From: a virus
IMG/VR virus record: IMGVR_UViG_3300050821_023950
Location: 1-40,876 of that record
DNA length: 40,876 nucleotides
Reading direction: 5' to 3' (one strand)
The notes beneath the pieces were generated by a model, which ran no database searches, was not told the DNA's origin, and saw only the letters and a list, made by a program, of their open reading frames with translations. Shown here piece by piece: positions 1 to 40,876 of this stretch. Position numbers and translations under genes: made by a program. How positions within the stretch are numbered: the first letter of the stretch is position 1; each line of letters opens with the position of its first letter.

Positions 1-591
<591 letters not shown>

Positions 592-596
592 GATTT

Positions 597-758
597 TCAG
601 GCCTCCATTGCGGCGATCGCCGCCGTTTGTTCGGTAGTGTTTGAGCGGTACTTGTAGGTCTCCGCCGGCGTGAGCTCGGCGCAGACGTCGCAGACATGGT
701 CGTTGCGGAGGAACTCCTCCAGGTCGACCCCGGCGAGACAGCGGATGCACGTGGTCAT
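597..758 (-). CDS. 53-residue zinc-ribbon-like small protein
   Basis: This short frame starts at ATG 758, overlapping the upstream stop in an ATGA arrangement, and ends with TGA at 599-597, 5 nt before the next gene. The product begins MTTCIRCLAG and has a second pair, CDVC, about 20 residues later. Two CxxC pairs in so small a protein suggest a single zinc-binding knuckle. It is translationally coupled inside the early operon. A nucleic-acid-binding or adaptor role is an inference; no family is recognised. The coupling on both sides and the paired cysteines make a real gene likely. Confidence 0.65.
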   Translation of the reverse strand: MTTCIRCLAGVDLEEFLRNDHVCDVCAELTPAETYKYRSNTTEQTAAIAAMEA

Positions 759-1156
759 GGCTTCGGTTCCCCCTCCTTGATCGCGAGCTCGAGCTGCCCG
801 ACGATCGGGCCGACGAGCCGCTGATTGTCGTAGGCGCGGGCGTGGGTCAGGTTGGAGAGCCCGCGGCGCATGAATTGGTTCCGGACCGCTCGGCGCTCCG
901 CGTCGCTGGTGATCCAGAAGTAGCCGAACGGCTTCGCTGTCCCAGTCCCGATCGGCACATGCCGCTCCTCGACGAGGAACTTCACGAACGCTTGAATATC
1001 CCGAGGCTCGATGCCTGTCTCCTCGGCGATCGTGTGCATCGACACGGCGGCCGCGCGTCCCTTGCAGCGCCGTATCCGCGAGAGGACCGCGACGACCTTT
1101 CGCCGCGCGGCGCTGTCACGGATGTCGAGCGATTCAGCAAGGTTCGAGGAGGTCAA
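755..1156 (-). CDS. Winged-helix DNA-binding protein, 133 aa
   Basis: I place the start at TTG 1156, which overlaps the upstream stop as TTGA and has GGGGAG about 8 nt upstream; the open frame extends further but would overlap its neighbour. Residues about 13-85 read as a winged helix: a basic helix (RRKVVAVLSRIRRCKG), a helix-turn-helix around TIAEETGIEPRDIQAFVKFL, and a wing ending PFGYFWITSDAE. The order 'HTH, then IGT..PFGYF, then an E/R-rich helix' resembles small phage winged-helix proteins found near replication genes. It probably regulates early transcription or assists replication; the target is unknown. Confident as a gene, moderate on fold, low on role. Confidence 0.65.
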   Translation of the reverse strand: MTSSNLAESLDIRDSAARRKVVAVLSRIRRCKGRAAAVSMHTIAEETGIEPRDIQAFVKFLVEERHVPIGTGTAKPFGYFWITSDAERRAVRNQFMRRGLSNLTHARAYDNQRLVGPIVGQLELAIKEGEPKP

Positions 1157-1422
1157 TGGCCGCTCCCCATCCTGCGATCCTGGCCGGCGCGCCAGTTCTC
1201 GTGACCTTGAACCCACAGGCGGCCGGCAGCGGTACAGCGGACGACTTCGTCGCCCATCGAGTAGACGATTAATCCATGCTTGGCCAGACTGATCAGATCG
1301 ATCGACGCGGCGATGTCGGTCTCGACGTCGCCCGTCTGGAGTGAGATCAACGGGACGGCGATGTGATTGGAGATGCTCGCGAGGAGGATGAGCTCCCTGC
1401 CCGTTGGGATGTACCTAACCAC
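1153..1422 (-). CDS. Hypothetical early protein, 89 aa
   Basis: The start is GTG 1422 with GGAGG five bases upstream, overlapping the previous stop by 8 nt; the stop overlaps the next TTG start. Residues 18-60 are hydrophobic helices (LILLASISNHIAVPLISL, DIAASIDLISLAKHGLIVY) followed by a polar VRCTAAGRLWVQG segment. The pattern of helices followed by a short beta pair ('GLIVYSMGDEVVRCTAAGR') resembles the end of a winged helix, but there is no clear recognition helix, so I do not assign a function. Its tight coupling to both neighbours supports a real gene in the early operon. Confidence 0.55.
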   Translation of the reverse strand: MVRYIPTGRELILLASISNHIAVPLISLQTGDVETDIAASIDLISLAKHGLIVYSMGDEVVRCTAAGRLWVQGHENWRAGQDRRMGSGH

Positions 1423-1771
1423 GCTGACCTCCGCTCAGGTACTCACGTCCCGCGGGGGTTGCGGAGAGGGTGTGGCCGTCGCCCTTGAAGTTGGACGCGA
1501 CGAAGGCCGCCGAGTGCAGGTTGTAGAGGATCGCGCCCAGCGCGTCTCGAGCGGGGTCGTTGGCCTCGGCGAGATCGTCGCCCAGGACGTACCGGCCGAT
1601 CTCCGTCGTCTCCGCGATCTTGGCCAGGATGCGGCGCTCGCCGACGAAGAGCTCGTAGCGCGCGGCTGTCATCTGAGAGCAGTGGCAATCGAAGCACGCT
1701 CCGGCGCCGGCCTCGCCGTGGCGTGCACGGTGCCGGGTCTTACTGCATTTGCACTCGCAGAAGGTCTTCAT
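1415..1771 (-). CDS. Cys-rich N-terminus hypothetical protein, 118 aa
   Basis: The start is ATG 1771 with a weak AGAAGAAG upstream. The N-terminal 33 residues hold six cysteines and several histidines (CECKC, then CFDCHC), which could bind zinc. Residues 35-115 are an alpha/beta-looking region with a GRRE-type basic end (SATPAGREYL). The C-terminal part shares the 'TPAGR' ending with the next protein's 'TAAGR', so the two may be distant relatives of one small winged-helix family; this is inference. First gene after the 242-base gap at 1772-2013. No family recognised. Confidence 0.55.
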   Translation of the reverse strand: MKTFCECKCSKTRHRARHGEAGAGACFDCHCSQMTAARYELFVGERRILAKIAETTEIGRYVLGDDLAEANDPARDALGAILYNLHSAAFVASNFKGDGHTLSATPAGREYLSGGQRG

Positions 1772-2013
1772 CGCTTCTTCTTCTCGTTTTGGCTGCTCAT
1801 CAGGACCGGGGCGCCACCCCCAAGGTCGATCCCGGCGCCATCCGCGCTTTTTGGCTCTGACTATTTCAGCAACTCCACTCCGCTCGGGTTAGGGCGGATT
1901 TTGTGAGATGGAACGGCAGGCGCCGGGATTTCGCTTTTCTATCGTTCGCTATGGCCTCCTTTGGTCAATCTGCTCATCGACGTGCAGACCGGCGTCGCCG
2001 CCGGGAGAGTGGT

Positions 2014-2394
2014 TTAGGGTTCAGCCGCCGGAGCCGCGGGCGGCGTTCCGCTTCCGCTGGTGTCGCCGGTGCCGGCGGCCGGAGGGGCCGCTGGTGCGGG
2101 TGCGATGGCGGCCACGTCAACGCTGATGCTGTCGATCTCGTCGGAGATCTTCTGTAGGCGCGGATCGTCGGCCGTGGCCGGGTGTGCGTCGACCGTGGCC
2201 TGCAGCGCGGTGAGGCGAGCGATGACGCCGTCGGAACGCGTCCTCGCATCGTGGATGGCGGTGGTGAGATTCTCCACCTTGGTTTCGACCGAGTCGAGTT
2301 GGTCAGTCATGTGTTGGAGTGCTCCTTTCATGCTGTTGGTGATGGCGAGAGTGAGTGGACGTACAACGTGCTCGTCGATGAGCTTTTTGATCAC
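2014..2394 (-). CDS. Coiled-coil protein with Ala/Pro tail, 126 aa
   Basis: The start is GTG 2394 with AGAGG six bases upstream, 3 nt after the gam-like stop. Residues 20-95 show heptad spacing of hydrophobics (MTDQLDSVETKVENLTTAI, VIARLTALQATVDAH), predicting a coiled coil. Residues about 97-126 are an Ala/Pro/Gly/Thr-rich flexible tail. No membrane segment or catalytic motif is visible. Its place right after the Gam-like gene suggests an accessory DNA-transaction or structural role, but nothing in the sequence proves it. No named family. Confidence 0.6.
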   Translation of the reverse strand: MIKKLIDEHVVRPLTLAITNSMKGALQHMTDQLDSVETKVENLTTAIHDARTRSDGVIARLTALQATVDAHPATADDPRLQKISDEIDSISVDVAAIAPAPAAPPAAGTGDTSGSGTPPAAPAAEP

Positions 2395-2397
2395 TGG

Positions 2398-2943
2398 TTA
2401 CCTCTTCTTATTAGTGCGGCGGCGCTCGGCGTAGATGCGCACCGCGTCGAGCTTCGGTTTGACGCTGTAGCTGACCTTGGTTGCGCCATAGGTGAAGCCG
2501 AACCTCTCGTGCAGCTTCGTGGGAATCTTCGGCAGGTCGCGTTTCGAGACGTGCTCGGTCACCTTCACGAGGCTCTTCCAGACATCTGATCTCTTGAGGC
2601 GCTTGATGACGTCTTCCTCGTCGACGTCGAACGCGACGGCCAGGCCGCCCCCGGTCCCGACGATCTCGATGTAGTTAAGATCCTCGGGTTGCCCGTGCTT
2701 CGCGGCGAACGTGTCCAGCGCTAGCTGCAGCGTGTTCTCGGTGGTGGCCAGTTCCTCGAGGCGCTTGGCGTACCTCTGATCGATCGCCGTCTTCTGCTGA
2801 TTGATATCGAGCTGCAGAGCCTCGCGCTCGAGCCTGGCCGAGCCGAGATCGAGCCCGAAGCGGTCCGCCTCATCGCAGCCCGTAATCTCGATTGCCGGCT
2901 TTGCCGGCGCCGCTACTGCCTTCTTTCCCGTCGTCTTCTTCAC
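2398..2943 (-). CDS. gam: Gam-like host-nuclease inhibitor, 181 aa
   Basis: The start is GTG 2943, preceded by GGGAGG, giving 181 residues; Mu Gam is of similar size. The N-terminus is basic (KKTTGKK). Residues about 25-80 form a long helical segment with the 'INQQKTAIDQRYAKRLEEL' pattern typical of the coiled-coil part of Gam. A beta-rich region follows (NYIEIVGTGGGLAVAFDV), then a lysine-rich C-terminal region. Known family members are Ku-like proteins that bind free linear DNA ends and block exonucleases. The gene lies in the early operon downstream of MuA and MuB, where Mu keeps gam. The assignment rests on architecture and context rather than a strong motif. Confidence 0.5.
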   Translation of the reverse strand: MKKTTGKKAVAAPAKPAIEITGCDEADRFGLDLGSARLEREALQLDINQQKTAIDQRYAKRLEELATTENTLQLALDTFAAKHGQPEDLNYIEIVGTGGGLAVAFDVDEEDVIKRLKRSDVWKSLVKVTEHVSKRDLPKIPTKLHERFGFTYGATKVSYSVKPKLDAVRIYAERRRTNKKR

Positions 2944-3081
2944 GTTCCCTCCCTTTCGTTCCCCGGATGGCAATTGCCTCCGTTGTGCTGCGGCCACACG
3001 GCCCGCTCCCCGGTCCGCTTGCCTCCCCACCCTTCCCCCTGCCGCCCCTCCCCACCGCAGCACAGCGCAGACAACCTCCGC

Positions 3082-3116
3082 TCTGCGCCGCGACCCCTCT
3101 CCGGCCGCGGCGCAGA
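3082..3116 (-). terminator. Perfect 11-bp stem-loop between early genes
   Basis: TCTGCGCCGCG at 3082-3092 is the exact reverse complement of 3106-3116, with a 13-nt loop. It lies 13 bases past the stop of the 94-residue gene and about 140 bases before the Gam-like start, in a 186-base pyrimidine-rich gap. There is no T-run, so it may be an mRNA-processing or attenuating hairpin rather than a strong intrinsic terminator. Confidence 0.5.
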
Positions 3117-3129
3117 CGCAGGTAGCCGC

Positions 3130-3414
3130 TCAGGCCTCCGCGGTCGCCGCGTCGATGATTGCCTCGCGCTTCACATCAGTGAGGGCGCCCCCGCTGCGCA
3201 GGTATTCGACGAGCTCGCGCCTGCGCTTCTCGAGGGCCAGCACGTTCACCCCGTCCGTGATCGCAACGATCGAGACGTCATCGAGCTTGGCGGACATCTC
3301 CATCACCAGGAGAGCGTCGTCGCGGTGGTCCGGAGCGACGTCGTCGATCGCCATGGCCAGAATCGCCAGCGACCTCCGCTCTGTTGCCGAGAATTCAGTG
3401 ATTCGCATCGCCAT
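3130..3414 (-). CDS. Hypothetical early protein, 94 aa
   Basis: The start is ATG 3414 with AGGGGG about 6 nt upstream. The product is mostly helical and acidic in its middle (AIDDVAPDHRDDALLVMEM), with a basic patch at residues 63-68 (EKRRREL) and an Ala-rich end. No transmembrane segment, cysteine cluster or known motif is visible. It sits 10 nt downstream of the exported-protein gene and is followed by a hairpin. Function not recognised. Confidence 0.55.
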   Translation of the reverse strand: MAMRITEFSATERRSLAILAMAIDDVAPDHRDDALLVMEMSAKLDDVSIVAITDGVNVLALEKRRRELVEYLRSGGALTDVKREAIIDAATAEA

Positions 3415-3424
3415 TCGCTGCCCC

Positions 3425-3931
3425 CTACCGTCCCTTGCGCGACGAGTCCTGCACCCCTCCGGAGGGAGGGCGCATCACCAGCAGCAGGACGTTGGTTGTT
3501 GGATCGTTCGGCATGTTCGGGACAGCCACGATCGTCGCGCCGGCGCGCTGGTCGATCGGGAGCTGATTGAGCTCCGTCTCCGCGGTCTCGATCGCCGAGA
3601 AGGTCTGAAGGGAAACGGTGTGCTCGTGACAGGCGTCGCCGACCGGCACCGATACGCTCGGTGCGCCGGTCACTAGAATCCTGTATGCGACGACCACGTG
3701 CGGGCCGGGAACCCGGAACGACGTAACGCGGGCCGACTCCTGCTGGAGAGAGCTGAGCGTCGAGATGAAGGCGCTGGCATCTGCTGTCGACTCGAAGGCC
3801 GAGATCGAGTAGACGCCGAGCGTGTTGCAGCCGACGATGCACCATTCGTCGGGAAGACACTGCGCGTGGGCAGAGGGGATGACGAAGGCCGCGATCGCGG
3901 CGAAGAGGACGATAACGAGTGACCGTTTCAT
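3425..3931 (-). CDS. Exported protein with cleavable signal peptide, 168 aa
   Basis: The start is ATG 3931 with AAGGAG 8 nt upstream. The N-terminus is a textbook signal peptide: MKRS, a hydrophobic core (LVIVLFAAIAAFVI), then SAHA as the likely cleavage site. The mature part has three cysteines near its start and one near residue 100, possibly forming disulfides in the periplasm. The rest alternates short strands; there is no lipobox and no catalytic motif I recognise. An exported protein inside the transposition operon is unusual, since its neighbours are cytoplasmic DNA-processing proteins. It could be an early envelope-modifying or superinfection-exclusion factor; this is inference from location only. 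Confidence 0.65.
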   Translation of the reverse strand: MKRSLVIVLFAAIAAFVIPSAHAQCLPDEWCIVGCNTLGVYSISAFESTADASAFISTLSSLQQESARVTSFRVPGPHVVVAYRILVTGAPSVSVPVGDACHEHTVSLQTFSAIETAETELNQLPIDQRAGATIVAVPNMPNDPTTNVLLLVMRPPSGGVQDSSRKGR

Positions 3932-3935
3932 GGGG

Positions 3936-4619
3936 TTAGCTCCTTCCCGACGCGGCAGGCGCGTCGAACATGGGCTCAGTGGTTTGTGGGGCCGGCGGAA
4001 TCACCTCGAGCACGCGCTCGAGGCTCCGGACGGCATAGGGCTCGCCGTCGACCCGGCGGAAGACGGTTTCGAGGAACTCAGCACGGATGACCGTGCCCTT
4101 GGTGATGGGCTGGCCTTTGTCCAGAAAGGCGTGGTCATGAACGGCAACCTTGAACTGATGGTCGTCCACGGAGAGCGTCCAGAACGTGCGGCCCTCGAGG
4201 GCCACGATGATCAGGCGCGCCGACATCTCGACCATATGCTCGCGAGTGATGACCTCATCCTCGGCCGGGGCGGTGTCGTCCGATCGCCGGTCTTCGCTCT
4301 CCGGGCGCACCAGCCTCATTTGCGGCCGTTGGCGCTGCAGCTCGGCGATGAAGGTGTTCGCCGCGTCGAGCTGCTCGAAGAGCTGGCCGCGCTCCCCCTC
4401 CCATTGCACTCCCCTCTCTTCCCAGGCGCGGATCTGCGAGGAGTGCTCGGTGACGAGGGCCTGCAGCTCCTCCTGCGCGGACGCGTGACGGCGCGCCAAC
4501 TCGTCGCGCGCGATCGTCATGTCGCGGAGCGCGGCCAGCGTTTCATCGCGGATGGCGACCCACGCGGCCATCTCTCCGATCGGGACGTAGCCGGCCATCG
4601 CCAGGACGCGCTCAAACAC
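3936..4619 (-). CDS. Coiled-coil early protein, 227 aa
   Basis: The start is GTG 4619 with AAAGGAGG five bases upstream; it overlaps the preceding gene by 8 nt. Residues about 20-100 are a charged coiled coil (EELQALVTEHSSQIRAWEE). After an acidic linker (SEDRRSDDTAPAEDE) comes a compact C-terminal domain, residues about 125-210, with alternating strands (LIIVALEGRTFWTLSV, HQFKVAVHDHAFLDKG). No known catalytic signature is seen. Position directly after MuB and the 99-residue protein suggests a replication or transposition accessory. Not assignable to a family from sequence alone. Confidence 0.6.
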   Translation of the reverse strand: MFERVLAMAGYVPIGEMAAWVAIRDETLAALRDMTIARDELARRHASAQEELQALVTEHSSQIRAWEERGVQWEGERGQLFEQLDAANTFIAELQRQRPQMRLVRPESEDRRSDDTAPAEDEVITREHMVEMSARLIIVALEGRTFWTLSVDDHQFKVAVHDHAFLDKGQPITKGTVIRAEFLETVFRRVDGEPYAVRSLERVLEVIPPAPQTTEPMFDAPAASGRS

Positions 4620-4911
4620 GGTCGCCTCCTTTCCGCCGGCGGGAGATCCGGTCGAGGACGGCGTTGGCGACCGTGATGTCGACGATGAACTCCTCGCTCT
4701 TCTCGCCGAACCGGGCCCGGAAGATGGTCACCTCGGCATAGATCGGGTGCGGAAGTTGGCTGATGGCCGACACGCCTTGCTTCTCGCCGTCGCGATAGCG
4801 GATCTCGACGTCGGCCGGCAGGAACTCGGTCTCGTCGAACGGGATCACGACCGCGGCGATCGGCTTGGCGATCGCGTGACGACCAGGGAGTTGCCTAGCG
4901 GAGGGCATCAT
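4612..4911 (-). CDS. Hypothetical protein coupled to MuB, 99 aa
   Basis: The gene starts at ATG 4911 (a second ATG follows at 4908) and overlaps the MuB stop as ATGA, so it is probably translated by coupling. The product has a basic N-terminus and a beta-rich middle (PIAAVVIPFDETEFLPADV, AEVTIFRARFG), then a helix and a basic C-terminus ending RRRKGGDRV. The open frame extends upstream inside MuB, but that part is a shadow of MuB. No family recognised. Confidence 0.55.
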   Translation of the reverse strand: MMPSARQLPGRHAIAKPIAAVVIPFDETEFLPADVEIRYRDGEKQGVSAISQLPHPIYAEVTIFRARFGEKSEEFIVDITVANAVLDRISRRRKGGDRV

Positions 4912-5915
4912 ACGAACGACGCTCCCTTCACATAGGCAAGCGCCTCGAGCACTTGCTTGCGCGATGGAGAGGTCGTATCGAAGTTGATCTTCGCGACCTC
5001 CAGCACGCACTTGACCGTGCGGAACGTGCCCTCGCGCTTGGCGGCAGCGAGAAGCACGTCGAGCGACGCATCGACCGCGTCTTTGTCCACGATCTGCGAG
5101 GCGATGAGCCTCACGTCCGCCGCCTTCGTCTTCTCCGAATCGAAGTGGACGCGGGCAATGACGCGCGAGGTGTACTGGGCGTGTGCGGCCGCGGCGCTCT
5201 CGGCGCGCTCGTAGACCTCTTCGTTGCCGCTGAGAACCAGAGGGCACTGCGCCTGGTCTGCGATGCAGCGCAGCTCGTCGACGCGCTTCAAATCGACCTT
5301 CTGCGCCTCGTCGACGAAGATCGTCGGCCGGTTGCGCCGCACGAGCATCTTCACGACCTCGCGCGTCGGCAGCGCGCGCTTGGTCACGCCCCCCAATCGA
5401 TAGACCAGCTCCATGCGCAGCGTCCAGGGAGCGCTGAGCTCGTCGGTTGCCGAGATGTAGACCGAGTTCCGCTCGGCGCGGAGATGAGCCAGAGTGCTCG
5501 TCTTTCCGAAGCCGGCGGCCGTGGAGATGATGGCGATCATCCCCGTCTTCTCGGCGATCAGCACCGCGCGCTCGATCTCTCGCGCCACGCTCGTCCTGAC
5601 GAACGGGAGCTTGCCGCCGATGGCCAGGCGCTGCTCTTCGTCCTCCAGATAGACGGCGATCCTGCGCGCCAGCTCGCCCTCGTCGGCGCCGTACTTGTTG
5701 CGCAGGAAATTGCCTACGGATGAGGCGCTGAGGGTCGCCCCGGTTCGCTTTGAAATGTTTGCCGCAAGCTCGGCTTCGCTGTACCCTCTTGCATCCTTGT
5801 GGTCTGCGAGCCGTCGACGCACCTGTTCGATGGCCGCCGGTTCGAGTGGCGCCTCTCCGGTTCTGGCCGGCGAGGCGCTTTCGTTTCCTGGTGACTTGAA
5901 AGCCGCGATCGTCAT
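4908..5915 (-). CDS. B: MuB-like ATP-dependent DNA-binding protein, 335 aa
   Basis: This is the target-choice and transposase-activating AAA+ ATPase of transposable phages. Walker A is AAGFGKTS at residues about 133-140, with Ala where many P-loops have the first Gly. Walker B is PTIFVDEAQ at about 197-205, and a sensor-1-like LVLSGNEEV follows at about 226. The N-terminal 100 residues include a helix-turn-helix (ELAANISKRTGATLSASSVG), as MuB has. Length 335 compares with 312 in Mu. The start is ATG 5915 with AAGGAGG upstream, 36 nt after the MuA stop, the usual A-B order. MuB polymerises on DNA with ATP, captures target DNA and delivers it to the MuA transpososome. Confidence 0.9.
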   Translation of the reverse strand: MTIAAFKSPGNESASPARTGEAPLEPAAIEQVRRRLADHKDARGYSEAELAANISKRTGATLSASSVGNFLRNKYGADEGELARRIAVYLEDEEQRLAIGGKLPFVRTSVAREIERAVLIAEKTGMIAIISTAAGFGKTSTLAHLRAERNSVYISATDELSAPWTLRMELVYRLGGVTKRALPTREVVKMLVRRNRPTIFVDEAQKVDLKRVDELRCIADQAQCPLVLSGNEEVYERAESAAAAHAQYTSRVIARVHFDSEKTKAADVRLIASQIVDKDAVDASLDVLLAAAKREGTFRTVKCVLEVAKINFDTTSPSRKQVLEALAYVKGASFV

Positions 5916-5951
5916 TTGGTTAACCCCTCCTTCACTGGCGGCGCTTGAGCC

Positions 5952-8279
5952 TCAGCTCGCGCCGAAAACGATTTCGTAGTGTTCGAAGCACATGTCCCTG
6001 TCGAAGTCCCCACGGCCGGGGCAGTCGAGGTCGTAGACGCACATCCCCGCTTCGTCCCTTGTCCTCTTGAGCTCGCGCAGCGCGGCCGCGCTCAGCTCCT
6101 CGGTCACGTACTGGCGCTCCTCGGCGGTCTCTTCGCTGCCGGGCCCCGCGTCGTGGATGAAGAGCGAGGACTCGCGCGCATGGCGCTCTCTGAGGAGGTC
6201 CGTATCGACAAACTGGGCGGGATCGTTGGGCTGGCTGGCGAGCGCGAGGTCGGCAGCGGAGAGACCGAATGGATTGGCGAGGCGTTCTTCGGCCGCGGCG
6301 ATCTGCCTGGCCAGCGGAGAGAGATGCCCATCGACGACCGTGATGACGCTGCCCTCGGCGCCGGCGACAGCCATCATCGGCGCTGGCACCTGGCCCTCTT
6401 CGCGCAGCGCGACGAGCTTCCGATACTCCTCGGCGTCGACGTCCGTGAGACGGCCGCGCATCTTCGGATGCATCGCCTCCCACTCGCTCTTGACCTCGTT
6501 CCAGAAGGCGTTGCGCCCGGCGATCGCCGCGGCCACCTGGGGCGATCGCCCCTTCGGCGCCGCGGCCGAGCTGCTCACGTCCGTCGCGACACCGATGAAG
6601 CGCCCCATGGCGTCGCACACGACGACGATCTCGGGCTTAGCTTCGTGGTACCGGATGACGACCTTCTGCAGCAGGTACCGCGCGTGCGCCGCCGGCTCCA
6701 GGCGATAGGTGCGCTTGTGGAACTGGATCCCGTTCCGCCCGACCTGCGCGCCGACCTTCTCGTGCCAGAAAGCCACAGCCAGGGCCGCCGGATCCGGATC
6801 CTGCCGCGCGAGGCGGATCGACTGGTCGGCGAAGACCTCGTTCGGAGAGCGGCCGTCCATGCCCGCGCCGCGGTGCGGCCTGGCGTTGTACTCCTCGACG
6901 TCGCGCTCGATCGCTGAGCGGAACTCGCTGAGCGTCGGCAGCTCGGCCGGATGCTTGCGCAGGTACTCGGCGCGGTCACTCCTCTGCCCCAGCGCGCCCC
7001 GGTACGACTCGAACTCCGGATAGAGCTGAACCCCGAGCGTGTTGAACCAGCGCTCGACTCCCTTACCTTGCGGCTCGCCCGGAATCGAGAAGATCGCTTC
7101 CACACCGAAGGGACCGACCACGCGGTTCACTGACTCGGGGTCGAACCCCGCGCACTCCTCGATCTTGGCCGTGCGCCGGCCGACCTCGTAATGCTTCCAG
7201 CCCCACTTGCCGAGGCCCCTCACGTAGTCGGCGCCGTTGTCGATGTGGCAGTAGCGGTTGAGGCCGTGCTTCAGCCACACCCGGTGGAGCGAGTCGAGGA
7301 TGTGCCGGCTGTTCGGCGCGTCGACGTACAGCTCGACGTCGAGCACCTTCCGCGAGCGCACGTCGTACCAGACCGTGATCCACGGGAAGTGCGAGACCTC
7401 GCAGAACGGCATCTCGCAGTTCACCGGCACGTCGGCCTGGTGATGATCGCTCTCGATCATCTCCATCACCTGGAGCGACTCGTAGTCGCCGATGACGAAG
7501 GGGCGGATTTGTTTGTGACGTTTCTCTGGGTAGCGGTACAGCTCGACCAGGCCCGGAGCCAGCCCCGAGAGGTGGTTGTAGATGGCCCGGTAGTGCGGCA
7601 TCTCCCACCCACGGGTGCGCGCTTCCTTTTCCAGCAGGCGATAGCACTGGGCGATCGTCCGCCGCGGGTACCGCAGGTACAGCGCCTCGGCGCGGAGCTT
7701 GATCTCCTCGGAGAATCGCACCCGGCCGCGCAGATGCGAGCCGTTCCGCCCGTCGACCAGGCCGTCGCGGCCTTGTTCTCTGTACGCGGTCGTCCAGCGC
7801 TTGAGCGAGCGCGTCGAGATCGAAAGCGCGTGGTCGCCGCCGTCCGGCAACTCGACGCGGAACGTCTCCCGATTCGCGTCGACGAAGCCTTGCTGCTGGC
7901 TCACCGAGCGGCGGCCGCCGGCCAGGAAGGAGCGCCAGGCCACCACGGCCTTCTCGCGCGCGATCGTCCGGGCCCGAACGCGCACGTCGGCCCGCGCGAA
8001 CTTCTCCTGGCGCTGCTCGATCGTCGCCTTCGCTGTGATCGAGGCCACGATCTCAGGATGGCTTTGAAGGTAGCGGGCCAGCGCGTCGTCTGGCAGAGAG
8101 TAAGGGTCGATGAGAATGGCGTCGGGGTTTCTCCCGATCACCTCGCGGTTGGTAATGCGGAGCGATGTCCCCAGGTTAGCGGTGCGGCGTACTGAGCGAG
8201 GATGAAGCCCGAGCAGCGAGGCCACTACCGACACCGGCAGCGGCGGGATCTCGGTGGCGGGATGCGCGAGGGCCGTCAC
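5952..8279 (-). CDS. A: MuA-like DDE transposase, 775 aa
   Basis: This enzyme nicks the phage ends and joins them to target DNA. I place the start at GTG 8279, overlapping the previous stop as GTGA. The RNase H-like core carries the catalytic triad: D278 in IESDHH, D347 in YCHIDNGADY, and E409 in GKGVERWFNTL. Upstream lie DNA-binding helices (residues about 15-45 and 105-240, including SISTRSLKRWTTAYREQG). A beta-barrel-like Mu-transposase C region follows (RTYRLEP.., about 510-560), then an extended acidic C-terminus ending in a short Cys-containing tail. At 775 residues it is longer than Mu A (663). It is followed at once by MuB. The binding sites at the phage ends are not in the window. 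Confidence 0.95.
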   Translation of the reverse strand: MTALAHPATEIPPLPVSVVASLLGLHPRSVRRTANLGTSLRITNREVIGRNPDAILIDPYSLPDDALARYLQSHPEIVASITAKATIEQRQEKFARADVRVRARTIAREKAVVAWRSFLAGGRRSVSQQQGFVDANRETFRVELPDGGDHALSISTRSLKRWTTAYREQGRDGLVDGRNGSHLRGRVRFSEEIKLRAEALYLRYPRRTIAQCYRLLEKEARTRGWEMPHYRAIYNHLSGLAPGLVELYRYPEKRHKQIRPFVIGDYESLQVMEMIESDHHQADVPVNCEMPFCEVSHFPWITVWYDVRSRKVLDVELYVDAPNSRHILDSLHRVWLKHGLNRYCHIDNGADYVRGLGKWGWKHYEVGRRTAKIEECAGFDPESVNRVVGPFGVEAIFSIPGEPQGKGVERWFNTLGVQLYPEFESYRGALGQRSDRAEYLRKHPAELPTLSEFRSAIERDVEEYNARPHRGAGMDGRSPNEVFADQSIRLARQDPDPAALAVAFWHEKVGAQVGRNGIQFHKRTYRLEPAAHARYLLQKVVIRYHEAKPEIVVVCDAMGRFIGVATDVSSSAAAPKGRSPQVAAAIAGRNAFWNEVKSEWEAMHPKMRGRLTDVDAEEYRKLVALREEGQVPAPMMAVAGAEGSVITVVDGHLSPLARQIAAAEERLANPFGLSAADLALASQPNDPAQFVDTDLLRERHARESSLFIHDAGPGSEETAEERQYVTEELSAAALRELKRTRDEAGMCVYDLDCPGRGDFDRDMCFEHYEIVFGAS

Positions 8280-8470
8280 GATTGCTCGCTCCCGCCCTCG
8301 ACCATGCGCATGTTGATGGCCCGGTCCGTGTTCGGGCAGAGCGCCCAGTATCTGAAGAGAAGATTGCCGATCTGGATCGGCCGGGAGCGTTGGAAGAACT
8401 CGAGAGACTTGTGATCCTCGCCGCAGCGAGCGCAATGAGAGACGTCGATCGTGATCCGACCGGTCGTCAT
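8276..8470 (-). CDS. 64-residue CxxC small protein
   Basis: The start is ATG 8470, overlapping the upstream stop as ATGA, and the stop overlaps the MuA start as GTGA. One CARC pair near residue 13 and a later single Cys (ALCPN) suggest partial metal binding. The rest is beta-rich and basic ([18 protein letters not shown]). Coupling on both sides supports a real gene. It belongs to a run of small Cys-rich proteins between the regulator and the transposase. Function unknown. Confidence 0.6.
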
Positions 8471-8886
8471 CGCGCGGCCTCCAACACCATCGCCGGAAAG
8501 CAGCGCGGGCAGAGGTCACGATTGCGGCCGACGTTCTTGCCGCACGCGCGGCACATGAACGCGTCGCACGTCTTCTTGCCCGTCTTCTTCGAAGGGCCGT
8601 CGCAGAGCAGGCCATCGCCGGCGTGGACGCTGCGTTTACAGAATGAGCACTTGCGCGAGCGGCCGCGGTTGCAGAGGATGACGGCGAACTGCGGCGCGTC
8701 GTCTTCGATGCGCGTCCACTCCACGCCGCTCTCGAAGGTCACTGACCCGCCCATCCCGAGCGCCAGGACTTCCTCACCATTCGCGCGCAGTGGGGAGTCG
8801 GGCGGAAGCGCATCGATCGACTTGCGGACTTTGGCCTCCGTCACCTGGCGGAAGTCGGAGCCGGCGAGGTAGCGGAAGGCCTTCAT
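8467..8886 (-). CDS. Double zinc-finger-like protein, 139 aa
   Basis: The start is ATG 8886, overlapping the previous stop as ATGA. Residues 1-75 are a mixed fold with no known motif. Residues about 80-135 hold ten cysteines in pairs ([24 protein letters not shown]), consistent with two zinc knuckles or a zinc ribbon, plus a lysine patch (SKKTGKK) between them. Such modules usually bind nucleic acid or protein. It lies between the regulator-proximal genes and MuA, so an early transcription or replication role is a fair inference. No family name can be given. Confidence 0.65.
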
Positions 8887-9464
8887 TGCGCGGCCTCCTC
8901 CAAGGGAGGGTTTGCGACGGGGCAGTTCTTGATGCGGTGAGAGCCTCCGGTGAAGTCGAGGTTGCGGTCGTCGGGTTGGTGGTAACCGCACACATGGTGA
9001 TGGACGCCGTCGATCACAAAACAGAACAGCGCCGGCGGTGGCGCACCACGAAGTCGGTGACGGTCGACGTTTTCGCAGCGGGGACCGATCCCCGGCCCGA
9101 GTTTTACTTTGCGAGTTGGCAAGCCTGAGCGTGCCGGTAGCTGCTTTGGTTTCGCCGACGTTGCAGGTTCGTCCTGTCCGAAAATGTCTTCGGGGCGCAG
9201 AACGGTGCGCGAACCTTCGAGCGCAAGAAACTTGTTGACGATGAGGCTGATCACGAATCGCTCTCCGCGAGTGAACTGCTCACGAAGGAAAGAAGGCTCC
9301 AGTAACCGCATCGCCTGATCTACCAGGGCGGTCACCTCGCTGTTGCTCTGAGGCGAAGGATCTGCGGGCCGCCCCGCCCCGGAAGCCGGGCGAAAGGCGC
9401 CGACCACTCGCGACAAGCCAAGAAGACATAGCGCCGCTAACGACGATCCCATCTGGCGGCGCAT
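8883..9464 (-). CDS. Hypothetical early protein with Cys/His-rich C-terminus, 193 aa
   Basis: The start is ATG 9464, touching the regulator stop as TGATG; a second ATG lies at 9452. The first 24 residues include a hydrophobic run ([18 protein letters not shown]) that could be a weak signal or membrane anchor. Residues 40-95 are helical ([17 protein letters not shown]). The C-terminal third has spaced Cys and His ([31 protein letters not shown]), which could form a metal site. No family recognised. It is the second gene of the leftward early operon. Confidence 0.5.
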
Positions 9465-9760
9465 CACGCGAGCTCCCGTTCGAGATCGGACAGGGCGATC
9501 CACCCCAGTGCTAGGCGCTGTCGCCGATCCAGTCTGCGCAGGACGCTCTTGTCGACGGAAAGTACCCTCGAAAGAGAGTCGAGGACACGATTGCTGGCGC
9601 CTGGGCGCTTCGCTCGTTCGAGGTCGGATAAGTAGGCCGGCGAGATCCCTGCTTTCGCGGCGGTCTGCCGGACGCTCAGCTTCGTCTTGGTCCGAAGTGA
9701 CCTGAGCGCACTCGCAAGCGGGTAAGTTTGCGGGTCAAGTGCTCCTGCTATACGTAGCAT
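9464..9760 (-). CDS. XRE-family helix-turn-helix regulator, 98 aa
   Basis: The gene opens the leftward early operon. An XRE/Cro-type HTH occupies residues about 15-70 (LRTKTKLSVRQTAAKAGIS, then PAYLSDLERAKRPG). I choose ATG 9760; an upstream TTG at 9796 is in frame but is better read as the -35 box of the promoter. With that promoter the transcript would start within a base or two of ATG 9760, giving a leaderless mRNA. The start codon also lies inside an inverted repeat that could be its own operator. It is either the immunity repressor or a Ner/Cro-like autoregulator of transposition genes; the opposed XRE gene at 9870 is the other candidate for repressor. Confidence 0.8.
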   Translation of the reverse strand: MLRIAGALDPQTYPLASALRSLRTKTKLSVRQTAAKAGISPAYLSDLERAKRPGASNRVLDSLSRVLSVDKSVLRRLDRRQRLALGWIALSDLERELA

Positions 9761-9820
9761 GTCAGCTACTGTAAGCCGCCAGTGGCCGCAAGTCAACCCC
9801 TAAAATAGCTCACTTGCTAC
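9747..9820. promoter_or_regulatory. Paired TAGC-N6-GCTA operator-like repeats
   Basis: Two copies of TAGC-N6-GCTA occur, at 9755-9768 and 9806-9819, with centres 51 bases apart, close to five helical turns. The first can be extended to GTAGC-N6-GCTAC and covers the -10 box and start codon of the leftward XRE gene. A further GCTA half-site lies at 9747. The second copy lies just upstream of the rightward XRE gene's promoter region. Spacing and dyad symmetry are as expected for XRE dimer sites; binding is inference. Confidence 0.55.
9768..9796 (-). promoter_or_regulatory. Early leftward promoter (TTGACT-17-TACAGT)
   Basis: On the minus strand TTGACT (9796-9791) is separated by 17 bases from TACAGT (9773-9768). 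The -10 element ends 7 bases before ATG 9760, so transcription would begin at or beside the start codon. An inverted repeat overlaps the -10 box. This is the only good sigma-70-type pair found upstream of the early operon. Confidence 0.6.
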
Positions 9821-9869
9821 TTGCGCACAGGCAACGTCGGCCTCATACTTGCCCGGTGTAAGCTGATAT

Positions 9870-10268
9870 ATGCTGACAGCCCACATGACGCGAGTAACCG
9901 TCGACGACGCAGGAATCCGTGCGATGCGGATCGCGCTCAAACTGACGCAGAGACAAGTCGCCACGCTGGCCGGGGTAGCTGAGAGCACCGTCAAACGCAC
10001 CGAGAAGAGAGGGCGCGGGCACAACTTCGTTCGGATTAAGAAGGTTCTCGACGAAGCGGAGAAGAAGGGGGCTCCCCGGGCGGCAGTCGAACACATCGCG
10101 ATAGAGATCGACGGTTCGCCGTCTGACTTAGTGCGCGAGTTCCAGGCGCTCCTCGACGGCATGCAGACGGTCGAACAGCAGTGGGCCGCGGTGCGGGCGT
10201 TCGCGCTGACGGCCGGGAGCGTGGCGGAAGCGCGACTCCGCAGGGGAACAACCGGAGATGACAAATAG
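9870..10268 (+). CDS. XRE-family helix-turn-helix regulator, 132 aa
   Basis: This gene is divergent from the leftward XRE gene and is the first gene of the rightward unit. The HTH is at residues about 12-45: IRAMRIALKLTQRQVATLAG, then VAESTVKRTEKRG. Residues 75-132 form a helical tail that may dimerise or contact a partner. ATG 9870 gives 132 residues; ATG 9885 gives 127 and also fits, and neither has a clear Shine-Dalgarno. The stop overlaps the next start by 11 nt, so the next gene (a TPR-type protein) is translationally coupled. It probably acts as a lysogeny/lysis regulator binding the nearby inverted repeats. Confidence 0.8.
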   Translation: MLTAHMTRVTVDDAGIRAMRIALKLTQRQVATLAGVAESTVKRTEKRGRGHNFVRIKKVLDEAEKKGAPRAAVEHIAIEIDGSPSDLVREFQALLDGMQTVEQQWAAVRAFALTAGSVAEARLRRGTTGDDK

Positions 10269-11424
10269 CCCGATCGATGCGGCACTCTCCACGCTGCTCG
10301 CTTGCGGGCTGGAGGGCATCATCAATAAAGAGGCGGCCGCGAGTTTGGCGGTCGCTGACGATCAGCTTGCGGAATCGACCGCCAGCGAGATCCTCAGCCT
10401 CGATACTAGGGCGATTGATGCATTCGAAGTTGGCCCGGAGCTGAAGAGACCCGCGGTCGCATGGAAGCTACTCGACTCTCTCGACGCTGAACGGTACCAC
10501 TGGAATCCAGAAAGACTCCTGGCCGTGGCCAAGCTCGCCTATGTAATCGCGTCCTCCCGACCGAGCAGCGCCATGCTTGAGTTCATCGCTCTCAAAGAGC
10601 AGGCGACGGCACTCAAACTGTTGTTTCGTTTTGATGACGCTCACCGGACGCTCGACCGGGCGGCTATCGTGGCCCGTCGCACATCGTCATCGGTCGTCAA
10701 CCTTGCAATTGTCGATTACGCCCGCGCCGGCGTGTGCTGCGACGCGCAACAGCGCCAAGACGCGCTCATCTTGCTTCATCGTGCGCAAGCCGTGTTTCGG
10801 TCTACTGGCGAGGATCGCCGGCTCGAGCAAAGCAAGAGCCTGGAGGCGACGATCCTCTTCGGCCTCGGTCGCTACGAGGACGCTTGCGTGATCTATGAGG
10901 CGGCGCTCTCATCTGCGGTCGCGAGGAACGACAATCAGCGAATGGCAATGGAGGTCGGCAACATCGGCCACTGCTGCATGATGCTAAGAGAAACGGAAGC
11001 CGCGAGAGGTTACCTCTCCATGGCGGCAGAGATGTATGCCGCAGAAGGAATGGGAATAGGTCAAGCGACTGCGTTGCGTGCGCTTGGCCGCCTCACGATA
11101 CGGGAAGCCGGCGCCGATGAGGAGGAAGAGATCCTTCAGGCTTCAACTATATTCGAGCGTCTCGGCTTGATTGGGCAATGGTGCCTAACGCGACTCGCAC
11201 TCGCGGAAGAGTTGCTTGAATTTGCCCCAGATGCCGACGTCGATGTGATTTGCCAGGAGGCGCTGAATCGCGCCGTCGATGCGCGGATAGGTGTGATCAC
11301 GGCGAGTGCGTTGGCGCTCCTGAGCCACGCAGCGAAACAGCGCGACGTGACTCCGGATTTTGTGCGCGAGGTGTCGTGCTGCATTGATCCATCAGCAATC
11401 ACTGCGAGCGCAAATGAGCGCTGA
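10258..11424 (+). CDS. TPR-type helical-repeat protein, 388 aa
   Basis: ATG 10258 lies inside the end of the XRE gene (11-nt overlap). The protein is almost wholly helical. Units fitting TPR spacing include KLLFRFDDAHRTLDRAAIVA (residues about 120-140), ATILFGLGRYEDACVIYEAA (about 200-220) and MLRETEAARGYLSMAAEMYA (about 240-262), with degenerate repeats on both sides. There is no HTH or enzyme motif. An XRE DNA-binding protein fused or coupled to a TPR protein is the design of peptide-sensing RRNPP regulators (Rap, PlcR, AimR); here the two parts are separate, overlapping genes. A role in signal input to the switch is an inference from that arrangement. Confidence 0.7.
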   Translation: MTNSPIDAALSTLLACGLEGIINKEAAASLAVADDQLAESTASEILSLDTRAIDAFEVGPELKRPAVAWKLLDSLDAERYHWNPERLLAVAKLAYVIASSRPSSAMLEFIALKEQATALKLLFRFDDAHRTLDRAAIVARRTSSSVVNLAIVDYARAGVCCDAQQRQDALILLHRAQAVFRSTGEDRRLEQSKSLEATILFGLGRYEDACVIYEAALSSAVARNDNQRMAMEVGNIGHCCMMLRETEAARGYLSMAAEMYAAEGMGIGQATALRALGRLTIREAGADEEEEILQASTIFERLGLIGQWCLTRLALAEELLEFAPDADVDVICQEALNRAVDARIGVITASALALLSHAAKQRDVTPDFVREVSCCIDPSAITASANER

Positions 11425-11429
11425 CAGGG

Positions 11430-11465
11430 AGGGAGGAGCGGCCGCCGCGGCCGCCGCTCCTCCCT
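11430..11465. terminator. 13-bp GC-rich stem-loop between convergent genes
   Basis: AGGGAGGAGCGGC at 11430-11442 is the exact reverse complement of 11453-11465, with a 10-nt loop. It lies 5 bases after the TPR-gene stop and 7 bases after the end of the convergent peptide gene on the other strand. There is no T-run on either side, so it is a probable bidirectional terminator or mRNA-end hairpin rather than a classic intrinsic terminator. Confidence 0.6.
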
Positions 11466-11472
11466 GTGGCAG

Positions 11473-11658
11473 TTACGGATGTGGGTATTGCGGATCGTCC
11501 ATCGGCGACGGAAGCAACTTCTTCACGAGGTGAATCAGTTGTGCCAGTACGCCGCCGGGCGATCCAGCGTCCCGACGAGGTGCCGCGATCGCGGCGTTTG
11601 TGGAGAGGAAAACGACGAGTAGAATTGCGGAAATACGGCCCTTGGTCCTTGATGACAT
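11473..11658 (-). CDS. Small secreted peptide precursor, 61 aa
   Basis: The start is ATG 11658 with AGGAGG five bases upstream, a strong site; the open frame extends upstream without one. The N-terminus is a signal peptide: SSRTKGR, then ISAILLVVFLSTNAAIAA with a likely AIAA cleavage. The predicted mature part is about 35 residues: basic PRRDAGSPGG, an amphipathic helix (VLAQLIHLVKKLLP), and an acidic/proline end. It is convergent with the XRE-TPR pair and separated from it by a hairpin. It might be a signal pre-peptide, a small membrane-active peptide or an envelope decoy; the sequence does not decide. The good ribosome-binding site and signal peptide support a real gene. Confidence 0.65.
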   Translation of the reverse strand: MSSRTKGRISAILLVVFLSTNAAIAAPRRDAGSPGGVLAQLIHLVKKLLPSPMDDPQYPHP

Positions 11659-11704
11659 GAACGCCTCCTGTTGTCGGCTTCGGCGGCATTGCCGAGCCGG
11701 TATC

Positions 11705-11730
11705 GTTATAGACACTGAAGGCGCCTTCAG
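11705..11730 (-). promoter_or_regulatory. 16-bp perfect palindrome next to a -10 box
   Basis: CTGAAGGCGCCTTCAG (11715-11730) is a perfect 16-bp palindrome. Four bases beyond it on the minus strand is TATAAC (11710-11705), five of six matches to the -10 consensus, about 47 bases before the secreted-peptide start. No good -35 box is seen, so an activator or the palindrome-binding protein may be needed. It also lies about 70 bases upstream of the rightward exported-protein gene and could serve both. Confidence 0.45.
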
Positions 11731-11798
11731 CTAGGAGAGGATTTGGGCGGCCGTTCCCCTACCCTCGGGAAGCAGGAAAGATGAAAAGGAGTGCCAGA

Positions 11799-12347
11799 AT
11801 GATCAAACGAGTCATGGCTTTGGGGTTCCTCACCGCGGCTGCGGCATCCTTCGCTTTCGCGGCGGCCCCGCAACCTACCTGGGAGAAGGAGCCGGCTGAG
11901 GTACGCGGTGTGCCTTTCGGCGCGAGTGAGGCTCTCGTTAAAAAGACTCTACGGATCGGATGCGTATCTATCGGAGAGGACCGGGAGTGCGTACAGCGCT
12001 TCAAAATTGGGGACATCCGGGTCGTGGGTGGGTTCGACGTCACCGATGATCGGATGCACACCGTGACGTTCCTTTTCGACTCGCCCAACTTTGAGGCGAT
12101 GAAGGCTGTACTTATCGAGAAATATGGCCCTCCTACCGAACAGCACTCGGAGCCATTTCAGACGAAGAGTGGCGCGACCTACGACAACACGGTGCTCACC
12201 TGGGTCGGCGTCGAGGTTCGTGTTGACGCGCGAAAGTTCGGATCGAGTCTCGATAGCTCGCGCGTTGAATTCAATACGTCTGAGTGGCTCCGCAAACTCG
12301 CCGACAGAGATGCGATGAAAGCGAAGAAGGCAGCGACGGATTTTTGA
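11799..12347 (+). CDS. Exported hypothetical protein, 182 aa
   Basis: I start at ATG 11799, which has AAGGAG about 8 nt upstream; an in-frame ATG at 11781 lacks one. The N-terminus is a signal peptide (MIKRVMALGFLTAAAASFAF, cleavage near AFAA). The mature protein has a VPFGASEALVKKTL motif, two cysteines 12 residues apart (RIGCVSIGEDRECVQ), and an alpha/beta pattern with VEVRVDAR strands. The shape 'GV.FG.s...v...l......C' followed by 'L.EKYG.P' recalls small periplasmic proteins of environmental bacteria that measure or bind ligands, but no function is assigned. It looks like phage-carried cargo rather than a virion gene. Confidence 0.6.
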   Translation: MIKRVMALGFLTAAAASFAFAAAPQPTWEKEPAEVRGVPFGASEALVKKTLRIGCVSIGEDRECVQRFKIGDIRVVGGFDVTDDRMHTVTFLFDSPNFEAMKAVLIEKYGPPTEQHSEPFQTKSGATYDNTVLTWVGVEVRVDARKFGSSLDSSRVEFNTSEWLRKLADRDAMKAKKAATDF

Positions 12348-12355
12348 AAGGTCAC

Positions 12356-12808
12356 ATGAGATCCTTGGTTACGACAGCAACGCTCGCTCTCGCGTTGATC
12401 GGCTGCGCTACGGCCTACCAATCGAAGGGACCCACCGGAGGGTATTCGGATACGAAGTTAGGTCCGCGGACCTATCAGATTCGCTTTCAGGGGAATGGGT
12501 TCACGGTGAACGACAGGGTTTCGGTCTTCATGCTCCGACGAGCTGCAGAGATCACGCTCGAAAACGGGTTTCGCTACTTCGTGCTGACCGCGCAGCAAAC
12601 GCAAACATCTCATTCCTACGGCGGTGGCGGCATCAGCGCGAACTTTGCGAATCAGTCTTCCATTGTCCGTTTTCTGGATGATGCGAGTGGCGATGCCGCT
12701 GCGGCCGATGCGGTAACCGTCGTTAAGGAAACCGACGCCGAAGCGAGGGGCGCGCTCACGGAGAAGGCACGCGCTGCGCTTGCCAAATTGGGGGCGCCGT
12801 CGAAGTGA
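12356..12808 (+). CDS. Lipoprotein of the CC0125/CC1285 type, 150 aa
   Basis: The start is ATG 12356 with GAAAGG four bases upstream, 8 nt after the previous stop. The N-terminus is a lipoprotein signal with the lipobox LIGC (LALALIGCATAYQ), so the mature protein would be anchored by a diacylglycerol at Cys18 or so. The mature region (GPTGGYSDTKLGPRTYQIRF, then GNGF, RRAAEITLENGFRYFVL) matches the conserved pattern I recall for CC0125/CC1285-family lipoproteins of Gram-negative bacteria. Function of that family is unknown. It forms a small operon with the upstream exported protein and is a likely lysogenic-conversion gene. Confidence 0.65.
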   Translation: MRSLVTTATLALALIGCATAYQSKGPTGGYSDTKLGPRTYQIRFQGNGFTVNDRVSVFMLRRAAEITLENGFRYFVLTAQQTQTSHSYGGGGISANFANQSSIVRFLDDASGDAAAADAVTVVKETDAEARGALTEKARAALAKLGAPSK

Positions 12809-12858
12809 ACCCGCCCTGAAATCGCTACAGCCGCCTCTACCGTTTACAATTCGCGATC

Positions 12859-13080
12859 GTGGCTGGATCTCCGGAAGAAAGCGGCGGGAGCGGGAGAGAT
12901 CGGTGGCGCACGGCGGGAGAGATCGCCCGTGAGCTGAAGGTCACCGAGGAGACCGTCGTCGGTTGGTACGACGCCGGCGAGCTCCGGGCCGTCAATCTTT
13001 CGCTCGGCAAGCGAAAGCGACTACTCCGCATCAAACAGAGCTGGGTCGACCAGTTCCTCTCCAAACGCGGGATGGCATAG
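12859..13080 (+). CDS. Excisionase/MerR-type HTH protein, 73 aa
   Basis: The start is GTG 12859. A TACAAT box (12845-12850) ends 8 bases upstream, so the mRNA may be leaderless; no clear -35 was found. Residues about 17-68 fit the HTH_17 excisionase family: TAGEIARELKVTEETVVGWY, then DAGELRAVNLS, a basic loop GKRKRLLRIKQ, and a final helix. Members bind DNA as architectural or regulatory factors. In a transposable phage, excision is not needed, so a late-gene activator or regulator is more likely. Four tandem 9-mers directly follow the gene and may be its sites; this is inference. Confidence 0.7.
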   Translation: MAGSPEESGGSGRDRWRTAGEIARELKVTEETVVGWYDAGELRAVNLSLGKRKRLLRIKQSWVDQFLSKRGMA

Positions 13081-13088
13081 AAAAATAA

Positions 13089-13124
13089 TCGCGATGGTCG
13101 CGATGGTCGCGATGGTCGCGATGG
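13089..13124. repeat. Four tandem copies of TCGCGATGG
   Basis: The 9-mer TCGCGATGG is repeated four times exactly and without spacers at 13089-13124, 8 bases after the HTH gene. An AATAAT sequence (13084-13089) abuts it. The perfect copies point to recent slippage or to an iterated protein-binding site upstream of the rightward gene at 13250. Confidence 0.85.
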
Positions 13125-13208
13125 TTCCCTGGTAATCCCGCCGATCCGAGCCTACCTTGCCCGCAACAGCAGCCTGAGCGGTCCGGCTGCAACTCACAAA
13201 ACGATGAA

Positions 13209-13226
13209 GGCGCGCGGGCGCGCGCC
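13209..13226. terminator. GC-only hairpin upstream of the exported protein gene
   Basis: GGCGCGC (13209-13215) pairs with GCGCGCC (13220-13226) around a 4-base loop. It lies about 24 bases before the start of the gene at 13250 in the 5' leader. It could end the transcript of the HTH gene or affect translation of the next one. There is no T-run. Confidence 0.35.
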
Positions 13227-13249
13227 GACGAACTGGGCGGGAGGGTGTG

Positions 13250-14005
13250 ATGGGGAAGAGGTTCTTCGGGCTCGCGTGCTTTCTCTTTGTTCTGACGGCT
13301 TGTCCTGATGCGGCGCTGGCGGCGACGCGGTACCTGACGCCGCTCCCGAATGCCAGTGCGCCGGCGACCCTGAAGCTGGCGATCGCTGGCGGGGACAACT
13401 GGGCAACGGACCTCGGTCTCAGCTCGCTTCCCGGCGCGACGGATCCGGCCGGCGTGGCCCTCAGTCCGTGTCAGCAGGGGACGCTCAGCATCGTCCCGCA
13501 CGGCTCGCGCTATATCGAGGACTCGACGCGGACCATCTTCTGCGGCGGCCAGGACCAGTACTACCTGATCGACGTGCCGGCGGGAACGCACGGCTTCACG
13601 ATGCTGAGCTTCACGGCGGGACAGTCGCATACGAGTTTCAAGATGCCGGCGCTCGGTGCTGTCGTGCCAGGGGCGCCGCAGACCTTCGACGAGGCGCTGA
13701 CGAACACGACGACCAACACGGTCTACGTGCTCTGCGGCTTCCCCGGGAGCGAAGGTGCTCTCAACGTCGACGTCTACGGCCAGGACGGCGAGCTGCTCAC
13801 CAAGGCCGGCCCTGAGTTCATCAACTGCAACGCACCGATCACTCTGTATCCGCTGAAGACGAAGTTTCAGAGTGGGTACGTCGTGGTCTCGAACGCGAGC
13901 TTCGGAGCGCCCGGCTTTGGGGCGACGATCTACGGGGCGGTCGTGAACTCGACGGCCGGCAACGGCAACGCCCGCATCTATCCATTCGGCGATTCCGCTC
14001 CCTGA
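13250..14005 (+). CDS. Exported or lipid-anchored beta-rich protein, 251 aa
   Basis: The start is ATG 13250 with GGGAGGG four bases upstream. The signal sequence GLACFLFVLTAC contains LTAC, a plausible lipobox at Cys19; a signal peptidase I site (ALA-A) ten residues later is the alternative. The mature part is long, low in charge, rich in Gly/Thr/Pro and beta strands, and has five cysteines (GVALSPCQQG, IFCGGQD, YVLCGFPG, INCNAP). It resembles an extracellular beta-sandwich protein in general shape only. No family assigned. It heads the group of lysis-region genes but looks like envelope cargo. Confidence 0.6.
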   Translation: MGKRFFGLACFLFVLTACPDAALAATRYLTPLPNASAPATLKLAIAGGDNWATDLGLSSLPGATDPAGVALSPCQQGTLSIVPHGSRYIEDSTRTIFCGGQDQYYLIDVPAGTHGFTMLSFTAGQSHTSFKMPALGAVVPGAPQTFDEALTNTTTNTVYVLCGFPGSEGALNVDVYGQDGELLTKAGPEFINCNAPITLYPLKTKFQSGYVVVSNASFGAPGFGATIYGAVVNSTAGNGNARIYPFGDSAP

Positions 14006-14032
14006 AGGGAGCTCCTACACATCGCCGGAGAA

Positions 14033-14056
14033 AGCTGCGCGGGATCCCGCGTAGCT
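14033..14056. promoter_or_regulatory. 24-bp near-perfect palindrome
   Basis: Bases 14033-14056 read the same on both strands except for one G/T pair; the core GCGGGATCCCGC is perfect. The palindrome is in the 89-base gap between the exported-protein stop and the membrane-protein start at 14095. With no loop, it is better suited as a dimer-binding DNA site than as an RNA hairpin, though a terminator role cannot be excluded. Confidence 0.5.
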
Positions 14057-14094
14057 CCTCTTGCGGCGCCATCCAACGCAACGAAGGAGGGGTC

Positions 14095-14307
14095 ATGAAC
14101 AAGAAGTGGTACCTGAGCAAGTCCGTGTGGATCCACGGCCTGCAGACCGCCGGAGGTCTGCTGGTTCTCATCGCGCCCAATCTTCCAGCCTCATGGACGG
14201 CTGCGGGCTGGGTCGCGACCGCGAGCGGCGCGATCGCGCTGGGCTTGCGCCTGATCACCGGCACGCCGATCGCCGGCTCGCCGGCCGACACGGCCAGCGC
14301 CGGGTAG
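14095..14307 (+). CDS. Small membrane protein, holin candidate, 70 aa
   Basis: The start is ATG 14095 with GAAGGAGGGG just upstream. After a basic start (MNKKWYLSKSVWIHGLQ) come two hydrophobic segments, residues about 18-32 (TAGGLLVLIAPNLPA) and 35-53 (TAAGWVATASGAIALGLRL), then the ending RLITGTPI typical of a family of small phage membrane proteins. Length and two-segment topology suit a holin, which would make pores for lysin release. Location in the lysis-like block supports this. Not proven: the endolysin lies 12 kb away, and no named holin family is certain. Confidence 0.55.
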   Translation: MNKKWYLSKSVWIHGLQTAGGLLVLIAPNLPASWTAAGWVATASGAIALGLRLITGTPIAGSPADTASAG

Positions 14308-14309
14308 GT

Positions 14310-14365
14310 GTTGCCTCGCACACATCCGGCCGCGCGGGAGCCCGGCCGGATGAGCGGGAGGCAAC
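14310..14365 (+). promoter_or_regulatory. 56-nt two-tier stem covering a ribosome-binding site
   Basis: The outer arms GTTGCCTC (14310-14317) and GAGGCAAC (14358-14365) are perfect complements. Inside them CATCCGGCCG (14323-14332) pairs with CGGCCGGATG (14343-14352). The arms are separated by symmetric 5-nt internal loops, with a 10-nt apical loop. The right outer arm contains the GGAGG Shine-Dalgarno of the lipoprotein gene at 14368. In RNA this would hide the ribosome-binding site and could delay translation. Confidence 0.6.
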
Positions 14366-14367
14366 AC

Positions 14368-14907
14368 ATGAAGAAACTCGCATCAGTCATTTTCGGAGTC
14401 GCGCTCATCATGGCGATGAGCTCCATCCTCGGTTGCGCCGGCGGTAAAGCTCCGGCGGTCGGTCCACAAGCGCATGCCGCCATCGATAGCGCCCGCGGGA
14501 TCGGGCGTTTCGCGATCGAGGCCTATCTCAGCAGCAAGGGCGTGCCGCCGGCTGTGACGGCGGGAGCGCTCAAGGTGCTGGACGACAGCGTCATCGACCC
14601 GGCCCTCAACGGCGGAAAATTCAGCCTGGTAATCGACCCCGTCGCATGGGCGCCTGTACGCGCAAAGATGGTGGCCGACGGCGCAAAGGCTCTGACAGGA
14701 ATCAAGTCGAACGGCGTCGTCATGGTCGATCAGGCCACGGCAGAACTGTTCGTCGGGCAGCTCGTCGACGGGATTGCGGAAGTGGTGAAGTCCGAGACGA
14801 CATCCGCGCCGGCGACATCGCCCGCGCCTCCGGTGCCGACTACGACCGAGCCTCCGACGTCGACGGCTCCTCCGAGCTCGACCGCGCCGGCCGCCACACA
14901 GACGTAA
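14368..14907 (+). CDS. Lipoprotein with Pro/Thr-rich tail, 179 aa
   Basis: The start is ATG 14368, with GGGAGG seven bases upstream; that site lies inside a strong RNA stem. The signal KKLASVIFGVALIMAM leads to SILGC, a lipobox, so the protein is probably anchored in a membrane by Cys26. The middle (residues about 35-145) is helical (IDSARGIGRFAIEAYLSSKG, DQATAELFVGQLVDGI). The last 35 residues are Pro/Thr/Ser/Ala repeats (PVPTTTEPPTSTAPP). Position between a holin candidate and other membrane proteins allows a spanin-like or envelope role, but it is larger than usual outer-membrane spanins. Function uncertain. Confidence 0.6.
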   Translation: MKKLASVIFGVALIMAMSSILGCAGGKAPAVGPQAHAAIDSARGIGRFAIEAYLSSKGVPPAVTAGALKVLDDSVIDPALNGGKFSLVIDPVAWAPVRAKMVADGAKALTGIKSNGVVMVDQATAELFVGQLVDGIAEVVKSETTSAPATSPAPPVPTTTEPPTSTAPPSSTAPAATQT

Positions 14908-15059
14908 ATGGTCATCACTCTTCACGCCGCCGCTGCCGCGGTGCTTCTCCGCTCAAACGCGCGTCACGGCCTTGGACAAGCCGTGGACTGGCGAGTGGGT
15001 GGGAGCGCGCGTGGGGAGCGTCGAGTCGCCTGCGGCAGCGCGGCGTGAGGGCTTTTCGC

Positions 15060-15206
15060 ATGAGACGGCTCGCCCGATGTTTCGGTGTCGCCTTCACCGC
15101 GGCGCTCGAAGGATGGTGGGTCTTCGATCTCCCGTTCTGGAAAGCCTTTTGGCGTGACCTGGGCGAGGAGCTCAAGGAAGAAAAGAGTGCCGCGCGTGCG
15201 GCATGA
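15060..15206 (+). CDS. Small hydrophobic/amphipathic protein, 48 aa
   Basis: The frame starts at ATG 15060 with GAGG about 9 nt upstream. The product has a basic start (MRRLARCF), a hydrophobic aromatic stretch (GVAFTAALEGWWVFDLPFW) and a charged helix (RDLGEELKEEKSAARAA). It could be a small membrane-associated lysis or regulatory protein. The open frame extends upstream inside the lipoprotein gene but that part is a shadow. Short and without homology I recognise, so only a moderate case. Confidence 0.4.
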   Translation: MRRLARCFGVAFTAALEGWWVFDLPFWKAFWRDLGEELKEEKSAARAA

Positions 15207-15228
15207 GCAGCAGAGAACGAGCGGAACA

Positions 15229-15399
15229 ATGACGCGACCACTTCAGACCTACAACGTGCGACGCATCGGCCAGGTCATCGACCAGGCCGTCACCACGTTC
15301 CAAAACTCTGACGCCGTCGTCCGCCGCCTCGTTCTCTGCGCTCTTGCGGCATGCGCGTTCCCGGCCGGTGCCGTGGTGATGCTTTGCAGAAGCTGCTGA
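15229..15399 (+). CDS. Small single-pass membrane protein, 56 aa
   Basis: The start is ATG 15229, preceded by GCGGAACA, a weak ribosome-binding site. Residues 1-28 are polar (PLQTYNVRRIGQVIDQAVTT) and residues about 33-51 form one hydrophobic segment with cysteines (LVLCALAACAFPAGAVVML). It ends 11 bases before the next gene, which is also membrane-anchored. It could be part of the lysis group or an Rz1-like piece, but there is no lipobox. Gene status probable, function unknown. Confidence 0.45.
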   Translation: MTRPLQTYNVRRIGQVIDQAVTTFQNSDAVVRRLVLCALAACAFPAGAVVMLCRSC

Positions 15400-15410
15400 G
15401 AGAGGGAGAG

Positions 15411-15707
15411 ATGGCGATGCCGGAATGGCTGACTCAGACGCTTACTGTCGCCGCGCTCGGCGTTGTGGGCTGGTTCATGCGCAGCCTGCGCAACGACATC
15501 GACAGGATCAAGTACCAACTGGCCCGCAATTACGTCACGCACCGGCAACTGCGCGGGCTGCGGACCGACCTGCGCAACACCATCGCGTCGATCAACCACC
15601 TGCAGGTCGCTCTGGCGCAGCAGTTCAAATTCAAGCCATTCATCGTCACGCCGGATCCGGCCAGTGAGTACGACCAGGGCGAGGAGATCGAGCACGATGG
15701 CGAGTAA
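15411..15707 (+). CDS. Membrane-anchored coiled-coil protein, 98 aa (gp25/DUF2730-like)
   Basis: The start is ATG 15411 with AGGGAGAG adjacent. Residues 8-24 are a single N-terminal membrane segment (TQTLTVAALGVVGWFM). After it comes a helical region with heptad pattern (RNDIDRIKYQLARNYV, RTDLRNTIASINHLQVAL) and an acidic tail (EYDQGEEIEHDGE). The plan is the same as small Mu-type proteins encoded just before the terminase (Mu gp25, DUF2730) and as Rz-type inner-membrane spanins. The location directly before the packaging genes favours the gp25-like reading. Its stop overlaps the methyltransferase start by 11 nt. Confidence 0.55.
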   Translation: MAMPEWLTQTLTVAALGVVGWFMRSLRNDIDRIKYQLARNYVTHRQLRGLRTDLRNTIASINHLQVALAQQFKFKPFIVTPDPASEYDQGEEIEHDGE

Positions 15708-16545
15708 CCCTCACGTGACGCTCATCAACGGCGACAGCCGCCGCGTGCTCGATCGCATCGACGACGAGTATGTCGACGCGGTCGTCACCGATCCTCCCTA
15801 CGAGATCGGTTTCAACAATGCCAGGTGGGACTCCACGGGCGTGGCGATGTCGAAGGATCTATGGGCGAACGTTCTGCGCGTGACGCGGCCTGGCGCGTAC
15901 CTACTGGCCTTCGGAGCGACGCGCACGTTCCACCGGCTCACGAGCGCGATCGAAGACGCGGGCTTCGAGATTCAGGACTGCCTGGTCTGGCTATACAGCA
16001 ACGGATTCCCCAAGCACCGCTCGCGACTCAAGCCCGCGTGGGAGCCGATCGTGCTGGCCAGGAAGCGCGCGCCGAACGCCACAGTGCTGAACATCGAAGA
16101 GTGCCGCGTGAACGGCCGCTGGCCGGCGAACGTACTCTTCGATGAGGCCGCGGCCGAGCTCTTGGACGATCTATACCCGCGCCGCGGCGAGCCGATCTCC
16201 CGCATGTACTACGTCGCTAAGCCGACGTCGCAGGAGCGCGACCTGGGGCTGGAAGGTCACGGCTTCAAACGCCGGCAGATCAACCTTCTGGCAGGCCTCC
16301 GTAAGCCGACGCGGCCGCGCTTCAACATTCATCCGACCGTCAAGCCGATCACGCTGATGCGGCACCTCGTTGCTCTGGTCACCCCGGACGAAGGTCGCGT
16401 GCTGGACCCGTTCACGGGAAGCGGGACGACCGGTTGCGCGGCCGTGATCGAGGGGCGCTCGTTCGTCGGCATCGAGCGCGAGCATCAGTCATACCGGTTC
16501 GCGCACGCGCGGATCGAGTACTGGAAGGAGCACCGGGCGGCGTGA
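15697..16545 (+). CDS. DNA adenine/cytosine-N4 methyltransferase, beta class, 282 aa
   Basis: This enzyme transfers a methyl group from S-adenosylmethionine to an exocyclic amino group on DNA. The catalytic motif DPPY is at residues about 32-35 and the AdoMet-binding motif FTGSGTTG at about 239-246, preceded by HPTVKP at about 212. Catalytic motif first, AdoMet motif last, is the beta-class order. The central residues 100-205 would be the target-recognition region. The start is ATG 15697, 11 nt inside the previous gene; the stop overlaps the terminase small subunit start as GTGA. No restriction endonuclease is adjacent, so it probably protects phage DNA from host restriction. The specificity cannot be read from sequence. 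Confidence 0.9.
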   Translation: MASNPHVTLINGDSRRVLDRIDDEYVDAVVTDPPYEIGFNNARWDSTGVAMSKDLWANVLRVTRPGAYLLAFGATRTFHRLTSAIEDAGFEIQDCLVWLYSNGFPKHRSRLKPAWEPIVLARKRAPNATVLNIEECRVNGRWPANVLFDEAAAELLDDLYPRRGEPISRMYYVAKPTSQERDLGLEGHGFKRRQINLLAGLRKPTRPRFNIHPTVKPITLMRHLVALVTPDEGRVLDPFTGSGTTGCAAVIEGRSFVGIEREHQSYRFAHARIEYWKEHRAA

Positions 16546-17192
16546 AGAAAACGCTCGCTCGCAAGCCTCGGATCGCCGCGAAGAAGAAAGCGGCGCCGGC
16601 GAAGGTGCGCGGTAATCCTGGCGGACCGCCGAAACGCGGCCGTCCGCATCACGGCACCGTGGACAGCTCGCCCGATCTGCGCGCGATCGTGAAGGAGCTC
16701 TATTACGCGCATCCCGAGTGGTCGATCGAGCAGAAGCTCTCCTGGATCCACGACTCGCATCCGGAGTTCCGCACGTTGAGCTGGTCGGCCCTGCAGCGCT
16801 GGTACGACAAGTTCGAGCGCCACATTGTCGAGCAGGACACGATGCTGAGTCTGGCGCGGGCGCTCAAGGCCAGCACCGAAGAGGACGGCCTGATGCTCAC
16901 CTCGATCGTCGGCGAGCTGGCGCAGACCAAGGTCTACGAATCGTTCCTGAGCGAGGAGCCTCTCACCAAAGACGACCAGGTCAAGATCATGATGCAGTCG
17001 CGCCTCAACTCCTCGGCCGCCTCGCGCGAGCGAGCCCGCCGCTCTGTTGAAAAGGACATCCGCCGCGGCGCGCAGCGCGTGAAAGACGACCTGCGCAAGA
17101 TCCTCAAGGGGCATCCGGACCTCGCCGAGCGCCTGGCGAAGATCGTCGACGCGCGCACGAATGAAATCGTCGAGGAGGCGACGCGCCGATGA
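16542..17192 (+). CDS. Terminase small subunit, Mu gp27/DUF3486-like, 216 aa
   Basis: The start is GTG 16542, overlapping the methyltransferase stop (GTGA). The first 45 residues are very basic (KKTLARKPRIAAKKKAAPAK, GPPKRGRPHH). Then comes a helix-turn-helix-like region, residues about 55-95 (PDLRAIVKELYYAHPEWSI, FRTLSWSALQRWYDKFERHI), and a long helical coiled region to the end. That plan and the location just before the large terminase match DUF3486 proteins, which recognise phage DNA for packaging. Sequence divergence is considerable; the call rests on architecture and synteny. Confidence 0.7.
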   Translation: MKKTLARKPRIAAKKKAAPAKVRGNPGGPPKRGRPHHGTVDSSPDLRAIVKELYYAHPEWSIEQKLSWIHDSHPEFRTLSWSALQRWYDKFERHIVEQDTMLSLARALKASTEEDGLMLTSIVGELAQTKVYESFLSEEPLTKDDQVKIMMQSRLNSSAASRERARRSVEKDIRRGAQRVKDDLRKILKGHPDLAERLAKIVDARTNEIVEEATRR

Positions 17193-18949
17193 ACGACGTC
17201 GCCCGCGATCTCATCGATGACATCCTCGACCGGCCGGTCGCGAAGCGCCGCAACGCGGAGGCGAAGAGGCCGCGGCGATCGCTCGAGCGGTTCCTCCAGG
17301 AGGAGATCCATACGGACTCGGGTCTCTTTTCATTCACCGGTCACGAGCCTCTGCTCTTCATCGTGCGTCTCATCGAGCGGCTAATCGTCGAGCGGGTGTG
17401 CGACGCGCGCGTTGCCATCGTCAAGGCCGAGCAGATCGGGTTCTCGACCCTGGCGATCGGCGTCGCGCTCTGGGCGGTAGCGGAGCTCGGTTACAACGTC
17501 GGCTACTTCTTCCCGGACGACAAGATGGCCTCGGAGTTCGGGGCGGCGCGGTTCAATCCGACGATCGAGCGCTCGCTGTTTCTGGCCGGCCGGATGAAAG
17601 ACGCCGGCGTCGACCGCGGCGTGCTCAAAGAGCTCGGCGACGGGAAGTATCTCTACCTCAAGGGCCTGGGCACCCTCAAGGGCGCGATCGCCAATCCGCA
17701 GGATCTCCAGCTCCTCGACGAGTTCGACAAGATCCCGGCCAATGTCGCACGCTGGACCAAGGGGCGCATGACGCATTCGAAGCTGCGCCTGGCGATCCGC
17801 TTCTCCGCGCCCTACGCGGACGGCGCCGGGATCCACAAGAGCTTCGACGACGGTTCGCAGCGACGGCTGCTGATCAAGTGCCTGGCCTGCGGCCGCGGCG
17901 ACATCTGCCTCGAGGAGTCATTCCCCGAGTGCATGCGTCAGTTCAACGGCACGTGGGTGCGTGTCTGTCCGGACTGTCACAAGAAGCTCGACATCGCCGG
18001 CAACTCCGAGTGGGTCGCGACGCATCCGCAGCGGGAAAAGGACGGCGAGTTCTCGTTCCGAGTCTCGGCGCTTTCGATGGGGGCGATCGACGCGAACCTC
18101 ATCATGCACGACTACCTCAAGGCCGTAGAGACCGGGGATCCGGATGAGATGGCGATCTTCGACCGCTCCAAGCGCGCCTTTCCGAACGCCGGCGCGATGC
18201 AGCCGATCACGGACGTCGAGCTGCGCAAGATGGAGCGCGACTACGTGCTCAAGCTGCAGGCCGCCTCGCATCCGGTCTTCTTCGGCGTCGACGCCGGCAA
18301 CGCGTGCTGGTTCTGGGCCGAGGAGTATCTGCCGGATGGAACGCGGCGCCTGGTGTGGGCCGAGAAGATGAGCTCGGACTCCTGGGTCGAGCGGACGACG
18401 GCGCTCATCGACAAGCTGCGGCCGCGCTTCGGGGTCATCGACAAGAAGCCGCTTCTCACTGACTCGCGCAAGCTTGCCTACGCGTTCCCCAGGAACATCG
18501 CTCTGCTCGACTTCGCGAACGGGCACGAGCTCACGATGGTCGAAGAGCAGCTCGTCGAAGAGGACACGATCGGCGGCGCTCAGAATCCGCGGGGCCCGAA
18601 GTATCTCTGCGTCAAGGTCGACCGCGATGTAGCTCTCGCGAAGTTTTGTGCCGAGTCGACGCATCCGGATCACGGCCTTCTGTTGCCGAACGAACGGACG
18701 CGGACGATGACGCTGGTCGGCGAGCACCTCAAGAAACTGCAGAAGGTCGTCACCAAGAGTAAATCCGGCAACGAGATCCACCGCTTCATCGACGGGGTCG
18801 ACAACCACTTTGGGATGGCCGGCATGTCGGCCGTGATGGCGCGCCTGGTCGCGCCGTCGATTCAGCCGTTCGCGTTCTTCCCCTGTGACGATTCCGCCGT
18901 CGCCGGCGAGGACTACGACGACTATCGCGACCTGGGAGGCTTCGTCTGA
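17189..18949 (+). CDS. Terminase large subunit, GpA type, 586 aa
   Basis: This is the ATP-driven DNA-packaging motor with nuclease. The Walker A region is KAEQIGFST at residues about 79-87, the deviant form with Lys at the start seen in lambda gpA rather than GKS/T. Walker B is LQLLDEFD at about 173-180. A four-Cys zinc site (CLACGRG, CPDCHK; about 231-263) is another GpA-family trait. A likely nuclease aspartate follows in FFGVDAGN at about 370. In Mu the packaging protein is gp28; this one is closer in motif form to GpA. It starts at ATG 17189, 4 nt into the preceding stop, and is followed by the portal. Confidence 0.88.
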   Translation: MNDVARDLIDDILDRPVAKRRNAEAKRPRRSLERFLQEEIHTDSGLFSFTGHEPLLFIVRLIERLIVERVCDARVAIVKAEQIGFSTLAIGVALWAVAELGYNVGYFFPDDKMASEFGAARFNPTIERSLFLAGRMKDAGVDRGVLKELGDGKYLYLKGLGTLKGAIANPQDLQLLDEFDKIPANVARWTKGRMTHSKLRLAIRFSAPYADGAGIHKSFDDGSQRRLLIKCLACGRGDICLEESFPECMRQFNGTWVRVCPDCHKKLDIAGNSEWVATHPQREKDGEFSFRVSALSMGAIDANLIMHDYLKAVETGDPDEMAIFDRSKRAFPNAGAMQPITDVELRKMERDYVLKLQAASHPVFFGVDAGNACWFWAEEYLPDGTRRLVWAEKMSSDSWVERTTALIDKLRPRFGVIDKKPLLTDSRKLAYAFPRNIALLDFANGHELTMVEEQLVEEDTIGGAQNPRGPKYLCVKVDRDVALAKFCAESTHPDHGLLLPNERTRTMTLVGEHLKKLQKVVTKSKSGNEIHRFIDGVDNHFGMAGMSAVMARLVAPSIQPFAFFPCDDSAVAGEDYDDYRDLGGFV

Positions 18950-20628
18950 TGTCCCCCTCCCTTATCGTCGACGCTTACGGCCGGCCGTTCAATTACAACG
19001 CGCCCCCTCAGGAGCCTGTCTCGCCGATCGGGCAGAACTGGGATCCGTTTGCGTACCGCACGCTCGGCCGAGACGAGATCCCGCCGGAGATGATCGCTCT
19101 GGCGATCGCGGATCGTCTTCCTCTCGCGCAGACGCAACTCCTCTGCAAGCGCGTGCTCGACAACGACTCGCGCTTCGGCGGCTTCTGGCGCGACTACTCG
19201 GACGCGATCTCGGGCCTCGATTGGGAAGTCATCCCGCGCGAGCGCGCCACGCGCGACGACAAGCGCATGGCCACCAAGGTCGCCAATGATCTACAGGACC
19301 AGCTCACCGACCTGCCGATCGAGAAGCTGATCAGCAGCATCGTCTGGGGCGACTACGCGCCGTTCGGATGGGCCGAGAACGTGTGGGACCTCCAGACCAA
19401 GGATCTCATCGGGTGGGAGTTCCCTGACGTCACGCGGCAGTACTGGGATCCGATGAAGTCAACGCTGCGCTGCCAGACGCGGGAGGCGCAGTCGTTCGGC
19501 GTCGAGCTCGCGGCCAACATGTGGGTGATCCACACCGCGAGCATTCGTCCCGGAAGCCCGCGCCAGGGCGGCTACTGGAAATCGATCCTGTGGGATTACG
19601 CGCTCAAGCACTACGCCCTGGCCGACTGGGCCGAGCTCTCGGATATCTGGGGCCTGCCGTGGGTGCTGGCCTTCATCGACGATCCGAAAGACAAGGAAGC
19701 GGTGATCGCGGCCGTGAAGACGATGAGCCGCAAGGGCCGTGGCGCGTTCCCGAAAGGAACGGACGTCAAGATCGAGAAGGGCGGCAGCGCGACCGGGTCG
19801 GTCGACATCTTCGACAAGATGGCCTCCCGGTGCGATGACAACGCCTCGATCATGTTCACGGGGCACGATCTCATTGCCGGGTCGAAGTCCGGCACGGGCA
19901 CGCTGGCCAATAAGGGCGCTCAACGAGTAGCTGAGAAGCTCATCACCCGCGGAGCGCGGGGGGTGATGGCCACCTTCCGGCGCGACGTGGCCATGGTCCG
20001 CGCCACGCTCAAGTTCGGCTACGACGTGGCCATGCAGTATTGCCCGACGTGGAGGCTCAAGTACGAGCCGCCGATCGACGTACTGGCCCGCGGCCGTTCG
20101 TTCGTGATGGTGAACACGATCCTCGCTCCGCTCGGCAAGGCGATCGGCCAGCAGCAGATCCAAGAAGAGTTTGGCATCGCCGAGGTCGTCGACATCAAGA
20201 ACACCGCGCCCGAAGAGCAGCCGCCCAACAATTCGCAGAACGACAACGCGGATCTGGTCAACGACGAAATCGACGCCTCGCGCCGGCGCCGTGCGGCCGC
20301 GAACGTTCGCCGGTCGGCGGGAGCGCCTCGCACCGCGCGAATCGCGGCGGCCGACGCGCCGGCCGATCATCCGATCAAGACGCATGAGGATCTCGAACGC
20401 GTCGGTGCGGCTCTGGCGCAGCGGCAATTCGCGGAGACCGGCAACGACATCCATAAGATCATCGCGAGCGGCGTGCCGCTCGAGGAGATGGCCGCGGCGA
20501 TCTGGGAAGCCTATCCAAACCTCGGGCAGCCGCGGAAGTTCGCCTCGCTTGCGCGCGACGTCATGAAGACAGCCGCCGTGATCGGGATGGCCGACGTTCA
20601 TGAGGAGGTGGCCGATGCCAACTCCTAG
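18949..20628 (+). CDS. Portal protein, DUF935 (Mu gp29-like), 559 aa
   Basis: The portal is the 12-subunit ring through which DNA enters and leaves the head. The sequence shows the DUF935 layout: RDEIPPEMIALAIADRLPLA near residue 45, GFWRDYSDAISGLDWEVIP at about 82, and the WGDYAPFGWAENVWDL and GLPWVLAFIDDPKD blocks. A TGHDLIAGSKSGTGTLAN segment is at about 305. Length 559 is close to Mu gp29 (512). It is translationally coupled to the terminase stop (TGATG). The last 120 residues are polar and Ala/Arg-rich and differ from the core family region. Confidence 0.88.
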   Translation: MSPSLIVDAYGRPFNYNAPPQEPVSPIGQNWDPFAYRTLGRDEIPPEMIALAIADRLPLAQTQLLCKRVLDNDSRFGGFWRDYSDAISGLDWEVIPRERATRDDKRMATKVANDLQDQLTDLPIEKLISSIVWGDYAPFGWAENVWDLQTKDLIGWEFPDVTRQYWDPMKSTLRCQTREAQSFGVELAANMWVIHTASIRPGSPRQGGYWKSILWDYALKHYALADWAELSDIWGLPWVLAFIDDPKDKEAVIAAVKTMSRKGRGAFPKGTDVKIEKGGSATGSVDIFDKMASRCDDNASIMFTGHDLIAGSKSGTGTLANKGAQRVAEKLITRGARGVMATFRRDVAMVRATLKFGYDVAMQYCPTWRLKYEPPIDVLARGRSFVMVNTILAPLGKAIGQQQIQEEFGIAEVVDIKNTAPEEQPPNNSQNDNADLVNDEIDASRRRRAAANVRRSAGAPRTARIAAADAPADHPIKTHEDLERVGAALAQRQFAETGNDIHKIIASGVPLEEMAAAIWEAYPNLGQPRKFASLARDVMKTAAVIGMADVHEEVADANS

Positions 20629-21916
20629 CCTCCAGGCCACAGACAGCTTCTTCCAGGAAGCGATCGCATACCACCGAGCCCGCGTGCCGATCTCCGACAG
20701 CGCCCTGGCGCAGCTCTCGAACGAAGCGCGCATGCGCGCCTTCTGGGTCACGGGCATGGCGCGCCAGGCCGAGGCGGTCGCGACTCACCGGCTGATCGAC
20801 GAGTCGCTGCGCAACGGCACGACCGACGCGCAGTTCCGCGCCGACTATGCAAAGCTCACCGCCGCGAACGGCGGGTCTCTGTTGTCGATCGACAGGCAGA
20901 ACCTCGTGCTGCGTCAGGCCACGGGCCTCGCGTACAGCTCCGGCCGCATCGAGAAGATGCTGGCTGTGGCCGGCTCGCGGCCGATCTGGATGTATCCGCT
21001 CGGGCCACACGACGACCGCACGACCGAGATCTGTCTCCAGCTTGAGGGCTTCATGGCGCCGGCGGACTGGCCGGGGTGGCAGCACATCGCCCCGCCGAAT
21101 CACTTCCGCGAGCGGCACCTCGCGCTGCTATCGATAACGCTCGAAGAGGCGCAGGCCTTCGCTGACAAGGGCGGCAAGGTGCTCTGGAAGAACGAGGACG
21201 GCGACTACGCCGTGATCGACGGCCAGCAGATGCTGCCGGCTTCCGGCTTCGACATGCCGGCATCTCTTCTGGCCAGCGACGAGAACTCGCTCCTGGAGGA
21301 ATTCGGGAAGCTCGCCGAGGAGTTCCCGGCCGGCGATGCGGAGAGCTACGACCTCTCGTCGATCGCCGAGCTGGCCGCGGACGACGTCGTCGCGGCGCCC
21401 GAGATCGAAGCGGCCGGCGACGCGGAAGCCGGCTGGACGGCGCTGCGCGAGGCGGCCGGGGTTCCGGACAACCTCGAGGAGACGATCGTGCCGGACCTGT
21501 TTGGCGACGGCGCGATCATCAACCGCGGCAGCTATGACGCGATCTTCGGCGACAAGGATCCCGAGCTCGCGCCGCTTCTTCCGGAGCTGCTCACGGATCC
21601 GGCCGAGGTGTGGTTCGTACCGTTCGACACGCCGGACGGGGTGACGATCGTCAAGCGGTTCATGGGCGCGTTCGACGTCGCCGGCGAGACGGTCTGGATC
21701 TGGGCCGACCAGTCCCCGGACGGCTGGATCGCCGAGGGCGGGGTGGGGACGCCGGACCAGATGGACGCCCTTCGGAAGGGGTACCTCGTGATGAGCAAGG
21801 CGCCGCGCAAGGCGAAAGCCGCGCTGGACGCGTCAGAAACGCCAATTTTGGCCGGTGCGGGATTTCCGCGCCATGGGGACGCAAAACCCGAGTACGCGCC
21901 GCAGTCGGGCGTTTAG
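20615..21916 (+). CDS. F: MuF head-morphogenesis protein with C-terminal PBECR-like domain, 433 aa
   Basis: The start is ATG 20615, with TGAGGAGG upstream, 14 nt inside the portal gene. Residues about 15-180 are the MuF (Mu gp30) region: RAFWVTGMARQAEAVATHRL, RQNLVLRQATGLAYSSGRIE, PHDDRTTEICLQLEG and PPNHFRERHL. Residues 185-290 are an acidic Ala-rich linker. Residues about 300-405 look like the barnase/EndoU/colicin/RelE-type PBECR fold often fused to MuF: PELLTDPAEVWFVPFDTPDG, VKRFMGAFDV, VWIWADQSPDGWIAEG, DALRKGYLVMS. Such fusions are thought to be toxins carried in the capsid. MuF is a minor head protein near the portal. The first part is strong; the toxin domain is a pattern match. Confidence 0.8.
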   Translation: MPTPSLQATDSFFQEAIAYHRARVPISDSALAQLSNEARMRAFWVTGMARQAEAVATHRLIDESLRNGTTDAQFRADYAKLTAANGGSLLSIDRQNLVLRQATGLAYSSGRIEKMLAVAGSRPIWMYPLGPHDDRTTEICLQLEGFMAPADWPGWQHIAPPNHFRERHLALLSITLEEAQAFADKGGKVLWKNEDGDYAVIDGQQMLPASGFDMPASLLASDENSLLEEFGKLAEEFPAGDAESYDLSSIAELAADDVVAAPEIEAAGDAEAGWTALREAAGVPDNLEETIVPDLFGDGAIINRGSYDAIFGDKDPELAPLLPELLTDPAEVWFVPFDTPDGVTIVKRFMGAFDVAGETVWIWADQSPDGWIAEGGVGTPDQMDALRKGYLVMSKAPRKAKAALDASETPILAGAGFPRHGDAKPEYAPQSGV

Positions 21917-21941
21917 GTGGGTTTTAGGTGGGGTTTGGGCG

Positions 21942-23360
21942 ATGACTTCGGGTGTGAGCAAGAAGAGTAAGCGGAAATCGGTGGTTGCCAGCGTCGGAGG
22001 GGGTCTTTCGATCGCTGTCGGCCCCTGGCAGCTCATCGCCGCCGATCGGCGCCTGGCGGCCGAGAGCCTGGGAGGCGATCCGCCGAGCGAGATCCTGCTT
22101 ATCCCATCGCCTCAGTGGGTGCTCGAGGACATCACTTTGAACACCCCGAGGGCCGCGCTTGATGAGGTCGTCGCCGAGATAGAGGCGCGTGGGATCGACA
22201 TCCATTGCGACTACCACCATCAGTCGCTCTATGCCGCGAAGACCGGCATCCAGGCGCCGGCGGCCGGCTGGGCGGCTTTCTCGGGATTCCGGGTCGACGC
22301 AAAGGGTCTGTGGGCAACCTCGATCCGCTGGACCGCGGCCGCGGACGCGTACCTCCGTAACGGCGAATACCGGTATATCTCGCCGGTCGTGTACTTCGAG
22401 GACAAGACCCTCGAGGTCACCTCGCTCGATTCCTGGGCTCTCACCAACACACCGCGCAGCAATGACCAGCCGCCACTGACGGCCGCGCTGGCCGCAGAAC
22501 GTTTCGCATCACGCCGCGTCGCGGCATCAAAGGGGGCATTTCATATGGACGATTTCCTGTCAATTCTCATGGACATTCTGGGCCGCGCTTACTGGGGATG
22601 CTACGACGACGAGGATCGCGCGGAGCTGCTCGGTGCGGTCGACAAAGCGCGGGCGCAAGCCGAGCTGGCGTTTGCCGCCGGCGCGAAGGAGCAGGCGGCG
22701 GCCGACACCGGCTTTGCAGCCAAGGTTCCCAAAGGAGCGACGATCCTCCAGGCGCTCATTGCCTCGGGTCTCAAACTCCCCGAAGGCGCCGCGCAGACGC
22801 AGCTCGCCGCGGCAGCGCCGGCGGATACGGACGAAGTCCCGGCGAACCTGCTCACCATCGTCGATCTCCCGGCCGGGACCAGGCGGCCGGCCTTTGCCGC
22901 GCACCTGGTGAGTCTGATGACCGAGCGCGTGCCGCGCAGCGAGCTCGTTGCGGCGCAGACCGCGATCGCGGCCGCGCGCACCAGCGACGAGAAGAGGAAG
23001 GTCGACGATCTTCTGGTCAAGTTCGCCGATCGCTACAACCAGGGCGAGGAGCCCGAGCTCCGGCGTATCGCCGCATCGAGCCCGGAGAACCTCGCGGCGA
23101 TCGAGGCGAACCTCGCCAAGCGCGCTCCGGTCGTTCTGAAGCCGGCCAGCCGCGACAACGCGCCCGCGCCCCCGCAGCTCGCGGCCGCGCCCAGGGTGAT
23201 GGTCGCCGGCGAGTCGCGGCCGGCAACCGAGGACGGCAGCTCGAGCCACACGGCGACGATGCAGATTCTCGCCGAGAAGGGCTGGGGCATGAGTCGCTAT
23301 GCCGAGGCCAACGAAATCCGCCATCAGAACGAGCTCGCCGCCAGCCGCGCGGCCAAGTAA
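21942..23360 (+). CDS. I: Mu I-like prohead protease, 472 aa
   Basis: The start is ATG 21942, with a weak GGTGGGG upstream; a longer open frame begins inside MuF but without a site. The protease domain covers residues about 20-180 and contains GIDIHCDYHHQSLYAA (about 84-99), GWAAFSGFRVDAKGLWATSI and NGEYRYISPVVYFED, the conserved series of the Mu_I family. These enzymes cleave the scaffold and themselves during capsid maturation. The C-terminal half (from about 200) is helical, Ala/Glu-rich, and looks like a scaffold. It precedes the decoration and capsid genes. Confidence 0.85.
   Translation: MTSGVSKKSKRKSVVASVGGGLSIAVGPWQLIAADRRLAAESLGGDPPSEILLIPSPQWVLEDITLNTPRAALDEVVAEIEARGIDIHCDYHHQSLYAAKTGIQAPAAGWAAFSGFRVDAKGLWATSIRWTAAADAYLRNGEYRYISPVVYFEDKTLEVTSLDSWALTNTPRSNDQPPLTAALAAERFASRRVAASKGAFHMDDFLSILMDILGRAYWGCYDDEDRAELLGAVDKARAQAELAFAAGAKEQAAADTGFAAKVPKGATILQALIASGLKLPEGAAQTQLAAAAPADTDEVPANLLTIVDLPAGTRRPAFAAHLVSLMTERVPRSELVAAQTAIAAARTSDEKRKVDDLLVKFADRYNQGEEPELRRIAASSPENLAAIEANLAKRAPVVLKPASRDNAPAPPQLAAAPRVMVAGESRPATEDGSSSHTATMQILAEKGWGMSRYAEANEIRHQNELAASRAAK
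22545..23360 (+). CDS. Z: Probable internal-start scaffold protein (Mu Z-like), 271 aa
   Basis: Within the I gene, ATG 22545 is in frame and has AAAGGGGG eight bases upstream, much stronger than the site for I itself. Translation from here gives a 271-residue protein lacking the protease domain but keeping the helical, Ala-rich C-terminal half (begins MDDFLSILMDILGRAY). In Mu and lambda the scaffold is made from an in-frame internal start in the protease gene. That precedent plus the ribosome-binding site supports the call; it is not proven that both products are made. Confidence 0.5.
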   Translation: MDDFLSILMDILGRAYWGCYDDEDRAELLGAVDKARAQAELAFAAGAKEQAAADTGFAAKVPKGATILQALIASGLKLPEGAAQTQLAAAAPADTDEVPANLLTIVDLPAGTRRPAFAAHLVSLMTERVPRSELVAAQTAIAAARTSDEKRKVDDLLVKFADRYNQGEEPELRRIAASSPENLAAIEANLAKRAPVVLKPASRDNAPAPPQLAAAPRVMVAGESRPATEDGSSSHTATMQILAEKGWGMSRYAEANEIRHQNELAASRAAK

Positions 23361-23401
23361 AGCGAGACAACGCAACTTCATAAAGGAACCAGGAGGAAGC
23401 A

Positions 23402-24001
23402 ATGACCAACTTTTCAATCGCGGCCGAGACCGACATCCTCAGTCTCACGCGTCAACCGAGCGCGCCGGTGGCGCGCGGCCTGTTCGTCGGCGAAGACGGC
23501 AATGTCGTCGGCGCGCATGTGAAGGCGCTGGGAATCTCGCGCTATGGCGATGTGACGAGCGCCGACGTCGCGCTGAACCGGGATGTCATCATCGGCGTCC
23601 TCGGGCTGTTCCCGCTCATCGTCGGGACGCCGTTCGCCAACGGCGCCGAGATCGCCTCCGATGCCAACGGTAAGGGCATCACCGCGGTGGCCGGCGACTA
23701 CGTCAACGCCATCGCCATGGAACAGGGTGTCAACACCGGCGACGTGGTTCTGGTCTACCGGGTCAGCTACAAGCTTGCGGGTACGAGCTCGGTCCTGACC
23801 GGCGCGCTCACTGGAACGGTTACGGGGGTCATGGTCAATGTCGCCGCCACGGCTGGCGGAACGGCCGGCGGCTCAACGCCGAACGCGGCGCAGGTCGATG
23901 CCGGTATCGCCGCGGCCCTGGCGCCTCTTGTCGCCTCGACCAACCTGGCGCTCAAGGAACTGCAAGCGAAAGTCAACGCGATCATCAACGGTCTCCCGTA
24001 G
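23402..24001 (+). CDS. Head decoration/cement-like protein, 199 aa
   Basis: The start is ATG 23402 with CAGGAGGAAG upstream. Residues about 25-125 are beta-rich with a repetitive hydrophobic pattern: RGLFVGEDGNVVGAHVKALG, DVIIGVLGLFPLIVG, GDYVNAIAMEQGVNTGD. That recalls small capsid-stabilising proteins of the DUF2190 kind. The C-terminal part has a Thr/Gly/Ala linker followed by a short helix (LALKELQAKVNAIINGLP) that may trimerise. It lies between the protease/scaffold and the major capsid gene, the normal place for a decoration protein. Confidence 0.65.
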   Translation: MTNFSIAAETDILSLTRQPSAPVARGLFVGEDGNVVGAHVKALGISRYGDVTSADVALNRDVIIGVLGLFPLIVGTPFANGAEIASDANGKGITAVAGDYVNAIAMEQGVNTGDVVLVYRVSYKLAGTSSVLTGALTGTVTGVMVNVAATAGGTAGGSTPNAAQVDAGIAAALAPLVASTNLALKELQAKVNAIINGLP

Positions 24002-24018
24002 CACGCACTCGGCGTGCT
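24000..24018 (+). terminator. Hairpin at the stop of the decoration gene
   Basis: AGCACGC (24000-24006) pairs with GCGTGCT (24012-24018) around a 5-nt loop. The stem begins inside the TAG stop and lies 66 bases upstream of the capsid start. It has no T-run; it may be a processing or stabilising structure that separates the capsid message from the upstream one. Confidence 0.5.
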
Positions 24019-24084
24019 TCCGGAGGCTGGGACAACGGCATTCATTGATTCGCTCATCACGGGCGGAAGGGAAGGGTGGGAAAG

Positions 24085-25089
24085 ATGGGCAAGGTACTCT
24101 TGGCGGCCGACAAACTCGGCTCACTGCGGATGGTGGATCCGCACATCACGGCGCTCGCGAACGGCTATCGCGCGCCCAAGCTCCTCGGCATCACGAAGAT
24201 TTACCCGATCGTGCCCTCGCCGAAGGAAGCCGGCAAATACACGAATTGGGCTCCCGATCCGTACATCGACATCAACAGGCTCAAGGTCGGGCTGGGCACC
24301 AAGCGGCTCCGCATCGACGTCAACAACTCGAGCGGCACGTTCGCAACCGCGCAGTTCGAAATCGAGGTGGCCATCCTCGACCGGGAACTGAAGGAAATCA
24401 TCGACGACGACCGCGAGACCTACGTCGAGAAGAAGTCGCTCCGCGGCGAACGCGTCGTGCAGCTCGGCATGGAGGTCGCGGTGGCCACGCGTCTCCAGAA
24501 CGGCGCGAACTACGCGTCGAACTACGTGTCGACGCTGTCGGGCGGGAACCTGTTTTCCGACTATACCAACTCCGATCCGGTCTCGATTCTGAGCCCGATG
24601 ATCACCCGCGTCGCGCTCTCGTGCGGGCTCGATGAGGAAGACATGGGCGTCTACTTCTCGCCGATCGCCTGGCTCACCTTCAAGAACCATCCGAAGGTGC
24701 TCTCGCGCGCTGTCGGTACGACCGGGAAGGAGCCGTCGAAGGGCCGTGTGGCCGAGATCCTAAACGTCAGGGACGTCGACAAGCTCGCGTCCTCCTATTT
24801 CGTGACGATCGACGAGACCAACATCGACAACAACGTCGCCGCGCGCATCTGGAATGACTGCGTCATCATCTGCCCGCCGGCGCCGGCGACCTCGGACCCC
24901 GACACGCCGCTGCCTGGCGCGGTCGTTCGCCACACCGACTTCCCCGAGGTCGAGGAGTACATCGACCAGACGGTCGGCGGCGGGCCGGCCACCGTGAAGG
25001 TGACCAAGGACAACTGGGGCATCACGCAGATCTCCCAGAAGCGCGTCGCGCTCTTCAAGAACGTGACCGGCCTGGCGGAGGTGTCGTAG
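24085..25089 (+). CDS. Major capsid protein, 334 aa
   Basis: I choose ATG 24085 after a GGGAAGGGTGGG purine stretch; GTG 24076 is in frame and would add three residues. The protein has the size and alpha/beta profile of HK97-fold shell proteins. It has a long N-terminal region with SLRMVDPHITALANGYRAPK, a helical spine (EVAILDRELKEIIDDDRETY) and a domain with MGVYFSPIAWLTFKNHPKVL. The C-terminal WGITQISQKRVALFKNVTG is typical of capsid ends. The position after the protease/scaffold and decoration genes fixes the role. Its gene is bracketed by two hairpins, as expected for a highly expressed product. Confidence 0.85.
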   Translation: MGKVLLAADKLGSLRMVDPHITALANGYRAPKLLGITKIYPIVPSPKEAGKYTNWAPDPYIDINRLKVGLGTKRLRIDVNNSSGTFATAQFEIEVAILDRELKEIIDDDRETYVEKKSLRGERVVQLGMEVAVATRLQNGANYASNYVSTLSGGNLFSDYTNSDPVSILSPMITRVALSCGLDEEDMGVYFSPIAWLTFKNHPKVLSRAVGTTGKEPSKGRVAEILNVRDVDKLASSYFVTIDETNIDNNVAARIWNDCVIICPPAPATSDPDTPLPGAVVRHTDFPEVEEYIDQTVGGGPATVKVTKDNWGITQISQKRVALFKNVTGLAEVS

Positions 25090-25115
25090 CCCGGTTCTGA
25101 ATCTCAGCTCGCGGG

Positions 25116-25139
25116 CGCGCGCTCCCTTTGAAGCGCGCG
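25116..25139 (+). terminator. Hairpin downstream of the capsid gene
   Basis: CGCGCGCT (25116-25123) pairs with AGCGCGCG (25132-25139) around an 8-nt loop. It starts 27 bases past the capsid stop. No T-run follows, and the next gene in the same direction begins 40 bases later, so partial termination or 3'-end protection of the capsid message is likely. Confidence 0.55.
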
Positions 25140-25178
25140 TCCGCATTCACCGATTCACCCACAACAGGAGGCAACCCT

Positions 25179-25568
25179 ATGGCACCAAAGAAAGACAGCG
25201 CCGATACGATCTACGAGGTCGTTCACGGCATCGTCCATATGACTCCGGTCCGCAACGTCGGCGACCAGATCACCGAGAGCGAGTTCGCCGGCGAGGGCGG
25301 ACAGCGGCTCAAGAAGATCCTGCTCGATGACGGCTTGATCCGCGACACCTCGGCGCCTCTGTCGCCGGCGGCGGTCGGCGAGAAGGTTGCCGATCACCTC
25401 ATCGAGCTCGCGCAGACGGTCGGCCTCATCACCAACGACGGCTCGACGTATTCGTTCGCCGGCAGCGACTACAAAGGTATCGACGCTCTGCGTGCCGTGG
25501 CCACGGTCGATGTGCTCAAGGCGGCGATCGCGGCCGGGTTCACCAACGCCAAGCCTGCGAAGAAATAA
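25179..25568 (+). CDS. Hypothetical head-region protein, 129 aa
   Basis: The start is ATG 25179 with CAGGAGGC upstream. The product starts basic (APKKDSAD), then has a beta-rich part (YEVVHGIVHMTPVRNVGDQI) and two helical parts, ending in a basic AKPAKK. The 'KGDQI..SEFAGEGGQRLKKILLDDGLI' stretch has the look of short phage proteins placed between the capsid and gp36 genes (Mu gp35 position). I cannot assign a family. It may be a head-tail connector accessory. Confidence 0.55.
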   Translation: MAPKKDSADTIYEVVHGIVHMTPVRNVGDQITESEFAGEGGQRLKKILLDDGLIRDTSAPLSPAAVGEKVADHLIELAQTVGLITNDGSTYSFAGSDYKGIDALRAVATVDVLKAAIAAGFTNAKPAKK

Positions 25569-25595
25569 GCGCGGACGCTCTCGCACACATTAATC

Positions 25596-26099
25596 ATGTC
25601 CTCCGCCTACGGAATCACGCCTCAGGATCTTCAGCAGCGGCTCGAGCTCGCGCAGCTGCTGAAGATCACCCTCGACGCTCCGCCGTATACCGAGCCGGAT
25701 TGGAGCCTCGTCGACGAGAAGATCTCCGAGGCGGAGGCTGACTTTCACATGGCCGCCTCGTCGTACTACGCGACCCCGATCACGGCGCGCGACGATGCGA
25801 CGAGCGCGGAGGCGACCGAGCTGATCACCTTCGTCATCGGCAAGATCCTTGACCTGGCGATGTACAAGCTCCTCCAGCGCCGGCCGAACCTGCTCAACGC
25901 CGGCGACAAGGCCATCTACTACTCCGGAGTCAAGAAGTCGCTCGACGCCTGGCTGGCTCTCATTCGCGGCGACGACAAGACCCGGCAGACGCTCGGCGTC
26001 GCGCGCGAGCGCACAACTCAGATCAGCTCGAGCGCCGGGGCATTCTCGGAAAGCGAGCCGCAACGCGTGACGCGCCGCGGGATGGGAGGGTTCATCTGA
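25596..26099 (+). CDS. Head-completion adaptor, Mu gp36/DUF1320-like, 167 aa
   Basis: The start is ATG 25596; no clear ribosome-binding site is present. The pattern YGITPQDLQQRLELAQLLKI, a helix with EAEADFHMAASSYYATPI, then EATELITFVIGKILDLAMYK and YYSGVKKSLDAWLALIRGDD matches the all-helical DUF1320/gp36 adaptor of Mu-like phages. It would sit beneath the portal and receive the tail. The C-terminal 35 residues are Ser/Arg-rich and not part of the core fold. Its stop touches the next start (TGATGG). Confidence 0.75.
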   Translation: MSSAYGITPQDLQQRLELAQLLKITLDAPPYTEPDWSLVDEKISEAEADFHMAASSYYATPITARDDATSAEATELITFVIGKILDLAMYKLLQRRPNLLNAGDKAIYYSGVKKSLDAWLALIRGDDKTRQTLGVARERTTQISSSAGAFSESEPQRVTRRGMGGFI

Positions 26100-26752
26100 T
26101 GGCGATGGGCCTCGATGTCACGGGTCTGGACGTGATGCAGAAGGCGCTCGAGCTGGCGGTCGCGCGCTCGCAGGATATGGCGCAGGTCTGGAACGACTTC
26201 GGCGAGGAAGCGATCCTCCAGACGCACCTGCGTGCCGCCGGTGGCATCGCTCCGGACGGCTCAGCGTGGCCGGTTTCGGCACGCGCTGCCGGGGTGAGCG
26301 GACAGACGCTCGATAGGACCGGGCGCCTTCTGGCCTCGGCGAGCTACGAGTGGAACGGCCGCGAGTTCACGCTCTTTTCCGACGACATCCGCGCGGCCGT
26401 TCACCAGGAAGGCAAGACGATTCGCCCGACCGCGGGCAAGAAGGCCCTGGCCATTCCGATGAGCGAGGAAGTCGCCAGTCAGTACAAGGCGGGCGTCTCG
26501 ATCCGCGAGCAGTGGCCGGACTCGTTCCTTCTCGTCTCGGAGGCCGGCAACGCCTTTATCGTCCAGCGGCGCGGGCAACGCATCGCGCACACGAGCTCGC
26601 AGCTCGGCGCGATCGAGTTCCTGTTCATGCTCGTGCCGAGCGTGACCGAGCCGGAACGCCGGTGGCTCGGATTCTCGGAGACAGACATCCTCGGATTCGA
26701 GGGGATCGTCATCCGTCACTACGGCCTGTTCGGCCAGGGAGGCGATGCGTGA
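26099..26752 (+). CDS. G: Virion morphogenesis/tail completion protein, Mu gpG-like, 217 aa
   Basis: The start is ATG 26099, in TGATGG with the previous stop. The N-terminal 100 residues follow the PF05069 pattern (gpG/gpS): DVTGLDVMQKALELAVARSQ, WNDFGEEAILQTHLRAAGGI, then PDGSAWPVSARAAG and LDRTGRLLASASYEW. The rest is beta-rich with a conserved-looking GKKALAIPMSEEV segment and an end in GFEGIVIRHYGLFG. It completes the tail or tail-head joint. The following gene starts 8 nt before its stop. Confidence 0.75.
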   Translation: MAMGLDVTGLDVMQKALELAVARSQDMAQVWNDFGEEAILQTHLRAAGGIAPDGSAWPVSARAAGVSGQTLDRTGRLLASASYEWNGREFTLFSDDIRAAVHQEGKTIRPTAGKKALAIPMSEEVASQYKAGVSIREQWPDSFLLVSEAGNAFIVQRRGQRIAHTSSQLGAIEFLFMLVPSVTEPERRWLGFSETDILGFEGIVIRHYGLFGQGGDA

Positions 26753-27434
26753 GATGGCACTCGCAATCGTTCAGTTTCTTTTCGTCGCCATGGGCTGGGT
26801 GCGCTGGGAGGACCCGATGCTAACGCCGGAAATGAGCTCCGAATACGAGCGGATGTTTGCCTCGTGCAACACGAACATGAACCGCCGCCCCGAGGCCGAC
26901 GAGATCATCACGAGGATGATGAAATTCCGCGATCGCTACGAGGCCGTGAGCCGTCCGACGGGCGTCCCCTGGTACGTCATCGCCACGATCCACAACATGG
27001 AGTGCGACGGCCGGTTCGACTGTCACCTCCACAACGGCGACCCGCTCACAGCCAGGACCGTCGACGTGCCGGCCGGCCGCCCGATCAGCGGGAATCCTCC
27101 TTTCACCTGGGAAGAGAGCGCCATCGACGCGCTCAGGTTCGAAGGATTCGACGTGATGCGCAACTGGGACGTCGCGCACACGCTCTACAAGATCGAGGCG
27201 TACAACGGATTCGGATCACGCCAGCACGGAGTTCCGACGCCGTACCTGTGGGCCGGCTCGCAGCACTACGTGCGCGGGAAGTTCGTCGCCGATCATCAGT
27301 TCGATCCGCATGCAGTTTCCGAAGAGATCGGGGCCGCGGTGCTGCTTCATCGGATGAGCTACGAGCATCTGATCGACTTCCCGCCGGGGACGGCGCCGGC
27401 CGCTCCTGCAGCTCCCAGCGGAGGACAGCAGTGA
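26745..27434 (+). CDS. Endolysin (lysozyme-type glycosidase), 229 aa
   Basis: The start is ATG 26745 with GGGAGG two bases upstream (a tight fit); ATG 26754 is an alternative with 11-nt spacing. The catalytic region has TIHNMECDGRFDCHLHNGDP (E in the first helix, likely the acid) followed by VPAGRP and FTWEESAIDAL. Later are YNGFGSRQHGVPTPYLWAG, HYVRGKFVADHQF and GAAVLLHRM. This set of motifs matches a lysozyme-like family seen in phage and bacterial cell-wall hydrolases. The first 20 residues (MALAIVQFLFVAMGWV) are hydrophobic and could be a signal-anchor, as in SAR endolysins. It lies in the tail module, 12 kb from the probable holin. Confidence 0.75.
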   Translation: MREMALAIVQFLFVAMGWVRWEDPMLTPEMSSEYERMFASCNTNMNRRPEADEIITRMMKFRDRYEAVSRPTGVPWYVIATIHNMECDGRFDCHLHNGDPLTARTVDVPAGRPISGNPPFTWEESAIDALRFEGFDVMRNWDVAHTLYKIEAYNGFGSRQHGVPTPYLWAGSQHYVRGKFVADHQFDPHAVSEEIGAAVLLHRMSYEHLIDFPPGTAPAAPAAPSGGQQ

Positions 27435-27436
27435 TT

Positions 27437-27778
27437 TCAGCGAGTCGCAGGTTCGGGGCGGAAGTAGAGCCACAGCAGCGCGAGGCGCTTGCGCTCGATC
27501 AGATCGCCAAGGTTGTTATCGGCGAGGGTTCGTTCAAGGGCACTCCTAACTTCTGCCTCATATCGGCCCGACGTCGCAATGATGTGATGGAGGTCGCTCG
27601 AAAAGCTATCGCGCCAGGCTGGCACAGTATCGAGAATGAGGGCGGCCGCGTCCATTGCCTTCTTGACCTCAGCACTTCTCTTGATCATCTCAGAGAGAAA
27701 CGGTACCAGGTCTCGGAGGCTATGCTTTCGCCGCAGTTGGTCGGCCTTGATCTTCTTGCGTCTGGGCGATCTGCTCAT
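27437..27778 (-). CDS. Reverse-strand moron protein, 113 aa
   Basis: The gene runs against the late operon. Its start, ATG 27778, has AAGGAG six bases upstream, and its stop is 2 bases from the end of the endolysin gene on the other strand. The product is very basic at the start (SRSPRRKKIKADQLRRK) and otherwise helical (LRDLVPFLSEMIKRSAEVKK, EVRSALERTLADNNLGDLIE, RLALLWLYF). There is no membrane segment or catalytic motif. It is coupled (ATGA) to the small membrane peptide upstream. Its orientation and probable own promoter are marks of a moron, expressed in lysogeny. The function is unknown. Confidence 0.65.
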   Translation of the reverse strand: MSRSPRRKKIKADQLRRKHSLRDLVPFLSEMIKRSAEVKKAMDAAALILDTVPAWRDSFSSDLHHIIATSGRYEAEVRSALERTLADNNLGDLIERKRLALLWLYFRPEPATR

Positions 27779-27873
27779 CGGCCACTCCTTCTGGGCGATA
27801 GAAAAGCCACGATGACAAGCGCTTCAAATAGAAGTGCGATCGTCGCGCCGATCAAGAGCAATCCGCCGACCAT
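27775..27873 (-). CDS. 32-residue transmembrane peptide
   Basis: ATG 27873 opens a frame of 32 residues that ends in ATGA with the moron gene start. Residues 3-25 are a continuous hydrophobic helix (GGLLLIGATIALLFEALVIV), followed by a basic tail (SPRRSGR), which favours an inward C-terminus. A GAGGG sequence precedes the start by 3 bases, and a perfect TATAAT lies 8 bases upstream. Too short to classify. It resembles small toxic or envelope-active peptides in form only. Confidence 0.55.
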   Translation of the reverse strand: MVGGLLLIGATIALLFEALVIVAFLSPRRSGR

Positions 27874-27881
27874 GGTCCCTC

Positions 27882-27887
27882 ATTATA
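27882..27887 (-). promoter_or_regulatory. TATAAT box for the moron pair
   Basis: The minus strand reads TATAAT at 27887-27882, a perfect -10 element in a GC-rich region, 8 bases before the start of the 32-residue peptide. No good -35 box lies 16-18 bases upstream. On the plus strand the same bases adjoin the AAGGAGG of the tail gene at 27900, so promoter and ribosome-binding site overlap. Confidence 0.5.
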
Positions 27888-27899
27888 AGGAGGTCGCGC

Positions 27900-28388
27900 G
27901 TGCCTGAGCTCGACCTCGAGCAATTCTTCCTCGTCGACGCGCCGGCGCGTGTGCGCGCCTTCCTCGACGAGAATGCGCTGCCTCTCATCACGACGGCCGA
28001 CACGCTGCCGGATGCGATGGATAGCGCCTCGGATGTGCCGAGCCTGTTTGGGATCCACGGACGGATGCCGAACCAGATGGTGAACGGCCGTCGCCGCCTG
28101 GTCGCCGGCCACCGCAAGAAGCTCTACAAGTTCATGCCGGTCTTTGCGGTGGTGACCGAGAGCTACGCCTCGAACTTCAAAGAGGACGGCCGCGCCGGCG
28201 GATGGACGCTCATGCAGCAGATCGCGAACATCTTCGACGGATGGCTGGCGCCGGGGATGAACCGGGCCTTCGACGTCGTCGACATGCAGTTCGTCATCCG
28301 GTCGGCCGACCTCACGCGCGTGCAGCACCAGATCGTGCTCGAGGGCGGAGCGGAACTGTTCACAACTCCGGCGCTCGTCGCGCCATAA
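27900..28388 (+). CDS. Tail terminator-like protein, Mu gp37 position, 162 aa
   Basis: The start is GTG 27900 with AAGGAGG five bases upstream; the longer open frame has no site. The product is alpha/beta with YKFMPVFAVVTESYASNF, a Trp/Met-rich helix (WTLMQQIANIFDGWLAPGM) and an end strand (VVDMQFVIRSADLTRVQHQI). Its location between gpG and the tail tube suggests a tail terminator/joining protein like lambda gpU or Mu gp37. The match is by position and general fold rather than by a signature. Confidence 0.45.
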   Translation: MPELDLEQFFLVDAPARVRAFLDENALPLITTADTLPDAMDSASDVPSLFGIHGRMPNQMVNGRRRLVAGHRKKLYKFMPVFAVVTESYASNFKEDGRAGGWTLMQQIANIFDGWLAPGMNRAFDVVDMQFVIRSADLTRVQHQIVLEGGAELFTTPALVAP

Positions 28389-28412
28389 CAAAACCAAACG
28401 GAGGCAACCTAA

Positions 28413-28871
28413 ATGAGCGAGACGAATCAGACCGATACGAGTAAGACGCCGCCGGCGACGGAAGAGGAAGCCAGCACCTATCTCCTCTATCCACTCGAAG
28501 AGGAAGGGCCGGGGACCTTCGTCATGCACGGCGTGAACCTCTTTTTCCGCCGCGGCGCGATCACCGGGCCCGTGACGGCGACCGTCGCCGAAATTGTCAC
28601 CGGGCGCGGAAAGAACCCGGCGATCCGGATCGCCACCGCGGATGAGATCAAGGCCGCGGCCGTGCCGTCGACGGTCGGTCTCAGTGCGCCGGCGACGAAA
28701 GAGGACAAGACCGACGACAAGACCGGCGACAAGACCGACACGACCAAGAACGACGACACCAAGGGTAGCGCGACCACGGGGACGACGACCGGACCTTCGG
28801 ATACGACTCCGGGCGACACCGCTCAAACGGCTCGCGGCAAGAAACCGGGAACGACTCTGACGGTCGGCTGA
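28413..28871 (+). CDS. Hypothetical protein with charged repeat tail, 152 aa
   Basis: The start is ATG 28413 with CGGAGGC upstream. Residues 20-90 form a small beta-rich domain (STYLLYPLEEEGPGTFVMHG, VNLFFRRGAITGPVTATVAE, NPAIRIATADEIKAA). Residues 98-152 are a low-complexity tail of Asp/Lys/Thr repeats (KTDDKTGDKTDTTKN) and Thr/Gly. It sits before the major tail protein. It could be a small tail or head-tail joining factor; no family is recognised. Confidence 0.5.
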   Translation: MSETNQTDTSKTPPATEEEASTYLLYPLEEEGPGTFVMHGVNLFFRRGAITGPVTATVAEIVTGRGKNPAIRIATADEIKAAAVPSTVGLSAPATKEDKTDDKTGDKTDTTKNDDTKGSATTGTTTGPSDTTPGDTAQTARGKKPGTTLTVG

Positions 28872-28902
28872 AGCGACTTTCAACCATCAACCAATCACAT
28901 GG

Positions 28903-28925
28903 CGGCCGCGCATGAGGCGCGGCCG
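28903..28925 (+). terminator. 9-bp hairpin before the major tail protein gene
   Basis: CGGCCGCGC (28903-28911) pairs with GCGCGGCCG (28917-28925) around the 5-nt loop ATGAG. It ends 26 bases before the tail-protein start, well upstream of its GGGAGG site. Like the pair around the capsid gene it has no T-run and probably processes or stabilises the tail message. Confidence 0.55.
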
Positions 28926-28951
28926 GCGGCAGTGAAGCGAGGGAGGCCACA

Positions 28952-29908
28952 GTGATTCTCACCAACGACGTACAAGTGCAGCTCTTCCGGCAGTCGGTCA
29001 TCGGCACGGCGCCGGGTACACCCAACGGCATCCTTGTTCCCAAGGGATCCGACTTCGATCTGCCTTTCGACCAGAAGCTCATCAAGAACACCCAGGTCCA
29101 GGCGGACGGCGTGCAGCGTCAGTCGGGACGCGGCAACCAGACGGCCGAGGGCGGGGGCGGTACGGTCGTCGCCAATCTCAACTTCCTCCCGTATCTCACC
29201 AAGGCATGGTGCGGGGCCTCGACGACGACGGGCAGTAGCGCGCCGTACACGACCATCTCCCGGGTGACTCGCACCACGCTCTACTACCTCTATGAGATGG
29301 GCCTCATTCCTCTTTCGCTCTTTTACCTGTACTTCGACCAGGTTTGCAGCGAGCTGCACTTCACCCTCCAGACAGAAGGGAACTTCGAGGTCAAGACGAA
29401 GTTCATCGGATCGGGCAAGGTCAACTTCCCCGGATCGTCGACGTCGCTCGATACGACGCCGACCGAACTGACGGCGTCGACGGCGGACATGACCGCGCTC
29501 ACCATTCTGGAGAACACCGTCGACGGCGCCGACACGGTGAGCCTGTCGATCGACTGCGTCTCCACGATCGTGCAGAAGCGTCCCACCGGCCAGGGGGGAA
29601 TCGCCAAACAGCTCGCCCAGGGCGAGAAGACGGTCGCCGGCAAGGTGAAGTTCTGGTTCGAGAGCGACGCCCGTTGGGCTCGCGCCCGCGCCGGCACGAT
29701 CACGCAGCTCAAAGGGACGGTCATCGACATCGACACCAACTCCTTCGAGGCCTTGATGACCGAGGTCGAGCTCCAGCCGACCGGTCCGAAGATGTCCGAC
29801 ACCGCCGGCGTCACGCAGGAATACGCCTTCAACTCCATCCGCAAGTCGAACCTGACCGACACCCCGATCAAGTTCACGCACGTCAACACTACGGCGAGCT
29901 ACGACTAG
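28952..29908 (+). CDS. Major tail tube protein, 318 aa
   Basis: The start is GTG 28952 with GGGAGG upstream. The protein is beta-rich with few cysteines: LTNDVQVQLFRQSVIGTAPG, GILVPKGSDFDLPF, VVANLNFLPYLTKAW, HFTLQTEGNFEVKTKFIG and LKGTVIDIDTNSFEALMTEV. That is the profile of long non-contractile tail tube proteins. Its position before the frameshifted chaperones and the tape measure confirms it. There is no sheath gene beside it, so the tail should be flexible, as in siphoviruses. Confidence 0.75.
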   Translation: MILTNDVQVQLFRQSVIGTAPGTPNGILVPKGSDFDLPFDQKLIKNTQVQADGVQRQSGRGNQTAEGGGGTVVANLNFLPYLTKAWCGASTTTGSSAPYTTISRVTRTTLYYLYEMGLIPLSLFYLYFDQVCSELHFTLQTEGNFEVKTKFIGSGKVNFPGSSTSLDTTPTELTASTADMTALTILENTVDGADTVSLSIDCVSTIVQKRPTGQGGIAKQLAQGEKTVAGKVKFWFESDARWARARAGTITQLKGTVIDIDTNSFEALMTEVELQPTGPKMSDTAGVTQEYAFNSIRKSNLTDTPIKFTHVNTTASYD

Positions 29909-29951
29909 CGCTCGCATCCGCCGAACCCAAGAGAAAGAGGAGCCCATCCAT

Positions 29952-30647
29952 ATGACCAAGGTCCGCAAGATTCGCAATCACGCCCTCGCCGTTCCGGTCG
30001 ATCATCCGGACGGCGGGACGCTTCACATCTATCCGATCGACGCGGTGCGCAACGGCCGGCTGCAGGATGAGCTGCAGGGGCTTCGCTACCTGCATGACGT
30101 GACCGGCGCGCTGGTGATCCAGGACGGCAAACCCGTCGAGGCCGAGACCACGAACGAGAAGGCGACCCGCGGGAAGATCGACATCTTCCGCAGGAACCTG
30201 GTCGAGAAGATCACGAACGTCGTCAACATCGACGATCCGTTCGAGCTCGACGAGGACGGCAACCCGAAACTCGACGACAAGGGCGATCCCGTGCTCAAGC
30301 TCATCACCATCACCGAGCCGGCCGCCATCAATGACTTCCTGGGCGAGGTCTCGAATCACATGGTCGAGCGCGAGGTCGCTCTCACCGAATGGCGCGAGCG
30401 CCAGGTGACCAAGGAAAGCGTCATCCCCTCGGCCGATGGCGGCGAGCCGACGCGCATCATCGAGACCAGGACCGAGGTCGTCTGCGAGCCGGTCATCGCA
30501 AACGGAAAGGCTACGACCGAGAAGCGCCAGGTCCAGGCCAACAAACCCATGGTCGACTGGGTCCTCGAGCAGGCGCAGGCTCTGGTTTCGTCGGCGGAGG
30601 CGGAAACAAAAAACTTCTCGCCCACGCCGGTCAGTTCTTCGGTCTAG
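29952..30647 (+). CDS. Tail assembly chaperone G, 231 aa
   Basis: The start is ATG 29952 with AGAAAGAGGAG upstream. The protein is charged and alpha/beta: KIRNHALAVPVDHPDGGTLH, FRRNLVEKITNVVNIDDPFE and ITEPAAINDFLGEVSNHMVE, ending soon after the slippery site in KNFSPTPVSSSV. It fills the lambda gpG slot, between the tail tube and the tape measure. It would bind the tape measure and deliver tube subunits. A fraction of ribosomes should slip at 30608-30614 and continue as the 349-residue GT form. Confidence 0.75.
   Translation: MTKVRKIRNHALAVPVDHPDGGTLHIYPIDAVRNGRLQDELQGLRYLHDVTGALVIQDGKPVEAETTNEKATRGKIDIFRRNLVEKITNVVNIDDPFELDEDGNPKLDDKGDPVLKLITITEPAAINDFLGEVSNHMVEREVALTEWRERQVTKESVIPSADGGEPTRIIETRTEVVCEPVIANGKATTEKRQVQANKPMVDWVLEQAQALVSSAEAETKNFSPTPVSSSV
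30608..30614 (+). other. -1 programmed frameshift site, A AAA AAC
   Basis: The heptamer AAAAAAC lies in the correct phase: zero-frame codons are AAA (30609-30611) and AAC (30612-30614). It fits the X XXY YYZ rule exactly. The G frame stops at 30645-30647 and the -1 frame is open to 30998-31000. A weak stem (GGTCA at 30629, TGACC at 30655) lies 14 bases downstream and may be the stimulator. Confidence 0.8.
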
Positions 30648-31000
30648 CGGCCGGTGACCCGGCCTCGCGCATCGCCGAAGCCAAGCGGCGCGCGGCCGAG
30701 TTCAAACGGACCGGGAAGGTACCTCCGCCGGCGTCGCAGGATCGAAGCGCCGGCGGAGGGTTCCTCTGGCCGCAGAACAGGAAGGCGTGGGGGGTATGCC
30801 TCGACATGCTCTCGCAGGTCGAGGTTGCAGGGATGGGAGGCGTGGTCGGGTTCAAGCTCGGCCGCGAGCTCGATCGGGCCGAGGAGGAGAACGACGTCGG
30901 CCCAGAGGAGCGGAGCGACGTCTACCGGAAGGTCAAGGCCTTCGAGCGGTGGTGGGTCGAGCGGATCAGTGAACGAATGAAAGAGGCGGGGAGGAAGTGA
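30614..31000 (+). CDS. T part of the tail chaperone GT fusion (-1 frame)
   Basis: This frame is read only after the -1 slip and adds 128 residues to the first 221 of G. It starts LLAHAGQFFGLAAGDPASRI, continues with a basic helix (AEAKRRAAEFKRTGKVPPPA) and ends in a helical region (RSDVYRKVKAFERWWVERIS). There is no independent start with a ribosome-binding site; the open frame before 30614 is a shadow of G. Location and frame relation match lambda T. The T domain would join the G chaperone to tube or tip proteins. Confidence 0.7.
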   Translation, partial: LLAHAGQFFGLAAGDPASRIAEAKRRAAEFKRTGKVPPPASQDRSAGGGFLWPQNRKAWGVCLDMLSQVEVAGMGGVVGFKLGRELDRAEEENDVGPEERSDVYRKVKAFERWWVERISERMKEAGRK

Positions 31001-31452
31001 TGACGTTCATGGTCAGGCCAGCAAACAGGGGCGTAGGCCGTTTCGAAGGGACGCCGAAAGTCGAATACCTCAACGGCGCCACGCGCGTGCGGCTCCTGGA
31101 GGAATTCGCGTATCACGACTGCACCGGCCGCCGGTGGACGGCGCCCAAGGGTCTCGTCTCGGACGGGGCCAGCATTCCGCGCGAGCTCTGGACCATCGTC
31201 GGCTCGCCGATGATGGGGCCGCATTTCTTCGCTGGGCTGCTGCACGACGCGCGCTATCGCCTCGCGGACTGCACCAAAGAGGAAGCCGACCTTCTCTTGT
31301 GGGACGCCTGCCTGTGCGGCGGGACCTCCGAGGCCGACGCGCTGGCGATCGCGGAAGGCGTTGCGGTCGGCGGCGCCGGCGCATGGGCTGAGAACGCCGC
31401 CAAGCGCGCGGCCTGCGGCGCCGACCTGGCCAAGCTGCTTGAGTGGGCGTGA
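31000..31452 (+). CDS. DUF1353-like protein, 150 aa
   Basis: The start is ATG 31000, in TGATG with the T stop and after GGGGAGGAAG. The sequence has the family pattern: a basic N-terminus, VRLLEEFAYHDCTGRRWTAP, then KGLVSDGASIPRELW, GPHFFAGLLHDARYRL and a C-terminal helical region. DUF1353 proteins are small and common in phage tail clusters; the 'DGAS.P' and 'HD' residues suggest a metal or substrate site but no activity is known. Placed between T and the tape measure. Confidence 0.75.
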   Translation: MTFMVRPANRGVGRFEGTPKVEYLNGATRVRLLEEFAYHDCTGRRWTAPKGLVSDGASIPRELWTIVGSPMMGPHFFAGLLHDARYRLADCTKEEADLLLWDACLCGGTSEADALAIAEGVAVGGAGAWAENAAKRAACGADLAKLLEWA

Positions 31453-31475
31453 GGGGGCGGATCCCGGGCGGGTAG

Positions 31476-34400
31476 ATGAGCGACCACGTCGTAGCGGCAC
31501 GGTTTCAGTGGGACGACGCGAATGCCGTTGCTGGCATGCAGCGCGACGCAGAGGCTACGCGTCTGCTCAATCAGGCCATCGCTGAAGGGGCTCCCGCGGC
31601 CGCGGCGCTCGCGCAAACACTTAGACAACTGACCGAGAGCACGGCCGCCGCGGCGCAGGCGCAGTCGGCGATGGCTGAGAACTTGAGCCAGAACACGGTC
31701 GCGATAAAGGAGACCGCCGAAAGCGTCAGCACGATCGAATCGAATCTCGCGACCGCGACGGAAGCCGCCAGGGGCTTCATCGAAGCGTTCGTAGCCAGCA
31801 GGATCGTTGGTGTTCTCAAGGACATCACGATGGCGGGCGTCGAGTTCAACGCCCAACTCGAAGAGTCGAGACTCGGCCTAGGCGCTCTCACCAATACCTT
31901 TGGGACGCTCTATGACGCCACGGGGCAGGTGCTCAAAGGGAACGATGCCTACAACGCCTCGATGCTGATCGGGGCCGACATCCAGGACAAGCTCAAGCTC
32001 CGGGCGCTCTCGACGACGCTCCAATACTCCCAGCTCCTCGACGTCATGCAACGCGCCATGCCGCAGATGATGCAGCATCTCAAGGACGCGCAGGGGTTCG
32101 TGGTCGACGACTCCAAGCTCGTCGATTTCGCGGCGACCTTCGCCCAGGGCGCACGCACCGCGGGTCTGGGGCCGGAAGAGATCGGGGTCAACCTCCAGCG
32201 GTTCTTGCAGGGGACGGCGGATCCGCGTCACGCGCGGTTCGCCGCGATGCTGCTCAATACGATCGGCCCGACGCCGGCGGCCGCAAAAGAGCAGATGCAG
32301 CAGTGGGAGGACCAGGGCGTTCTCTGGGACAAGCTCACCGAGAAGCTCGCCGCGTTCAAGCATGCCGGCGAGGACGCCATGAATCAGTACACGGGCGCCC
32401 TAACGAACCTCAAGGACGCCTGGCAGCAGCTCCTCGGCGAGGGCACGTCCGACGCGACCAAGTCCCTCACTACCGACATGCTCGCGCTGCGTGACGCGCT
32501 GGTCACGATCGACACGCAGGGTCACGCCACATTCAACGAGAACATAGTCGCCGGCGTTAAGGGAGTGGCTGGTGCAATCGTATCGATTGTCACGGCCGCC
32601 GAGTCAGTGATTGAGAAGTTCACGCAGCCCGGCGGCCTCATCGACGCAATGAAGGCGTTGATCGGACAACGAGACCGGCTCCTCAATGCGCCGGGAGAAA
32701 CGAAGGCGCAGGAATTCGTTGACATCGACGCGCAGGGAAATCCCATCACTCAGGATCAGATGGAAGCGCAGTCGGCGGCAATGAAATCCGGGATCCTCGA
32801 TCACGTGACGAATCCATTCCCGTGGCTGAATGACTTAACGCGCATGCGTCCGGTCACGAACGGGAGCGGTTTTTTTGGAACGACCGTGGACGGCTTCACT
32901 CCCTCGGGAAAGAGTGCCGTCGAGATCCGGGATCAGCTGATGAACCAGTGGTTGAACTCAGTCACGTCGGTCCCGCCGGCTGGGTTCCTTGGTTCAGTCA
33001 GTGATCCGAAGTCCCCATTCAACCGGCAGAACACCGACAGCGGCATGGCGGCGCTCCTCGGCGGCGGTTGGAATAAGGGAGGGTTCAAAATCACAACCCC
33101 GAACCCTGGCGAAAAAGACGACGGCACAGCGGCCGCGAACAAGCTGGACGACTTCAAGCGGTTCATGGAGCAATTCAACGCCGGCGCCGGAGCGATCGAC
33201 GAGGATCCGCTCGCTCAGAAGTTGAACAAGCTCACCGTCGACCAGAATCAGGCCTGGGACAACTTCCTCAAGCTGTCCCGCGATCCCAAGCTCCAGGACG
33301 CCGGCATCAATTGGACCAAGGCTCTCGACAACATCGACGAGACCTTCGCCAACCGGCGCACCGACGCCATCGATAAGTACAACAACGAATTCACCAACGC
33401 CCTCCAGGCCCTCCAGAACAAGATCGCCCCCGCGGGCAAGGACGATCCCGAGGCCAAGTTCCTCACCGACAAGTTGACGCGTCTCGAAGAGATCGACGCG
33501 CTCATGCGCAAGTTCCCGGACAAGGTCGCGAGCCCCGAGGGGCAGGCCGCGTTCGGAACGCAGATCCAAAAGCTCGACCCGCTTACGGGCCAGCCGGTCG
33601 GTCCGGAGGCCGCGCCGGGCACGCTCGAGCTGGCGGCCGAAGCGGAGTACGACAAGAAGGTGGAGGACGCCCGGGACAAGAGCCTCGAGAAGATCGACAA
33701 GGCCACCCTCGACGCGACCCGGAAGACCGCCGAGCTCAAGACGCAGATCGAGATCGACGCGACGGACGCAACCGAAAAGCAGAACATCGAGACGATCGTC
33801 AACTCGATCGACCGCCAGCTCGCCACGAAAATCGCGGCCAACGACAAGTGGGCCGCCGAGCAGGACAAGACCGCAAAGGATCAGCTCCACGCTACGGACC
33901 AGCAGGGCTTGCTCAACGAGCGACTGGCTAACATCGAGGCCGCCCGCCAGGCCAAGAACAAGCTGGCAGATGACGAAGCCACACGCCAGCACAACGCCGA
34001 GAACGCCACCACGCTGGAGTGGCTGAACAACCTCGATAAACGCCGTGAAGAGGTCATACCGAAGATCGGCATAACCCTACAGGACACGATCATCGGCGCG
34101 CTCACCTCGACCCAGTCGGCCATCGATCAGTTCTTCGCCAACATCGCCGCTGGCAACGCGAACCTCGGCTCGAGCGCGGACGCCCTCGTTCATGATCTCG
34201 GTCAGAAGTGGTCGAAGGTCTTCGCCGATGCGCTGAGCGCGCCGCTCCATGGCGGCTCCATCCTCACGTCGTTCAGCCAGATCAGCGGCGCATTTTCAAA
34301 CACGAACGGTCTGGATAGCCGCTCACTTGATGGCATCCTCGCCGGCGCCGGCATCGGGTCGTTTATCGGGGGCGCTTTCGGTCCGGGCAACAAGGCAGCC

Positions 34401-36263
34401 GCAGGTGGCTCGATCGGTGGCGGCATTGGCGCGATCGCCGGCGGGATCATCGGAAGCGCCTTGCCCGGTCTCGGCACCGCGATCGGAGCCGAGCTGGGTT
34501 CCGTGCTCGGCTCTTTATTGGGCGCGGCCATCGGTTCGACGATGTCCACCACGAACTGGGAAAAGATCGTGCTCCAGAGCGTCACCCTCAGCGATCTCCG
34601 CGGCCCACAGAACGCGATCAACAACGGCGGCCAGGTCACCGACCCTCTCGGGAACGGAGGATCGATCTCCTTCGGCGAAAAGGGGCTCGGCGACACGCTC
34701 GGTACCCAGATCGAGAACCAGATCCGAGCCAAGGTCGCCGACGCGATGAAGAGCTATCAGTCGATCCTCGACCTCTTCCCCGAAGAGGTGCAGGCCCAGC
34801 TCGCCAAGTTCAATCCGAGCATCAGCCTCACCGACACGACCAACAACGTCGGCAAGTTCCTCGACCTCAATGGAGCGATGTCTTCGCTCAGCGACTTTTT
34901 TTCGAACCAGTTGCCCCAGGCCGCCTTCTCTGCCTACGAGCCGGCTCTGGCCGCGGGTCTGGCGGCGATGGGCGAAGGTCAGCAGCGCATCGCCCAGGTC
35001 ATGGCCTACTGGGGCACGCTGCAGGGCACCGAGCTCCACGACGCGGTGCTGGCCTACGTCACGGCCCTGGTCAAGTTCGCGAGCAACAAGAGCCAGCTCG
35101 GCGACCCCACCTCGGCCATCACCCAGGCCACGAAGAATCAGGAAGCGACGCCCCTCTCGCAGCTACAGGACCAGAACAGCGCGATGGCCCTGGTCGTGGC
35201 TTCGCTCCCCAAGCTCGTCGACGTGAGCGACCAGCTCGCGGCCATGCAGCAGCTCAACACGATGTCGGACACCTTCTTCCAGGGCCTCGTCGCGGCCTTC
35301 CAGAAGATCGACGACCTCCAGAAGCAGACCAACACATCGCTCGACTCGTTCAACGAACAGGTCAACCTGGCCGGCATGACCGACCAGCAGAAGATGGACT
35401 ACTACTACAAACAAATGGGGTCGCTGGAGACACAGCTCCAGGTCACCAAGGACCCCGACCGCGTGGCCGCGATCGTCGCCCAGATCGAGCAGTACGGCCA
35501 GGCCGCCCTGAGCCTGGCCCCCGACAACGCCGACAATCGCGCGGAGCTGCTCCAGATCAGTGACGAGGTGAGGAACCTCGCCGGCACCGACTACGCCGGG
35601 GCCCAAGCGAACCTCTTGACCCAGCAGCAGGCCGCCTACACGCTCTTGAGCACCGCGGCCAACACCCTGCTCAAGGCCTCGAATGACCTGATGGGCCGCG
35701 CACCTGGCGCCGGCAGGAGTCCGGCTCCTGGCTTGGGCGGCGGCGGCGGCAACAAAATCGGTCCGCACGACCCCACCAATCCGAACGCCCCGGGACCGAA
35801 CCTCAACAGCAACGCGCCGCCGATCACGGCTCAGGCGCTCACCGGAGCGTTCCGAACCGCGCTCGACGACAAGCCGATCGCCATCTCGACCGACAACGGC
35901 GTGGCCCTCATCGTCGCCGCGGTCGATCGCGTGTCGACCGCCCTTGGCGGGGGTGGAACCGTGGGCGCATTGCCGACGCATGGGAGCGCGGCATGGCGGC
36001 AGTATGCCGAGACCACGCTGGCGACGTTGAGTGGGGTGCCCAGCTCCCCGGCCGGCGGCGGCTCTGACTCGGCGCCCGTCGTCGCAGCAATCAAGGCCCT
36101 CCAGGATGAGATGCGCCTTCTCCGGACGGCCGTGACGGACCGCGCCGTCGTCATCACCGGAGACGGGGCGGAGTTTCTGCGCGCGGTCGGCTTCGGCATC
36201 CAGGACGCCACGATCACGACTCTGCGCGCTCATCCGGAACTCCTCGCGAACGTGTGGGATTGA
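31476..36263 (+). CDS. Tail tape measure protein, 1595 aa
   Basis: This is the longest gene here, directly after the G/T genes, as expected for the protein that sets tail length and later helps DNA entry. The N-terminal and central parts are helical and Ala/Gln-rich (EGAPAAAALAQTLRQL, coiled coil from about residue 730 to 850). Residues about 948-1023 form a Gly/Ala-rich hydrophobic stretch (GSFIGGAFGPGNKAAAGGSI, GAIAGGIIGSALPGLGTAIG), the likely membrane-inserting part. The C-terminal third is Pro/Gly-rich and ends in VVITGDGAEFLRAVGF. At about 1.5 Angstrom per helical residue, it fits a tail near 240 nm at most; that estimate is rough. Confidence 0.88.
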   Translation: MSDHVVAARFQWDDANAVAGMQRDAEATRLLNQAIAEGAPAAAALAQTLRQLTESTAAAAQAQSAMAENLSQNTVAIKETAESVSTIESNLATATEAARGFIEAFVASRIVGVLKDITMAGVEFNAQLEESRLGLGALTNTFGTLYDATGQVLKGNDAYNASMLIGADIQDKLKLRALSTTLQYSQLLDVMQRAMPQMMQHLKDAQGFVVDDSKLVDFAATFAQGARTAGLGPEEIGVNLQRFLQGTADPRHARFAAMLLNTIGPTPAAAKEQMQQWEDQGVLWDKLTEKLAAFKHAGEDAMNQYTGALTNLKDAWQQLLGEGTSDATKSLTTDMLALRDALVTIDTQGHATFNENIVAGVKGVAGAIVSIVTAAESVIEKFTQPGGLIDAMKALIGQRDRLLNAPGETKAQEFVDIDAQGNPITQDQMEAQSAAMKSGILDHVTNPFPWLNDLTRMRPVTNGSGFFGTTVDGFTPSGKSAVEIRDQLMNQWLNSVTSVPPAGFLGSVSDPKSPFNRQNTDSGMAALLGGGWNKGGFKITTPNPGEKDDGTAAANKLDDFKRFMEQFNAGAGAIDEDPLAQKLNKLTVDQNQAWDNFLKLSRDPKLQDAGINWTKALDNIDETFANRRTDAIDKYNNEFTNALQALQNKIAPAGKDDPEAKFLTDKLTRLEEIDALMRKFPDKVASPEGQAAFGTQIQKLDPLTGQPVGPEAAPGTLELAAEAEYDKKVEDARDKSLEKIDKATLDATRKTAELKTQIEIDATDATEKQNIETIVNSIDRQLATKIAANDKWAAEQDKTAKDQLHATDQQGLLNERLANIEAARQAKNKLADDEATRQHNAENATTLEWLNNLDKRREEVIPKIGITLQDTIIGALTSTQSAIDQFFANIAAGNANLGSSADALVHDLGQKWSKVFADALSAPLHGGSILTSFSQISGAFSNTNGLDSRSLDGILAGAGIGSFIGGAFGPGNKAAAGGSIGGGIGAIAGGIIGSALPGLGTAIGAELGSVLGSLLGAAIGSTMSTTNWEKIVLQSVTLSDLRGPQNAINNGGQVTDPLGNGGSISFGEKGLGDTLGTQIENQIRAKVADAMKSYQSILDLFPEEVQAQLAKFNPSISLTDTTNNVGKFLDLNGAMSSLSDFFSNQLPQAAFSAYEPALAAGLAAMGEGQQRIAQVMAYWGTLQGTELHDAVLAYVTALVKFASNKSQLGDPTSAITQATKNQEATPLSQLQDQNSAMALVVASLPKLVDVSDQLAAMQQLNTMSDTFFQGLVAAFQKIDDLQKQTNTSLDSFNEQVNLAGMTDQQKMDYYYKQMGSLETQLQVTKDPDRVAAIVAQIEQYGQAALSLAPDNADNRAELLQISDEVRNLAGTDYAGAQANLLTQQQAAYTLLSTAANTLLKASNDLMGRAPGAGRSPAPGLGGGGGNKIGPHDPTNPNAPGPNLNSNAPPITAQALTGAFRTALDDKPIAISTDNGVALIVAAVDRVSTALGGGGTVGALPTHGSAAWRQYAETTLATLSGVPSSPAGGGSDSAPVVAAIKALQDEMRLLRTAVTDRAVVITGDGAEFLRAVGFGIQDATITTLRAHPELLANVWD

Positions 36264-36279
36264 GGACAGGACCCAGACC

Positions 36280-36786
36280 ATGCCGCTCGATCCAGCAGTC
36301 GTAACCCGCTATGCCGACAAGCTCCAGCAGACGACTCTGCTGGTCACGATCAGTGCGTCGCCGATCAGGTACTTCACGAACTTTCCGGGCGGCATCACCA
36401 CGGGCGGCCAGACCTACATCTATCGCTCGTTCAAAATCTCCAACGTCATCGAGAGCACGGACGGCTCGGCGATCCAGATGACGCTGACCTTCGACAATGT
36501 CGACAGCCTTCTCAATGACCTGGTCACCGACCCCGCGCAGCGGCGCAAGCCCGTCGTCGTCGCCAAGCTGCACTTCAACCCCGATTGGTCTGTAGCCGCT
36601 CCGGAGTCGTGGCTCGAGGGCTTCACGGCCAAGCCGCGCATCTATGGCCTCCAGGTCGAGATCATCTGCCGCGACGACTCAGGCCGGGAGGGCGCCTCGC
36701 CCGACATCACCTACGGCGACGTGCTCGTGCGCCATGCGGCGCCGGCCGCGAATAACCAGTTCCTCTTCGCCGGAGGTCTCCAGTGA
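36280..36786 (+). CDS. Tail tip protein, lambda gpL/M-like (DUF2163/DUF1833 type), 168 aa
   Basis: The start is ATG 36280, 16 bases past the tape measure. The sequence shows PAVVTRYADKLQQTTLLVTI, FPGGITTGGQTYIYRSFKIS and DGSAIQMTLTFDNVDSLLN, a beta-rich barrel with a conserved 'TYIY..FKIS.V' step. It then has a VAKLHFNPDWSVAAPES segment. The profile and location match the small distal tail proteins after the tape measure. Which lambda counterpart it is cannot be told from sequence alone. Confidence 0.6.
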   Translation: MPLDPAVVTRYADKLQQTTLLVTISASPIRYFTNFPGGITTGGQTYIYRSFKISNVIESTDGSAIQMTLTFDNVDSLLNDLVTDPAQRRKPVVVAKLHFNPDWSVAAPESWLEGFTAKPRIYGLQVEIICRDDSGREGASPDITYGDVLVRHAAPAANNQFLFAGGLQ

Positions 36787-37427
36787 TCCGCGGGACGATG
36801 TTCCCGGACATCCCGCCCTCCTCGGCGACGGTGGGTCAGGCCTACACGCGCAACCTGGTCGTCGCCCAGGACCGGATCGATGCTCTGTACGGGGATCCGC
36901 AGATCAATGTCCCTCATCCATACCAGCAGTACAAGATCGGCTACTCCTCGGATGTGCTGAGCGGCGCGGATCTGGACGCACTGCGCGATCACTTTGCCGC
37001 CAACGCCGCGACCTACTTCTCGTTCTTTTGTTTCTGGGGCTCGGACGCCACCGATCCGACCCTCTCGCGCAAGCGCTCGATCCCGAAGATGACGGTGGCC
37101 ACCGTCGTCCATGATCAGCTCATCTACACCCTGCCAGCCAAGGCCGTCGACACGCCGACTCTGTATGACGGCGCGGGCGCGGTGATCGCGAGCTCGCGCT
37201 ACGACCTCAACCCCGGCGCCGGTAGCGAAGGCGCCGACAACGTCACGTTCCACAGCACGGGCGTTCAGCCGGCGGCCGGGATCCTCACGTTTTCCGCCGT
37301 CGCCGGCCGCCGGCGTTTCGCGGCCTTCTACGTGTTTCCGCAGGAGTTCCCGGAAGCATGGTCCGAGGGCGACGTCTGGATCCTCTCTACACCGCTGCAG
37401 CTCGTCACGTCGGTGACCCTCACATGA
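36783..37427 (+). CDS. Tail tip protein, DUF2460-like, 214 aa
   Basis: The start is GTG 36783, overlapping the previous stop (GTGA). The first part reads FPDIPPSSATVGQAYTRNLV and YQQYKIGYSSDVLSGADLDA, then LRDHFAANAATYFSFFCFWG, which is the DUF2460 pattern of 'FP..PPS', an Arg-free strand and a 'FF...G..Y.F.F.D' helix-strand. The second half is beta-rich (AGILTFSAVAGRRRFAAFYV). It is coupled to the next gene by ATGA. Probably a distal tail/hub adaptor. Confidence 0.65.
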   Translation: MIRGTMFPDIPPSSATVGQAYTRNLVVAQDRIDALYGDPQINVPHPYQQYKIGYSSDVLSGADLDALRDHFAANAATYFSFFCFWGSDATDPTLSRKRSIPKMTVATVVHDQLIYTLPAKAVDTPTLYDGAGAVIASSRYDLNPGAGSEGADNVTFHSTGVQPAAGILTFSAVAGRRRFAAFYVFPQEFPEAWSEGDVWILSTPLQLVTSVTLT

Positions 37428-40400
37428 GTCCGCGCCAACGCGCTGTTGTCACGACGCCCGACCTGACTCATCCCTCGCCGCGGCTCAGCACTCCGAATCC
37501 TTACGTCCCGAACAAGATCGCGGACGCGACGATCTCGCTCGCTGGCGGCGCGGCCGACGACCTCACCCAGGTACCGTTCGCGTTCGGCCTGGTCGAGACC
37601 GAAGGCTCGATCCGCTACGCGTTCCAGTCGCCCTTCAGCGGCGCTCTATGGATCGCGCGCGCTCTGGCTCTCGGCGAGCGCGAGGCGACCATCTATGGCG
37701 GCGAACAGGCCGGCGAGTGCGACGGCCTGGTAGGGGTCTACACCGACGCCGGGCTGTTTTCGAACGGCAACTTTCAGTGCTGGTGGCACAGCGGATCGCT
37801 GAGCCAGGGGATCGACACCAACATGGCGGCCGGCGACTACGTGTCGCCGTGGGATGAGACGCTGGTCATCACCGACAAGACTGGCAAGCGGCGGGCGATC
37901 TGCTACGTCATCGAGTGCTGGTCGAATGTCGCGGCTGCCTGGGCCAGCGGCATCGCCAAGGTCCGATATCGCTTCCGCGGCTCGCGCGTCTTGAACACGA
38001 CAACGGGTCTGGTCGCCTACACGACGAATCCATGGTGGCAGGGCCGCTATGTCGCTCTGGATCCGGCCGGCTTGCTTCTCAAGCCCTCGCGCATCAATGA
38101 GGCATCGTTTCAGCTCGCGGCCGCGAACTCGCCGAGCGGCCTCTATGAGTCGAACATGCTCCTCACCGGCAGCAACACGCGCGACTGCCGCAAGCAGTTC
38201 GGCCTGCTCGGCGCGGGCTGGCTCGTCTACTCCGGCGGCAATCAACTCACGGCGATCGCCGATCGATCGACCGATCCGGTTGTTGCGACCTACGACGACA
38301 CGAACTTCTCCACGGCCAAGCCGATTGAGGTTGGTCCTACCGCGGATCCGGACCAGATGGTCAACAACGTGTCGATTCAGTCCACCGACACGACCGACTC
38401 GTCCGGCGTCTGGAAGTTGGTCACGGTCTCGCTTAAGACGGCTGGCCTGCTGGCTGGGACGGAAGAGGAGGTTCCGGCGACGTTCCAGTTCCCGCAGATC
38501 CAGCAGCTCGCCGTTGTGCAGCAGATGCTCGGCTATCTGCTCTACTCGTATCAGGAGCTCCGGATCAAGGGGAACTGGCTGGCCAACGCCGGCGGCCCGC
38601 GCCTGGCCGGCGACGTCGTCACCCAATCGCTGCCTGCGATGGGCATCTCCGACAACTTCCGCGTTATGGTGCGGGACAAGCAACCGAACGGCACCTTCGA
38701 CGTCGAGCTGGCTCTGATCGACGCGCGCAAATGGGCCGGCGCGAGCTCGACGCCCCCGACAAGGCTGCGCTCGACCCTGCAAGACCCCTTCGCCGTCCCG
38801 CCCACCCCGCCCGCGCCTACGGTCACGCAGGAGGTCGACAAGATCAAGATCGTCGTCAACCCTCCCTCGCCAACTTATCAGTGGTACGGGGGGCAGCTCG
38901 TCACAGTTCAGCAGGCCGGGTTCGCGGAGCGCACTTTGGGAGTGGCTGGCGCCACCCCTCTCTACATCGAGGACATCCAAATGAACAGTCTCTACACCAT
39001 CAGAACAAGAGTGATCAACGTCGTTAACACCGCCTTACTGTCGCTCGCGGCGACATGGACGATCACGCCTGTCGTGGCGCAAGTCGAGCCTCCGGGCATC
39101 GTCTATCAGTCGTCGGACGGTCTCGGAGTGTGGTGGGATCCGCCTCAGACGCGTGACGCGATCAATTACGGAGCGAGCGCCTGGAGCGTGCAGGGCACGG
39201 CACACTCGGTGTGGGATCCCACGAAGATCAACGACGGCGATCTCACGGTTTCGGCGTTGGTCTGGAACGGCGCCGGCAGCGCTGGTGCGGTAACCGTCGA
39301 TCAGGGATCAGCGCTCATCGCGCGAGAGATCGAGATCACCTGGCTGGACGCCACGCACCATCCACAACTGGGGCCGGTCTATTCGTCCGACAACATCACG
39401 CTGAACCCTGTGTCGATGCTCGGAACAGGCCCCTCTACATTTGGGCAGGCCTACCCGGCCGTCAAGGGCGTTCAGTGGGATTCGCTCGACGGACTCAAAA
39501 CGGTCTTCTTCATTCCTCCGAGCATTGGTGCTTACCGCTTCGTTGGAGTTGCATTCCTCGGCAGTCACGACACCGGCCGGATCGCGGAGATTCGGGTCCG
39601 CAAGTACACCGGCTCAGCCTACGCCTTCACCAAAGGCTTCCGCCTCTTCGGCACGGAGCCTGGTAGCAGCACTCTCGTTGGCGGCGCAACGCCGACGACG
39701 CGCACCTTCGACATCAATTTCCAGCCGACCAACACGAACTACATCAAGTTGTCGGACTGGTTTTACTCGTGGAATTGGTCGGATACCCTTTCGAACACCA
39801 GCTCGATTGGATTCATCGCGACACTTCGAATTCAAACGATCGCTACCGACGACACCCTTTCAGATCAACGTGGATATGCCGCTTCATTCGTCCAGGCTGT
39901 CTCCGCAGGTGGGCCGGTTTCTGTTCCGTCTATGGACGGCGTTGCCGTAGTTGGAACGTCACCTATCCTCGCCCGCGAAGACCATGTTCATCCGTCCGAC
40001 ACCTCGAAGGCCGACGTCACCTACGTCGACACACAGATCGCAGCAGCCGTCGCGGGCATCAAGTGGAAGACCTCGGTACGGGTAGCAACGACGGCCGCGG
40101 GAACCCTCGCGAGCAGTTTTGCGAATGGCTCGACGATCGACGGCGTGACGCTGGCCACTGGCGATCGCATCCTCATCAAAGACCAAGTCTCTGGCTCAGA
40201 CAACGGCATCTATACCGTGAGCGCATCTGGCGCTCCGACACGCGCGACGGACGCAAACACGGGCGCCGAGCTCGTCTCCGCGGCGGCATTCGCCCAAAGC
40301 GGCACCGTGAACGCTGACCGCGCGTTCTACTGTACCAACGACAGCATTACCTTGGGCTCGACGTCGATTGCATGGGTTCCGTTCGCATCAGTCATCGGAG

Positions 40401-40876
40401 CACTGCTTTCATCAAACAACCTGTCCGACATCGCCAGCCCTTCAGCCGCGAGAACAAACCTCGGGCTCGGTACGATGGCGACGCAAAACGGCACGGCGCC
40501 CGTCGACGTCTCGTTGTCTACTCAGGCAGCATCGATCGGCACGACCAACCTTGTAGCCTCAACCCCGTCGGCAGGGCTCTATCGGATCAGTTGGGCCCAG
40601 CTCATCACCCAAGCGGCGACCACATCCTCATCTCTTCTGACGACGATCGGATGGAACAACGGCTCGGCAAAGTCGACGACGGTTAATTGGCTCAACGGCG
40701 CGGCCCCCAAGGCCCAAGCCGATGGCAATAGTGCTGTTGGCGGAGAAGAGAGTGGATCTATCGTCGTCTTCTGCGCGAACGGCACCGCGCTTACCTACGC
40801 CACCACCTACGCCAGCAGCGGAGCTACGCCCATGCAGTACAGCCTTCGCATCCACGTCGAGCGGTTGTCCCCGTAG
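37424..40876 (+). CDS. Tail hub/fibre protein, 1150 aa
   Basis: The start is ATG 37424 (ATGA with the previous stop); the stop TAG is at the window edge, so the gene is complete. Residues 1-450 are a beta-rich hub-like region (FGLVETEGSIRYAFQSPF, CYVIECWSNVAAAWASG). Residues about 460-545 look like a fibronectin-type module. About 570-760 resembles a discoidin-like sugar-binding module (KINDGDLTVSALVWNGAGSA). Near 910 is the common phage-fibre unit GDRILIKDQVSGSDNGIYTV, and near 1000 NLSDIASPSAARTNLGLG, a fibre trimer motif. The C-terminal 120 residues are beta-rich and probably the receptor-binding tip. It would bind the host surface; hub and fibre are joined in one chain. Confidence 0.75.
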   Translation: MSPRQRAVVTTPDLTHPSPRLSTPNPYVPNKIADATISLAGGAADDLTQVPFAFGLVETEGSIRYAFQSPFSGALWIARALALGEREATIYGGEQAGECDGLVGVYTDAGLFSNGNFQCWWHSGSLSQGIDTNMAAGDYVSPWDETLVITDKTGKRRAICYVIECWSNVAAAWASGIAKVRYRFRGSRVLNTTTGLVAYTTNPWWQGRYVALDPAGLLLKPSRINEASFQLAAANSPSGLYESNMLLTGSNTRDCRKQFGLLGAGWLVYSGGNQLTAIADRSTDPVVATYDDTNFSTAKPIEVGPTADPDQMVNNVSIQSTDTTDSSGVWKLVTVSLKTAGLLAGTEEEVPATFQFPQIQQLAVVQQMLGYLLYSYQELRIKGNWLANAGGPRLAGDVVTQSLPAMGISDNFRVMVRDKQPNGTFDVELALIDARKWAGASSTPPTRLRSTLQDPFAVPPTPPAPTVTQEVDKIKIVVNPPSPTYQWYGGQLVTVQQAGFAERTLGVAGATPLYIEDIQMNSLYTIRTRVINVVNTALLSLAATWTITPVVAQVEPPGIVYQSSDGLGVWWDPPQTRDAINYGASAWSVQGTAHSVWDPTKINDGDLTVSALVWNGAGSAGAVTVDQGSALIAREIEITWLDATHHPQLGPVYSSDNITLNPVSMLGTGPSTFGQAYPAVKGVQWDSLDGLKTVFFIPPSIGAYRFVGVAFLGSHDTGRIAEIRVRKYTGSAYAFTKGFRLFGTEPGSSTLVGGATPTTRTFDINFQPTNTNYIKLSDWFYSWNWSDTLSNTSSIGFIATLRIQTIATDDTLSDQRGYAASFVQAVSAGGPVSVPSMDGVAVVGTSPILAREDHVHPSDTSKADVTYVDTQIAAAVAGIKWKTSVRVATTAAGTLASSFANGSTIDGVTLATGDRILIKDQVSGSDNGIYTVSASGAPTRATDANTGAELVSAAAFAQSGTVNADRAFYCTNDSITLGSTSIAWVPFASVIGALLSSNNLSDIASPSAARTNLGLGTMATQNGTAPVDVSLSTQAASIGTTNLVASTPSAGLYRISWAQLITQAATTSSSLLTTIGWNNGSAKSTTVNWLNGAAPKAQADGNSAVGGEESGSIVVFCANGTALTYATTYASSGATPMQYSLRIHVERLSP

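Follow-up and report, generated by a model that had tools for sequence, protein, structure and literature searches.

What is a gene for a small secreted peptide doing beside the putative repressor of a transposable phage? The question is raised by the 40.9-kb viral record IMGVR_UViG_3300050821_023950, a Mu-like transposable phage, which was analysed over its whole length of 40,876 nucleotides (hereafter the window). Its lysis-lysogeny region holds an XRE gene, a TPR gene and a pre-peptide gene (Table 1), from which an earlier note on this DNA had proposed a peptide-tuned switch with the HTH and the TPR on separate chains. We think it fairly probable that this cassette is an immunity (lysis-lysogeny) regulator of host origin, in which the XRE protein is the repressor, a TPR partner stands in place of an S24 domain, and the exported peptide is the ligand of the TPR protein.

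Table 1. Coordinates in the window of the cassette, its control elements and the transposition genes
Feature	Position	Strand	Basis or remark
MuB	4908-5915	-	
MuA	5952-8615	-	
Another small XRE gene, transcribed away from the cassette; position like Cro/Ner	9464..9796	-	Pfam HTH_31
XRE/HTH_3 gene, proposed immunity repressor, DNA-binding half	9870..10268	+	132 aa; Pfam HTH matches
XRE/TPR overlap, 11 nt (ATGACAAATAG), translational coupling proposed	10258..10268	+	sequence
TPR solenoid gene, proposed peptide receptor/sensor half	10258..11424	+	388 aa; TPR_12
Pre-peptide gene, 61 aa, predicted secreted	11473..11658	-	signal-peptide rule, RBS, homologues
C-terminal DDPQYPHP, proposed mature signal	11476..11499	-	conserved D[DE]P..P.P-COOH in phage and host peptides
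Signal peptide MSSRTKGRISAILLVVFLSTNAAIA, cleavage AIA|AP by eye	11584..11658	-	sequence
GGAGG, Shine-Dalgarno of the peptide gene	11664..11668	-	5 nt before ATG
TATAAC, possible -10 box	11705..11710	-	TATAA in 4/5 phages
16-bp perfect palindrome CTGAAGGCGCCTTCAG, proposed operator of the peptide gene	11715..11730	.	
Bipartite block GGTAGGGG-N-TCTCCT	11733..11763	-	resembles host ECF-type promoter GTAGGGA-N15-CACTCCT

The phage, its relatives and its host

A search based on the transposase gave four related phages (L002, L003, L004 and L005), whose MuA proteins are 71-76% identical to that of the window; in three of the four, TerL is 86% identical to the window's. A related prophage (L059) with the same gene order lies in the Acidobacteriota genome G039, the identities with the window being 34% for MuB, 29% for MuA, 52% for TerL and 65% for the methyltransferase. 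When TerL was searched across the class of G039, a match was found in G039 only. A MuA profile had no match in the genome contigs, a sequence search with the window TPR among viral contigs, phages and plasmids gave no useful close relatives, and a search for further phages with the phage TPR profile returned only those already known. Because of the related prophage in G039 and of a peptide family restricted to its class (see below), the host is probably a soil Acidobacteriota bacterium, hence a diderm. The remark in the earlier note that the host is of Gram-negative type holds, since both the prophage and the closest relatives are in this diderm phylum. The cellular genomes compared are mostly MAGs.

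Composition and conservation of the cassette

Are the three genes a real unit? The earlier description of the locus agrees with the sequence in each point: the XRE gene does overlap a 388-residue TPR gene by 11 nt, the convergent gene for a 61-residue signal-peptide precursor does have a good ribosome-binding site, and the palindrome does stand next to TATAAC. The XRE gene has an alternative start at 9885, and its product gives HTH_3/Xre-like matches in Pfam (E 1e-4 to 2e-5). The TPR protein matches TPR_12 with E=1.1e-6 and 29.2 bits, slightly under the cutoff of 30.1. The ends of the TPR gene and the convergent peptide gene are 48 nt apart.

The earlier note had suggested a search for the same synteny in related phages, and the trio proved to be kept: an XRE gene, a TPR gene and a secreted peptide (57-59 aa) are at the same place in all four related phages, or five of five with the window, and the TPR and peptide genes are adjacent in every one. 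The TPRs of the related phages are 20-27% identical to that of the window. Three of these phages share the convergent peptide gene of the window, and L003 has it behind the TPR gene and co-directional with it. The XRE-TPR overlap is 4 nt in L003 and in the host locus L131, and divergent small ORFs comparable to the second XRE gene are found in L002, L005 and L131. For the codons of the window and L004 peptides dN/dS is about 0.24. This value, together with the presence of the trio in all related phages and of the palindrome in five of five, indicates that the cassette is not a product of chance.

An exchange at the repressor locus

If the XRE gene is part of a regulator, what does the locus carry in a phage with no such cassette? 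In the L059 prophage, between MuA and the homologue of window gene 11781-12347 (o11781), there is a single gene with HTH_3 and Peptidase_S24 domains (S24 E 7e-8), and neither a TPR gene nor a peptide gene was found at that slot. The HTH half of this repressor is 53% identical to the L004 XRE over 119 aa (E=6e-39) and 39% identical to the L005 XRE over 56 aa (E=6e-8). Thus L004 has a free TPR gene where the L059 repressor has its S24 domain. The window XRE is at the same locus and is too diverged from the L059 repressor for a direct match (E about 1-3), so that for the window the repressor argument rests on position and the link goes via L004 and L005. Pfam detected no Peptidase_S24 domain in the window or in its sister phages. 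Because of the L059 slot and the homology of the HTH halves, we propose that the XRE protein is the immunity repressor and that the TPR protein replaces the SOS-sensing S24 domain. Compared with HTH-S24 phage repressors of the CI/LexA type, the cassette has the same locus and, in L004 versus L059, a homologous HTH half, whereas the C-terminal S24 domain is absent and a free TPR protein is found instead.

The secreted peptide and its promoter

The 61-aa ORF has what a crude in-house rule classes as a Sec-like signal peptide; of the 229 ORFs of 45-150 aa in the window, only 5 satisfy this rule when read from their first start. All five phage peptides (57-61 aa) pass it. They have a common plan: a signal peptide, AP, a variable part, an amphipathic stretch, and D..P.P-COOH. 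The mature part of the window peptide contains the cationic amphipathic stretch QLIHLVKKLLP (moment 0.59). The phage endings resemble those of host peptides, ..DEPTFPRP in L004 against ..DEPTFPHP in a host and ..DPVLPKP in L005 against ..DEPVLPKP. Between the window and L004 the peptides have 65% likeness and the TPRs 20% identity. These figures depart from a simple one-to-one co-divergence and count against the proposed role of the peptide as ligand.

How is the peptide gene controlled? The palindrome, as GAAGGCGCCTTC or GAGGGCGCCCTC, stands upstream of it in all five phages, and each phage has a single copy of the block GGTAGGG(G/A)-N-TCTCCT, which lies upstream of the peptide gene and is followed by the palindrome. 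In the host class, GTAGGGA-N14-16-CACTCCT has more than 100 hits in 11 genomes versus none for the reversed control; these sites precede peptide genes, sigma-TPR operons and other genes, and the motif resembles an ECF-type promoter. The palindrome is present in 10 of 11 host-class peptide promoters that bear the block, compared with 3 of 30 other promoters that bear it. The shared bipartite element and palindrome suggest that the peptide is, at the least, an output under regulation. As to what binds the palindrome, the phage XRE is disfavoured, because the palindrome is nearly constant where the XREs differ strongly, and for this reason a host factor seems the likelier candidate.

A family of TPR-peptide pairs in Acidobacteriota

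Where did the TPR-peptide pair come from? The lead to cellular relatives was a scan of genome contigs with a TPR motif, and the relation was then tested with a profile of phage TPRs only. With this five-phage profile, five Acidobacteriota MAGs (Thermoanaerobaculia, Holophagales, others) proved to have 15-55 members each. Its top cellular matches are two G039 genes, apparently chromosomal (E 6e-65 and 7e-59), both followed by phage-like peptide genes, with the endings FDQPAVPIP.. or LDELTVPKP. In the five MAGs, the peptides beside the TPRs are small and secreted; they have an amphipathic stretch rich in W and carry (I/M/L)DPNG at the C-terminus.

In two genomes, 27 of 36 and 25 of 27 peptide-profile matches are no more than 1.5 kb from a TPR gene, where 0.9 and 0.7 are expected; counted from the other side, 30 of 55 and 26 of 52 TPR genes have a peptide within that distance. 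Since this profile was partly trained on the same loci, an independent test was made with a second profile, built from the five phage peptides and three from G039, against 149 genomes of the G039 class. It gave 31 hits in 12 genomes, and a family TPR gene adjoins the peptide at 29 of the 30 loci fetched. The earlier note would have given up its reading if the peptide gene were common without its partner; with G039 excluded, 26 of 27 independent hits in the other 11 genomes adjoin a TPR gene. The same profile had no hit in 200 Gemmatimonadota genomes, an empty result without a positive control. The cassette itself carries the mark of the family, a TPR of the phage-profile family next to a secreted peptide with a conserved C-terminus.

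The gene directly upstream of the host TPR gene codes either for an ECF-type sigma (Sigma70_r2/r4, in many cases with a 4-nt overlap) or for an XRE protein. The sigma-coupled TPR proteins are zf-HC2-like, with an N-terminal H..CxxC seen by eye and unscored by Pfam, and the L003 phage TPR keeps such a part (zf-HC2 E=0.001). The family is comparable to ECF sigma/zf-HC2 anti-sigma pairs, in that cellular relatives with this N-terminus lie behind ECF-type sigma genes; it differs from them in the cytoplasmic-type TPR sensor with a secreted peptide and, in the phage, in the XRE in place of the sigma. The phage layout itself, XRE-TPR with a convergent peptide, is found in host genomes at L122, L123, L127 and L131, the last of which may be a prophage-like region. 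The convergent orientation, which the earlier note called not standard for RRNPP, is ordinary in the cellular family. In more distant Acidobacteriota, single-chain XRE-TPR proteins occur with a convergent peptide (L069, L073), another fused XRE-TPR is found at L024, and a fused HTH+TPR chain at L021 was confirmed by Pfam. These fused relatives support a joint action of the phage XRE and TPR. Some host precursors have two to three repeated DPxG units, and up to four peptide genes stand in tandem (L117), as expected for processed signals.

The TPR-peptide pair is thus proposed to be a host module taken up by the phage. On a wider scale, we lean slightly towards the view that Acidobacteriota have a large undescribed signalling family of TPR sensors and secreted pre-peptides, with output via ECF sigma or XRE and, in some lineages, tens of paralogs in one genome, and that Mu-like phages of these bacteria took it up in place of the SOS-sensing part of their repressor. 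This would be an arbitrium-like switch in a diderm, perhaps hearing or speaking the peptide dialects of the host. No description of such a family in Acidobacteriota was found in the open-licence literature.

Comparison with RRNPP and arbitrium systems

The AF2 model of the window TPR is an all-helical solenoid with a mean pLDDT of 83.5. By Foldseek against PDB it matches LGN-peptide complexes (E=3e-7), Rap-pheromone complexes (4gyo, E=2.8e-6) and the Rap of phage phi3T (1.1e-5), the Rap pheromone receptors being the top bacterial matches; TPR solenoids are generic and the rmsd is large (5-13 A), as expected for superhelices. The model of the fused relative L021 has similar matches, with its HTH poorly modelled. 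The earlier note had staked its reading on a peptide groove in the TPR protein and a contact with the XRE; the model offers a solenoid of the peptide-binding type, and the contact stays a proposed step.

Five computational criteria have been published for RRNPP systems (PMC10075063), and the cassette agrees with all of them: the pre-peptide has 61 aa (range 10-100), the receptor has 388 aa (range 250-500) with TPRs seen both as TPR_12 and as the AF2 solenoid, the signal peptide is of Sec type by the in-house rule, and the genes are directly adjacent. Homology to Rap, Rgg, NprR, PlcR, PrgX or AimR was not found, the best RRNPP sequence match in PDB being RapF with E=0.035 over 76 residues, and AimR is absent among the sequence or fold matches listed for the window TPR. 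Nor is the host one of the Firmicutes, as the relatives are in Acidobacteriota; in the literature searched (PMC10075063 among it) RRNPP and arbitrium are treated as Firmicutes systems. Since the five criteria agree while homology and host range do not, the cassette may by analogy work like RRNPP or arbitrium systems and is not classed as a member. The peptide-tuned switch first suggested is partly supported. Of the three conditions that would have refuted it, loss of the synteny and frequent peptide genes lacking the pair did not come true, and the one on the TPR groove and XRE contact was countered in part. The split pair acting together has gained support from the single-chain relatives (L021, L024/L073) and from the HTH-S24 replacement.

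With RRNPP/RRNPPA systems (Rap, PlcR, NprR, AimR) the cassette shares a TPR receptor of this size class beside a Sec-secreted pre-peptide, an HTH linked to it as in many members, and the Rap-pheromone fold matches. It differs in being in a diderm phylum, in the split of the phage HTH and TPR between two chains, in the coupling of its host versions to ECF sigma genes, and in the class of its proposed mature peptide (..P.P-COOH or DPxG). The arbitrium system (AimR-AimP) of SPbeta-group phages likewise has a phage TPR regulator and a secreted peptide in the lysis-lysogeny region, whereas here the phage is Mu-like, a separate XRE repressor is at the S24 slot, and the peptide gene is convergent, not co-directional as in arbitrium, L003 being the exception.

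Proposed mechanism and alternative explanations

How might the cassette act? The XRE protein would repress the early operon and the TPR protein would bind the XRE. The exported precursor would be cut, and its C-terminal piece, about DDPQYPHP, would be the ligand, re-entering the cell, binding in the TPR groove and altering repression. Repression would then track the peptide level, i.e. phage or lysogen density, instead of or besides DNA damage, and the source of the module would be the TPR-receptor and secreted-peptide family of the Acidobacteriota hosts. The XRE-TPR contact, cleavage, re-import and peptide binding are putative steps, and that high peptide favours lysogeny is suggested with low confidence. 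Re-import is less obvious across a diderm envelope, which counts against tuning by the peptide. Peptide-sensor pairs recur in host genomes, in numbers of up to dozens; together with the S24 slot this makes the cassette a candidate peptide-tuned switch outside Gram-positives. If this is true, peptide communication would extend to diderms, in the Acidobacteriota, which are abundant soil bacteria, and a phage would be seen to swap DNA-damage sensing for density sensing exactly at the site of the S24 repressor. Short candidate ligands, such as the above octapeptide, and receptors are now available for direct testing.

Could the peptide have a role other than signalling? It may be an antimicrobial or membrane-active peptide or a bacteriocin, for which the XRE-TPR pair only provides regulation or immunity. 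The conserved cationic amphipathic helix of the mature part would suit this, and the many paralogs per genome would fit a competition arsenal. However, distant host peptides have no cationic helix and still keep the (I/M/L)DPNG C-terminus, sometimes two to three times; the receptor is of cytoplasmic type and stands beside sigma or XRE regulators, in the phage at the repressor locus; and no dedicated exporter was noticed. We regard this explanation as unlikely. Rather improbable as well is a lysogeny regulator that senses something else (stress, a metabolite or a partner protein), with the peptide only as its regulated output. The host-type bipartite element and operator-like palindrome of the peptide promoters are in line with it, as are the many host TPR genes for which no peptide was detected, given the 30 of 55 and 26 of 52 that had one. 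It has to face two findings that suggest recognition of the peptide: its near-obligate pairing with a TPR (26/27), and C-terminal P.P or DPxG motifs in an exact position.

The regulator with the peptide as its ligand is also preferred to two simpler readings. That an ordinary phage repressor has unrelated neighbours, the trio being a coincidence of gene order, could be argued from TPR and XRE domains being common and a 61-aa ORF being short; it is refuted by synteny, as all five phages and 12 genomes of the host class keep the association and the peptide dN/dS is 0.24, and we give it almost no credence. A toxin-antitoxin or defence cassette, with an antitoxin-like XRE and a small toxic peptide, is very improbable and was rejected. 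The XRE matches do include the HipB/Y4mF antitoxin family, below cutoff, but there is no toxin domain, the small protein has a signal peptide, the cassette occupies the place of the repressor, and the host versions have ECF sigma genes as partners in place of XRE.

Peptide genes and their neighbourhood

In the related phages L004 and L005, the C-terminal ends of the ORFs opposite the inverted peptide unit resemble the C-terminus of the co-directional peptide of phage L003, GLDDIDYTPPKP. These ORFs have the look of a relic left behind when the promoter-peptide unit became inverted. In the window, two secreted or lipoprotein cargo genes adjoin the cassette.

Locations of the features
Feature	Location	Strand	Remark
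ORF opposite inverted peptide unit	L004 7028-7300	-	C-terminal end ..MGIDYTPPKP
ORF opposite inverted peptide unit	L005 6470-6958	-	C-terminal end ..VRIAYTPPKKP
Cargo gene, CC0125/CC1285-family lipoprotein	window 12356-12808		NCBIfam match, E=4e-23
Cargo gene	window 11781-12347		also in prophage L059
4 tandem peptide genes, 3' of a single TPR gene	L117 4436-5205		near-identical genes, C-terminal end ..SQDDIIIPRP
Radical-SAM/SPASM-like protein (sequence reading)	L023 6158-7654		immediately 3' of HTH-TPR member

In the Thermoanaerobaculia/Holophagales genomes G007 and G009 there are dozens of TPR-receptor genes per genome (e.g. loci L060, L061, L073 and L078), often adjoined by a secreted peptide whose C-terminus carries a (C)IDPNG-type motif; at times this motif occurs in 2 or 3 copies within a single precursor. 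The radical-SAM/SPASM-like protein of L023, from a Holophagales MAG, may modify a peptide.

A bipartite ECF-like promoter motif, GTAGGGA-N15-CACTCCT, is found genome-wide in genomes of the host class (loci L132-L161). Each genome has roughly 3 to 28 of these motifs, which lie 5' of sigma-TPR operons, of peptide genes and of several conserved small proteins.

Follow-up and report, generated by a model that had tools for sequence, protein, structure and literature searches.

An antisense, moron-like cassette in the tail operon of Mu-like phages: a candidate lysogeny locus with a conserved -10 box and exchangeable content

In the late operon of a Mu-like phage, between a probable endolysin gene and a small tail-operon gene, two coupled genes lie on the opposite strand behind a -10 box of their own. 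Our preferred reading, to which we give a probability of roughly one half, is that they form an antisense accessory (moron-like) lysogeny cassette at a fixed slot, which serves exclusion or defence and is silenced by late transcription. Compared with known moron-like cassettes, and judged from sequence, two traits are unusual: a conserved promoter of the leaderless type that is kept while the cargo is exchanged and, in one relative, a cargo that resembles a piece of a head protein. Throughout, 'the window' denotes the whole stretch of DNA analysed, a 40,876-base virus record.

Results

The left part of the window carries, on the minus strand, genes for a Mu-type transposase and for MuB-like, Gam-like and HTH-regulator proteins; the right part is taken up by the late operon, whose plus-strand genes include those for terminase, head, connector and tail. 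Four relatives emerged from eight viral-contig scans: G001 (3300024323_000012, L001/L005), G002 (3300025944_000014, L002/L006), G003 (3300044737_000120, L003/L007) and G004 (3300049004_000110, L019). A Mu-type transposase was found in all five records. The transposase matches in G001, G002 and G003 contain two to four internal stops, either because the alignment runs across gene ends or because the genes are damaged. Since transposable phages are generally temperate, the Mu-like window phage probably is so too. Two scans of bacterial genome contigs revealed neither relatives nor a host.

Several other features of the window deserve mention. The head gene is strongly mosaic: the head protein (24076-25089, plus) is 85% identical to that of G003 and just 42% to that of G001, whereas by the tail gene G001 is the closer relative. 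A slippery heptamer, A AAA AAC, lies at 30608-30614 (plus), close to where the 231-aa gene preceding the tape-measure gene ends, and the -1 frame is open past it (frames 29952-30647 and 30389-31000, plus). The heptamer is likely to direct a programmed -1 frameshift of the tail assembly chaperone, which we take to be of the G/GT type. Upstream of the terminase, a DNA methylase (15463-16545, plus; N6_N4_Mtase, E 9.7e-30) is possibly an anti-restriction function. A 388-aa TPR-type protein without a PHROG match is encoded at 10258-11424 (plus), near the HTH regulator (9464-9796, minus).

The genes on either side of the cassette are identical in kind in all five phages, with 51-58% identity for the upstream lysis gene. 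Its 229-aa product, which the preliminary description had called an endolysin, is recognised by no Pfam, PHROG or NCBIfam model, but it is 36.5% identical to a 'peptidoglycan-binding protein' of a Bradyrhizobium phage, and the endolysin identity is plausible on this sequence match. Among 50,697 phage records, this unmodelled family has one relative, in Bradyrhizobium phage ppBjS10J-1. The downstream neighbour, here called TT, gave no significant family match in Pfam or PHROG.

Table 1. Features of the slot and its surroundings; positions refer to the window unless a relative is named.
Feature	Position	Strand	Remarks
Upstream neighbour, probable endolysin	26745..27434	plus	229 aa
Plus 'bridge' frame	27431..27907	plus	GTGA over lysis-gene stop, ends just past the GTG of TT; non-coding-like codon usage
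Gene 2 (B)	27437..27778	minus	113-aa basic protein, pI 10.3, no known family
B N-terminal 18 codons	27725..27778	minus	MSxSPRRKxIKxxQLRRK, common to 4/5 phages; protein-level constraint on this strand
Gene 1	27775..27873	minus	32-aa hydrophobic peptide, one presumed transmembrane stretch, presumed leaderless
-10 box TATAAT	27882..27887	minus	8 nt before first minus ATG; no recognisable -35
Hairpin over Shine-Dalgarno (27887-27893) and GTG of TT	27890..27917	plus	in late mRNA
Downstream neighbour TT	27900..28388	plus	small tail-operon gene, 162 aa; 62-79% identical in relatives
Slot, window		minus	32 + 113 aa
Slot, G001		minus	79 + 73 + 69 aa
Slot, G002		minus	77 + 76 aa
Slot, G003	L003:5589-5972	minus	single gene, about 127 aa
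Slot, G004		minus	66 + 70 aa

A 32-residue peptide and a 113-residue basic protein coupled by ATGA, as the preliminary description had it, are indeed encoded on the minus strand (Table 1), and the cassette spans 27437-27873. One to three minus-strand genes occupy the slot in each of the five records, with contents that differ among them; none of the four relatives has an empty slot. In the window, G001, G002 and G004, the last slot gene (B) starts with [MV]S[RN]SPRRKx[IM]Kxx[QR]LR[RK]K and diverges afterwards. This motif occurs once per record in these four phages and not in G003. A degenerate DNA pattern of it recovered two known relatives and missed G004, where the motif differs. The first gene of G001, G002 and G004, called A, encodes an acidic protein (pI 4.1-4.5, 66-79 aa) with a C-terminal GIAP, and B of the same phages is basic (pI 10.2-12.0, 69-76 aa); A and B overlap in two of these three (G002 and G004). 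In the window, the transmembrane peptide occupies the place of A and B is retained. The cassette ends at most 3 nt from the lysis-gene stop in the window, and in all four relatives the last minus gene enters the lysis gene. A holin identity was considered and is unlikely, because the gene orientation runs against the late operon.

In base composition the slot is unlike its neighbours, with a GC content of 0.572 against 0.640 in the flanks. Slot GC is below flank GC in four of the five phages, and slightly higher in G004 (0.630 versus 0.622). GC3 of B is 0.68, compared to 0.81-0.88 in five genes (lys, TT, g28413, tailS and MuB), a value that fits acquired DNA.

Database searches agree with the earlier statement that B belongs to no recognised family. 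Pfam, PHROGs, NCBIfam and PADLOC contained no significant match for B, nor a family for A or the 73-aa ORF of G001 (the two ORFs of G004 were compared with PADLOC only). B had no match among the phages or plasmids searched, and a search of the phage collection gave none for window B, A of G002, the G003 gene or the 73-aa ORF of G001. Comparing the slot proteins with PADLOC revealed no known exclusion or defence family; the sole row (E 0.041) was taken as chance, as were the PDB rows for B (Schlafen 12, uL29 and YaxB, E 0.13 or worse). The structure model of B is of low confidence (pLDDT 62, pTM 0.34). Rfam had no match in the window.

The single slot gene of G003, in turn, has a known relative. 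It matches PHROG 1005, a major head protein, with E 2.6e-7 over 81 residues, and is 25% identical over 100 residues to the head protein of G001, which is closer to it than G003's own, weakly similar head protein. Its structure model (pLDDT 64) has 3bjq as best match (Foldseek probability 1.00, E 1.1e-3), a structure that the head-protein profile of these phages also matches (E 5.5e-8). The gene corresponds to about one third of a head protein, the remainder being missing, and its similarity to phage head proteins extends over a domain. Standing alone and antisense to the late genes, such a piece may interfere with phage particles or act as a decoy for capsid-sensing defence. A limited search of the open-access literature found no description of a prophage in which a piece of a head protein serves for exclusion.

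We then asked whether the minus-strand ORFs are coding. Their length is not beyond chance, as an ORF of at least 113 aa arose in 165 of 1,000 shuffles of the slot. The codon score of the B frame, however, is the best of the six frames (0.092; shuffles -0.339, sd 0.080). With a codon model of all five phages, window B scores 0.028, well below the backbone genes, as acquired DNA might show. When the 18 N-terminal codons of B were compared among four genomes (six pairs), the minus frame had 34 synonymous against 28 non-synonymous differences, and the other five frames had 4-17 against 42-55; 49 of the 89 base differences in this block fall on third positions. Judged by these substitution patterns, the N-terminus of B is constrained as protein on the minus strand, and on this constraint together with the codon score a chance ORF was rejected for B. 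Over their own stretch, eight of ten minus ORFs outscore the plus frame. The two exceptions are the 32-aa peptide (-0.310 versus -0.202 for plus) and the 73-aa ORF of G001 (-0.082 versus -0.058). For the peptide, which is too short for codon usage to serve as proof, the assignment as a gene rests on position, coupling and hydrophobicity. The last 14 codons of A do not decide the strand, since the plus frame does as well there as the minus frame (16/17 and 16/16).

The TATAAT reported 8 bases before the peptide is present (Table 1). Counting both strands of whole records, this hexamer occurs once each in the window, G001, G002 and G004, and not at all in G003, which has TACGAT instead, 6 nt before ATGATG. 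All four copies are homologous: they lie 8 nt before the minus ATG and, on the other strand, 12 nt before the GTG of TT, while the sequence of the 8-nt spacer is different in all four phages. A lone TATAAT in the window is unremarkable by itself (shuffle mean 0.68), and A or T occupies 47 of the 300 four-fold codon sites of TT. Retention of an A/T hexamer while a GC-rich genome drifts around it is a sign of selection, in a sample of five related phages where conservation near the TT start could partly reflect shared descent and constraint on the ribosome site. B and TATAAT are absent together in one phage, G003, a single case.

A promoter scan found no -35 and no sigma-70 hexamer pair, so a classical sigma-70 promoter was rejected. 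The spacing resembles that of leaderless genes, whose -10 box, according to PMC3160421, lies 8-14 bases before the transcript start when counted from its second base; in all four TATAAT phages the distance is 13 bases, within this range. In Deinococcus, promoters of leaderless genes with nothing but a -10 box have been shown to function (PMC12340547). As in the leaderless (TA-led) bacterial genes described in these papers, the -10 box would put the transcript start, here predicted from spacing, at or next to the start codon, and there is no consistent Shine-Dalgarno sequence.

A scan for terminators identified minus-strand terminator-like sites within the cassette itself (27854-27837 and 27626-27610) and none past B before 25586, thus none between the end of B and 26745. 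Because a terminator of its own was not found, we call the cassette 'moron-like', and a transcript could continue antisense into the lysis gene.

The plus strand of the slot is open as well. A frame of 158 aa in the window runs through the slot in all five phages. Its start codon overlaps the lysis-gene stop in an RTGA (GTGA in four phages, ATGA in one), and its TGA stop just after the GTG of TT is made in all five by a T at the third base of TT codon 2; T occupies 25 of the 300 four-fold sites of TT. When the synonymous codons of the minus genes were re-drawn, all five plus frames stayed open in 15 of 5,000 runs. Yet the codon scores of the frame are shadow-like in 5/5 (-0.035 to -0.197, against 0.212 to 0.419 for 28 backbone genes). 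On this score the frame was rejected as a protein gene and kept as a possible translational bridge.

In the late mRNA, the ribosome site of TT can pair with TT's own early codons in a hairpin (Table 1) whose sequence, as DNA, is the inverted repeat upstream of the -10 box of the minus promoter. The fold is common to four of the five phages and broken in G002. Pairing is present in 95.6% of cells versus at most 44.4% in slid controls, with both sides changed in three of nine pairs. Its stability is ordinary: folds at least as stable (-16.6 kcal/mol) form in 17.8% of the window's late-strand 46-mers and at two of 12 gene starts, TT included; hence it is only the covariation that argues for the hairpin. 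G003 lacks B yet keeps the inverted repeat in altered sequence, whereas G002 has B and a broken repeat, and this pattern weakens a reading as DNA operator. Taken together, plus frame and hairpin form a possible bridge and coupling device, an interpretation made post hoc on five related sequences.

Discussion

How would such a cassette work? In the prophage, with the late promoter off, the main sigma factor of the host would use the minus-strand -10 box, and the lysogen would make the 32-aa peptide and, by translational coupling, B. The peptide would sit in the inner membrane, and both proteins would benefit the lysogen, most likely through exclusion of, or defence against, other phages. Upon induction, late transcription on the other strand would cross the cassette and shut it off, so that it would do no harm to the phage's own lytic cycle. 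We favour exclusion or defence because the head-protein-like cargo of a sister phage hints at interference with particles. Several points speak against this explanation: a -35 is not seen, two minus-strand terminator-like sites fall inside the cassette, the slot proteins match no exclusion or defence family in PADLOC, and the plus strand is open in all five phages, which the moron reading by itself does not predict.

The preliminary description had proposed a moron, and part of that stands: a reverse accessory pair with its own -10 box and variable content, in the late operon of a phage of temperate type. The lack of a terminator does not fit, and no -35 accompanies the -10 box. As defined in PMC4378225, morons are extra gene units between conserved genes, with their own promoter and deviant composition. 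Like these, the slot unit lies between two conserved genes, has a putative promoter of its own and an unlike composition, and differs per relative. Unlike them, it comprises two coupled genes, its leaderless-type, -10-only promoter is conserved while the cargo changes, and no terminator is seen after it. A related arrangement exists in the Mu-like phage Fc02, where PMC9936078 describes the exclusion genes olg1 and gene 10 in antisense overlap. Here, too, a transposable phage carries small opposite-strand proteins, which in Fc02 have exclusion activity, one of them being made in the lysogen; the Fc02 pair, however, belongs to the repressor region and the slot to the tail operon, and the two are likened by arrangement. 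In the noncontiguous Tha/Ith operon of S. aureus prophages, as set out in PMC11087260, antisense switching surrounds a prophage defence gene. Opposed transcription that makes a lysogeny function and lytic expression mutually exclusive is common to both, but proteins, position and host differ, and in our case the antisense unit would itself be the lysogeny function. For the slot as such, a limited search of the open-access literature found no description.

Other readings of the slot have to be weighed. The preliminary description likened the pair in form to toxin-antitoxin or exclusion pairs. In a toxin-antitoxin-like system, acidic A would neutralise basic B, and the inverted repeat over the promoter would be the operator. 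Acidic A and basic B do occur together in three relatives, overlapping in G002 and G004, and the repeat lies just upstream of the -10 box. We nevertheless consider this reading unlikely, above all for the window, where B stays but a transmembrane peptide has taken the place of the acidic, antitoxin-like first gene. Moreover, no toxin-antitoxin family gave a significant match, the C-terminal parts of the B proteins are unlike each other, and the repeat does not follow the presence of B, being kept in G003 and broken in G002. About equally doubtful is a counter-defence operon of the acr-aca kind, in which a variable inhibitor is followed by a conserved, DNA-binding B that represses the shared promoter. 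The variable first gene and the small conserved second gene behind a shared promoter resemble such operons as described in PMC9410906. The accessory site fits as well, since Mu-like phages of P. aeruginosa carry their anti-CRISPR genes in an accessory region of low GC (PMC4378225). G003, the sole phage without B, is also the sole one without TATAAT, but only this one instance of joint loss is seen. According to PMC9410906, Aca proteins are of the helix-turn-helix type, whereas window B matches no HTH model used and could be modelled in structure with low confidence only; a link to CRISPR was not seen.

Two further alternatives turn from the small proteins to the nucleic acid or to the other strand. 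If the transcript itself mattered, an antisense RNA across the lysis gene would silence that gene in the lysogen and the small ORFs would be secondary. The position of the cassette within 3 nt of the lysis-gene stop, the overlap of the last minus gene with the lysis gene in all four relatives and the scan without minus terminator-like sites from the end of B to 26745 are in line with this. Still, it appears improbable, as the protein-level constraint on B and the recognisable protein of G003 show that proteins matter, and terminator-like sites lie within the cassette. Finally, the real gene could be on the plus strand and the minus ORFs its shadow. The preliminary description had named a plus-strand gene in all relatives as evidence against its own reading. 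An open plus frame is nominally there in 5/5, overlapping the lysis-gene stop by RTGA and reaching the tail gene, and it survives synonymous shuffling of the minus genes in very few runs. But minus genes are likewise present in 5/5, the plus frame scores as an antisense shadow in each phage, and the frame facing the B block has 11 synonymous versus 51 non-synonymous differences. With the minus gene of G003 being, in addition, a relative of head proteins, we regard a plus-strand gene as very unlikely; at the end of A, the two strands are indistinguishable.

A wider reading, which we put forward as tentative and consider unlikely, would give both strands a role. On the minus strand, one conserved leaderless promoter would serve exchangeable lysogeny cargo, and the head piece of G003 would be a decoy or a poison of the head assembly of other phages. 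On the plus strand, ribosomes exiting the lysis gene would re-start at RTGA and read through the strand opposite the cargo, making a bridge peptide without meaning; by terminating within the hairpin loop they would open the TT ribosome site, which the hairpin hides. As both strands would have to stay open under such a dual use, cargo could be retained only if stop-free both ways.

If the antisense lysogeny cassette and its dual-strand extension are correct, a TATAAT at 8 nt from an ATG, opposite a tail gene, would mark a site of prophage-time genes in unstudied transposable phages, and small exclusion or counter-defence proteins could be collected by position. The head-protein piece, if used as cargo, would be a direct and testable case of a prophage that turns part of a structural protein against its rivals. 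The need to keep both strands open, in turn, would account for the presence of an antisense insert in a late operon without polar effects.
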